Assembly (NCBI GenBank): GCA_028704015.1
Contig: JAQVLT010000001.1
Span: forward strand, 1 to 39,483
Source of the DNA: Patescibacteria group bacterium
Lineage (GTDB): Bacteria; Patescibacteriota; Patescibacteriia; Patescibacteriales; JAQVLT01
DNA: 39,483 bases
Reading direction: 5' to 3'
Numbering within the stretch: the stretch's first letter is position 1; each line of letters begins with the position of its first letter. Shown here piece by piece: positions 1 through 39,483 of the stretch. Under the pieces are notes generated by a model that saw only the letters and a list, made by a program, of their open reading frames with translations, made no database searches and was not told the origin of the DNA. The translations under genes were made by a program, and so were the position numbers.

Positions 1-78
1 CAATTTCGCGTATTCCGAGTTCCGCGATGTCGCGAGCGTGAGCGAGCGACTGAGCGGGACGAGGAAGGATTCCGAAGC

Positions 79-126
79 CGTTCCGCCGAAAAGGAGCGAG
101 CGTAAGCGAGCGATTTCGGCGGAACG
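79..126. repeat. GC-rich inverted repeat
   Basis: Perfect 13-bp arms (79-91 and 114-126, CGTTCCGCCGAAA and its complement) surround a 22-nt loop made of GAGCGAGCG-type units; related GAGCGAGCG units also occur at about 33-50. The composition is far more GC-rich than the surroundings. No gene is visible in 1-232; the rest of that stretch is AT-rich and includes short GTCAA-type repeated words around 200-230. It lies downstream of the pilus ATPase stop. No U-tract follows, so it looks like a dispersed palindromic element rather than a clear terminator. Confidence 0.6.
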
Positions 127-232
127 TGTTATATCTGAACTTATTGTTTTAATTCTCAAATCCCTGCCTCGTCGTCAGGCAAATTAAATCATAATTCTTG
201 ATCGTCAACTGTCAAAAGTCAATTGTCAATTG

Positions 233-3200
233 TTATCTAGCAACTCTAAACACCTCTTCCACGCTCGTCTCTCCTTCCAGCGCTTTCAAGATGCCATCTT
301 GAAGCATGAGCACGGAACCTTGTTTAATGGCGGCCTGCTCAATGTCAAAATCAGTGACCATTTCACCTTGAATTAACTTCTGCATTTCCGGAGTCATGTC
401 AATCACTTCATAAATTCCGATTCTTCCCTTGTAGCCGATGCCGTTGCACTCCGGACAACCTTGTCCGCGATAAAACTTTAGCTCTTCCGGGATTTTTATG
501 TCAACTGATTTATTAATCTGATTTAAAATTTCTTTTACTTCCGCCAGTATCTCCGGAGATAATTTTTCTTCAACTTTACAATGTTCACAAATTCGGCGCA
601 CCAATCTCTGACCGATTGATGTTTCCAGAGAGCTGGCAAGCATCTGTCGTTCCACGCCTAAACCCACAAAACGAGCAATCGCGCCCGCGGCGCTGTTAGC
701 GTGAATCGTAGACAAAACCAAGTGTCCGGTCATAGCCGCCTCAATTGCCACCTTAGCGGTCTCAGAATCGCGAATTTCGCCTACCATGACTACGTTTGGG
801 TTCTGTCTGAGAAGCGAACGCATAGCGGCGGCGAAAGTATACCCCTTCTCCGTATCAATCTGTGTCTGCATAATTCCTTCCAAATGATATTCAATCGGAT
901 CTTCAATGGTAATAACTTTTACATCCGGCTTATTTAATTTATTCAAAATACTATAAAGCGTAGTGGTTTTTCCTGATCCTGTCGGGCCGGTATTAATAAT
1001 AATCCCCTTAGTCTTGCCAATTGATTTATTTATCGACTTCAAAGTATACGGCCGCATTCCCAAATCTTCCATTTTTAAAGACACAGCCTGCGAGGAAAGC
1101 AAGCGAATAACTACGGTTTCACCATAACCGCCGGAAATTATAGAAACGCGGGAATCCATTTTTGTTTTATCAACATAAATCGCGAAACGTCCATCCCAAG
1201 TAGCTTTTTTCACGTTCGTGGGAAAACCAGCCAGAATTTTGATGTTAGCTAATAACTGTAAATAATGTTCCTCGGAAAGCGAAGCGATATCATGGAGAAT
1301 CCCATCAATGCGATAACGAATTTTTACTCCGCCCTCAATCGGTTCAATATGAATATCGCCGGCATTAATTTTTAAGGCCGTGCCTAAAATTATATTAATC
1401 ATTTCTTTGATAGGAGCTTCTTTGATCGCCGCGCCTAATTTGGTTAAATCTTTCGCCAACTCCTCGGCTTTGGCCATATTCTCAGCTTTCAATTTTATAC
1501 CGCGGCCGATAGTCTGGGACACTACAATATCATAAAGCGCGTCAATGTAATCAAACTTGCCGATGACGCGATAAACCTCTTCCAAGCTGGTAATGCCGGT
1601 CATGGCTTTAAGCACTCCGTCTTGAAGCATGGAGAGCATGCCGTTCTCAATCGCTTGGGCTAAAATTTTAAACGCCGGCGCGCCTTCGTTAACGATATTT
1701 TTAATATCATCGGTCATGATGAATATTTCAAATATTCCTACTCTATCTTTGTAGCCGATGCCGCCGCATTGGTCGCAACCATCTCCGGCTTTGTACATTT
1801 TTGGCAATTCTACCGGCACTTCCACGCCAGATTTTGGAGAAATCACAGCTAATATTTTCTTTACCTGTTCATCCTCTTCTTCGGTTAGTTTGTGCTCAAC
1901 TCGACAATGCGGGCAAAGTTGTCGCACTAGCCGTTGCGCGATAACCGCATTAATTGAAGGCGTAAGAAAATACGGCTTGACTCCCATTTCAATCATACGC
2001 GGAATAACTCCCGAAGAATCATTAGTATGAAGACTGGTTAAAACCAAATGGCCAGTGAGACTCGCCTGCACCGCAATTTCCGCAGTTTCAATATCACGAA
2101 TTTCGCCCACCATTACTATGTCCGGATCCTGCCGCAAAATTGATTTTAAGCCGTTTGCAAAAGTATAATTTTTGCCCGCATCAACCTGACTCTGATTAAT
2201 GCCTTTCAATTCATATTCAATCGGATCTTCAATCGTAACGATCTTTGCTCCGGGACGATTTAATTCATTGAGCACGGCGTAAATCGTGGTGGTCTTGCCT
2301 GCGCCAGAAGGACCGGCGGTAATAATCATGCCGTTCGGCTTTTTGATTTCTCTTTCCAGAATCTGCAAAGTCTGCGGCCTAATGCCTAATTTGCCAAAAG
2401 GAATACCAAGCAAGCTGGGACGCAAAAGACGCATGACAACGCTTTCGCCAAAAGCAGTTGGCAAAAAAGAAACGCGTACCTCTATTTTCTCACTGGATAA
2501 ATAAATAGAAAAACGTCCATCTTGCGGTTTACCGGCAACATTTATTTTTACCTGGGAAAGAAGTTTCAAGCGGGAAATTATTTTTTTCCATTTATCTCTT
2601 TCCAAAACCGCTGCTTCCTGCAAAACTCCGTCAATACGTAAACGTATTACAATGCCTTTTTCCTCCGCTTCAATATGCACGTCGCTTGCTTTAACCTTCA
2701 TGGCGGTTGACAACACCAAGGCAATAATTTCGGAAACATTTACTTTATTGATTTTTTCGCTTAAACTGCGAAAATCTTTGATATCGCCTTCAAATTTCTT
2801 TAAATCTTCTTCGGTAATTTCCACTCCCTTTATCGGCTTTCTTGTTTTTGGCAAATTTTTATAAAGCGCCAAAGCATATTTCAAACTATTTTCAGAAATT
2901 AAATATATTTTCCCCTGAACAAAATGCTCTGCTTCTAATTTTGCTAAATATTCTTGCACTTCATTACTCCCCGGATCAATTGCGCCCAGGCGTAGATGAA
3001 GCCCGTCGTAAAAAAAACAAACAATGTCTAATTGTTTGGCATCTTTTTCTGGAACCAAAGCCAAGGCATCCGGCGAAATGGGAAAACCGAATAAATTAAT
3101 ATAAGACACGCCCATGCTATTTGCCACTTCTTCGCTCGCGCTCTCCATTTCCTTTATTCTGATTTCTGACATTTTTTTAGTAAATTTTCCCTGCACTGTT

Positions 3201-3262
3201 TCTCCGCCACCGCCATCTTCATCGGTCATTAATCCCTCAATTGATTGTATGTCTTTTGGCAT
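233..3262 (-). CDS. Tandem-duplicated GspE/PilB-type pilus assembly ATPase
   Basis: Hexameric AAA-like ATPase of the type II secretion / type IV pilus family, which powers pilin extraction at the inner face of the membrane. An N-terminal MshEN/GspE-N-like region (about residues 45-140) is followed by two complete ATPase units in one chain. Unit 1 has Walker A GPSGAGKT near 317, Walker B-like IVMVGEIRD near 382 and a CxxC pair (near 450 and 496). Unit 2 has GPTGSGKT near 759, VVMVGEIRD near 824 and a CxxC pair (near 893 and 936). GspE/PilB proteins usually carry one such unit in about 550-600 residues; this chain is about 1009. A longer reading opens with TTG at 3274; the ATG at 3262 is preferred, although neither has a clear Shine-Dalgarno. 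No other pilus gene is adjacent. The family is certain; the duplicated architecture is read directly from the sequence. Confidence 0.93.
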   Translation of the reverse strand: MPKDIQSIEGLMTDEDGGGGETVQGKFTKKMSEIRIKEMESASEEVANSMGVSYINLFGFPISPDALALVPEKDAKQLDIVCFFYDGLHLRLGAIDPGSNEVQEYLAKLEAEHFVQGKIYLISENSLKYALALYKNLPKTRKPIKGVEITEEDLKKFEGDIKDFRSLSEKINKVNVSEIIALVLSTAMKVKASDVHIEAEEKGIVIRLRIDGVLQEAAVLERDKWKKIISRLKLLSQVKINVAGKPQDGRFSIYLSSEKIEVRVSFLPTAFGESVVMRLLRPSLLGIPFGKLGIRPQTLQILEREIKKPNGMIITAGPSGAGKTTTIYAVLNELNRPGAKIVTIEDPIEYELKGINQSQVDAGKNYTFANGLKSILRQDPDIVMVGEIRDIETAEIAVQASLTGHLVLTSLHTNDSSGVIPRMIEMGVKPYFLTPSINAVIAQRLVRQLCPHCRVEHKLTEEEDEQVKKILAVISPKSGVEVPVELPKMYKAGDGCDQCGGIGYKDRVGIFEIFIMTDDIKNIVNEGAPAFKILAQAIENGMLSMLQDGVLKAMTGITSLEEVYRVIGKFDYIDALYDIVVSQTIGRGIKLKAENMAKAEELAKDLTKLGAAIKEAPIKEMINIILGTALKINAGDIHIEPIEGGVKIRYRIDGILHDIASLSEEHYLQLLANIKILAGFPTNVKKATWDGRFAIYVDKTKMDSRVSIISGGYGETVVIRLLSSQAVSLKMEDLGMRPYTLKSINKSIGKTKGIIINTGPTGSGKTTTLYSILNKLNKPDVKVITIEDPIEYHLEGIMQTQIDTEKGYTFAAAMRSLLRQNPNVVMVGEIRDSETAKVAIEAAMTGHLVLSTIHANSAAGAIARFVGLGVERQMLASSLETSIGQRLVRRICEHCKVEEKLSPEILAEVKEILNQINKSVDIKIPEELKFYRGQGCPECNGIGYKGRIGIYEVIDMTPEMQKLIQGEMVTDFDIEQAAIKQGSVLMLQDGILKALEGETSVEEVFRVAR

Positions 3263-3319
3263 ATTTTTAAACAAATTTTAATATTTATCACTCATAATCA
3301 TACCAAATTTATCAAAATA

Positions 3320-3349
3320 AATAAAGAAGGGTTCGTGCCCTTCTTTATT
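3320..3349. terminator. Rho-independent terminator-like hairpin
   Basis: A perfect 12-bp stem (AATAAAGAAGGG and its complement) with a 6-nt loop. It is flanked by A/T tracts and lies between the membrane-protein stop (3373) and the pilus ATPase start. It most likely terminates the membrane-protein transcript on the minus strand. Confidence 0.7.
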
Positions 3350-3372
3350 ATTCTAAATTTAAAAAATTATAA

Positions 3373-4377
3373 TTATTCGCGATTAGTAATTCCCTCTATG
3401 ACCCTAACTATTTTACTCTCGCCTCCCTTGCCAACCAAACGGGCGAAAAGAGCTGTCCAAGCGCTAATCTGAAAAGCAGAAAGCATCGCGCCGCCCAACA
3501 TCATGACAAGAAGCAATACAATCATCGCCACGACAAGCACTATCCAAAAACCAACCAGGGAAGCTATTTGTCCAACAAGCCATGCCAGGAAAATAAACGG
3601 CGTAGTCAGAGTTAAAATCGCTATAATGATCGCCAAACTAGCCAATAAATTAACAACAAACAAAATAACCGCCATTTCTACGCTCACCAGCCAATTACCG
3701 ATAAATAAATTCCAGCCGTTGCGCAAAGACTCTATCAAGCGATTTTTTTTTATTACTACATAAGCGATAGAATATTTAATAAACAAAGAAAAGGAAATTG
3801 CTATTACTAAGAAAATAATAAATAAAATAACATAAATAAGCGTAAAGACTGTATTATTAAAGCCTAAAATTTTAGCAACCAATTGCTGGCTAATTAATAT
3901 AAAAGCCAAAAAAATCGCTAACCGGCCAAAAATATTTAATCCCAAAACCGGCCAAAAATATTTCGTGCCAGTCATAAGACCGGGTTTAATGCCGGTGCTT
4001 TTATTTTTTTTAGCGCTAATAATCTCAGAGGAATCATTAACTATCACGGCCTGTGAAACAATCGCCAACCATACCAAGAAGACAAACAGAGTCAAGCACA
4101 ACAAACAAACAAAAAGCATTACAATCATGGCGCTGGGATTAGTAGTGAAAAGGTGCCCGGCGTTAAAAATCGCCTGTTTGGAAAAAATTCCCGTTTGAGC
4201 AAACTGCCGACAAGTTTCAAAAAAATCACTGCCTTGCTGGCCGCCCAGAGCGCGAAATACTATTTGTAAATCGCCGCTGTTACCTAATAATGCCGCGAAT
4301 AAACCAAAAAACCACAAATATTTATTACGCCACGTAACCTGCCACGCCTGGCTTAAAATATTTCTATAAAGAGTCAT
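3373..4377 (-). CDS. Conserved polytopic membrane protein of unknown function
   Basis: About 334 residues. It opens with a short amphipathic stretch containing WRNKYLWFFGLFAALLG and continues with roughly six to seven hydrophobic segments typical of integral membrane proteins. The start is set at the ATG at 4377 because a strong Shine-Dalgarno (AAGGGGG) lies 6 nt upstream; the in-frame ATG at 4398 has none. There are no catalytic motifs. The overall look (amphipathic N-terminus, Trp-rich first helix, paired long helices) recalls DUF4013/DUF975-like families of Gram-positive and CPR genomes, but I cannot assign one with confidence. It stands alone between the pilus ATPase and ruvB and is followed by a hairpin terminator. 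Confidence 0.8.
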   Translation of the reverse strand: MTLYRNILSQAWQVTWRNKYLWFFGLFAALLGNSGDLQIVFRALGGQQGSDFFETCRQFAQTGIFSKQAIFNAGHLFTTNPSAMIVMLFVCLLCLTLFVFLVWLAIVSQAVIVNDSSEIISAKKNKSTGIKPGLMTGTKYFWPVLGLNIFGRLAIFLAFILISQQLVAKILGFNNTVFTLIYVILFIIFLVIAISFSLFIKYSIAYVVIKKNRLIESLRNGWNLFIGNWLVSVEMAVILFVVNLLASLAIIIAILTLTTPFIFLAWLVGQIASLVGFWIVLVVAMIVLLLVMMLGGAMLSAFQISAWTALFARLVGKGGESKIVRVIEGITNRE

Positions 4378-4457
4378 AATATTCCCCCTTGCATTCATGA
4401 TTTATTCACGAATGAATTAAAAGTAAAAGTAATTTTATTATAGCACAAACTTTTGAT

Positions 4458-4580
4458 AAGCACCAAATTCCAAACTCTAAATCCTAAATAAATTCAAAAT
4501 TCAAATACCTTAAATTCAAAACCGTTTTCGATTTTAAATTTTTAATTTTGTGCTTGTTTAGGATTTAGAAATTAGTGCTT
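4458..4580. repeat. AT-rich interspersed inverted-repeat element
   Basis: The outer arms AAGCAC (4458-4463) and GTGCTT (4575-4580) enclose inner arms CTAAATCCTAAA (4477-4488) and its perfect complement (4557-4568). The interior consists of AAATTCAAA-type words. The same vocabulary (AAGCACCAAA, CTAAATCC, CAAAATTCAAA) appears inside the coding sequence of tsaD at 23771-23868, so this belongs to a dispersed family. It sits directly downstream of ruvB and may also act as its transcript end. Confidence 0.65.
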
Positions 4581-4589
4581 AGAATTTTA

Positions 4590-5615
4590 TTATACAATCT
4601 TTCCCTGTCCGCTCTTCTCTCGTCCCAAATGTCGATAGCCATTATCGGTTACAATTCGACCGCGCGGCGAACGGTCAAGAAAACCGAGTTGCATAAGATA
4701 CGGCTCATAAACATCTTCAATCGTATCCATATCCTCCCCCGTAGCCGCGGCGATAGTATTTAAGCCAACCGGTCCGCCGCCAAATTTTTCAATAATAGTT
4801 TCTATAATTTTGCGATCAATCCAATCTAATCCTAACTCGTCAACTTCCAACATTTCCAAAGCCGCTAAACAAGCGCCGGCATTAACAATCCCGTCGCTTT
4901 TGACATCGCAATAATCACGCACGCGTTTGAGTAGACGGTTGGCAATGCGCGGCGTGCGTCGCGCGCGGCTGGCAATCGCGCCGACCGCGTCCGGCCGGAT
5001 ATCAACGTCTAAAATTTTTGAGCTGCGATTAATAATTTTTTCCAAATCATCCGGTTCATAAAAATTTAGATGATAAGTCATACCAAACCGATCACGAAGC
5101 GGCGCGGACAGAAGTGAGGCCTTGGTGGTCGCGCCGATAATGGTAAAATGAGGCAAGTCAATCCGCAGAGTGCGCGCTGACGGCCCTTTGCCGATAATAA
5201 TATCCAAGGCATAATCCTCCATTGCCGGATATAAAATTTCTTCAATCGTTTTGTTTAGGCGATGAATTTCGTCAATAAATAAAATATCGCCCTCGCCCAG
5301 ATTAGTAAGAATCGCCGCCAAATCGCCACTCTTTTCTATGGCTGGTCCGGAAGTAACACGAATATTAGAACCCATTTCATTGGCAATAATATGCGCCAAG
5401 CTGGTTTTCCCAAGCCCCGGCGCGCCGTAAAGCAAGACATGCTCAATGGTTTCGCCGCGTTTCTGTGCCGCCTGAATCGCAATCTGCAGATTATCTTTAA
5501 TCTTCTCCTGCCCCACATATTCTCCCAAATTTTTCGGCCGCAAAGTCAAATCTAACGCCTTGTCGCCGCTGGTTTCTTTGGAAGATATTATGCGATTTTC
5601 ATCGTTATTATTCAT
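4590..5615 (-). CDS. ruvB: Holliday junction branch migration DNA helicase RuvB
   Basis: ATP-driven motor that forms hexamers on DNA and, with RuvA and RuvC, migrates and resolves Holliday junctions during recombinational repair. Length 341 is normal for the family. Visible motifs: [12 protein letters not shown] near 25, Walker [10 protein letters not shown] at 64-72, Walker [11 protein letters not shown] near 111-120, sensor 1 GATT near 161, the arginine-finger segment LRDRFG near 173, and the C-terminal winged helix with [10 protein letters not shown]. The ATG at 5615 is unambiguous. ruvA and ruvC are not adjacent. The gene lies 64 nt downstream of the small unknown gene on the same strand, so co-transcription is possible. 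Confidence 0.98.
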
Positions 5616-5679
5616 AAATACATTTTACCTAATAACACCCAAATCTACAAATGGCTGATTATTTAAAACAAAATAAATC

Positions 5680-6144
5680 TTATTTTATATTTAATTGTCG
5701 ATCTAAAGGCGGATTAGAAAAATAAGCCCTGACATCAAACGAGGAATCCATCAGCTCAATCATTTCAAAATTTTCCCGCTTAATCAACTTAAAATTTTCT
5801 CTTGAAATATATTTTTCCTTAAAATTATCATAATCCATGACCGTAAAATCAGCATCGCCTCTCTCCGGCCTTGTTTTGTCCGGTTGCCTGATTTTTAACA
5901 ACTCTAACTGGCCGGATGCTGTATCCACTTGCTCTATGCGCAAAAGCGGACCGGTCGGCGTTTGTTTAATTACCCTTCCAATCCGGTTGGCAACTTCCAG
6001 GAGATCGGCATATTCTTCATCGCTTTGAGAAAAAATACAGGTGTAATTAACCGGCGCCTCTTTCTGGTCGGTATATTTGTTTTTTAAATCATTAGATTTT
6101 TTAACAATATCTTGAATTAAATTTTTCAATTTTTCTTCGTCCAT
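5680..6144 (-). CDS. Small soluble protein of unknown function
   Basis: 154 residues with a charged helical N-terminus (MDEEKLKNLIQDIVKKSNDL) followed by a mixed alpha/beta region containing FSQSDEEYADLLEVANRIG and RIEQVDTASGQLELLKIRQP. No signal peptide, membrane segment or known catalytic motif is visible. It begins 6 nt beyond the stop of the UvrD-nuclease gene in the same direction and precedes ruvB, so it sits in a DNA repair cluster; a repair role would be guilt by association only. Even codon quality across the frame supports a real gene. Confidence 0.75.
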   Translation of the reverse strand: MDEEKLKNLIQDIVKKSNDLKNKYTDQKEAPVNYTCIFSQSDEEYADLLEVANRIGRVIKQTPTGPLLRIEQVDTASGQLELLKIRQPDKTRPERGDADFTVMDYDNFKEKYISRENFKLIKRENFEMIELMDSSFDVRAYFSNPPLDRQLNIK

Positions 6145-6150
6145 AAAATA

Positions 6151-9100
6151 TTACGCCTTCCTAAACTCGCAAATATCACGGAAATCGCAATAAGCGCAAA
6201 GCGGTCCGGGCTTGGGAGAGAAATCTCCCTGCTGAATTCTGGAAATTTCTTCCCGGATATTTAATTTTAATTTTTCCACTATTTTGTCATCCGCCTCAAA
6301 GCTTACCTTGGCGGCATTATCCAAATAATAAAACGACAAACGCGAAACTTTCAGATTAAATGACTCCTCCATCACGATTTTGTAGAGGACCAACTGGCGT
6401 TTCGCGTCATAATCCAGTCTCTCTTTCGGAGCGCCGGTTTTGTAATCAATAATTTCCAAAGTGCCATCAGGCAGTTTGTCTATGCGATCAATCGCTCCTT
6501 TGAATAAATAATTCTCTATTTTATGAAGGAAATTTTTTTCCAAAAACATGATTTCAGGATAGCCGTTCGCTTCCAAATCAGCATAAAACTTTTTTAAGCT
6601 TTCTTTGCCTTTTTTATAATATTTCTCTCTTTCTGTCTTGCTGTCATACCAATCGCTTTGCCAGCTCTCATCGTAAATTTTTAACAGCCCGGCTTCGCTT
6701 AATTTTATTTTTGGCTGGCCGCCTTGAGCTTGCCCGAACAAATCAAATTGCCTTTCCGCTCCTTCGGCCAAGGGGGTTAAAAATTTTCTCAAAACATCGT
6801 GCATCACCCGACCAAAAACAAAAACGCTTTTTTGCGGCACCGGAATACGAAGAATAAAACTAAACCTATACTGCAATGGGCACTTAGCATAAGCTTCAAC
6901 CTGCGAAAAAGAAAAACGGGCGGGCAGCGCCGGCTTAATCGGCTGCTTGGATAATTTCTGCGGCAAATTTTCTAAATCTTTCAATAAATTATTGGCCGGC
7001 CGGCGAGTGCCCGGATCAACCGACAAATCTCGGGAAATAATGCCTGATTCGGCGACAAAAATTGAGGGCTTCTTTTCTTGGGCGCCGCCGCAATCGCGAG
7101 CGCTGGACAAAAACAAATATTTTTTGGCGCGCGTTAAAGCGACATAAAACAAACGCCGTTCTTCTTCCAGATGCACGTCCTTGCCCTCGGGCAATTTTTC
7201 TTTTACCAATTCGTCCGGCACGCTAATCCTCTCCGTACGATTGATAGTTGGAAATCGTTTGTCCACCAAGTCCGGCAAAAATACATAATCAAATTCCAAA
7301 CCCTTAGCGGCATGCACGGTCATAATTTTTACCACTTCGTCATCGCCAAAGTCCAAACGCAAACCGCCGGTCTCGCCCGCTTCCATTTCCATTTTCATTA
7401 ATTCCACAAAATCTTTGAGCGTCGCGCCGTCATTGGCTTCTTCAAATCTTTTTATTTTTTGATAAAACTGATTGAGATAACTGTAATATTCCACGTTCTG
7501 GTCATATTCTTTTTTATTCAACCCCGCGTCCCAGACAAATTGCACAAAAATCGCGGACGGCTTTTCCGTTTTTACCAGAGCCGAATGTTTGCGAACCAAA
7601 CTTAATAGAAAATTAACCCGCGCCACCGACTCCGCTTCAATTCCGGGAATCGCATTAATATTATAAAGCGCTTCATAAAGCGACCAAACTTTGCGCTTGG
7701 CATATTTATTGATTTCGATTATCGCTTCGTGGCCAATCTTGAACGCTTCCATGCCGAGCACGCGGAACAAAGCGCTTGATTCATGATAATTATCCAAGAG
7801 CCGGAGATAGGCCAAACAATCCAAGACAATTCCTTTGTAATACAAACCGCGTTGCGAAACAAACAAATTGGGAATATTCCGCTTGGTCAAAGCTTGCGCG
7901 TACTGATCGGCGGTGGAGTTGGAACGGACCAAGATCGCGAAATCAGACCATTTGACTTCGGAACTTTTTTTGTATTCCTTGATGATATAATCGGTTATCC
8001 AATTTATTTCCTCTTGATCGCTGGGGAAACCAAGATGTCCAACCTGTCCCGCTTCTTTTGTTTGCGATACGAGTTGCTTTTTGATTTTTAATTTTTTTTC
8101 CAAGCGGTTCGGATTATTACGCTGGATAAATTCGTAAGCCGCGTCTAAAATTTTCTGTCCTGAACGGTAATTTTTATTCAGCACAATTTCTTTGGCGCCG
8201 GGAAAATCATCCTTAAATTGCATGATATTGGAAAGCGAAGCGCCGCGAAATTTATATATTGATTGGTCATCGTCTCCCACGACCAATAAATTCTGACTTT
8301 TTTTGGCTAAAATTTTTAAAAGCTCATATTGCGCCCAATTGGTATCCTGAAATTCATCCACCATGATGTATTTAAATTTTTCTTGATAAAATTTCAAGAT
8401 ACTCGGACGCTCGCGAAAAAGGCGCAAAGTCTGGCAGATTAAATCGCCAAAGTCCAAATAACCCTCATCCAGTAATAATTGATTATAAACATGAAAAGCG
8501 TTGGCAAGCTCATTGATTCTAAAAACTTCATCGTCGGAAATATCCGAGCTGTTAGCTTTGAGCTTTAAGCTTTGAGACTTTTCCAAAAATTGAAATTTAG
8601 AATTTAAAATTTGTTTATTATTTAGAATTTTGGATTTGACGCTTTTTCCCGCGCCGGAAAGCATCGCATCTTGGTTCTCGCGCAAACCGTTTGCATATTC
8701 CAGATAATCAGCCGGCGCGATGTCCTCGTCTTTCAGCCGAGAAAAATGCTTTATCAAATCAAAAATAAATTTATTCGGATTACCTAGCGGCCGATAATAA
8801 TCCAAATCAAATTTATCCAAATTCTTTTTGATCAAAATCCACTGGTCGGTTTCGGTTAGAAGTTTGAAGCCGGGATCCAGCCCGATATCTAGGGCATGCG
8901 CGCGCAACAGCCGCTCGCAAAATTTGTGAAATGTATTAATCCAATAATCAAAAGCGCCGTAAGGCAAAAGTTTTAAAGCGCGATCTTCCATTTCTTCCGT
9001 CGCTTTTTCCGTAAACGTTAATAATAAAATTTCATCCAAAGCGGCTAAATTATTTTGAAGCAAATTTTCCAGTCTGCCGATTAAAGCCGTGGTTTTTCCC

Positions 9101-9201
9101 GTGCCGGCTCCGGCCACGATTAAAAGCGGCCCGTCTTGATGCGTGGCGGCAGCGAGCTGTTCTTTGTTTAAGTTTTTCATTAAATCGTTGGACATATTCA
9201 T
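6151..9201 (-). CDS. UvrD/PcrA-type superfamily 1 helicase with C-terminal RecB-like nuclease
   Basis: About 1016 residues. The helicase part has Walker A GAGTGKTT at 31-38, VDEFQDTNW (motif II), GDDDQSIYKFRGA (motif III), MTVHAAKGLEFD (motif V) and FYVALTRAKKYLFL (motif VI). The last 230 residues form a PD-(D/E)XK nuclease of the AddB/RecB type: GRVMHDVL, FKGAIDRID and EIIDYKTG. One cysteine in AKCPLQYRF plus the CAYCDFRDIC tail match the four-cysteine iron-sulfur arrangement of AddB/Cas4-like nucleases. Such fusions process double-strand breaks. The frame stays open upstream to 9339, but that extension is translated repeat DNA (see 9205-9337), so ATG 9201 is preferred, with 9195 as alternative. 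A segment at about 8545-8650 encoding a Lys/Ser/Leu-rich stretch between helicase motifs is also repeat-like. Confidence 0.95.
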   Translation of the reverse strand: MNMSNDLMKNLNKEQLAAATHQDGPLLIVAGAGTGKTTALIGRLENLLQNNLAALDEILLLTFTEKATEEMEDRALKLLPYGAFDYWINTFHKFCERLLRAHALDIGLDPGFKLLTETDQWILIKKNLDKFDLDYYRPLGNPNKFIFDLIKHFSRLKDEDIAPADYLEYANGLRENQDAMLSGAGKSVKSKILNNKQILNSKFQFLEKSQSLKLKANSSDISDDEVFRINELANAFHVYNQLLLDEGYLDFGDLICQTLRLFRERPSILKFYQEKFKYIMVDEFQDTNWAQYELLKILAKKSQNLLVVGDDDQSIYKFRGASLSNIMQFKDDFPGAKEIVLNKNYRSGQKILDAAYEFIQRNNPNRLEKKLKIKKQLVSQTKEAGQVGHLGFPSDQEEINWITDYIIKEYKKSSEVKWSDFAILVRSNSTADQYAQALTKRNIPNLFVSQRGLYYKGIVLDCLAYLRLLDNYHESSALFRVLGMEAFKIGHEAIIEINKYAKRKVWSLYEALYNINAIPGIEAESVARVNFLLSLVRKHSALVKTEKPSAIFVQFVWDAGLNKKEYDQNVEYYSYLNQFYQKIKRFEEANDGATLKDFVELMKMEMEAGETGGLRLDFGDDEVVKIMTVHAAKGLEFDYVFLPDLVDKRFPTINRTERISVPDELVKEKLPEGKDVHLEEERRLFYVALTRAKKYLFLSSARDCGGAQEKKPSIFVAESGIISRDLSVDPGTRRPANNLLKDLENLPQKLSKQPIKPALPARFSFSQVEAYAKCPLQYRFSFILRIPVPQKSVFVFGRVMHDVLRKFLTPLAEGAERQFDLFGQAQGGQPKIKLSEAGLLKIYDESWQSDWYDSKTEREKYYKKGKESLKKFYADLEANGYPEIMFLEKNFLHKIENYLFKGAIDRIDKLPDGTLEIIDYKTGAPKERLDYDAKRQLVLYKIVMEESFNLKVSRLSFYYLDNAAKVSFEADDKIVEKLKLNIREEISRIQQGDFSPKPGPLCAYCDFRDICEFRKA

Positions 9202-9204
9202 TTC

Positions 9205-9337
9205 ACACCCGACCATAAATAGTCGGGCTAAAATTTTACAAACCCCATTATTGGGGTTTTCTACGAAGAATAGCCCAATTCGTTTACGGCCATGCCTACC
9301 GCCTGCCTGTCCGATAGGCAGGGCAGGCAGGTTGGGC
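9205..9337. repeat. Composite of three hairpins with a nested CCTGCC palindrome
   Basis: Three successive inverted repeats: CCCGACCATAAATAGTCGGG, then CCCCATTATTGGGG, then GCCCAA...TTGGGC. The loop of the third hairpin holds a further palindromic unit (9302-9331, CCTGCCTG...CAGGCAGG). The same three-hairpin order recurs at 30200-30283 without the nested unit. It fills the space between the M16 peptidase gene and uvrD and reads as an open frame continuous with uvrD. Confidence 0.75.
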
Positions 9338-9343
9338 AATTTT

Positions 9344-10606
9344 TTATAATTTTAAAATTTTCTCAAACCTTTCCTTATCTTTATACGGTCCGATCACGGC
9401 TAAATTTAAACCATGATTAACAAAAATTTCTCGCGCTACGCGTTTTATATCGCCGGCGGTTACTTGATCAATTTTTTTAAAAAATTGCTCCGGCGTGGTA
9501 ATTTTTTCTTCCAACACCAAATCCTCGGCGTGCCAATTGGCGACATCCTCCGAGGATTCCAAATGCAAAGTTAAACGTCCGCGAATCAAGTCTTTTGCTT
9601 TTTGCAATTCTTTGGCGCCGACAATTTCATCGGAAATTTTTTTGTACTCGCTTAAAATTATTTTTGTCGCTTCATCAATTTTTCCCGCCGGTACCCCCGC
9701 TTGCGTGGTAAGATATCCGGAATCGGTATAAAGTTCCGCGGTAGTCCGAACGTAATAAGCCAAGCCGTGATGCTCGCGCAAATTTATAAACAGCCGAGAG
9801 CTCATGCCGCCTCCCAAGATTATGGATAACAGCTTTAAAACATATTCATCTTTGTGGCCAATGCTAAAAGCGCGAACGCCGAGAGATAAATTCACCTGTT
9901 GCCCTTCTTTAAAATTTAATAAAACTTTCGGCGCGCCTTGTTTTACTTCGGTTTTAATTTTGTCTTGCAAATTTTTATGGCCAAACCGCGCGAATTTTTG
10001 TTCAATCAATTTAACAGCGCTCGGCTTAAAATTTCCCGCCAAACAAATCGCGGTATTTTTCGCGCCATAATGCGTGGTAAAATATTTTATAAAATCTTCC
10101 CGCTTGAATTTGGTAACATTTTCTTTCAAGCCGGCAACATTCCATCCGGCTGGCGTATCACCGAACATGCATTCCTCAAATAAAGTTTCAATATACATAA
10201 GCGGATTTTCATAATACATATTTATCTCTTCCGCAATCACGCCTTTTTCCTTTTCAATCTCCCGCGAGTCAAATTTGGAATTAAGTAAAATATCACTAAC
10301 TATATCAATTCCCAAATTAATTTTTTCCGCGCTCACTTTTACGTAATAACCGGTATATTCTTTGGAAGTGAAGGCGTTGAATTCCGCGCCCACGCTATCA
10401 AGCTCGGAACTTAAAATTTTCGTGCTCGGCCGCTTCTTTGTGCCTTTAAAAAACATATGTTCCAGAAAATGCGAAATGCCGCTATTTTCCCGAATTTCAT
10501 ATTTTGAACCCGCACCGACTAACACCAAAATAGTCGCCGTTTTTGTCCCTTTCATCGGCACGGTTATTAATTTCAGGCCATTTTTTAAGATTTTTTGTTT
10601 ATACAT
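9344..10606 (-). CDS. M16 family zinc metallopeptidase (processing-peptidase-like)
   Basis: 420 residues, the usual size for a single-chain bacterial M16B peptidase related to mitochondrial processing peptidase and PqqL/YmxG. The inverted zinc motif HFLEH is at 46-50, and the third ligand lies in GVIAEEINMY, with Glu127 at the H-x-x-E-H-x76-E spacing expected of the family. The substrate-binding segment LREHHGLAYYVRTTAELYTDSGY occurs in the second half, as in active members. No signal peptide is visible, so the protein is probably cytoplasmic. It lies upstream of the uvrD-nuclease gene on the same strand, separated by the composite repeat. The physiological substrate cannot be inferred. Confidence 0.95.
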   Translation of the reverse strand: MYKQKILKNGLKLITVPMKGTKTATILVLVGAGSKYEIRENSGISHFLEHMFFKGTKKRPSTKILSSELDSVGAEFNAFTSKEYTGYYVKVSAEKINLGIDIVSDILLNSKFDSREIEKEKGVIAEEINMYYENPLMYIETLFEECMFGDTPAGWNVAGLKENVTKFKREDFIKYFTTHYGAKNTAICLAGNFKPSAVKLIEQKFARFGHKNLQDKIKTEVKQGAPKVLLNFKEGQQVNLSLGVRAFSIGHKDEYVLKLLSIILGGGMSSRLFINLREHHGLAYYVRTTAELYTDSGYLTTQAGVPAGKIDEATKIILSEYKKISDEIVGAKELQKAKDLIRGRLTLHLESSEDVANWHAEDLVLEEKITTPEQFFKKIDQVTAGDIKRVAREIFVNHGLNLAVIGPYKDKERFEKILKL

Positions 10607-10612
10607 AGAAAA

Positions 10613-10680
10613 ATTACAAATTCACAAATCTGACACAAATAATTCGTACTATTTGTGATTAAATTTGTAGATTTGTAATA
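10613..10680. repeat. ATTTGTAGATTTGTAAT-type inverted repeat
   Basis: Left arm words ATTACAAATTCACAAATCTG pair imperfectly with GATTAAATTTGTAGATTTGTAAT on the right, around a centre of ACAAATAATTCGTACTATTTGT. Similar words recur at 27060-27105, 27490-27605 and 38705-38749, indicating a dispersed family. Confidence 0.55.
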
Positions 10681-10696
10681 ATAATTAACGTTAATC

Positions 10697-12109
10697 CTAT
10701 TGTAATTCTTTAACCGTATAAAGTAAACCTAAACTCATCCAAAAAAACAACACGCCAAAATGCAAACTCCACCACCAGTGATCAAACTGAAATATGACAA
10801 GGAGCGCAATTATTATGGCAAGATAGGAATAAGCTTCAATACTTATTTCTTTTTTTAAATTAGATAGTAGATAGTAGAAAGTAGAAAGTAGAAATAATAA
10901 AAAAAATGCTAATCCAAAAATTCCAATCTCTGACCAAATTAACAAAAAAACATTGTGAGTCGGCTGATAAAGATAGAACGGCAAACCTGGTTTCTCTTGG
11001 CTTAAAGCCAAGGTATAATTGCCGATCCCCACGCCGAAGAGCCAATGCTTTTTGATAATATTTTTGGCATCGCTGAATGATTCTATCCTTTCGGTGTTTG
11101 ATTTAATCTCTAATCGCGTCTCATCTGACAATCGTGTGGAAAGCAAATCACTATAAATATTTCCGAAGATAAAAAAGACGAGCGCGCCAATTAAAATAAT
11201 TTTTAAAACCGATTTCTGCGCGAAAAAATCTTTTTTTATTATCGCGAGAATCAAAATTGCTGCCAAGCCAATCGCCAATCCCAGCCACGCCGCGCGGGAG
11301 AAGGTAAAAAAAAGCGTGGTAAATAGTAAACAGTAAATAGTAAACAGTATTAATGTCATCCTGAGTCCAGAAAACTTTCTGGACGAAGGATCTCGGCTAA
11401 TTCGATCAAGACGAGATTCTTCGCCCGCTCCGGTTGCGACCGGAGCAAGCTCAGAATGACAAAAAAGTAATAATATCGCAACCACCAATACTCCTCCCAG
11501 TATATTCGGATTATCCAATCCGCCATAAGCGCGGAGCCAGCGGCCGCCGCCAATCGTTTCAATAACCGAAGAATAGTTGGCGGCCGGATGTTCCGCCAAA
11601 CCCAACCACTTGAAAGCGAAAGTGCTTTGCGTTAAAAATTGCCAAATTCCCAAACAAGCTTGTAAAAATATTCCGGCGGTCAAACTCCAAATAAATTTCG
11701 CTTTATCATATTTGACGCTTGTTATCAGCCAGAATAATCCGACGCCTAGAAGAAACAAAATATAATGATAAACCGCTAAAATTTTATCAGGCGCAAAAAA
11801 GATGGAAATAAAAATAAATAAATCTATTCCGCCAACAATCCACCAAATTTTAGAAATTGAAAATTGTAATTTGTTTGAAAATTGAAAACCTGCCCGTCCG
11901 GTAGGCGGGTTGAAAATTGAAAATTTATACACCACAAATAACAATAATATTAAGATTAGCAATATATCCGTCCCATACAAGCTAATCGTTCCATATTCAA
12001 AATATCCCCTATTTAAAATCCCGGGTCGCAAAAACAATCTCGTTTGCCACGGCAAAAGAAAAACTAAAAGATATAAACCGTATTCAATTATTTTTTTTAA
12101 TTTATCCAT
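10697..12109 (-). CDS. O-antigen ligase-like (Wzy_C family) membrane protein
   Basis: About 470 residues with some ten to twelve hydrophobic segments. FSRAAWLGLAIGLAA and PTHNVFLLIWSEIGIFGLAF are typical of the Wzy/WaaL O-antigen polymerase-ligase family, which transfers or polymerises surface glycans; in a cell without lipopolysaccharide it more likely handles another cell-surface glycan. The frame extends to 12178, but the extra 23 residues are translated from an inverted-repeat element, so ATG 12109 (MDKLKKIIEYG) is preferred. Three repeat-derived segments are in frame: 11354-11461 (36 codons, MITE-like), 11889-11909 (CCTGCCCG-type palindrome, NPPTGRAG), and AT-rich TAAACAGTAAATAG words at 11318-11350. 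They fall in or next to loops between hydrophobic segments. Confidence 0.85.
   Translation of the reverse strand: MDKLKKIIEYGLYLLVFLLPWQTRLFLRPGILNRGYFEYGTISLYGTDILLILILLLFVVYKFSIFNPPTGRAGFQFSNKLQFSISKIWWIVGGIDLFIFISIFFAPDKILAVYHYILFLLGVGLFWLITSVKYDKAKFIWSLTAGIFLQACLGIWQFLTQSTFAFKWLGLAEHPAANYSSVIETIGGGRWLRAYGGLDNPNILGGVLVVAILLLFCHSELAPVATGAGEESRLDRISRDPSSRKFSGLRMTLILFTIYCLLFTTLFFTFSRAAWLGLAIGLAAILILAIIKKDFFAQKSVLKIILIGALVFFIFGNIYSDLLSTRLSDETRLEIKSNTERIESFSDAKNIIKKHWLFGVGIGNYTLALSQEKPGLPFYLYQPTHNVFLLIWSEIGIFGLAFFLLFLLSTFYYLLSNLKKEISIEAYSYLAIIIALLVIFQFDHWWWSLHFGVLFFWMSLGLLYTVKELQ
11354..11461. repeat. In-frame MITE-like unit inside the O-antigen-ligase-like gene
   Basis: Terminal inverted repeats TGTCATCCTGAG (11354-11365) and CTCAGAATGACA (11450-11461) bound a unit of exactly 108 nt with internal hairpins (TCCAGAAAACTTTCTGGA and CTCCGGTTGCGACCGGAG). 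On the minus strand it reads as 36 sense codons inserted between two hydrophobic segments of the host protein. A related TGTCATTCC...GGAATGACA unit occurs between genes at 22334-22466. Confidence 0.8.
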
Positions 12110-12120
12110 TATTAATATAC

Positions 12121-12276
12121 TGCGAGCATTGAAAAATTTTGGAATAATCACGAGCGTAGAAACCGTGCAAAATTCCATGTTTGAGTCCCGACGCTTCGGG
12201 ACGAGTTTGGAATTTTGCTAGGTTTCTTAGCGCCTGCCCGCCCCTGGAGGGAGTGATCCAAAATTTTTCAGCGAGC
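12121..12276. repeat. Nested inverted-repeat element
   Basis: Outer 14-bp arms TGAAAAATTTTGGA (12130-12143) and the complement at 12257-12270 are perfect. An inner pair built from AGAAACCGTGCAAAATTCCA and TGGAATTTTGCTAGGTTTCT encloses a GTCCCGA...TCGGGAC hairpin (12187-12203). The left boundary words TGCGAGCATTGAAAAATTTT recur at 36477. It covers the false upstream extension of the O-antigen-ligase-like frame. Between here and 12321 only a short AAAAAGTGG-type hairpin is seen. Confidence 0.75.
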
Positions 12277-12321
12277 CAGTTTTTGCGCCACTTTTTGTCT
12301 AAAAAGTGGCAGGGAATATTT

Positions 12322-13722
12322 TTAAACTAATAACAATTCTAATACTCTTTCTAACCCCGGGGTCGTTTCAAAATTTCCAATTTTTTCCGGTTTAATCCAC
12401 CTATATTCCGTATGTTCATAATCCAATTCTATTTCCGGCACTGTTTTTAACTCTACCAAACAAGGCACGGTCAACCAAGTCTTATTGATTTTGGCGTCAA
12501 AAATGCTGGCTGGCGCGCCAATCTTAAATTCAGAAATATTATCTGCGCCAATGCCGGTCTCCTCAAAAATTTCTTCCAATACTTTTTCTTTATATGGCTT
12601 AAACTCATCAAAATATCCGCCGATGCTATTCCAAATTCCTTGATAGGCGCGGACTTCGTTGCTGCGCTTAAGAAGTAAAATTTTATCTCGATGTTTTAAA
12701 AAACAATTCAGCACGGTGGCATTGTCTGAATTAGAATAATCAATCCGACCGTCCGGAAATTTTGGCAGTTGCTTATAATGTTTAACTAAAGACAAGTTAA
12801 CATTATATAAATTGCGATATTCCTCTCGCCTGTCTTTTTCATGAAATTTTAAAATCGTATCGGAAATCACTACTCGCGAATCATTAAACTTGGCAACGCT
12901 GGAAATATTCTTTTGCATTTTTTTCTCTTGAATTTTTTTAAACAATGCTTCCAAAAAATTTCCAATTCGTCCTTGCCACCAAAAATTCTTTATTTTTTTA
13001 AAAACGAGTGAGAAATTATTATCTTTCACCAACCGATGATTATTTGTAATAAATAACGTAGAATTTGGCAAAAATTTTTTTAACCATTCATTCGCTTGCC
13101 AAAATTTTTGGTAATACTCCTCACCGTAAATTGGCATTAAAATTGCCAGCCAATAATAAAAATAGGGGTCGGGCGTTAAAGCTAATTTCTCCAAATTCAT
13201 TTCCTCTTCGCTCGCATAAAAACTTAAACAAATTCTATTGGCAATTTTTCCGCCATGACGCCACTTGCCCATGAGCCAAACCGTGATAGTAACCAAAAAT
13301 CTAGTGAGCCATAGGCGTTTAGCAGAAGTGATAATAAAAAGATCAATATCACTTTCCGGTCTGTAATAAAAATTATTGCAAACCGCGACCATTTTTATGC
13401 CATTAATATATTTTAATTTTTTAGCGACCTGTTCAGCGATTTTATATTTTTCATTGGCTAAATTGTATTGTTTAATTCTAGTTTCCACAATCTTCTCTCG
13501 TCCGGGAAGAAAATAAAAACCATTTAGCGTCCCGAAGCCTTCCGAAGGCTTCGGGACGCTTTTTGCAGCCTCAAAAATATCTAAAACTTCTCCCAACTCA
13601 CACTTCACATCAATAAATTTCCAAATCTCCAAAGGCGTCAAAGGATAATTAAATAAATCAAAGAAAGCAATTGCGCGAACAATTGCTTCTTGTAAATTTT
13701 TGTTTTCAATTTCGGAATTCAT
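12322..13722 (-). CDS. Nucleotidyltransferase-Nudix fusion protein
   Basis: 466 residues in two parts. The N-terminal part (about 1-270) starts with a winged-helix-like stretch (RAIAFFDLFNYPLTPLEIW) and carries the polymerase-beta-type nucleotidyltransferase signature PESDIDLFIIT. The C-terminal 130 residues are a Nudix hydrolase fold: KILLLKRSNEVRAYQGIWNS followed by a Nudix box GYFDEFKPYKEKVLEEIFEE. The acidic metal-binding EExxEE core is kept, but the usual Glu before it is Lys and the usual Arg is Glu. The reaction and substrate are unknown. A 35-nt palindrome (13526-13560) is read in frame as SVPKPSEGFGT. Even without the fusion each domain is recognisable, so the call is firm at domain level and open at function level. 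Confidence 0.85.
   Translation of the reverse strand: MNSEIENKNLQEAIVRAIAFFDLFNYPLTPLEIWKFIDVKCELGEVLDIFEAAKSVPKPSEGFGTLNGFYFLPGREKIVETRIKQYNLANEKYKIAEQVAKKLKYINGIKMVAVCNNFYYRPESDIDLFIITSAKRLWLTRFLVTITVWLMGKWRHGGKIANRICLSFYASEEEMNLEKLALTPDPYFYYWLAILMPIYGEEYYQKFWQANEWLKKFLPNSTLFITNNHRLVKDNNFSLVFKKIKNFWWQGRIGNFLEALFKKIQEKKMQKNISSVAKFNDSRVVISDTILKFHEKDRREEYRNLYNVNLSLVKHYKQLPKFPDGRIDYSNSDNATVLNCFLKHRDKILLLKRSNEVRAYQGIWNSIGGYFDEFKPYKEKVLEEIFEETGIGADNISEFKIGAPASIFDAKINKTWLTVPCLVELKTVPEIELDYEHTEYRWIKPEKIGNFETTPGLERVLELLLV
13526..13560. repeat. In-frame 35-nt perfect palindrome
   Basis: Arms of 17 bp (AGCGTCCCGAAGCCTTC and its complement) around a single central base. It is read in frame in the N-terminal region of the nucleotidyltransferase-Nudix gene. 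A short relative (GTCCCGA, TCGGGAC) is at 12187-12203 between genes. Confidence 0.9.
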
Positions 13723-13742
13723 AAATCTTAAATCATAAATCT

Positions 13743-14834
13743 TTATTCAACTTTTGGTTTATCAATCATCATCGGCTCAATTTTTGATTCTCCTTCGGCG
13801 ATCTTCACCACGTCTTTGTCAATTTTTTTAAATTCATGATAAGCGTTATTAAAATGATTTACAGTAGTCGTCATACTCACCCCTAATTTTTTCATAAACT
13901 CATCATAACTCAATAAATGTTTGGATAATTTTTCCACGTTAGCTTTGATTTCCTTGGCTTTTTCCTCAATCTGCAAAGCTTTGAGGCCCTGGAGAACGGT
14001 TTGCAAATAAGCGAGAAATGACGTGGGCGACACAATAATCACGTGCCGATCACGAAAAGCATATTCAATCAAATCGCGCGTATTCACTTGCACCGCGCCC
14101 ACTTTATTAATAAGTAAATCGTAATAAATTGCTTCGCTCGGAATAAACATAAAAGCGAAATCCATGGTTTTTTCCGCCGGACGAACATATTTTGACGTTT
14201 CATCAATTCTCATTTTTAAATCCAGCTTAAATTGCTTTTCCAATTTTTCGCGCGTTTCTTGGTCGTTGCAATTTAAAATTCGTTCGTAATTTTCCAAACT
14301 GAATTTGGAATCAATCGGAATAATTTTGTCTTTGACGAAAACCACCGCGTCAACTATTTCTCCGTTTTTAAATCCGTATTGCATTTGGTAGGAGTTGGGC
14401 GGCAAAACATTTTTAAGAGTTTCTTCCAAATAATATTCGCCCAACACGCCACGCTGTTTGGGATTTTTAAGAATGTCCTGCAAATTTTTTAATTGCGCCG
14501 AAAAGTCTATCACCTGTTTATTGGTTTCATCAAGCTTGGTTAATTTTTGCGTAACATCCTGAATTAATTTGGCTGATTGGCCGGTAATTCCCTGAATAAT
14601 TTTTGTCGCTTGCTCAAATTGCCCCTGGGTGGCTTTGTGAGTTTCTGAAAGTTTTGCGTCCATGGCCTGCCGCATTTCCTTGTTTTGTTCGGAAAGATAA
14701 GATAATCGCTCCATCATCGCGATTAACTTTTCCTCGCCGTTGCCGGTTTCTTTCTTTTTTAAAAGTAAAAAAATAACAACAGTAATCCCAAAAATAAGTA
14801 AAATTAGCAAAAAAATGATTAAACTGGTTTCCAT
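13743..14834 (-). CDS. rmuC: RmuC family DNA recombination protein
   Basis: 363 residues. An N-terminal membrane anchor (about 4-25, IIFLLILLIFGITVVIFLLL) is followed by a KKK positive patch, a coiled coil (about 30-125) and the RmuC domain starting at KNPKQRGVLGEYYLEETL and including IVDAVVFVKDKIIPIDSKFS and DFAFMFIPSEAIYYDLL. RmuC proteins limit DNA inversions at short inverted repeats and have a predicted PD-(D/E)XK-like nuclease core. In this palindrome-rich genome that known role is suggestive, though this is inference only. The ATG at 14834 directly precedes the hydrophobic anchor, which supports the start. Confidence 0.93.
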   Translation of the reverse strand: METSLIIFLLILLIFGITVVIFLLLKKKETGNGEEKLIAMMERLSYLSEQNKEMRQAMDAKLSETHKATQGQFEQATKIIQGITGQSAKLIQDVTQKLTKLDETNKQVIDFSAQLKNLQDILKNPKQRGVLGEYYLEETLKNVLPPNSYQMQYGFKNGEIVDAVVFVKDKIIPIDSKFSLENYERILNCNDQETREKLEKQFKLDLKMRIDETSKYVRPAEKTMDFAFMFIPSEAIYYDLLINKVGAVQVNTRDLIEYAFRDRHVIIVSPTSFLAYLQTVLQGLKALQIEEKAKEIKANVEKLSKHLLSYDEFMKKLGVSMTTTVNHFNNAYHEFKKIDKDVVKIAEGESKIEPMMIDKPKVE

Positions 14835-14914
14835 ATTTGTTATGCGTTATGTGATACGCGTTATGAATTATGTGATTTTAGTTTATCAATAATATAATCT
14901 CTTCGCAAGGCATA

Positions 14915-14953
14915 AAAAAACAGAGACGAGGCATTACCTCATCTCTGTTTTTT
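14915..14953 (-). terminator. Bidirectional rho-independent terminator
   Basis: A stem of about 17 bp (AAAAAACAGAGA-GAGG and its complement, one mismatch) with a 5-nt loop and T-tracts on both strands. It ends the short transcript of the 14957-15007 gene before rmuC. Confidence 0.85.
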
Positions 14954-14956
14954 ATA

Positions 14957-15007
14957 CTATTTCCCGCATCCGCATCCGCATTTCTTTTTTGTTTTTTTCT
15001 TTGGCAT
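14957..15007 (-). CDS. Candidate 16-residue Lys-rich/Cys-Gly peptide gene
   Basis: The frame reads MPKKKTKKKCGCGCGK then TAG, with ATG at 15007. The product would be a strongly basic peptide (seven lysines) with three Cys-Gly repeats, a pattern that could bind metal or nucleic acid; that role is inference. Support for a gene: a strong hairpin 10 nt upstream in the leader (15018-15068), a TATAAT -10-like box at 15102-15107, and a strong terminator 3 nt beyond the stop. Together these look like a self-contained small transcription unit in an otherwise empty 337-nt interval. Weak points: no clear Shine-Dalgarno, no convincing -35, and extreme shortness. The C-G repeats could be chance in a low-complexity stretch. 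Confidence 0.5.
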   Translation of the reverse strand: MPKKKTKKKCGCGCGK

Positions 15008-15017
15008 AAATTTGCAA

Positions 15018-15068
15018 GGCGATGTTAATCTAATCTTATCTTTTTAGTAGATTTGGATTGACATCGCC
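15018..15068 (-). promoter_or_regulatory. Leader hairpin ahead of the 16-residue peptide gene
   Basis: GGCGATGT (15018-15025) pairs with ACATCGCC (15061-15068). The stem continues through TAATCTAATC opposite GATTTGGATTG using wobble pairs, giving some 17 pairs around a loop of about 14 nt. It would sit in the 5' untranslated region just before the ATG. The remainder of 15069-15171 contains a TATAAT box at 15102-15107 (minus strand) without a clear -35. Confidence 0.5.
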
Positions 15069-15171
15069 CAGCGATTTTTATTAAATTGTCTTAAAAGAGC
15101 TATTATATCGCGGCGCGTATTGTCTTGGCCGTGAATGTAAAAATTTTATGTTATTAATAAAACACTGTTTG

Positions 15172-16224
15172 TCAGCTATTTTTTTTATTTACTCTTGTTG
15201 TTAATCCTTTTATTTCACCTCCTAGAGCATTTATCTTCCCCAAGGCTTCGTCAAGCAATTTTCGCAGAACTGCATTATCATTAACTAATTCTGCTACCGT
15301 TTCATCAGTAATTGGCTTTTTTTTCTTTATTCCTTTCTGCCCGACACCCTCTTCTTCTAAATCAACAAAAACAACTCTTTTTTGTTCGTCGCCATAACTG
15401 TCGCAAGCTTTTAGATATTCGCTATTGTCTTTTTGAAAATTAATCATTGCTTCCATTAAGAGTATTGGATCATTTTTTAATTCTTTCCAATTTGGCATTT
15501 TGGGCGGTCTGGGTTTTCTTCGGCTAGGCTGACCATAATGAACAGTGGAAATCAACCAACTGCCCTCGGGGTCGTCTTCCGTGGGGCCATCTGCAACTTG
15601 AAGTTTTGGTGTTTTAAATCTTTCACCATCCTGATCAAGGATTTCATTTTTTTCTATAATCACATAAAACACGGATTCTAAATCAATCAGCCATTGAGGC
15701 AAATCTTTCTTTTTTATTATCGGACTAAGTTCTCCGTGCCGAAATTTAAATTCACATTCCTGATTCCAATTCGCGACATGCTCAGCAAGCGCTGTTCCAC
15801 TCTCATTTGGAACGACAAATCTTCCTGGCATTCCTGCGCCTTCGGGAATATTTAATTGAAAATATCGTGATCCTTTCTGGGGAAATTTAATTTTGTCAGT
15901 AACATCTTTGCCGCGTACTAAGCATTGTGCGATATGCTCCATGGTAAAATCTTTGCCAAACATATGCCCTGCCATATACATATTTGCAATAGCTTTTTCA
16001 TTTAGAGGCATAGTTGGTTTTTCTCCTTCCGGCAAAGATTTTATCGCGCGATCCCATTCATTTTTAAAGCTTTCCGCTAGTTCTCTTTTTTTTATTATCA
16101 AATCAGCGGTTTCCTGCTTTTTTGTGTATCTTCCGCCAGCTAAAACACCATCAAGTTCATCGTTGATACTCCATGCTTCTTCCTGAACTTGGTCAATTTG
16201 TTGTGGCGTAAGTTTTTCTGCCAT
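15172..16224 (-). CDS. Hypothetical protein, third gene of an unknown block
   Basis: About 350 residues, not recognised. It is soluble with no signal peptide. The N-terminus is helical and acidic (LTPQQIDQVQEEAWSINDELD), the middle has aromatic-rich segments (GSRYFQLNIPEGAGMPGRFVVP and SWLISTVHYGQPSRRKPRPP), and the C-terminal 60 residues (VAELVNDNAVLRKLLDEALGKINAL) have a heptad pattern consistent with a coiled coil. A TTG at 16248 would overlap the upstream gene by 14 nt; the ATG at 16224, 10 nt after that gene's stop, is preferred although no Shine-Dalgarno is clear. It lies in a probable operon with 16235-16990 and 17041-17349. Confidence 0.75.
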   Translation of the reverse strand: MAEKLTPQQIDQVQEEAWSINDELDGVLAGGRYTKKQETADLIIKKRELAESFKNEWDRAIKSLPEGEKPTMPLNEKAIANMYMAGHMFGKDFTMEHIAQCLVRGKDVTDKIKFPQKGSRYFQLNIPEGAGMPGRFVVPNESGTALAEHVANWNQECEFKFRHGELSPIIKKKDLPQWLIDLESVFYVIIEKNEILDQDGERFKTPKLQVADGPTEDDPEGSWLISTVHYGQPSRRKPRPPKMPNWKELKNDPILLMEAMINFQKDNSEYLKACDSYGDEQKRVVFVDLEEEGVGQKGIKKKKPITDETVAELVNDNAVLRKLLDEALGKINALGGEIKGLTTRVNKKNS

Positions 16225-16234
16225 ATAATTTGTA

Positions 16235-16990
16235 TTATTTCTTTTCAAATATTATTCCAAAAGTTGGTGATAATTCTTTGTCAACTTTAACACCTATTTC
16301 TTGCAATGTTTTTTCTTTTGAGCCGACAAATGTTAAATTACCTTCTTTGACAGCGGCATATCCCTCGCCTGACCAATAAGCAGAGGCAAAACCGCGATCA
16401 GAGTTATATATTCTCATTTTTACCCCACGAATTTCTCCCTCCTCAAATGGAAGATTAATAATTTTTTGAAATTCTTCTTCAGCAGCTGCTTTTTTTTCTT
16501 CATCGCTTGCTGACTCCAGCCATTTTAATGCTTCATGAAATTGTTTAAATTTGGCAGTAGGAGGCAAATCTGCGGCAGAATGCTCGTCAATTGAAGCGTG
16601 CGCTAATACTAACCAAGGATCTCGCTCCTCGTCTGTTAATGAGCCAGGACCAGAACGATGAGCTCGCATAGTAGGTTTGCTAATCTCACCTTTCAATGCT
16701 AATTCGAAAGAAGCAGGATCTGAGCCGCGCGAGATTACCCGGTTGGCAAATAATGCTTCATCACCTTTTAATTCAAGAGCGGCAGATATAAGATTTGCAG
16801 TTTCATTGTCAATAAAACGATTTTTACGCGCATCTTCAATTGCTTTATTAATTCCAGCAATAGCTCGTTCCCCATTAACCATTTTTTCGGCTGTTGGATA
16901 ATTTCCAGCTTCACCCGTCTCCGTTAATTCCCGCATACGATCACTTACTTCAGTAGCTTCCTCTTTGGAATATAAATTTTGTTCTTTCAT
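16235..16990 (-). CDS. Hypothetical protein, second gene of an unknown block
   Basis: 251 residues, acidic and soluble, not recognised. The first 100 residues are mostly helical (SKEEATEVSDRMRELTETGE and IAGINKAIEDARKNRFIDNE). The middle contains an Ala/Glu-rich helix (ESASDEEKKAAAEEEFQKII). The C-terminus looks beta-rich (GEIRGVKMRIYNSDRGFASAYW). No catalytic motif is evident. The ATG at 16990 lacks a strong Shine-Dalgarno. It follows the small membrane protein by 50 nt and is followed within 10 nt by the next gene, so the three likely share the promoter at 17369-17397. Confidence 0.75.
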   Translation of the reverse strand: MKEQNLYSKEEATEVSDRMRELTETGEAGNYPTAEKMVNGERAIAGINKAIEDARKNRFIDNETANLISAALELKGDEALFANRVISRGSDPASFELALKGEISKPTMRAHRSGPGSLTDEERDPWLVLAHASIDEHSAADLPPTAKFKQFHEALKWLESASDEEKKAAAEEEFQKIINLPFEEGEIRGVKMRIYNSDRGFASAYWSGEGYAAVKEGNLTFVGSKEKTLQEIGVKVDKELSPTFGIIFEKK

Positions 16991-17040
16991 AATGTTTTTT
17001 TAATTACTAATTATTAACAAATAATACTTTATTCAAAAAA

Positions 17041-17349
17041 TTAATATTGCATAGTAATCTGCTCCGCCGCATTATTACTCTCGTCTTTAGCAATCAAAGA
17101 TTTATAAGTATAACTTAATAACTGGGCGCAAATAAGAACAACAAAAAAAGCAATGGACATGCTAATTATAAGCCCTCTATGCGAGAGCTTATGATCCACT
17201 GCTTTCTTTATATTATTAATTTTCCAGCCAATAAAAAAATTATTAGCCACTAAACTATGATTTTTCATTTTTTTATTTTTTATTTTTGTTTTCGCGCCTC
17301 TCCTTATTTTTAGTAGAAGCGGGTATTTTTGTTTTTGGGAGAACGGCAT
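17041..17349 (-). CDS. Small single-pass membrane protein of unknown function
   Basis: About 102 residues from ATG 17349. A very basic N-terminal half (KIRRGAKTKIKNKKMKNH) precedes one hydrophobic segment (GLIISMSIAFFVVLICAQLL) and a short polar tail. The positive-inside rule suggests the basic part is cytoplasmic. A TTG at 17397 would lengthen the protein, but that TTG is the -35 element of a good promoter (TTGACC, 17 nt, TATACT), so it cannot be the start of the transcript made there. An internal ATG at 17268 (MKNHSLVANN) is an alternative. First gene of the block of three unknown genes. Confidence 0.6.
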   Translation of the reverse strand: MPFSQKQKYPLLLKIRRGAKTKIKNKKMKNHSLVANNFFIGWKINNIKKAVDHKLSHRGLIISMSIAFFVVLICAQLLSYTYKSLIAKDESNNAAEQITMQY

Positions 17350-17368
17350 ATCGCCATCATCTATTATC

Positions 17369-17397
17369 AGTATAGCAAATTTTACATAATCGGTCAA
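17369..17397 (-). promoter_or_regulatory. Sigma70-type promoter for the three-gene unknown block
   Basis: -35 TTGACC (17392-17397), 17-nt spacer, -10 TATACT (17369-17374); the expected start is near 17362, only about a dozen nt before the ATG at 17349. Confidence 0.7.
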
Positions 17398-17482
17398 TGT
17401 GGATAAAATTTTGGCGTACTAATTTTTTATACAACGCTAAATAATTTTTAATTATTTTTTTCTAAAAAATTATACAGATACG

Positions 17483-17512
17483 ATGAAGGCGGACAAAAAT
17501 TTGTCCGCCTTC
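17483..17512. terminator. Hairpin downstream of rny
   Basis: Arms GAAGGCGGACAAA and the perfect complement with a 2-nt loop, placed 33 nt beyond the rny stop on the minus strand. The T-rich tract on that strand begins only after some 15 nt, so termination is likely but not textbook. Confidence 0.55.
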
Positions 17513-17544
17513 AACAATGTTTTATTTTCTATTTTTCTATTAAT

Positions 17545-19059
17545 TTATCTTGCATATTCCGTCACTCTCATTTCTCTAATCACATTAACTTTTATTTCTC
17601 CCGGATATTTCAATTCTTCTTCTACTTTTTTCGCGATATCTTTGGCTAATTTGTGCGCCGCCAAATCGTCAATCATTTCAGGCATAACAAATACCCTAAC
17701 CTCTCGTCCGGCTTGAATAGCATAAGATTTGTCTACACCGTCAAAGGCAGTGGCGATTTTTTCCAATTCTTCCAATCTCTGTAAATACTGCTCATAGGTA
17801 TCATGTCTGGCGCCTGGTCTAGCAGCCGAAATCGCGTCAGCCACCTTTACAATTACCGCAATCAAACCGCGTGGATGATCGTCATGATGGGTTTCAATCG
17901 GATCAATGATCGGCTGAGGAAGATTAAATTTCTTGGCAATATCACGGCCGATTTCCGGATGTGTACCTTGAACTTCGTGATCAACCGCCTTGCCGATATC
18001 ATGAAGCAGTCCGGCTTTTTTGGCAATCGTAACGTCAGCGCCCAATTCTTCGGCCAATAAAGCTGACAAATGCGCAACTTCCACTGAATGGCGCAAAGCA
18101 TTTTGGCCATAGCTTGTACGATATTTTAACCGACCAACAATTTGCACTAATTTTGGATCAAGTCCGGCAACACCAACTTCATAAAGCGCTTCTTCGCCAG
18201 CTTTTTTGATATCAATAGCCAAATCTTGTTTGGCCTTTTCAATAGCTTCTTCAATTTTGGTCGGATGAATTCGTCCGTCTTTAATCAAATATTCTATTGC
18301 TTTTTTAGCAATATGACGTCTAATCGGCGAGAAACCCGAAATAGTAATCGCATTTGGGGTATCATCAACAATAATTTCCACGCCGGTTTGCTGTTCAATC
18401 GCTTTTATATTTCTTCCCTCGCGACCAATAATCCTGCCTTTCATTTCATCATTAGGCAAATCAACCGAAGTAGTGGTAATTTCCGTAGTAAAACTGGAAA
18501 CTAAACGTTGCATGGAACTGGCCATAAGGTCGCGCGCCTTTTCATCAAAAGTTTCACTCGCCTCATTTTCCAATTTATTCATGCGTATAATCAAATCACC
18601 TTTAATTTCTTCTTCAACATTTTTTAATAATACTTTTTGCGCTTCTTCTTTGGAAAGCGCGGCGATTTTTTCTAATTTGGCCAACTGCTCTTCCTTTATT
18701 AATTTAATTTTTTCTTTTACCTCCTCAACTTTATTTACCTTATCATACAAAGCTTGCTGTTTCTCCTGCAAGTCCAAAAGTTTCTGCGAAAAAGTTGTTT
18801 CTCTTTGTTCAAGCCTGCCTTGCAAGCTGTCAATTTCCCGACGACGGCGCTCTTCTTCTTTTTTGGATTCCTCAATAATCTTTAAAGCTTTATCCTGCGC
18901 TTCCAGAAGCATTTCTTTCTGTTTGGCCTTGGCATCAACTAACGTTTTTTCCGCTCGCGCTTCCACGCTGTTTGCCTCGCCCAATGCTTGCTTCTTTCTA
19001 GCCCAATAGCCAACAAAAAAACCACCAATAGCCAGGACAATATATAGAATATATTCCAT
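17545..19059 (-). CDS. rny: Ribonuclease Y
   Basis: Membrane-anchored endoribonuclease that initiates mRNA decay in bacteria lacking RNase E. 504 residues, normal for the family (about 510-520). Domain order: N-terminal membrane helix (3-20), long coiled coil (about 25-190), KH domain with IIGREGRN near 210-217 and NAITISGF, and an HD domain with HSVEVAH near 324 and AGLLHDIGKAVDHE near 349-362. ATG 19059 directly precedes the membrane helix. The promoter (19292-19320) lies about 225 nt upstream of the start, giving an unusually long leader in which autoregulation by RNase Y cleavage is conceivable (inference). It is followed by a hairpin. Confidence 0.97.
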   Translation of the reverse strand: MEYILYIVLAIGGFFVGYWARKKQALGEANSVEARAEKTLVDAKAKQKEMLLEAQDKALKIIEESKKEEERRRREIDSLQGRLEQRETTFSQKLLDLQEKQQALYDKVNKVEEVKEKIKLIKEEQLAKLEKIAALSKEEAQKVLLKNVEEEIKGDLIIRMNKLENEASETFDEKARDLMASSMQRLVSSFTTEITTTSVDLPNDEMKGRIIGREGRNIKAIEQQTGVEIIVDDTPNAITISGFSPIRRHIAKKAIEYLIKDGRIHPTKIEEAIEKAKQDLAIDIKKAGEEALYEVGVAGLDPKLVQIVGRLKYRTSYGQNALRHSVEVAHLSALLAEELGADVTIAKKAGLLHDIGKAVDHEVQGTHPEIGRDIAKKFNLPQPIIDPIETHHDDHPRGLIAVIVKVADAISAARPGARHDTYEQYLQRLEELEKIATAFDGVDKSYAIQAGREVRVFVMPEMIDDLAAHKLAKDIAKKVEEELKYPGEIKVNVIREMRVTEYAR

Positions 19060-19291
19060 AGATTTATCTCTGCTTTAAGGAGGTTTTAGATTTTTCAATT
19101 TTAACCAAACAAAATTTATCCAATTATTCTTGGATTTGTTTGATTTTTAGCAAAACTTAAAATTTTTAGAGCTAATTTATTGTTAGAAGAATTTATAATT
19201 TCCACAATTTTTTTGCTAATATTGAATAAAATCTTTTACCACCACATCCTTCAAGCAGAATAGTCAATTAATAATTTAGATTTCAATATTT

Positions 19292-19320
19292 ATACTACTA
19301 TTTTATATAAAGGGTGTCAA
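19292..19320 (-). promoter_or_regulatory. Sigma70-type promoter for rny
   Basis: -35 TTGACA (19315-19320, perfect), 17-nt spacer, -10 TAGTAT (19292-19297). The 5' leader down to the rny ATG would be about 225 nt; no ORF with good features is seen in it. This covers most of the 397-nt interval 19060-19456, whose remainder is the clpP terminator and its flanking repeat words. Confidence 0.6.
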
Positions 19321-19388
19321 ATCAATCTCACATCTCGCATCACATATCGCATATCAAAAAATTGTATTTATGTGCAATTCACAACAAC

Positions 19389-19414
19389 AAAAAAGCTGTT
19401 TTAATACAGCTTTT
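19389..19414 (-). terminator. Rho-independent terminator of clpP
   Basis: Stem AAAAGCTGT / ACAGCTTTT (19391-19399 with 19406-19414) followed on the minus strand by a T-tract. It is flanked by degenerate inverted words (CATCTCGCATCACATATCGC on the left, GATGCGAGATACGTGATATG on the right, 19331-19445), a repeat unit built around the terminator. Confidence 0.75.
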
Positions 19415-19456
19415 ATGATGCGAGATACGTGATATGAAATATATGATGCGTGAAAA

Positions 19457-20035
19457 TTATTTTGTAATTATCTTGTCTATAATTCCGTATTGCTTGGCCT
19501 CTTCTGTGTCCATAAAACGATCACGATCTGTGTCGGATTCAATTTGTGCTACTTTCTGACCGGTATGTTTAGCTAATATTTTATTTAGTTTGTCTTTAAT
19601 TTTCAGAATATGCTCGGCGCGGATTTTAATATCCGTAGCTTGGCCCTCAGCTCCACCCATCACCTGGTGGATCATAATTTCCGCATTTGGCAAAGCAAAA
19701 CGCTTGCCTGTCGCGCCAGCGGCGAGAAGTGTAGCGGCCATAGAAGCGGCCATGCCGACGCAAATTGTGGAGACATCGCTCTTCACGTATTGCATTGTAT
19801 CATAGATCGCCATGCCGGCAGAAACCGAACCGCCAGGACAATTGATATAGAATTTTATATCCTTGTCCTTGTTTTCGGCATCGAGAAATAATAGCTGGGC
19901 AATGACGATATTAGCCACGTGATCCGTAATCGGCTCGCCTAGAAATATTATTCTATCTTTTAAGAGGCGAGAATAGATATCATAAGCGCGTTCCACGTGT
20001 CCGTCTTTTTCTATTACTGTTGGTACCAAAGTCAT
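19457..20035 (-). CDS. clpP: ATP-dependent Clp protease proteolytic subunit
   Basis: Serine peptidase that forms the double-heptamer degradation chamber and works with ClpX/ClpC ATPases. 192 residues, the normal length. The catalytic triad is visible at canonical positions: Ser98 in GMAASMAA, His123 in [10 protein letters not shown] and Asp172 in [28 protein letters not shown] is the conserved oxyanion-hole segment. It is transcribed from its own promoter (20120-20148) with a leader of roughly 80 nt and ends at a terminator. No clpX lies next to it. Confidence 0.98.
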
Positions 20036-20119
20036 ATTGGTTAAATTAGTTAATTAGTTAGATAGTCAAATATCGCTATGCAACTAATTAGCTAAATACA
20101 AATTAATTTAACTAATTTT

Positions 20120-20148
20120 ATTGTATGCAAGAGGGAGTTTAATGTCAA
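20120..20148 (-). promoter_or_regulatory. Sigma70-type promoter for clpP
   Basis: -35 TTGACA (20143-20148, perfect), 17-nt spacer, -10 TACAAT (20120-20125). Start expected near 20113. The leader contains AATTAGTTAA-type inverted words. Confidence 0.75.
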
Positions 20149-20179
20149 ATTTTAAACTAACAGCTTTAATGCATTTTAT

Positions 20180-20208
20180 TTGACTAAACGGCTATTTTTA
20201 TATAAGAT
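20180..20208 (+). promoter_or_regulatory. Sigma70-type promoter for manC
   Basis: -35 TTGACT (20180-20185), 17-nt spacer, -10 TAAGAT (20203-20208); divergent from the clpP promoter 32 nt away. Start expected near 20215, 43 nt before the ATG. Confidence 0.7.
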
Positions 20209-20257
20209 ACAGCTACGAAAATCTAAATCCAAAACGCTACTAAATATAAAATAAATT

Positions 20258-21628
20258 ATGTATAGTTTAATCCTCTGCGGCGGTTCCGGCACTCGCCTCT
20301 GGCCGCTTTCCAGAAAAAATTATCCCAAACAATTCATTAATCTCTATAATGATAATTCCCTGCTCCAGGAGACGTTTTTGCGCATGCGCAAAATAATGCC
20401 AGCTAACCAGATTTATTTCATTACCAATAGAGAAAACTATTTTAATGTTTTAAACCAAATAAAAAATATAGACAAAAATTTTTCTAAAGAACAAATTTTG
20501 GTTGAGCCAAAAAGCTTAAACACGGCGCCGGCGCTCGCCTATGCGATTAAATATTTGGCGGAAGTTGCCAGAATTGATATCAATGCGCCTATTATTGCTC
20601 TAGCTTCCGACCATTATATTGGTGATATCCAAACATACTTAAAGCTAGTAAAAACCGCCATGAGCCAGCTTGGCGATCACCTTGGCACAATCGGCATCAC
20701 ACCTACTAGTCCCCACACCGGTTATGGATATATTAAGAAAGGAAAAAAAATCGACAATTATTATCAAGCAGAAAAATACGTAGAGAAACCGGATAAACTT
20801 ACCGCGCAGAATTATCTTGCCAGCGGCGAATATGTCTGGAACGCCGGCATGTTCCTTTTTAACATTAAAACTCTGGCCAATGAATTCTATCAGCATGCGC
20901 CGGAAATTTATTCTTTGCTTTCTAAAAATTTTTCAACCTTCAAAGAAGAGTTCGCCACTCTCCCTAAAATTTCCTTGGATTATGCTGTGGCCGAAAAATC
21001 AAATAATATTATTGTTTTTGAAGGAGACTTTGGCTGGAGCGATATCGGTTCGTTTGACAGTCTGTCGGAAATTACTCACAATAAAAGCCAGGCAAATCAT
21101 TTGAGTATTAATTCACAAAATATTTTTGTCAAAAGCGATAATGGCCGCCTAATTGTTACCTCGGGAGTTAATGATCTTATAGTCGTTGACAGCCATGACA
21201 GCATTCTAATTCAAAAAAAAGGTGAAAGCGAAAATGTAAAAAAAATCGTTGAACATTTGGAAAAAAACGAAATGAAAGAAATAGAACATAATCTGATTGT
21301 TCATCGCCCTTGGGGAAAATATGAAGTTCTGATAGAAAAATCAAATCACAAAGTGAGAAAAGTTACTGTTTACCCCGGAGAAAAGATAGGTTTGCAATCG
21401 CATCTACACCGCGCTGAGCACTGGATTATTATCAAAGGCACGGCAAAAGTTTATAATAAAGACCGAGAAATTATATTAAGTGAAAATGAAAGCACCTTTA
21501 TCCCGGCGCGTTCCTGGCATCGCCTAGAAAATATCGGTAAAATAAATTTAGAAATTATTGAAGTGCATACAGGTGATTATTTGGAAGAAGATGATATTGT
21601 CAGATACGATGATGTTTATAATAGGTAA
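20258..21628 (+). CDS. manC: Bifunctional mannose-1-phosphate guanylyltransferase / mannose-6-phosphate isomerase
   Basis: Makes GDP-mannose for surface glycans: the N-terminal domain transfers GMP to mannose-1-phosphate, the C-terminal cupin interconverts fructose-6-phosphate and mannose-6-phosphate. 456 residues, close to the usual 460-480. The pyrophosphorylase signature LCGGSGTRLWPLSRKNYPKQ is at about 5-24, FVEKP-like YVEKPD near 170 and the WNAGMFLF segment near 195. The type II isomerase motif (QSHLHRAEHWIIIKGTAKV) is near 380. Divergent from clpP. It is the only sugar-nucleotide gene in the window; the O-antigen-ligase-like protein could be a downstream user, which is inference. Confidence 0.96.
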   Translation: MYSLILCGGSGTRLWPLSRKNYPKQFINLYNDNSLLQETFLRMRKIMPANQIYFITNRENYFNVLNQIKNIDKNFSKEQILVEPKSLNTAPALAYAIKYLAEVARIDINAPIIALASDHYIGDIQTYLKLVKTAMSQLGDHLGTIGITPTSPHTGYGYIKKGKKIDNYYQAEKYVEKPDKLTAQNYLASGEYVWNAGMFLFNIKTLANEFYQHAPEIYSLLSKNFSTFKEEFATLPKISLDYAVAEKSNNIIVFEGDFGWSDIGSFDSLSEITHNKSQANHLSINSQNIFVKSDNGRLIVTSGVNDLIVVDSHDSILIQKKGESENVKKIVEHLEKNEMKEIEHNLIVHRPWGKYEVLIEKSNHKVRKVTVYPGEKIGLQSHLHRAEHWIIIKGTAKVYNKDREIILSENESTFIPARSWHRLENIGKINLEIIEVHTGDYLEEDDIVRYDDVYNR

Positions 21629-21636
21629 ATATTTTT

Positions 21637-21691
21637 GATAAACACAAAAGTAAATAGTAAACCGTAGCTAATATTTACTTTTGTGTTTATC
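21637..21691. repeat. Perfect 19-bp inverted repeat after manC
   Basis: GATAAACACAAAAGTAAAT (21637-21655) and its complement (21673-21691) surround a 17-nt loop containing TAGTAAACCGTAGC. It lies 9 nt after the manC stop; without a U-tract it is a repeat unit that may double as a transcript end. The right arm abuts the AGGGAGG ribosome-binding-like site of the next ORF. Confidence 0.75.
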
Positions 21692-21721
21692 AGGGAGGCT
21701 ACTCGGCATGACTCTCGATGG

Positions 21722-22108
21722 ATGAGGATGAAGACCATGAGCCTAACACTTACTAAAGGGCAAGAGAAGTTTAGGAGAGCCCTAACCTGGAGGCAAGTGA
21801 GAGGGGGTCTTGTTTGCAACCAGGACTCCAACATCCGCTTCAAGCCGGCTGACAAAAGGAACCGGCGAAGAGAAGAAAAGATGCGTGACAGCTGGCTTGG
21901 CAAAGTGCCGGTCGTGAGGAGCAACAAGGCAAAGGTGGTCAAACCAGAGAGCCACCCGAAAAAAAATGCCTCGGCACTTCTCATGGTATCAATTAAATTT
22001 CCGAGCACAACTTCTTGTCCTTACTGTGAGGGAGATAAAAAGGATGTTTCACCGGGAATTGTAAAATGCTCCCGGTGCGAAAAAGAATACATGGCGGTCA
22101 TCATGTGA
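21722..22108 (+). CDS. Small zinc-ribbon protein of unknown function, atypical composition
   Basis: About 128 residues. The C-terminus carries two cysteine pairs, CPYCEGDKKD and CSRCEKEY, about 20 residues apart, a likely zinc ribbon; the rest is basic (FKPADKRNRRREEKMRD), consistent with nucleic-acid binding by inference. GC content and codon use (AGG, CGG, GTG, CTT) differ clearly from the AT-rich neighbours, suggesting transfer or special expression. Start choice is uncertain: the strong Shine-Dalgarno AGGGAGG (21692-21698) points to an ATG at 21708 that opens a five-codon frame (MTLDG) ending in TGA overlapping this ATG as ATGA, suggesting translational coupling; ATG 21728 or 21737 are alternatives. 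A good terminator follows. I do not recognise the family. Confidence 0.6.
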   Translation: MRMKTMSLTLTKGQEKFRRALTWRQVRGGLVCNQDSNIRFKPADKRNRRREEKMRDSWLGKVPVVRSNKAKVVKPESHPKKNASALLMVSIKFPSTTSCPYCEGDKKDVSPGIVKCSRCEKEYMAVIM

Positions 22109-22130
22109 TACTGACAATCACCGACATTTG

Positions 22131-22167
22131 CCGCTGGATTACCTACAACTTCCAGCGGTCTTTTTTT
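22131..22167 (+). terminator. Rho-independent terminator
   Basis: CCGCTGGA / TCCAGCGG stem (22131-22138 with 22151-22158), then TC and seven T. It ends the zinc-ribbon transcript. Confidence 0.85.
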
Positions 22168-22185
22168 AGAAAAAATCTTTTGATA

Positions 22186-22224
22186 ATAGACATCCGATGT
22201 CTTCGAAAGACATCGGATGTCTAT
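22186..22224. repeat. 39-nt nested palindrome
   Basis: 18-bp perfect arms around CGA. Each arm contains its own palindrome (AGACATC-C-GATGTCT and AGACATC-G-GATGTCT), so the DNA can form either one long hairpin or two adjacent small ones. Located between the terminator and the tRNA promoter. Confidence 0.85.
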
Positions 22225-22256
22225 ATTAACTTTAAGATATTTTTTTAAAAAAATCT

Positions 22257-22285
22257 TTGACAAATTTAAAATATTAATTTATAAT
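22257..22285 (+). promoter_or_regulatory. Full-consensus sigma70 promoter
   Basis: TTGACA (22257-22262), exactly 17 nt, TATAAT (22280-22285). The best promoter in the window; it reads toward the tRNA-Glu and cold-shock genes. The expected start near 22292 is about 320 nt before the mature tRNA, with a MITE-like element and a tRNA fragment in between. Confidence 0.85.
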
Positions 22286-22333
22286 CTTTTTAGTCCTCTA
22301 AAGGGGCTATTTATTTTAGTTTGCCTACTGTCT

Positions 22334-22466
22334 TGTCATTCCGGCCTCCGCAGAGAGCCGGAATCCAGGAGAGCGTAGCAATAACAATCTTTATACGAGA
22401 GACAGCGAGCGTGCCATTAGCTCCTGGATTCCGGATATCCCGAAGTGTCGAGATTCCGGAATGACA
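22334..22466. mobile_element. MITE-like element with nested inverted repeats
   Basis: Terminal arms TGTCATTCCGG (22334-22344) and CCGGAATGACA (22456-22466), with inner arms CCGGAATCCAGGAG and CTCCTGGATTCCGG. There is no coding capacity. It sits between the consensus promoter and tRNA-Glu. A related unit with TGTCATCCTGAG ends is in frame in the O-antigen-ligase-like gene. No target duplication could be established by eye. Confidence 0.7.
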
Positions 22467-22526
22467 AAAAGGAATAATTGTTGTTTATTAAAAATTCGTA
22501 ATTAAAAATTGATAATTCAACATTCT

Positions 22527-22599
22527 GCCGCTATCGCCCGCCTTCCGGCGGACAAGTCTAACGGTTAGTTTATCCGCCTCTGGCGGAGACATCAGGCTT
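22527..22599 (+). pseudogene. Broken 5' half of tRNA-Glu, split by two palindromes
   Basis: GCCGCTATCG (22527-22536), TCTAACGGTTAG (22557-22568) and GACATCAGGCTT (22588-22599) align in order with consecutive blocks of the intact tRNA-Glu that starts at 22613 (GCCGCTATCG, TCTAATGGTTAG, GACACCAGGTTT): 31 of 34 positions match. The blocks are separated by two inserts of about 20 nt each containing a palindrome of the CCGCC...GGCGG family. The 3' half is missing, so it cannot be a functional tRNA. Confidence 0.75.
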
Positions 22600-22612
22600 A
22601 AATAATAATTTT

Positions 22613-22684
22613 GCCGCTATCGTCTAATGGTTAGGACACCAGGTTTTCATCCTGGTAACCGGGGTCCGATTCCCCGTAGCGGTA
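22613..22684 (+). tRNA. tRNA-Glu (anticodon UUC)
   Basis: 72 nt fold into a cloverleaf. The acceptor GCCGCTA pairs with TAGCGGT with a terminal G-U wobble. The D arm contains TAATGGTTAGGAC. The anticodon stem CCAGG/CCTGG carries the loop TTTTCAT, giving anticodon TTC. The T stem is CGGGG/CCCCG with loop TCCGATT. The discriminator is A and CCA is not encoded (ACCCA follows). The segment TCGTCTAATGGTTAGGACACC is characteristic of bacterial tRNA-Glu. Confidence 0.96.
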
Positions 22685-22700
22685 CCCACATATAGCAAAC

Positions 22701-22756
22701 GTAGAAATGTAGTCGAATTTCTACTCACTACATGTATTAATTAATCACATTTCTAC
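22701..22756 (+). promoter_or_regulatory. Two mutually exclusive hairpins ahead of the cold-shock gene
   Basis: GTAGAAAT (22701-22708) can pair with ATTTCTAC at 22717-22724 (8 bp, 8-nt loop). Extended as GTAGAAATGT (22701-22710) it can instead pair with ACATTTCTAC at 22747-22756 (10 bp), ending 4 nt before the start codon. The shared 5' arm makes the two structures exclusive, as in a switch. No Shine-Dalgarno is visible upstream of the ATG. Confidence 0.5.
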
Positions 22757-22760
22757 ATTC

Positions 22761-22958
22761 ATGCAAGGAACAATCAAAAAATTGACTGACAAAAACTTCG
22801 GTTTTATCACTCAAGATGGCGGAGAAAAAGATTTATTTTTCCACGCCAACGAACTTGTTGGAGTTAATTTCAGCGAACTACGAGAAGGTGACGCAGTTAC
22901 TTTTGAAGTAAGCGACACCCCAAAAGGACCAGCTGCTGTACAGGTTAAAAGAGCCTAA
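22761..22958 (+). CDS. Cold-shock domain protein
   Basis: 65-residue single OB-fold RNA/DNA-binding protein of the CspA family, acting as an RNA chaperone. Both nucleic-acid-binding motifs are visible: FGFIT (RNP1-like, residues 13-17) and LFFHA (RNP2-like, 26-30), plus the usual C-terminal GPAAVQV. It starts 76 nt after tRNA-Glu on the same strand, and no separate promoter is obvious, so it may be carried on the tRNA transcript. Alternative hairpins occupy its 5' leader and a strong terminator follows. Confidence 0.95.
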   Translation: MQGTIKKLTDKNFGFITQDGGEKDLFFHANELVGVNFSELREGDAVTFEVSDTPKGPAAVQVKRA

Positions 22959-22972
22959 TATATTTCCGACAC

Positions 22973-23017
22973 AATAACAAAAGACGCTCGGCCATAAGCT
23001 AAGCGTCTTTTGTTATT
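22973..23017 (+). terminator. Terminator of the cold-shock gene
   Basis: A 16-bp perfect stem (AATAACAAAAGACGCT and its complement) with a 13-nt loop and T-rich 3' arm, 14 nt after the stop. Confidence 0.85.
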
Positions 23018-23086
23018 CATTTTACATCTATATTATTTTATGTTTAAATAATGATACGCAATAAAAAATTAAAATTATTTATTATT

Positions 23087-24298
23087 ATGATAATACTAGG
23101 CATTGAAACAAGTTGCGATGAAACCGCGGCGTCGGTGATTGAGGGAAAAGGCGACCACGTGGAAATATTGTCAAATGTCGTTTCTTCGCAAATTGAAATA
23201 CATAAAAAATACGGCGGCGTCGTTCCGGAAGTGGCCGCGCGTGAGCATGTTTTGAATATCTTGCCGGTTATCAATGAAGCTTTGGAAAAAACTGACCTCT
23301 CTCCCCAGCCCCCTCTCCTAATTAAGAGAGGGGTGGCGAGCCGCGCAAGCCGGGGAGAGGTAGACGCAATCGCCGTCACCACCGGGCCTGGTCTCATTAC
23401 CTCCCTAATCGTCGGCGTGGAAACAGCCAAAACTTTGGCTTGCGCTTGGAATATTCCCTTAATCAGCATTAATCACATTGAAGGACACATATACGCCAAT
23501 TTCATTGGCGAAAATTCCAAATTACAAATTCCAAATTACAAACAAATCTCAAATTCCAAAATCCAAAATCCAAAAGTTAAATTTCCTGTTCTAATTTTAA
23601 CCGTGTCGGGTGGACATAATTTGTTAGTCTTGATGACCGGCCATGGCAAATATAAAATTATTGGCGAGACTCTTGATGACGCGGCCGGTGAAGCATTTGA
23701 TAAAGCCGCACAAATCCTCGGCCTCGGTTATCCCGGAGGACCGGCTATTTCAGCTGCGGCTGAAAAATTCCAAGCACCAAACACTAAATCCCAAACAAAT
23801 CTCAAAATTCAAAATTCAAATTCCAAAAATAAATCTAAAATCTTAAATCTAAAATCTGAAATTTCCCTCCCTCGCCCCATGTTTGATTCAAAAAATTATG
23901 ATTTTTCATTTTCCGGATTAAAAACCGCCTTGCTATACAAAGTTAAGCAAGATCCAAACTATAAAAAAAGAATAAACGAATATGCTCACGAATTCCAGCA
24001 AGCCGCGATTGATGTTTTGATTTCTAAGACTATAAAAGCCGCCAAAGAATATAAAGTTAAAACCATAATGCTCTCAGGCGGCGTCTCGGCAAACAAAGAA
24101 TTACGAATTCAAATGGAAAACGCCATTAAAGAAAAATTACCAACCGCAAACTACCATCTGCCGAACTTAAATTATACAACCGACAATGCCGCAATGATTG
24201 CCACAGCCGGATATTTCAAATTTAGAAGGCAAAAAAACGTTTTTTTGCCTTCATCGTGGAATAAAATTCAAGCTGACTGCAACCAAAAATTAAAATAA
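23087..24298 (+). CDS. tsaD: tRNA N6-adenosine threonylcarbamoyltransferase TsaD with repeat-derived insertions
   Basis: Transfers the threonylcarbamoyl group to A37 of ANN-reading tRNAs with TsaB/TsaE. Family hallmarks: MIILGIETSCDETAASV at the N-terminus, the metal motif HIEGH at 130-134, VSGGHN near 173, YPGGPA near 215, FSFSGLKTA near 273 and TDNAAMIA near 365. ATG 23087 gives the canonical N-terminus; a longer frame from 23051 adds 12 atypical residues. Length is 403 versus about 335-345 normally. The excess is accounted for by in-frame repeat-like segments at about residues 70-91 (CTCTCCCC hairpin unit), 142-163 and 228-260 (Asn/Lys/Ser-rich AAATTCCAAA words). A 28-bp palindrome lies near the C-terminus. 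All catalytic motifs survive. Confidence 0.96.
   Translation: MIILGIETSCDETAASVIEGKGDHVEILSNVVSSQIEIHKKYGGVVPEVAAREHVLNILPVINEALEKTDLSPQPPLLIKRGVASRASRGEVDAIAVTTGPGLITSLIVGVETAKTLACAWNIPLISINHIEGHIYANFIGENSKLQIPNYKQISNSKIQNPKVKFPVLILTVSGGHNLLVLMTGHGKYKIIGETLDDAAGEAFDKAAQILGLGYPGGPAISAAAEKFQAPNTKSQTNLKIQNSNSKNKSKILNLKSEISLPRPMFDSKNYDFSFSGLKTALLYKVKQDPNYKKRINEYAHEFQQAAIDVLISKTIKAAKEYKVKTIMLSGGVSANKELRIQMENAIKEKLPTANYHLPNLNYTTDNAAMIATAGYFKFRRQKNVFLPSSWNKIQADCNQKLK
23296..23360. repeat. In-frame hairpin unit 1 in tsaD
   Basis: Outer arms CCTCTCTCCCC and GGGGAGAGG, inner arms CCCTCTC and GAGAGGG around CTAATTAA. Translated as an insertion between the ALEK helix and DAIAVTTGPGL of TsaD. Confidence 0.8.
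23515..23580. repeat. In-frame AT-rich repeat 2 in tsaD
   Basis: Repeated words of the type AAATTCCAAATTACAAA and CCAAAATCCAAAATCC, encoding a Ser/Asn/Lys/Gln-rich loop just before the VLILTVSGGHN strand. Same vocabulary as intergenic DNA at 4458-4580. Confidence 0.65.
23771..23868. repeat. In-frame AT-rich repeat 3 in tsaD
   Basis: CAAGCACCAAACACTAAATC followed by CAAAATTCAAAATTCAAATT words; encodes about 32 Asn/Lys/Ser-rich residues between YPGGPA and LPRPMFD. Matches the vocabulary of the intergenic element at 4458-4580. Confidence 0.7.
24225..24252. repeat. In-frame 28-bp perfect palindrome 4 in tsaD
   Basis: GAAGGCAAAAAAAC and its exact complement without loop. Read as RRQKNVFLPS in the C-terminal region. 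Confidence 0.85.
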
Positions 24299-24330
24299 AA
24301 AAACGAGCCAACAATCTGGCCCGTTTTTTT
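24297..24330. terminator. Bidirectional terminator
   Basis: AAAAAAACG-GCCA / TGGC-CGTTTTTTT stem with a 6-nt loop, shared by tsaD (+) and the converging 24348-24674 gene (-). Confidence 0.8.
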
Positions 24331-24347
24331 ATATTTTGTTATTATCT

Positions 24348-24674
24348 TTAAGCAGCAAGCTCAAAATTATTACCATCTTTACCATCCTCTTTGCTTGTTT
24401 CTGCTTTTATCATCTGTATTATTCCGTTTAAATCAATTTCATCGTTCAACTTACAATCAGCAAAACTCAATTTTTCTTTTGCTAAAAGAGAAAGAAAATT
24501 CCTGGGAAAATTAGCATCTTGAACATAACTTCCAATTCTACTATAAACTTCCGGATTACTTCCAAGAGACTTGTTTACCCCGGCGTCTTTAATTGCCGCC
24601 AATAACTCCGACTTAGAATTTTCTAATTCCGCTAAAATAGCTTGATTAACGTCGTTTATCTTTTCAATACTCAT
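24348..24674 (-). CDS. Small acidic protein of unknown function
   Basis: 108 residues, largely helical and acidic (INDVNQAILAELENSKSELL, then DEIDLNGIIQMIKAETSKEDGKDG). No membrane segment and no recognisable catalytic motif. The ATG at 24674 lies 1 nt after the ppsA stop, so the two genes are very probably co-transcribed and translationally coupled. A link to PEP synthase regulation is possible but nothing in the sequence resembles the known PpsR kinase-phosphorylase. Followed by a terminator. Confidence 0.7.
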   Translation of the reverse strand: MSIEKINDVNQAILAELENSKSELLAAIKDAGVNKSLGSNPEVYSRIGSYVQDANFPRNFLSLLAKEKLSFADCKLNDEIDLNGIIQMIKAETSKEDGKDGNNFELAA

Positions 24675-24675
24675 A

Positions 24676-27054
24676 TTATTTATTATTTTTCTTTTTTAAT
24701 TTATTTAACATCATTGTCGTCTTAATCACAGTATCAGGTATCAACGACATGCTATCAATCCCCCAGCGCGCCAGATCGGCGGCGAAATCTGGAAAGTCGC
24801 TGGGCGCTTGGCCGCAGATGCCAACTTTGCGGCCGGTCTCTTTGCCTACTTTTATCAATTCTTTGATCATCATTTTTACTGATGAATTTTTCTCGTTGGC
24901 CGCGCCAACCACTCCCAAGCCGCCGGAATCGCGGTCTATTCCGAGCATTAATTGCGTCAAATCATTGGAGCCGATAGAAAAACCGTCAAAAATTTTGGCA
25001 AACTCGCGCGCCAAAATAAAATTAGTCGGGATTTCCGCCATCACATAAACCTCGAGTCCGTTCACGCCGCGTTTAAGTCCGTGCTTCGCCATGATGGCGA
25101 AAACTTTTTGACCTTCTTCAATCGTGCGGCAGAATGGTACCATGATTTTTAAATTAGTTAAGCTCATTTTATCGCGCACGCGCTTTAACGCTGCGCATTC
25201 CAATTCAAAAGCCGGTAAAAATTTCGAGGTGTAATAACGATTAGCGCCGCGCCAGCCGATCATCGGATTTGATTCCACCGGTTCGAACTCTTTTCCGCCG
25301 ATTAAATTCGCGTATTCATTGGATTTAAAATCCGACAAACGCACAATCACGTCTTTGGGATAAAATGCCGCGGCGATTTTTGCCACGCCTTCGCTCAATT
25401 TATCAATGAAATAATCAGACTTCTTCGCGTAACCGATAGTCAACTTTTCAATTTGCTTTTTTGCGACCGCGTCTTGTAAATTATTAAAATTAAGCAAGGC
25501 AAGCGGATGAATTTTGATAAAATTATTAATAATAAATTCCAATCTTGCCAAACCTACGCCGTCATTGGGAATCATCGAGGCGGAGAAAGCCAAATCCGGT
25601 TCGCCCAAATTCATCATGATTTTCGTTTTTGGACGGCGCAAATTTTTAACGTTGGTTTTGCTTACTTTAATCGGCAGAACTCCATCATAAACAAAACCCT
25701 CATCGCCGCGCGAACAATCAATCGTCACTTTGTCACCGGTTTTTAATTTCTGACTGGCTTTTTCCGTTCCCACCACGCAAGGAATTCCCAATTCGCGTGA
25801 TACGATCGCCGCGTGGCAAGTGCGCCCGCCCTTGTCTGTCACGATGGCGGAAGCGATTTTCATAATTGGCTCCCAATCAGGATCGGTCATATCGGTAACC
25901 AAAACTTCGCCCGCCTTGAAAGTGCTAATATCTTTAACATTCATGATGCGATTAACTTCACCACCGGCGGCTTTGCTCCCGACACTCTGGCCGGAAATAA
26001 TAACTTTTCCCGCGCCGCTCACTCGGTAATTTTCAATAACATTGTAATCGCGCGCGCTCTGGACAGTTTCCGGACGGGCTTGCACTATATACAATTTATT
26101 TTCTTGTCCATCCAAAGCCCATTCAATATCCATCGGACGTTTATAGTGTTTTTCAATTTGCATGGCCCAATCGGCTAATTGCAAAACTTGTTTGTCATTA
26201 ATCGCGTAGCGCGCCTGATCAACCTGGCTTACCGGAATATTAATAGTCGGATGAACCGCGCCTTTTTTATTGTAGATCATTTTTTCCGCTTTGCCACCGA
26301 CCGAACGAGAAATTATTGCGCGGGTTGGTTTGAATACCATGAATTCATCCGGGCTGACACGGCCTTTGACAATATTTTCTCCCAAGCCGTAAATTGATTG
26401 GATCAAAACTACATCCTTAAACCCCGATTCAGTATCAATCGTAAAAATCACGCCGGAAGAACCAAGATCTGAGCGCACCATTTTTTGCACGCCGACCGAC
26501 AAAGCGATTTTGAAATGATCAAAACCCTTGTCGGCGCGATAAGAAATCGCCCGCACGGTAAAAAGCGAGGCCACGCATTTGCGCACGGCAGTCAAAAGAT
26601 CTTCCGGACCGGAAATATTCAAATAAGTTTCCTGCGCGCCGGCAAAAGAAGCATCGACAGTATCCTCGGCGGTAGCAGAAGAACGAACCGCCACGTGAAC
26701 GTTCTGTGTTTTATAAAATTTGGAAAGTTTCTGATAATTAATTAAAATTTCTTTCTTTAAATTATCTGGAAATTCAGTTTTAATAATCGCTTGCTGCACT
26801 AGTTTGGCGCGTTTAAATAAATCTGTGACATCTTTCGTGTCCATACCCTTAAGAATTGATTTAATTTCATTCATGAGACCGGTTTTTTTCATATACTCCA
26901 TGTAAGCGTCAGCCGAGGTGGCAAAACCAAAAGGCACGCGCATACCCTGTTTGGTCACCTTGCGGTACATTTCTCCCAATGACGCGTTCTTGCCGCCGAA
27001 CTGCGGCACATCTTTAATTCCGATTTGATCGTAAAATTTGATTAACTTACTCAT
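24676..27054 (-). CDS. ppsA: Phosphoenolpyruvate synthase
   Basis: Converts pyruvate, ATP and water to PEP, AMP and phosphate, feeding gluconeogenesis. 792 residues, normal for PpsA. The N-terminal ATP-binding domain starts FGGKNASLGEMYR and contains AVRSSATAEDTVDASFAGAQ. The swivelling phosphohistidine domain has GGRTCHAAIVSRELGIPCVV with the catalytic His near 414. The C-terminal PEP/pyruvate barrel ends with GKVGICGQAPSDFPDFA, including the catalytic Cys. The frame opens with a TTG at 27075, inside a repeat; ATG 27054 (MSKLIKFYDQIG) gives the canonical N-terminus. AAATTAATGCGAATGC-type repeat words abut the start. Confidence 0.97.
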   Translation of the reverse strand: MSKLIKFYDQIGIKDVPQFGGKNASLGEMYRKVTKQGMRVPFGFATSADAYMEYMKKTGLMNEIKSILKGMDTKDVTDLFKRAKLVQQAIIKTEFPDNLKKEILINYQKLSKFYKTQNVHVAVRSSATAEDTVDASFAGAQETYLNISGPEDLLTAVRKCVASLFTVRAISYRADKGFDHFKIALSVGVQKMVRSDLGSSGVIFTIDTESGFKDVVLIQSIYGLGENIVKGRVSPDEFMVFKPTRAIISRSVGGKAEKMIYNKKGAVHPTINIPVSQVDQARYAINDKQVLQLADWAMQIEKHYKRPMDIEWALDGQENKLYIVQARPETVQSARDYNVIENYRVSGAGKVIISGQSVGSKAAGGEVNRIMNVKDISTFKAGEVLVTDMTDPDWEPIMKIASAIVTDKGGRTCHAAIVSRELGIPCVVGTEKASQKLKTGDKVTIDCSRGDEGFVYDGVLPIKVSKTNVKNLRRPKTKIMMNLGEPDLAFSASMIPNDGVGLARLEFIINNFIKIHPLALLNFNNLQDAVAKKQIEKLTIGYAKKSDYFIDKLSEGVAKIAAAFYPKDVIVRLSDFKSNEYANLIGGKEFEPVESNPMIGWRGANRYYTSKFLPAFELECAALKRVRDKMSLTNLKIMVPFCRTIEEGQKVFAIMAKHGLKRGVNGLEVYVMAEIPTNFILAREFAKIFDGFSIGSNDLTQLMLGIDRDSGGLGVVGAANEKNSSVKMMIKELIKVGKETGRKVGICGQAPSDFPDFAADLARWGIDSMSLIPDTVIKTTMMLNKLKKKNNK

Positions 27055-27095
27055 AAATATAATGCAAATCCGCAAATTAATGCGAATGCTGCAAA

Positions 27096-27491
27096 TTATT
27101 TTTTAAAATAATTACTATTAAGTACTCTCTTGGGACTTAACCGATATTGCCTAAAATTAACCAATATACCTAAATGCAAATTTAGTGTTACTAAATACCT
27201 TTTTAGTTGAAAATAATCTTCCTTGGTAATAAAATTTTTGGCTTTAAATTCAATAATAATTTTATCATCAATTATAAAATCACAAATGCATCTGACATTA
27301 CCTTGCCCGTATTGTTTATCTTCAAATTTGTATTCCCTGACATATTTTATTTTTTCTTTTTTTAACAATTCTTCAAAATAATCGGCGTATTGTTTTTCAT
27401 TTCGACATATACCCAAGTCTTGGTGTGCCTTAAATAATAAACCAGTAATTTTATAGGACAACTCTTTATGTACTACTTTTTCCTCCTCCAT
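27096..27491 (-). CDS. GxxExxY family protein
   Basis: 131 residues, typical length. The family signature region is ICRNEKQYADYFEELLK (Glu and Tyr conserved) after the helix ITGLLFKAHQDLG. The second half, CDFIIDDKIIIEFKAK, has the D...ExK pattern of PD-(D/E)XK nucleases, to which this family is related. Cellular function is not established for the family. It is bracketed on both sides by AAATTAATGCAAAT-type repeats (27060-27105 and 27490-27605), which may mean it moved as a cassette; that is inference. Confidence 0.85.
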   Translation of the reverse strand: MEEEKVVHKELSYKITGLLFKAHQDLGICRNEKQYADYFEELLKKEKIKYVREYKFEDKQYGQGNVRCICDFIIDDKIIIEFKAKNFITKEDYFQLKRYLVTLNLHLGILVNFRQYRLSPKRVLNSNYFKK

Positions 27492-27605
27492 ATAATAACA
27501 ATGCGAATCCTCAAATTAATGCAAATACCTCAAATAATAAGATAAATTAATTTGCATTTGCGTATTTGAAGCATTCGCATATTAATTTGTAGATTTGCAT
27601 TATAA
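27490..27605. repeat. GCAAAT-type inverted repeat unit
   Basis: TAATGCAAATACCTCAAATAA opposes ATTTGCATTTGCGTATTTGA and a second CATTCGCATATTAATTTGTA arm. A family member is at 27060-27105 on the other side of the GxxExxY gene; relatives at 10613-10680 and 38705-38749. Confidence 0.5.
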
Positions 27606-27968
27606 TTTTATCTTCCGACTCCACTCATAAATATACGGTATCTCCCACCACTCGCCGTTTAAAGTTTTGACAATGCCCATTACTGAAATGACCAATAACG
27701 CCAGCATAAAAAGCTGACCAAGAAGCGGCACCCACATGAAAAGCATGCCGAGAACTTCCAGGGCAAATAAAACCAAACCTTGCTTGGCATGAAATTGCGC
27801 GAACTCGGATTTTTTCTTAGTTAAAAGCGGAATGAGAAAAAGAATCCAAATATAAGAAAACGCCACCACGCCTTTATTATTTTCTACGTCATTTTCGCGC
27901 GATGTTTTCGGTTTATCCGCCGAAGCCTTGGCGGAGGAGGACTGTTTTTCTTTTTTTATTGTAGTCAT
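27600..27968 (-). CDS. Small polytopic membrane protein (DUF4870/Tic20-like)
   Basis: 122 residues. A polar N-terminus is followed by three hydrophobic segments: VVAFSYIWILFLIPLL, GLVLFALEVLGMLFMWVPLLG and LFMLALLVISVMGIVKTL. The pattern, with FAQFHAKQGLVLF between helices 1 and 2, is typical of the DUF4870 family of small membrane proteins. N-terminal residues SSAKASADK are encoded by a palindrome (27916-27935, TCCGCC...GGCGGA) read in frame, and lie in a region predicted to be disordered. Function unknown. Confidence 0.85.
   Translation of the reverse strand: MTTIKKEKQSSSAKASADKPKTSRENDVENNKGVVAFSYIWILFLIPLLTKKKSEFAQFHAKQGLVLFALEVLGMLFMWVPLLGQLFMLALLVISVMGIVKTLNGEWWEIPYIYEWSRKIKL
27916..27935. 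repeat. In-frame CCGCC/GGCGG palindrome
   Basis: TCCGCC (27916-27921) and GGCGGA (27930-27935) around GAAGCCTT, translated as SSAKASADK-like residues. Same core as the two inserts splitting the tRNA-Glu fragment. Confidence 0.7.
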
Positions 27969-28099
27969 AAATTTTATGAAACGCGTAACATAAAATGTGA
28001 AATGTTATTATGTTATACATTGCTAATTATACAATTAAATTATACCATATGAAACCAAAACCTTAAAGCTATAAGCTCCAAGCTCAAAGCTAAAATAAC

Positions 28100-28128
28100 T
28101 TGCTTTTTCACCTAAAATTGAATAGAAT
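28100..28128 (+). promoter_or_regulatory. Probable promoter for trxB
   Basis: -35 TTGCTT (28100-28105), 17-nt spacer, -10 TAGAAT (28123-28128). The leader of about 80 nt contains a CTGCCGGCAG palindrome (28173-28182). AAGCTATAAGCTCC-type words lie just upstream at 28065-28094. Confidence 0.55.
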
Positions 28129-28217
28129 AGGGTTATAAATAATTTTTAATTTTACATTGTCATTTTGCATTCCTGCCGGCAGGCAGGTTGAATTTTTGCA
28201 TTTTGATTTATAAACGT

Positions 28218-29165
28218 ATGTACGATCTTATAATCATCGGTTCCGGCCCGGCCGGCATGACGGCCGCCATTTACGCCGCACGGCGAGAAATGAAAACTTT
28301 AATCATCGGCAAAGAGCTCGGCGGTCAAGTCATTTGGGCATCGGAAATTGAAAATTACCCGGGCTTTAAATCCATTAGTAATTACGACTTAATTTCCAAA
28401 ATGTCTGAACAAGTCAAGGCTTTAGGCGTGGAAATAAAAACTGATGAAGTCCAAAAGATTGAAAAAAATGAGGATGGAAATTTCTCACTCTTTACTTCGA
28501 AAGATAAATTAGAAGCGAAAACTGTGCTTTTAGCTATCGGCTTATCACCGCGCCGCTTAGCGATTCCGGGCGAACAGGAATTCTCCGGCAAAGGCGTTTC
28601 TTATTGTGCGAATTGCGACGGACCATTTTATAAAAATAAAAATGTAGCTGTAGTTGGCGGCGGAAATTCCGCTTTGGACGCGGCTGAAGTATTATCCAAA
28701 ATCGCCAAACAAGTATACCTCATTCACCGTCGTGATGAATTCCGTGGTTTTGAAGCTCTCCTTGATGAAGTAAAAAATAAAACAAATATTGAGTTATTAT
28801 TAAATAGTGAAATTAAGGAAATTACAGGCGCAAACAAGGTAGAAAAAATAAAAGTGTTAAATATCCAAACCCAAACGGAAAGAGAAGTCGCAGTCGATGG
28901 AGTTTTTATTGAAGTTGGTCGCATCGCTTCCACGGATATCATCGCTGATTTAGCCGAACGAGATGAAAAAAATCAAATTTTAGTTGATGAAAAATTCATG
29001 ACCAAGACTCCCGGACTTTTCGCCGCCGGCGACGTGGTGCGCGGAGAATTTAAACAAATTACCATCGCCTGCGGCCAAGCCACTATCGCCGCTCTCGCTG
29101 CTTATCAATATTTGCAACTGAAACAAGGTAAGAGTGGAATGGTATTTGACAGGGCGAAACATTAA
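28218..29165 (+). CDS. trxB: Thioredoxin reductase
   Basis: FAD- and NADPH-dependent flavoenzyme that reduces thioredoxin. 315 residues, normal for the low-molecular-weight bacterial type. The FAD-binding GSGPAG is at 8-13, the redox centre CANC at 130-133, the NADPH-binding GGGNSALDAAE near 147 and HRRDEF near 170, and the second FAD motif GLFAAGDVV in the C-terminal third. ATG 28218 gives the standard MYDLIIIGSGPAG N-terminus; the longer frame from TTG 28188 runs into a palindromic repeat and is rejected. A terminator inside a repeat unit follows at 29233. Confidence 0.97.
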   Translation: MYDLIIIGSGPAGMTAAIYAARREMKTLIIGKELGGQVIWASEIENYPGFKSISNYDLISKMSEQVKALGVEIKTDEVQKIEKNEDGNFSLFTSKDKLEAKTVLLAIGLSPRRLAIPGEQEFSGKGVSYCANCDGPFYKNKNVAVVGGGNSALDAAEVLSKIAKQVYLIHRRDEFRGFEALLDEVKNKTNIELLLNSEIKEITGANKVEKIKVLNIQTQTEREVAVDGVFIEVGRIASTDIIADLAERDEKNQILVDEKFMTKTPGLFAAGDVVRGEFKQITIACGQATIAALAAYQYLQLKQGKSGMVFDRAKH

Positions 29166-29183
29166 GCAAAGGGGTTAATAAAT

Positions 29184-29315
29184 AGCAAACAGTAATTAGC
29201 AAATAGGGATAAAAAATAATTAAAAATATTATAAAAAAACCGCTGGATATTCTCCAACGGTTTTTGCAATTATAAAAATTCCCTGTTTACTATTTACTAA
29301 TTACTGTTTACTTCT
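29184..29315. repeat. AT-rich inverted repeat enclosing a terminator
   Basis: Outer arms: AATAGCAAACAGTAATTAGC on the left and TACTAATTACTGTTTAC on the right. The inner hairpin (29233-29265, AAACCGCTGGA with TCCAACGGTTT, flanked by A- and T-tracts) is a bidirectional terminator for trxB (+) and the ABC permease (-). Related GTAAACAGTAAATAG words are in frame in the O-antigen-ligase-like gene. Confidence 0.7.
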
Positions 29316-29316
29316 C

Positions 29317-30063
29317 CTATACTTCAATCTTTGTAAATAAATAAGCACCAACGATTATTAAAATAAAAGTAATCGCGCTCATCACCAACAAATCTGTATG
29401 CAGGCTGAAATGCGAAACGCCAATTAAAGCGCCGCGCAATCCATCAATGCCATAAGTCAATGGATCAATTTTAGTAACTGTGGCAATCGCTTTTGGTAGA
29501 TTAGTTAAAGGAAATAAAGCGCCGGAAAGAAAGAATATCGGCATTACTAAAAAATTCATAATCAATTGAAAGCCCTGCATATCTTCCAATACTGAAGCAA
29601 TCGCGGTGCCAAGCGCCGTAAAAAGCAAAGCAATTAAAAACATAAAGAGAAGCGCCATGGGTAGCATCGCTAGACTATATATTCTAAAACCGAAAATAAA
29701 AGTAAGACACAAGACTATTACGCCTTGTAGCACCGCAACTGTCGCGCCGCCCAAAGTGCGTCCAAACATAATTTTTAGACGAGATACCGGTGCGACCAAT
29801 GTTTCTTTTAAAAAGCCAAACTGCCGATCCCAAATTATTTCAATGCCGGAAAAAACCGCCGTAAACAAAATACTCATCGCAATCACGCCGGGTGCAAGAA
29901 ATTCCAGATAATTGCCGCCTCCGGCCTTGGCATACACCGGGCCAAAACCAAAACCTAAAGCTACCAAAAATAATATTGGCTGGCCAAGTGAACCAACAAT
30001 GCGCGCTCTCGATCGCAAATACCTTTTAATTTGTCTTAACCAAAGTATATAAATTGCGTTCAT
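29317..30063 (-). CDS. ABC-2 type transporter permease
   Basis: 248 residues with about six membrane segments, the size and layout of DrrB/ABC-2 exporter permeases. The N-terminal amphipathic stretch YILWLRQIKRYLRSRARIVG precedes the first helix, and FLVMPIFFLSGALFPLTNLP is the conserved late motif of the family. It pairs with the ATPase encoded upstream (30320-31117) on the same strand, separated by a repeat-filled gap of 256 nt. The substrate is likely a drug, lipid or glycan; the sequence does not say which. Confidence 0.93.
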   Translation of the reverse strand: MNAIYILWLRQIKRYLRSRARIVGSLGQPILFLVALGFGFGPVYAKAGGGNYLEFLAPGVIAMSILFTAVFSGIEIIWDRQFGFLKETLVAPVSRLKIMFGRTLGGATVAVLQGVIVLCLTFIFGFRIYSLAMLPMALLFMFLIALLFTALGTAIASVLEDMQGFQLIMNFLVMPIFFLSGALFPLTNLPKAIATVTKIDPLTYGIDGLRGALIGVSHFSLHTDLLVMSAITFILIIVGAYLFTKIEV

Positions 30064-30087
30064 ATTTTCATTAGCTTTAAGGTTATA

Positions 30088-30107
30088 CCTGCCTGCCGGC
30101 AGGCAGG
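30088..30107. repeat. CCTGCC perfect palindrome
   Basis: The 20-bp CCTGCCTGCCGGCAGGCAGG. Exact copy at 35687-35706 and near copy at 36683-36702; related units at 9302-9331, 11889-11909 and 28173-28186. Confidence 0.9.
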
Positions 30108-30199
30108 GCTTTTAGCTGTTAGGGCAATAATTTTAAAAAATCAATTTATTTTTTGTCATTCAGAAAAGAGCAACGGAAATATTTATTACCCGCCCAGCC

Positions 30200-30283
30200 A
30201 TAAATGGCAGGACTATGTTTTTCCGGTAAGCCCCATTAATGGGGTTTTTGTTTCTGTTAGCCCAATCCATTCATGGTTGGGCG
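30200..30283. repeat. Composite three-hairpin element, second copy
   Basis: CCCAGCCATAAATGGCAGG, then CCCCATTAATGGGG followed by five T, then GCCCAATCCATTCATGGTTG continuing to GGGC. Same order as 9205-9337. It lies between the ABC ATPase and permease genes, so the middle hairpin could modulate read-through on one strand. Confidence 0.7.
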
Positions 30284-30319
30284 ATTTTGGCGCAACTTAA
30301 AGCTAAACCTAAAAGCTGT

Positions 30320-31117
30320 CTATCTTCGCCACATCGCTCGATGTTGCCGCATTCCTTCGGCGGCGCTAGCATTTTCGTCGCGCAAGCCGTCACCGGTTAA
30401 TTTTAAAAAGGCGTCTTCCAAACTATCTTTCCCGGTTTGTTTTTTCAAATCTTCCGCCGTGCCCATGGCCACGATTTTTCCATGATCCATAATGGCAATC
30501 CGGTGCGAAATTTTTTCTGCCTCTTCCATATAATGTGTGGTAAGAAAAACGGTGAGCTGCCTTTCTTTATTTAATTTTTCAATATACGTCCAAATATGAT
30601 TTCTAGTCTGAGGGTCTAGGCCAAGTGTTGGCTCATCAAGAAATAAAATCTCGGGCAGATGAATTAGCCCACGAGCGATCTCCAAACGTCTTTTCATGCC
30701 ACCGGAAAATTTCTTTACTAATTCATCCTTACGATCCCAAAGCTCTACAAATTTTAGCATTTCTTCAATTCTATCCCGTCTTGCTTTTTTCTCTTTCAAA
30801 CCATAGAGCACCCCATGAAATTCCAAATTTTCAAAAGCCGTAAGCTCATCGTCCAAACTTGGATCTTGGAAAACAATGCCAAAAGACTGGCGAACTTTAT
30901 TATGTTCGTGAAGCGGATTATAACCATTAATATGCAATTCCCCGCTAGTCGGATGAAGAAGCGTAGTTAATATTTTTATAGTCGTAGTTTTGCCGGCGCC
31001 ATTAGGTCCAAGAAATGCAAATACCTCGCCTTTCCCCACGGAGAAAGAAATATTATCAACGGCAGTGAAGCCATTAAATTTTTTTGTTAAATTTTTTACT
31101 TCAATGATATTTTCCAT
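30320..31117 (-). CDS. ABC transporter ATP-binding protein (DrrA-like)
   Basis: About 265 residues, the nucleotide-binding subunit of an ABC-2 exporter. Walker A GPNGAGKTT at 37-45, the signature SGGMKRRLEIARGL near 133, Walker B EILFLDEPTLGLDP near 152, and the switch His in LTTHYMEEAE. ATG 31117 is chosen over ATG 31132 because the upstream ATG overlaps the promoter: TTGAAT, 17 nt, TATAAT place the transcription start at or next to the A of ATG 31117, a leaderless mRNA. The -35 overlaps the stop codon of the MFS gene. The charged C-terminal tail (GLRDENASAAEGMRQHRAMW) resembles tails of DrrA-type ATPases. Confidence 0.95.
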   Translation of the reverse strand: MENIIEVKNLTKKFNGFTAVDNISFSVGKGEVFAFLGPNGAGKTTTIKILTTLLHPTSGELHINGYNPLHEHNKVRQSFGIVFQDPSLDDELTAFENLEFHGVLYGLKEKKARRDRIEEMLKFVELWDRKDELVKKFSGGMKRRLEIARGLIHLPEILFLDEPTLGLDPQTRNHIWTYIEKLNKERQLTVFLTTHYMEEAEKISHRIAIMDHGKIVAMGTAEDLKKQTGKDSLEDAFLKLTGDGLRDENASAAEGMRQHRAMWRR

Positions 31118-31123
31118 AACTAA

Positions 31124-31152
31124 ATTATACATCGCTCTAAATACTTATTCAA
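31124..31152 (-). promoter_or_regulatory. Promoter of the ABC exporter genes, probably leaderless
   Basis: -35 TTGAAT (31147-31152), 17-nt spacer, -10 TATAAT (31124-31129); six nt separate the -10 from the ATG at 31117. Confidence 0.7.
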
Positions 31153-32632
31153 CCATAACCACTTCCGGCGCGCCTTCTTTTTCTTTGACTTTAATCATTA
31201 ACGACAAAAAAGCGCCGACAAACAGAAAAATTGATGAGATAACGAAAACATAATTGTAAGCGCTGACTTGCGCCTTGAGCGTTATGAGACCGATGAATTG
31301 TCCGGTGGCGAGAGAATTATGGATATTCAATACACTGCTTTGTGCGATATTCAAAACATTGGAATTAATTGTATTATTCAAAATTGTGCCAAATAAAGCG
31401 ATGCCGAAAGCGCCGGCAATGTTGCGCACCAAAGCCAAAACCGATGAAGCAATGCCAATCTCATGTGGTTCCACAATAGAAGCGATGATGTTGGTGCGTT
31501 GCGCCATGCCAAAACCTAAGCCAAAAGCCATTAAACCCAACGGCAAAATTATATCCCAAACCGTGGAGCGCGGATCCAGGAAAGAAAAAAGGTAAAGGCC
31601 GATAGCCGCCACTAAGGTACTAATAAAAATAATATAACGCGGCTGGACTCTACCTGTAAATCTTCCGCCCAAGGGCGAACTAAGCATCATCATCATCGCC
31701 ATGGGAATAAAAAGATAGCCGGTCTGCGTCGCGTCCAGCCCTAAAAAAGTGGAAGCAAAAATCGGAATTAAAAATACACTACCCATGAGCCCCATAAAAA
31801 CGACAAAATTATTTACCATGGTATTCACAAAAATAGAATTTTTGAAAAAACTCAAATCAACAATCGGCTCGGGGCATTTTCTTTCAGCATAATAAAAAAT
31901 AATTCCGAAAATTATCACGATCGCATAAGTTAAAATACTATTGAATGATAGCCAGCCCCACTCCAAGCCCTTGTCTAAAACCAAAACTAAAGCCGACAAA
32001 GAAACACCTAACGTAATTGCTCCCCACCAATCAAAAATCATAGTTTTCTTTTCTGAAACCGATTCGTGAATAAAAGTCAGAGCCATCACGATACCCAAGA
32101 GGCCAATTGGTAGATTAACCAAAAAAACCGAACGCCAACCGAAATTATCAATCAGCGGACCACCGATCAGCGGACCAAACACCACGGCCGCGGCGAATGA
32201 CGATGACCAAATTCCCAGCGCTTGCGCGCGCTCTTTTCCCTCGGGAAAAGTAGCGGCGATAATCGCCATGGCAGTTGGATAATCAGCCGAGCTGGCGATC
32301 GCTTGAATCACACGAAAAAAAATCATGGAACTATAATTCCATGCTATACCGGCCAAAACCGAGCCGAGAATAAAAATCGCAAAGCCAAACAAATAAACTT
32401 TTTTTCTACCTATGGTATCGCCTAATTTTCCCCAAATCGGCACAAAAACCGCGTTAGCCAAAATATAAGCGGTGGAAATCCAGCCGGCAGCAGAAACGGT
32501 GACATTAAAATCTTCGATCATCTTTGGCAATGCCAAATTAACAATTGTCCCATCCAATCGCCCCAAAAAAGTCCCCAAAATCACCGTAAGCAAAATCCAC
32601 CATTTTAAATTATCTTTATTCTTTTTGCTCAT
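31145..32632 (-). CDS. DHA2-type (EmrB-like) MFS multidrug transporter
   Basis: About 495 residues with some 14 hydrophobic segments, the DHA2 layout for proton-driven drug export. Motifs: LDGTIVNLALP in helix 1, GWISTAYILANAVFVPIWGK, motif A GKLGDTIGRKK between helices 2 and 3, and motif C-like VFGPLIGGPLID in helix 5. GTG at 32644 is possible but ATG 32632 (MSKKNKDNLKWW), with GGAA 6 nt upstream, is preferred. It is the last gene of the MarR-regulated row and follows the EmrA-like adaptor by about 50 nt, as emrB follows emrA. Confidence 0.95.
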   Translation of the reverse strand: MSKKNKDNLKWWILLTVILGTFLGRLDGTIVNLALPKMIEDFNVTVSAAGWISTAYILANAVFVPIWGKLGDTIGRKKVYLFGFAIFILGSVLAGIAWNYSSMIFFRVIQAIASSADYPTAMAIIAATFPEGKERAQALGIWSSSFAAAVVFGPLIGGPLIDNFGWRSVFLVNLPIGLLGIVMALTFIHESVSEKKTMIFDWWGAITLGVSLSALVLVLDKGLEWGWLSFNSILTYAIVIIFGIIFYYAERKCPEPIVDLSFFKNSIFVNTMVNNFVVFMGLMGSVFLIPIFASTFLGLDATQTGYLFIPMAMMMMLSSPLGGRFTGRVQPRYIIFISTLVAAIGLYLFSFLDPRSTVWDIILPLGLMAFGLGFGMAQRTNIIASIVEPHEIGIASSVLALVRNIAGAFGIALFGTILNNTINSNVLNIAQSSVLNIHNSLATGQFIGLITLKAQVSAYNYVFVISSIFLFVGAFLSLMIKVKEKEGAPEVVMVE

Positions 32633-32683
32633 ATCATATTCCACTTTATGCGTTTTGCGTTACGTGTTACACGTTATGTAATT

Positions 32684-33397
32684 TTAATTTTTGTAAATCC
32701 ACAGCTTCGCGGACATGCCATCTTTTAATTCCGAATATTCATTCACGTTAAAACGCGCTTTGACATTAAATTCTTGCTCTTCGCGCTTATCAGAAATATT
32801 AAAAACCACATCGCCGCTTTTGGCAGTCGGGCTGATTTCGTCAACCGTGCCGAAATATTGTTTGGAATCAAAAGCGTCAACAGTAAACATCGCTCTCTGG
32901 CCTACCACGATGTCGCTCAATCCTTTGTCTTCAGACACACTGCCAACAACTCGCAAATCTTTAATCTCAATCATAGAAACAATCACTTCACCGCGATTAA
33001 ATAATTTTCCGACATTATTATTAACATTAATAATTTTTCCGGCGGTTCCGGTTTTGATTAATTCGGTTCCCACGCGAGCCACTACCGCATTGGCCTCGAC
33101 TTGATCGCCGGAATTAACCATCACCTCTTCCAAAATTCCGCCGCCGGTCGTTGATAAATCAATGTGCGGCGCGGTAATTGAAGAGTCTTCAATATAAATA
33201 CGACCTTGATTGGCACGCCAAAAAATCAGACCGCCAATTGTACCAACGATTAGCAAAGTAGCTAAAATCAAAATAACAAATATTTCTCGTTTTACACCTA
33301 AAAGCATTTTTTCTTCTTTTTTTATTTCATTTAAAATTTCCTTTTCCTCTGCCAAAATTGTCTTTTCTTGGGCTAAAATTTTTTCTTGTTTATTCAT
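32684..33397 (-). CDS. EmrA/HlyD-like membrane fusion protein
   Basis: 237 residues. The N-terminus is a repetitive charged helix (EKILAQEKTILAEEKEIL), followed by a membrane anchor (about 37-60, IFVILILATLLIVGTIGGLI), a biotinyl-lipoyl hairpin (ITAPHIDLSTTGGGILEEVMV) and the beta-barrel region with FTVDAFDSKQYFGTVDEISP. It lacks the long alpha-hairpin of classical EmrA. It sits between the longer adaptor and the MFS pump and presumably partners the latter. The extended N-terminal coiled coil is unusual. Confidence 0.88.
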   Translation of the reverse strand: MNKQEKILAQEKTILAEEKEILNEIKKEEKMLLGVKREIFVILILATLLIVGTIGGLIFWRANQGRIYIEDSSITAPHIDLSTTGGGILEEVMVNSGDQVEANAVVARVGTELIKTGTAGKIINVNNNVGKLFNRGEVIVSMIEIKDLRVVGSVSEDKGLSDIVVGQRAMFTVDAFDSKQYFGTVDEISPTAKSGDVVFNISDKREEQEFNVKARFNVNEYSELKDGMSAKLWIYKN

Positions 33398-33406
33398 ATA
33401 AATAAA

Positions 33407-35134
33407 TTATTTATTAAAACTTACTACACGCTCTCCCGTCTGCAATCCCGAAACTACTTCCCAGCGGCCATCAGCGCTTTTTAAGCCGATGGTGATTTTA
33501 CGCTCTTGCGGCTGGGCATTATCTTGAGCGACTAAAACATAATATTTTTCATTCTTTTGAATGACATCATTGCGATTAATGGTCAGAACATTATCCTTGG
33601 TTGCGGTAATAATTTTTACATTAGCTGTAAGTCCGACTTTAATTCTGGCGTCTTCCTGATTAAATTGCAGAGTAACTTTGTAAGCCATGGAGCCGTTGGC
33701 CTGCGCCTGTCCGGCTGGATCAATTTTAATTACTTTTCCAGCAAATTCTATGGCATTACCTAAATTATCCAAAGTAATAGCCGCTTCATTGCCGACCACG
33801 ATTTTGGAAATGTCCGATTCGGCGACAAAAATTTCTACTTGATACTGATTGTCACTGATCACAGAAACTAACGGCGTACCCGGCGATTGCATGGCTCCAA
33901 CCTTACCATCCTGTTTGGCAATTACACCATCAATCGGCGATAATAAAATTGTTTTTGCATAATTTGCTTCTGCTTGAGACACCATCGCCCTTAACGCTGC
34001 CAAATCCACTTCTCGTGGCGCCTGTGTCTTGGCCTGCCAATTAGCCATTGCTTGATCATAAGTTGCTTGCTTCAAGGCGATAACATTTTTGGCGGCAGCC
34101 ACTACATTATTATAATCGCTCAAGGCTTTGTCATAAGCAATCTTGTAATTGCTATAAATATTTTTGGCATCGCTATTCGTCTGTTGGCGATTAATAATTG
34201 CTCCGGATTGTGCAACGCTGGCCGAGCGAGTATTTTCAATGGTAGTTTTTTTCAGATCTAAAGAGACTTGATTTAAATCAGCCGAAGTAACTGTCGCATT
34301 AAGAACCTCGGAAACATAATCTAATAATTTATTTACACTAGAAAAAACATCTTTTGTCTCGCTCAAAGCGAGATCAATATTTATATGATCAGCACCATTA
34401 AGATTATTAATAGTATTTTTTAATTTATCAACCTGAACTTTAGAAATTAGATATTGATTCTTGGCATTTATTAATTTGCTGTCATCAAGAACTGACAAAA
34501 CATTTTTAAAGCTATAATTAGCGGCCGAATTATCCACGCCGATGATATTGTCGGCTTGCGTCAAGCCATTTTCTAAAATCGGCAATGAAGCATTAAGCAC
34601 GGTAATTGAATTTTCATAAGCATTATTAATTATTTGGCTATTTTGTCCGCCATCAGCTAATTTCAAATTATTCTGCGCAATATCTAGGGCGGCTTGCGCG
34701 GCATTAATATTACCTACAGTATCAGTTTTGGATTTTTCCAAATCAGCCATGGCAATTTCCGCGGCGGCTTTATAAATATTGGCTTCCGCTTCCGATGGTC
34801 CGGCTAATTTTTGATTTAAATTTGCTTGCGCCTGCGCTAATTGCGCGGCGTAATCAGCATTATCCAACGTCAACAAAATCTGCCCAGTTTTTACTTTGTC
34901 TCCAACTTGCACTTTTGCCTCTTTGATTTTACCGCTAACTTGAAAAGATAAATCAACATTCTCGGCCGTTTTAACTTGTCCGTCAGCTTTTACTTCCTCG
35001 GCAATTTTTCCTTGTTCAACTTCATCATATTGATAAGAAATTTTTGGCGTTCGGGTAAAATAATAAACTCCAAAAATTGTTAAAATAATCAGAACGCCTA
35101 AAATAACTATTATTTTTAATAGATTTTTTTGCAT
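33407..35134 (-). CDS. MacA/HlyD-like periplasmic-type adaptor protein
   Basis: 575 residues, longer than typical adaptors (350-450). N-terminal membrane anchor (about 7-27), lipoyl half motif VSGKIKEAKVQVGDKVKTGQ near 68-87, a very long alpha-helical hairpin (about 100-390, rich in Asn/Ala/Gln) and the second lipoyl half ILLSPIDGVIAKQDGKVGAM near 395. The C-terminal barrel domains include TLDNLGNAIEFAGKVIKIDP. The extra length lies in the hairpin. The gene begins 5 nt after the marR stop, so the two are coupled. In a cell with one membrane its outer partner is unclear. Confidence 0.92.
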   Translation of the reverse strand: MQKNLLKIIVILGVLIILTIFGVYYFTRTPKISYQYDEVEQGKIAEEVKADGQVKTAENVDLSFQVSGKIKEAKVQVGDKVKTGQILLTLDNADYAAQLAQAQANLNQKLAGPSEAEANIYKAAAEIAMADLEKSKTDTVGNINAAQAALDIAQNNLKLADGGQNSQIINNAYENSITVLNASLPILENGLTQADNIIGVDNSAANYSFKNVLSVLDDSKLINAKNQYLISKVQVDKLKNTINNLNGADHINIDLALSETKDVFSSVNKLLDYVSEVLNATVTSADLNQVSLDLKKTTIENTRSASVAQSGAIINRQQTNSDAKNIYSNYKIAYDKALSDYNNVVAAAKNVIALKQATYDQAMANWQAKTQAPREVDLAALRAMVSQAEANYAKTILLSPIDGVIAKQDGKVGAMQSPGTPLVSVISDNQYQVEIFVAESDISKIVVGNEAAITLDNLGNAIEFAGKVIKIDPAGQAQANGSMAYKVTLQFNQEDARIKVGLTANVKIITATKDNVLTINRNDVIQKNEKYYVLVAQDNAQPQERKITIGLKSADGRWEVVSGLQTGERVVSFNK

Positions 35135-35139
35135 ATTTT

Positions 35140-35565
35140 TTATTTATTTATATGAGATAATTTTTTAAAAATTTTTATAAGGTTCTTCTTGTCGCCCTCA
35201 TCAAGAACAGACATACTTTTTTTCATTTGCTCGGTAATAATCTTTGATTTCTCTTTGAGGAAATTTTCACCCTGCTTGGTAAGCGACAATTTAACGACGC
35301 GGCGATCTGTCTGATCAGTCACTCTCGTAATTAATTTTTCTTTGGCCAAATTATTGGCAATGGAGGTAACTGATGGCGGCTTGATGTGCAGAAACTCCAC
35401 TAGCTCCTTCATGGTTACCGCTGAATTTTTGCGAATGAAATCAAGCGTAACAATTTGCATAAAAGCGCCGGGGTTAATTTTGCCTTCCTGCATAGCCCGC
35501 TCACGAAGCATTTGTCCAGTGGAAAAAATCAGAGAAACCAAACTGTTTGTTAATTCATCTGGCAT
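35140..35565 (-). CDS. MarR family transcriptional regulator
   Basis: 141 residues, normal length. A winged helix-turn-helix with VTMKELVEFLHIKPPSVTSIANNLAKEKLI (residues about 50-79, written here in overview) and the wing DQTDRRVVKLSLT at 84-96, which holds the conserved D-x-R. First gene of the efflux operon; it probably represses its own promoter, whose start site lies within a TTTAGA-TAG-TCTAAA palindrome (35587-35601). Ligand unknown; the downstream pump suggests a toxic small molecule. ATG 35565 is 5 nt from the repeat box. Confidence 0.95.
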   Translation of the reverse strand: MPDELTNSLVSLIFSTGQMLRERAMQEGKINPGAFMQIVTLDFIRKNSAVTMKELVEFLHIKPPSVTSIANNLAKEKLITRVTDQTDRRVVKLSLTKQGENFLKEKSKIITEQMKKSMSVLDEGDKKNLIKIFKKLSHINK

Positions 35566-35569
35566 ATTT

Positions 35570-35601
35570 ATTTAGATTATCAAATATTTAGACTATCTAA
35601 A
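35570..35601 (-). promoter_or_regulatory. Probable MarR operator
   Basis: Perfect 15-nt palindrome TTTAGACTATCTAAA (35587-35601), plus a second site beginning TTTAGATTATC at 35571. The two TTTAGAYTATC boxes are in direct orientation 16 nt apart. The first covers the predicted transcription start near 35598. Confidence 0.65.
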
Positions 35602-35604
35602 TAA

Positions 35605-35632
35605 ATTATATCATAACCGTGGGAAAAGTCAA
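35605..35632 (-). promoter_or_regulatory. Promoter of the MarR-efflux operon
   Basis: -35 TTGACT (35627-35632), 16-nt spacer, -10 TATAAT (35605-35610). Start near 35598, inside the operator palindrome. Confidence 0.8.
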
Positions 35633-35637
35633 GGTCT

Positions 35638-35665
35638 TTGCTTTATCAAAATTTTATGATATACC
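35638..35665 (+). promoter_or_regulatory. Possible promoter for rnhB
   Basis: TTGCTT (35638-35643), 16-nt spacer, TATACC (35660-35665), divergent from the marR promoter. The -10 is weak. The leader holds the CCTGCC palindrome at 35687-35706. Confidence 0.4.
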
Positions 35666-35686
35666 TTAATTAGATTAAAAATTTAT

Positions 35687-35706
35687 CCTGCCTGCCGGCA
35701 GGCAGG
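35687..35706. repeat. CCTGCC perfect palindrome
   Basis: Exact copy of the 20-bp unit at 30088-30107. Confidence 0.9.
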
Positions 35707-35769
35707 GATTTAAGAATTAAGAATATTAACCGCTATAGACCTATCGGAAAATGGGATAAATTCTAAATT

Positions 35770-36405
35770 ATGTTAAATCTCAACGAAGAACAATTACTCA
35801 TCTCCCAAGGTCATAAACTCATCGGCGGCATTGATGAGGCCGGACGCGGGCCGCTCGCCGGTCCGGTGGTCGCCGCTTGCGTGATTTGGGGAGCTGATTT
35901 TGACGCGGAAAAAATACAATACACGGAATTAAAATTTCTGCGCGACTCCAAAAAACTTGATGAAAAACGGCGTGAAGATTTATTTAAAATAATTAGAGAA
36001 GAAGCACTGGAGGTTGGCGTAGGAATCTGCGATCATCTTACCGTAGATCGCGCCAATATTTTTCAAGCGACGTTTCTCGCCATGAAAAAAGCACTAAGTG
36101 CGCTGAAAAACAAACCGGATTTTATTTTGATAGATGGAAAATTTATCATTCCCAATACTTCTTACCAGCAAAAAGCAATTATTAAAGGCGACGATAAAAT
36201 ATTTTCCATTATGTCCGCTTCTATCATTGCCAAAGTGACACGCGACCGGTTGATGAAGAAATTCCACGAAGAATATCCGGAATATCATTTTGATCAGCAC
36301 AAGGGTTATGGTACAAAACTTCACCAAGAAATGCTAAAAAAATACGGTCCCTGCCCCATCCATCGCCGCAGTTTCGGCCCGGTGAAGAAATTGATAAAAA
36401 AATAA
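35770..36405 (+). CDS. rnhB: Ribonuclease HII
   Basis: Removes ribonucleotides from DNA and RNA in RNA-DNA hybrids. 211 residues, normal. GGIDEAGRGPLAGPVVAA at about 19-36 carries the first two acidic ligands. LRDSKKLDEK follows near 57, FILIDGKF near 117 with another Asp, and SIIAKVTRDRLM near 150 precedes the last catalytic region. KYGPCPIHRRSF is the conserved C-terminal segment. Single gene divergent from marR and followed by its own terminator. Confidence 0.97.
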   Translation: MLNLNEEQLLISQGHKLIGGIDEAGRGPLAGPVVAACVIWGADFDAEKIQYTELKFLRDSKKLDEKRREDLFKIIREEALEVGVGICDHLTVDRANIFQATFLAMKKALSALKNKPDFILIDGKFIIPNTSYQQKAIIKGDDKIFSIMSASIIAKVTRDRLMKKFHEEYPEYHFDQHKGYGTKLHQEMLKKYGPCPIHRRSFGPVKKLIKK

Positions 36406-36421
36406 AAATTCAAGAATTTAA

Positions 36422-36450
36422 AAAATACTCCGAACTGTCCGGAGTATTTT
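36422..36450 (+). terminator. Terminator of rnhB
   Basis: AAAATACTCCG / CGGAGTATTTT stem with a 7-nt loop, 16 nt after the stop. Confidence 0.85.
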
Positions 36451-36476
36451 AATATTACAATAATTTATTTAATTGA

Positions 36477-36740
36477 TGCGAGCATTGAAAAATTTTGGAA
36501 TAAAAACTATCAGCTTACAAGTATTTTTTATTTAAATATATGATAAATTTTAACACTATTTTTACAATATTTTAAAATCACCAAGGGGTTTGGGGGCCGA
36601 ACTGAGCGCCATGGCGAGAGCTACCCAAAGATTAATCAATGTGATAGCGAATTGAGGCCCCCAAAACTTTTGGTTACTTTTGCCTGCCTGCCGGTAGGCA
36701 GGGTTACAAAAGTAACCCTAGCGGAGCGTCAAAAATTTTA
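36477..36740. repeat. Long structured repeat between rnhB and holA
   Basis: Begins with TGCGAGCATTGAAAAATTTT, identical to the start of the element at 12121, and ends near CAAAAATTTTAGAAAACC. It contains TTTGGGGGCC...GGCCCCCAAA (36587-36667) around a GC-richer core of about 60 nt, and GGTTACTTTTG...CAAAAGTAACC (36672-36717) enclosing a CCTGCC palindrome (36683-36702). No plausible ORF. The 357-nt interval 36406-36762 consists of this plus the rnhB terminator. A structured RNA is possible; a repeat element is the simpler view. Confidence 0.65.
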
Positions 36741-36762
36741 GAAAACCACTAAAAATTTTCTA

Positions 36763-37797
36763 TTAAATCTCGGCAATTAATAAATCCAACGCGGTATGCA
36801 TATCGCCCTGCCCGGTTTTCATCGCATAATCCGCTTCCACTAATTTATTTATAATATTTTTTAGCTGAACAAGAGTAAAATTTCTCGCTTGTGCTATTCC
36901 TTTTTGTACGACAAACGGATGAAGCTTTAAATCGCTCGCGATATTGCGTTCTTTGGCACCGGTTTCCAGCGCCTGCCTGATTTGGAGTAATATTTTAAAC
37001 TGCCGCACAAACATGGAAAGCAAATAACTTTCCGTGAGGCCGGCTTCAAATTGCTCTTCAATAAGCCTTATAGCCAAGGTTTTATTCTTCGCGCTAATCG
37101 CGTCAGTCAAAGCAAAAATATTTTCACTAAAATTTCCCCGTACCAAATATTCCACGTCTTCTAATTGTATTTCCACTGATTGCCCGACAACTAATTGCGG
37201 CTCCGTGCCTAACTTATAATTAATCAGTTTATTTATTTCATTATTAATCTGCCAGAGATCAGTGCCAACCAAGCCGGCCAGTGCATTCACAGCTTTGGGA
37301 GAAATTTTTCCGCCGCGCGTTTCCACTTCTTTTTTTACCCAAGTCCCCAATTCGGTGTTGGAAAGTGCTTTAAATTCTTGAGCATATTTTTGCGCGTTCA
37401 AAAATTTAAAAAGTTTTGCAGGCTTTACGGTCAATGATTTTTCTTCGCCGCTAGAATTTATAATTGAAGCATTTCCCTTTTTCCCGGTTTTAACAGCGGA
37501 GTCCCAAAAAATTATGATATTATCATTGTTTTTAATTTTATTTAAAAATTTTTCCAGTTCTTCAAAAATGCTAGTTGATTTATTCTGAAAAATATTTTCA
37601 ATCACGATCATCCTTTTTTTAGCCAAAAGCGACGACGGGCTAACCTGTTCATTAATCTCTCCCAAATTCGCCTTAACGCCATCAACCAAACTTAAACTCG
37701 CGCCAGTTGGGTCAACTTCGCGCGTAAATTTCTTCCTGAATTCTTTTAATTTTTGCCGGCTGCGGAACGAGTCTTCGCCGTAGAGAAAAATCAACAT
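36763..37797 (-). CDS. holA: DNA polymerase III subunit delta
   Basis: Clamp-loader subunit that opens the sliding clamp. 344 residues, the usual size. Starts MLIFLYGEDSFRSRQKLKEF, as the family does. Middle and C-terminal segments ALAGLVGTDLWQINNEINKL, FALTDAISAKNKTLAIRLIE and the ending DYAMKTGQGDMHTALDLLIA are characteristic of HolA. No Walker motif is expected in delta. ATG 37797 gives the canonical start. It is separated from murI by an AT-rich inverted repeat. Confidence 0.95.
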   Translation of the reverse strand: MLIFLYGEDSFRSRQKLKEFRKKFTREVDPTGASLSLVDGVKANLGEINEQVSPSSLLAKKRMIVIENIFQNKSTSIFEELEKFLNKIKNNDNIIIFWDSAVKTGKKGNASIINSSGEEKSLTVKPAKLFKFLNAQKYAQEFKALSNTELGTWVKKEVETRGGKISPKAVNALAGLVGTDLWQINNEINKLINYKLGTEPQLVVGQSVEIQLEDVEYLVRGNFSENIFALTDAISAKNKTLAIRLIEEQFEAGLTESYLLSMFVRQFKILLQIRQALETGAKERNIASDLKLHPFVVQKGIAQARNFTLVQLKNIINKLVEADYAMKTGQGDMHTALDLLIAEI

Positions 37798-37799
37798 AA

Positions 37800-37884
37800 A
37801 TTTCTAAATTACAAATTATAATTTCCAATAAATGCCTAATTCTTAATAACTAAATTAGAAATTGTAATTTAGAACTTAGAAATT
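37800..37884. repeat. AT-rich inverted repeat
   Basis: AAATTTCTAAATTACAAATT on the left and AAATTGTAATTTAGAAC with TTAGAAATTTT on the right. Fills the gap between holA and murI. Confidence 0.6.
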
Positions 37885-38688
37885 TTATAATTCAACTCTC
37901 GCAATATTATCTATTCTCTCACCCAAATATTTCTCTCCCAACCCTTTAAACTTCTCCGCATTTTCCGTGGTATAAAAAATTCTTTTTGGATTAGTTGATT
38001 TTTTATCAAACTCTGGATGTCTTGTTAAATAATCCGCCAAGCTGTCCGCGACAATTTTTCCCGGATCGGGAACGAGGCAACGTTTGCCCATAATTTCCCG
38101 CACTTCTTTTAATAATAACGGATAATGCGTGCAAGCCAAAATCAAACAAACAACGCGTTTTAATTTTAGCGGTTTTAAATATTTACGCAAGATCATTTTC
38201 GCTTCCGGCCTTTTTGTCCAGCCCTCCTCTACCAAAGGTACGAGGAGCGGAGCGCTCAATGCGGTGATTTCCAAATTCGGATTAATTTTTAATAACTCTC
38301 GCTGATAAGATCCGGCTTCAATTGTCGCCTTGGTACCGATCACGCCAACCTTGTTAATTTTTTGATCACTCCCGATTTTTTCCACTATCGGACGAATTAC
38401 CCCGAGGACTCTCTTGTCGGTATATTTCTGAGGCAAATATTCTTGCTGAATGTGTCGTAAGGCCTGCGCGGACGCGGTGTTACAAGCAAAAATTATAAGA
38501 TCGCAATTTTTCCCAAATAAAAAATCAACCGCCTCTCTGGCGTACTCAAAAATTATTTCCGGTGACTTCGGGCCGTATGGCGCCCGCGCGTTGTCTCCTA
38601 GATAAATATAATCTTGTTCCGGCAAATGGCTAAGAAAATGTTTCAATACCGTTAATCCGCCAAAGCCGGAGTCAAAAACTCCAATCAT
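37885..38688 (-). CDS. murI: Glutamate racemase
   Basis: Makes D-glutamate for peptidoglycan. 267 residues, normal. The N-terminal IGVFDSGFGGLTVLKHF, the first catalytic Cys in FACNTASAQAL and the second in LACTHYPLLLKE are all present, and GDNARAPYG is the conserved loop near 32-40. ATG 38688 gives the canonical MIGVFDSGFGG. It lies next to murD (38726 onward) on the same strand, so it belongs to a cell-wall gene pair. Confidence 0.98.
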   Translation of the reverse strand: MIGVFDSGFGGLTVLKHFLSHLPEQDYIYLGDNARAPYGPKSPEIIFEYAREAVDFLFGKNCDLIIFACNTASAQALRHIQQEYLPQKYTDKRVLGVIRPIVEKIGSDQKINKVGVIGTKATIEAGSYQRELLKINPNLEITALSAPLLVPLVEEGWTKRPEAKMILRKYLKPLKLKRVVCLILACTHYPLLLKEVREIMGKRCLVPDPGKIVADSLADYLTRHPEFDKKSTNPKRIFYTTENAEKFKGLGEKYLGERIDNIARVEL

Positions 38689-38704
38689 AGCACACTAATC
38701 TACA

Positions 38705-38749
38705 AATAAAATGCAAATCTACAAATCATTTGTAGATTTGCATTTTATT
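38705..38749. repeat. 45-bp perfect palindrome covering the murD stop
   Basis: 22-bp arms (AATAAAATGCAAATCTACAAA plus T, and the complement) around a single C at 38727, the middle base of the murD TGA stop read on the minus strand. Belongs to the GCAAATCTACAAAT family. Confidence 0.9.
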
Positions 38750-39483
38750 CGTAGATTTGAGTGTGTTAACTTCATTTTTAAACAAACCACCACGCTGTTT
38801 ATAATTTTTAAACATTCCAAAACTAGCGCAAGCCGTGGATAATAATACAATATCGCCACTAGCTGATTTGGCGCGCGCTAAACTTACGGCTTCTTTCATG
38901 CTCTTAACTATTTTAATATTTTTTAGAGAATAGCCGGTTTTTAATATTTCCTTTTTAAAGCGCGGTGTGGCTTTGCCGTCCAATAGAATTAAAAATTTCA
39001 CCCGCTTCTTCACTTCGCGCGCGAACTCGCGAAAATCAGAATTCTTTTCCGCGCCTCCGGCCAGAAGAATAATCGGCGCGCTAAAAGATTTTAACGCTGT
39101 AATCGCTGAATCCGGCGTAGTTGCAAAACTGTCATCGTAATATTTGACGCCTTTCAGTTCGCGGACAAATTCAATGCGGTGTTCCAGCCCTTTGAATTTT
39201 TTCACCGCGCGAGCGATAATCTCTTTTTTGATGCCAACAATTTTCGCCACCTCCACCGCCGCCGCAATATTTTCCTTATTATGTTCTCCCGGTAAACTGC
39301 TCGGCAATTCTGATTTTCCAAACTTAATAACCTTGGACACTTGACTTTTAACCCTTGACCTGATTTTTGAATTAATAACTAAATAACCTTTACTGCCTTG
39401 AAACATAAATATACGCGATTTAGCATTCCAATAATCTTTCATGCTTTTGTGATAATTCGGATTGTTCGGATCAGCCGGCGCCA
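38726..39483 (-). CDS. murD: UDP-N-acetylmuramoylalanine-D-glutamate ligase MurD, 5' part beyond the window
   Basis: Adds D-glutamate to UDP-MurNAc-L-Ala, using the product of the neighbouring racemase. Only the C-terminal half is inside the window. The frame is open to the edge and reads PNNPNYHKSMKDYWNAKSRIF across the apparent ATG at 39442, which matches the family (HKSMEDY.NAK.RIF), so that ATG is internal. GEHNKENIAAAVEVAK, KGLEHRIEFVRELKGVKYYDDSFATTP, LLAGGAEKNSDF and LLSTACASFGMFKNYKQRGG are diagnostic. Two repeat-like stretches are in frame: SKIRSRVKSQVSK (39325-39365) and the last residues STNKMQIYK, encoded by a 45-bp palindrome in which the stop codon is centred. Confidence 0.95.
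   Translation of the reverse strand, partial: APADPNNPNYHKSMKDYWNAKSRIFMFQGSKGYLVINSKIRSRVKSQVSKVIKFGKSELPSSLPGEHNKENIAAAVEVAKIVGIKKEIIARAVKKFKGLEHRIEFVRELKGVKYYDDSFATTPDSAITALKSFSAPIILLAGGAEKNSDFREFAREVKKRVKFLILLDGKATPRFKKEILKTGYSLKNIKIVKSMKEAVSLARAKSASGDIVLLSTACASFGMFKNYKQRGGLFKNEVNTLKSTNKMQIYK

Follow-up and report, generated by a model that had tools for sequence, protein, structure and literature searches.

Identification of tsaD and Its Additional Segments

The window, i.e., the whole stretch of 39,483 nucleotides that was analysed, belongs to a Falkowbacteria-like Patescibacteria genome (1.08 Mb, a fragmented assembly of 27 contigs) of a very small, uncultured bacterium and contains tsaD, the gene of an essential subunit of the tRNA t6A transferase. 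Four in-frame, repeat-derived segments, A to D, were found within TsaD, and they are of three repeat kinds: A is a palindromic element with dispersed copies, B and C are heptanucleotide arrays prone to slippage, and D is a REP-like palindrome. The features are as follows:

23087–24298, + strand: tsaD (NCBIfam TIGR03723; PDB sequence and fold matches)
23295–23361, + strand: segment A, 67-bp dispersed palindromic element (genome-wide copies; gap in relatives and in PDB TsaD)
23310–23333, unstranded: core palindrome of A, 24 bp, CCCCTCTCCTAATTAAGAGAGGGG (pattern search in the same genome)
23494–23510, + strand: fold-back at site B, CGCCAAT-TTC-ATTGGCG (arm-swap and synonymous-codon tests)
23511–23578, + strand: segment B, degenerate heptanucleotide array of the CAAATTC type, read as NSKLQIPNYKQISNSKIQNPK (period-7 test; order comparison)
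23748–23765, + strand: fold-back at site C, TTTCAGC-TGCG-GCTGAAA (stem test and wobble-position covariation)
23764–23866, + strand: segment C, degenerate heptanucleotide array, read as KFQAPNTKSQTNLKIQNSNSKNKSKILNLKSEIS (period-7 test; related places in the genome)
24225–24252, unstranded: segment D, perfect 28-bp palindrome of a GAAGGC-type family, near the C-terminus (six-copy family with covarying arms)
4458–4588, unstranded: inverted pair of heptanucleotide arrays between genes, akin to B and C (repeat comparison in the window)
17485–17512, unstranded: non-coding D-family palindrome copy beside rny (degenerate pattern search)

The open reading frame of tsaD opens at 23051 and ends at 24298, with the likely start at 23087. 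Its product scored 359 bits against TIGR03723 (cut-off 296), and the gene was present in one copy in the genome. Measured from the GIETSC motif, TsaD had 402 aa versus about 340–350 aa in the insert-free members of the order, in agreement with the original prediction that the protein is about 60 residues too long. The best PDB match was the TsaD of T. maritima (6N9A), and the alignment gaps fell exactly at A, B, and C, the three stretches that had been named, with a small gap also at D. The top Foldseek match was S. typhimurium YgjD (3ZET), with a TM-score of 0.84 by target. The motif residues, which occupy invariant alignment columns, were all intact, as had been claimed for the catalytic motifs.

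An AlphaFold model was obtained from an alignment of six sequences (the protein from the window plus five homologues from IMG/VR), which superseded a single-sequence model with a pLDDT of 36. The mean pLDDT was 72.9 and the pTM was 0.73. Values below 50 were confined to residues 102–105 and to four stretches that correspond to segments A (72–91), B (144–163), and C (232–255) and to the D-bearing C-terminal end (386–404). The inserts are predicted to connect well-formed helices and strands, which is consistent with a position in loops.

Dispersed Palindromic Element of Segment A

Segment A has the ends ACCTC...GAGGT and the peptide LSPQPPLLIKRGVASRASRGEV; the start of 23296 given in the original prediction was one base off the element end. 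The core in TsaD had one mismatch to the family core CCCCTCTCCTAATTAGGAGAGGGG. When at most three mismatches were allowed, 14 sites of this core were found in the 1.08-Mb genome, compared with none for a reversed control pattern. The core was unchanged at eight sites, and these together with the TsaD copy made nine AATT-centred copies, all of them in frame within genes in the phase PLLI(R/K)RG. The PLLIRRG phase is the only open one, as both of the others are interrupted by TAA or TAG. Curated models identified the hosts Tgt, MnmA, [FeFe] hydrogenase, ValRS, LigA, ExoIII, and TsaD, and two further hosts, a glycosyltransferase-like and a CapA-like protein, were recognized by motif evidence only. 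A tenth gene, dusB, carried a copy with a different centre in a different phase.

Outside genes, 4 of the 14 core copies were found in this genome. None of them was among the nine of the AATT type, whereas tolerance alone predicts many outside. The segments had been matched to the intergenic repeats of the window, but this did not hold for A, which had no other copy in the window and whose copies elsewhere in the genome were mostly inside genes. A search of about 85,000 species found the exact core in 25 stretches, nearly all from Candidatus Falkowbacteria, Kuenenbacteria, or other Patescibacteria, besides one from Armatimonadetes and one from a further bacterium. About half of these 25 copies were outside genes. 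Nine kept the PLLIRRG phase in genes supported by Pfam: RsmA had two of them, at different positions, an MnmA-like protein had two at one shared position, and RecG, HlyD, MurG, LigA, and UvrB had one each. Counting all centres, only 7 of 111 genomes of the order carried the core, and its distribution is therefore patchy.

No transposase attributable to A was found next to any A copy, and none carrying A was found in the four genomes rich in A copies. Y1_Tnp genes were present, but none had the A core inside its own reading frame. Inspection by eye showed no target duplication.

Two of the host genes had further peculiarities. The ValRS reading frame (L006:1039-3060, − strand) had, in addition to the PLLIRRG insert, an apparent histidine-phosphatase-like domain, as read from the sequence, between RQIWWGHRILVW and the QDPDTLDTWFSS motif. 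MnmA (L003:1033-2262, − strand) had two different inserts, the PLLIRRG element and one reading APCPSPCLAGRQASQARGAKKEQG.

Heptanucleotide Arrays of Segments B and C

The period-7 identity was 0.76 for B and 0.67 for C, compared with 0.38 and 0.37, respectively, in dinucleotide shuffles, none of which was as high in 500 trials for either segment. These values, together with the count for the core of A, bear out the claim that the segments are repeats and not chance sequence. Both B and C proved to be tandem 7-bp arrays with a neighbouring fold-back rather than the hairpins or palindromes as which they had been read. About 30 places related to C were found in the genome. With a strict filter, 21 heptamer arrays were detected in a 299-kb sample of the genome and none in a Markov control, and 13 of the 21 were outside genes, though the gene coverage of the sample was 86%. 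The proposed match to the intergenic vocabulary of the window stood for B and C, by the arrays at 4458–4588, and for D, by the copy at 17485–17512.

The heptamer unit shifts through every reading frame in turn, and CAAATTC-like units are stop-free in each. Thirteen of 27 heptamer inserts in TsaD were stop-free in all three forward frames, versus none of 66 strand-readings of non-coding arrays, in a comparison of order-wide TsaDs, uncorrected for kinship, with the arrays of one genome.

Heptanucleotide arrays were also present inside other reading frames of the window, namely at 8542-8640 within ORF 6151-9339 (a UvrD/AddA-like helicase with a Cas4-like end) and at 10846-10909 and 11313-11355 within ORF 10697-12178. 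Intergenic arrays often formed inverted pairs around a short spacer (L139:18922-19028, L139:19117-19221, and L145:3925-4029), and several such pairs adjoined tRNA genes.

Fold-Back Hairpins Beside B and C

The upstream arm of the fold-back at B is conserved YAN coding DNA, and the fold-back at C is inside conserved ISAAAEK codons. In many insert-bearing TsaDs, the conserved YAN(F/W) codons were followed by their own reverse complement directly before B. The arm pairs at B were CGCCAAT/ATTGGCG, CGCGAAT/ATTCGCG, and TACGCTAAC/GTTAGCGTA, among others, with lengths of up to 17 bp. Stems of at least 7 at B numbered 14 of 65, versus a mean of 8.4 and a maximum of 13 when the downstream halves were swapped between species (500 swaps). 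At C, in a fixed register, 5.4 of 8 pairs were formed in insert-bearing TsaDs, compared with 3.2 in the others and 1.3–2.6 when the register was slid. The paired wobble positions at C held different base pairs, and the arms at both sites covaried via synonymous codons; synonymous randomization reached the observed stems in 0 of 300 trials at each site.

This covariation argues for the hairpins being selected RNA or DNA structures (pausing or mRNA stability), with the arrays as unstructured accompanying spacers. Such an explanation is nevertheless improbable. The idea that heptamer arrays generally lie beside hairpins was rejected, as 96 arrays across the genome showed no hairpin excess on either side. 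Furthermore, perfect palindromes with a stem of at least 9 in the coding DNA here numbered 44, versus 17 by synonymous shuffling, and this general excess could be explained by template-switch conversion without any function. In addition, the ancestry-corrected test of the link between hairpin and insert was not significant, with too few independent pairs. Because of these three results, the fold-backs were taken as probably reflecting template switching that converts palindromes, rather than a function.

Elsewhere in the window, a perfect 35-bp interrupted palindrome, AGCGTCCCGAAGCCTTCGGAAGGCTTCGGGACGCT, was observed at 13526-13560 (− strand), in frame within ORF 12322-13722.

Segment D and Y1 Transposase Genes

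A near-exact search for segment D found only D itself, as for a one-off palindrome, and this was then overturned by the degenerate pattern GAAGGCNNNNAAACGTTTNNNNGCCTTC. The pattern was found at six places in all, and every one was a perfect or near-perfect palindrome despite up to four differing positions per arm. The fourth palindrome that had been proposed therefore stood as a member of a six-copy family, but it added just about 4 aa to TsaD and had no near-identical copy. Two copies of the family, at C11:9374 and 9766, were just upstream of and inside an IS200-like (Y1_Tnp) reading frame with a PF01797 match at C11:9484. Counted genome-wide, the repeats of A, C, and D were recurrent, as the original prediction implied.

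Y1 transposase-domain genes with their own perfect in-frame palindromes of 21–37 bp were also observed in this genome (L234, L235, L236, and L238). The same pattern was present in the genome G028 (L274, L277, and L278), and the palindromes were often just before the FIxYCLNPNHYH motif.

Recurrence of Inserts Across the Order

About 90 TsaDs of the order were compared. At least 6 extra aa were present at A, B, and C in 27, 29, and 22 of them, respectively, with unbroken frames. Inserts of at least 4 aa occurred in 24, 32, and 22 genomes at the three positions, versus 1–4 anywhere else. One site held different classes among species, including palindromes, GTAG-type repeats, heptamers, and others. 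At site A, these were CCCCTCTCC palindromes, GTAG-type palindromes (L051 and L058), heptamers (L061), and a GGGATTGCC..GCAATGACA repeat (L056). A tree built from the core columns required at least 16, 13, and 17 changes of insert state at A, B, and C, respectively.

Close relatives also differed. The long A insert of L056 was absent from L069 and L114 (core identity 88%), and the latter two, with 93% core identity, differed at C by exactly 21 bp, i.e., three heptamers. L054, L055, and L092 (about 86% core identity) differed at all three sites. In general, near species with 85–93% identical cores differed in insert sequence, length, and class, and some had no inserts. Site by site, species of the same genus or nearby thus differed in whether an insert was present and in its class, in agreement with the claim that the segments were inserted rather than slowly evolved. 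The inserts had been expected to be strain-specific, and this was true of their sequences but not of their sites. The sites are insertion hot spots throughout the order, and other orders of the class also had repeat-type inserts at these TsaD positions (L245, L250, L246, and L262). Segments conserved in both sequence and site, the finding that would have spoken against insertion, were not what the comparison gave: the sites recurred and the sequences differed. In LigA, 12 of 31 proteins had varied repeat-type inserts after residue 119, where both this genome and L169 have the PLLIRRG copy, and two more sites were recurrent.

The recurrence at three sites in many species might indicate that the extra loops are functional TsaD extensions under selection, for instance for contacts with a partner or tRNA, and that the low-complexity DNA is incidental. 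This is quite unlikely, since sequence, length, and class varied between species with nearly identical cores, some near relatives lacked the loops, the same repeats occurred in unrelated proteins, and the model confidence there was very low. It is even less likely that splicing, translational bypass, or protein splicing causes the inserts to be left out of the mature protein. The fold-backs directly 5′ of B and C are possible boundary marks for such removal, but all inserts were in frame and stop-free, which would be needless if they were excised, and the coding heptamer arrays were the stop-poor subset. Moreover, in an Rfam scan of the whole window, a tRNA was the sole match and no intron family was matched. 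An assembly error or a decaying pseudogene is hardly credible despite the fragmented assembly, as the motif residues were intact, tsaD was single-copy, and the same pattern was present in dozens of independent genomes.

Proposed Origin and Implications

Accumulation of genomic repeats in TsaD by recurrent insertion or growth, with selection keeping the in-frame, stop-free copies in permissive loops, is very probably the explanation of the four segments. The repeats may arrive by transposition-like insertion of hairpin DNA (D and perhaps A), and B and C would grow by template switching at fold-backs together with slippage. Purifying selection on the essential enzyme would then retain the frame-preserving, stop-free events located in loops that connect folded elements, and unrelated repeats would refill the same small set of loops in TsaD and in LigA, lineage after lineage. 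If so, translation of the segments would yield disordered loops at the protein surface that have hardly any function or none, and the inserts would be close to neutral.

A wider generalization was considered tentatively: palindromic elements, IS200-type REPs, and heptanucleotide arrays might cycle continually into the same core-protein loops across the class, with coding palindromes kept perfect by template-switch conversion, A preferring coding DNA, and core proteins being a main reservoir of selfish DNA. This is possible but rather doubtful.

Protein-coding palindromes have so far been a speciality of Rickettsia, Wolbachia, and intragenic REPs. They are now found in a remote phylum with reduced genomes, where one essential enzyme holds repeats of three mechanistically distinct types, and related bacteria appear to keep absorbing repeats into core proteins. 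About 100 related genomes have different inserts in the same loops, and the order is therefore a natural experiment on the insertion tolerance of essential enzymes, on the turnover of selfish DNA in genes, and on RAYT-like versus template-switching drive. In Patescibacteria protein families, non-homologous repeat-derived segments will mislead alignments and structure predictions.

Comparison with Known Repeat Systems

A literature search on repeats inside Patescibacteria genes found nothing relevant. The cyanobacterial STRR repeats are tandem 7-bp units with many sequence versions and are mostly intergenic. Segments B and C also consist of tandem 7-bp units, whereas the arrays here are read within essential protein genes as well.

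Coding palindromes were reported in nematomorph mitochondria as perfect inverted repeats, whose arms stay perfect while the codons change, and template switching was proposed (PMC6649704). Compared with the fold-backs here, they are longer, are in mitochondrial genes, and have no tie to inserted repeats.

According to the excerpt of PMC3733652, GTAG/CGTC REPs with RAYT transposases are short palindromes inside repair, replication, tRNA-synthetase, and tRNA-modification genes, and recB of two Xanthomonas species has a REP at about the same site. On that account, the functional classes of the genes (repair and tRNA metabolism) are the same as here. Furthermore, the inserts of L051 and L058 have GTAG-type ends, and copies of the D family flank and enter a Y1 (IS200-like) transposase gene. 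However, the ends of A are ACCTC/GAGGT, with no GTAG or CGTC tag and no cognate transposase found, and the reuse of one loop by different repeat families across an order is not described in that excerpt.

The Rickettsia palindromic elements (RPEs; Ogata 2000, 2002; reviewed in PMC2229807 and PMC10969869) are dispersed palindromes of 105–146 bp, in frame within many unrelated conserved genes. They are also found outside genes, and they have one conserved reading frame and a short peptide (PMC2229807, PMC10969869). Similarly, A is palindromic with terminal inverted repeats (the 24-bp core within ACCTC..GAGGT), is in frame in nine unrelated conserved genes in one fixed phase (PLLIRRG), and has copies outside genes too. 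The originally proposed resemblance to RPEs was thus strong for A, a palindrome with one open frame whose hosts are many unrelated conserved genes. It was partial for D and wrong for B and C. In contrast to the RPEs, A is 67 bp long in TsaD and similar elsewhere (about 60–75 bp), and its sequence and phylum are different; the search among about 85,000 species, for the exact core only, gave no Rickettsia record. Because the length, sequence, and host group of the RPEs and the ends of the REPs did not fit, A was assigned to neither. Moreover, unlike the RPEs, several unrelated repeat classes are held here by one host protein, at sites that recur over an order. New compared with the known systems are the phylum, the co-occurrence of several repeat kinds in a single enzyme, and the order-wide reuse of loops.
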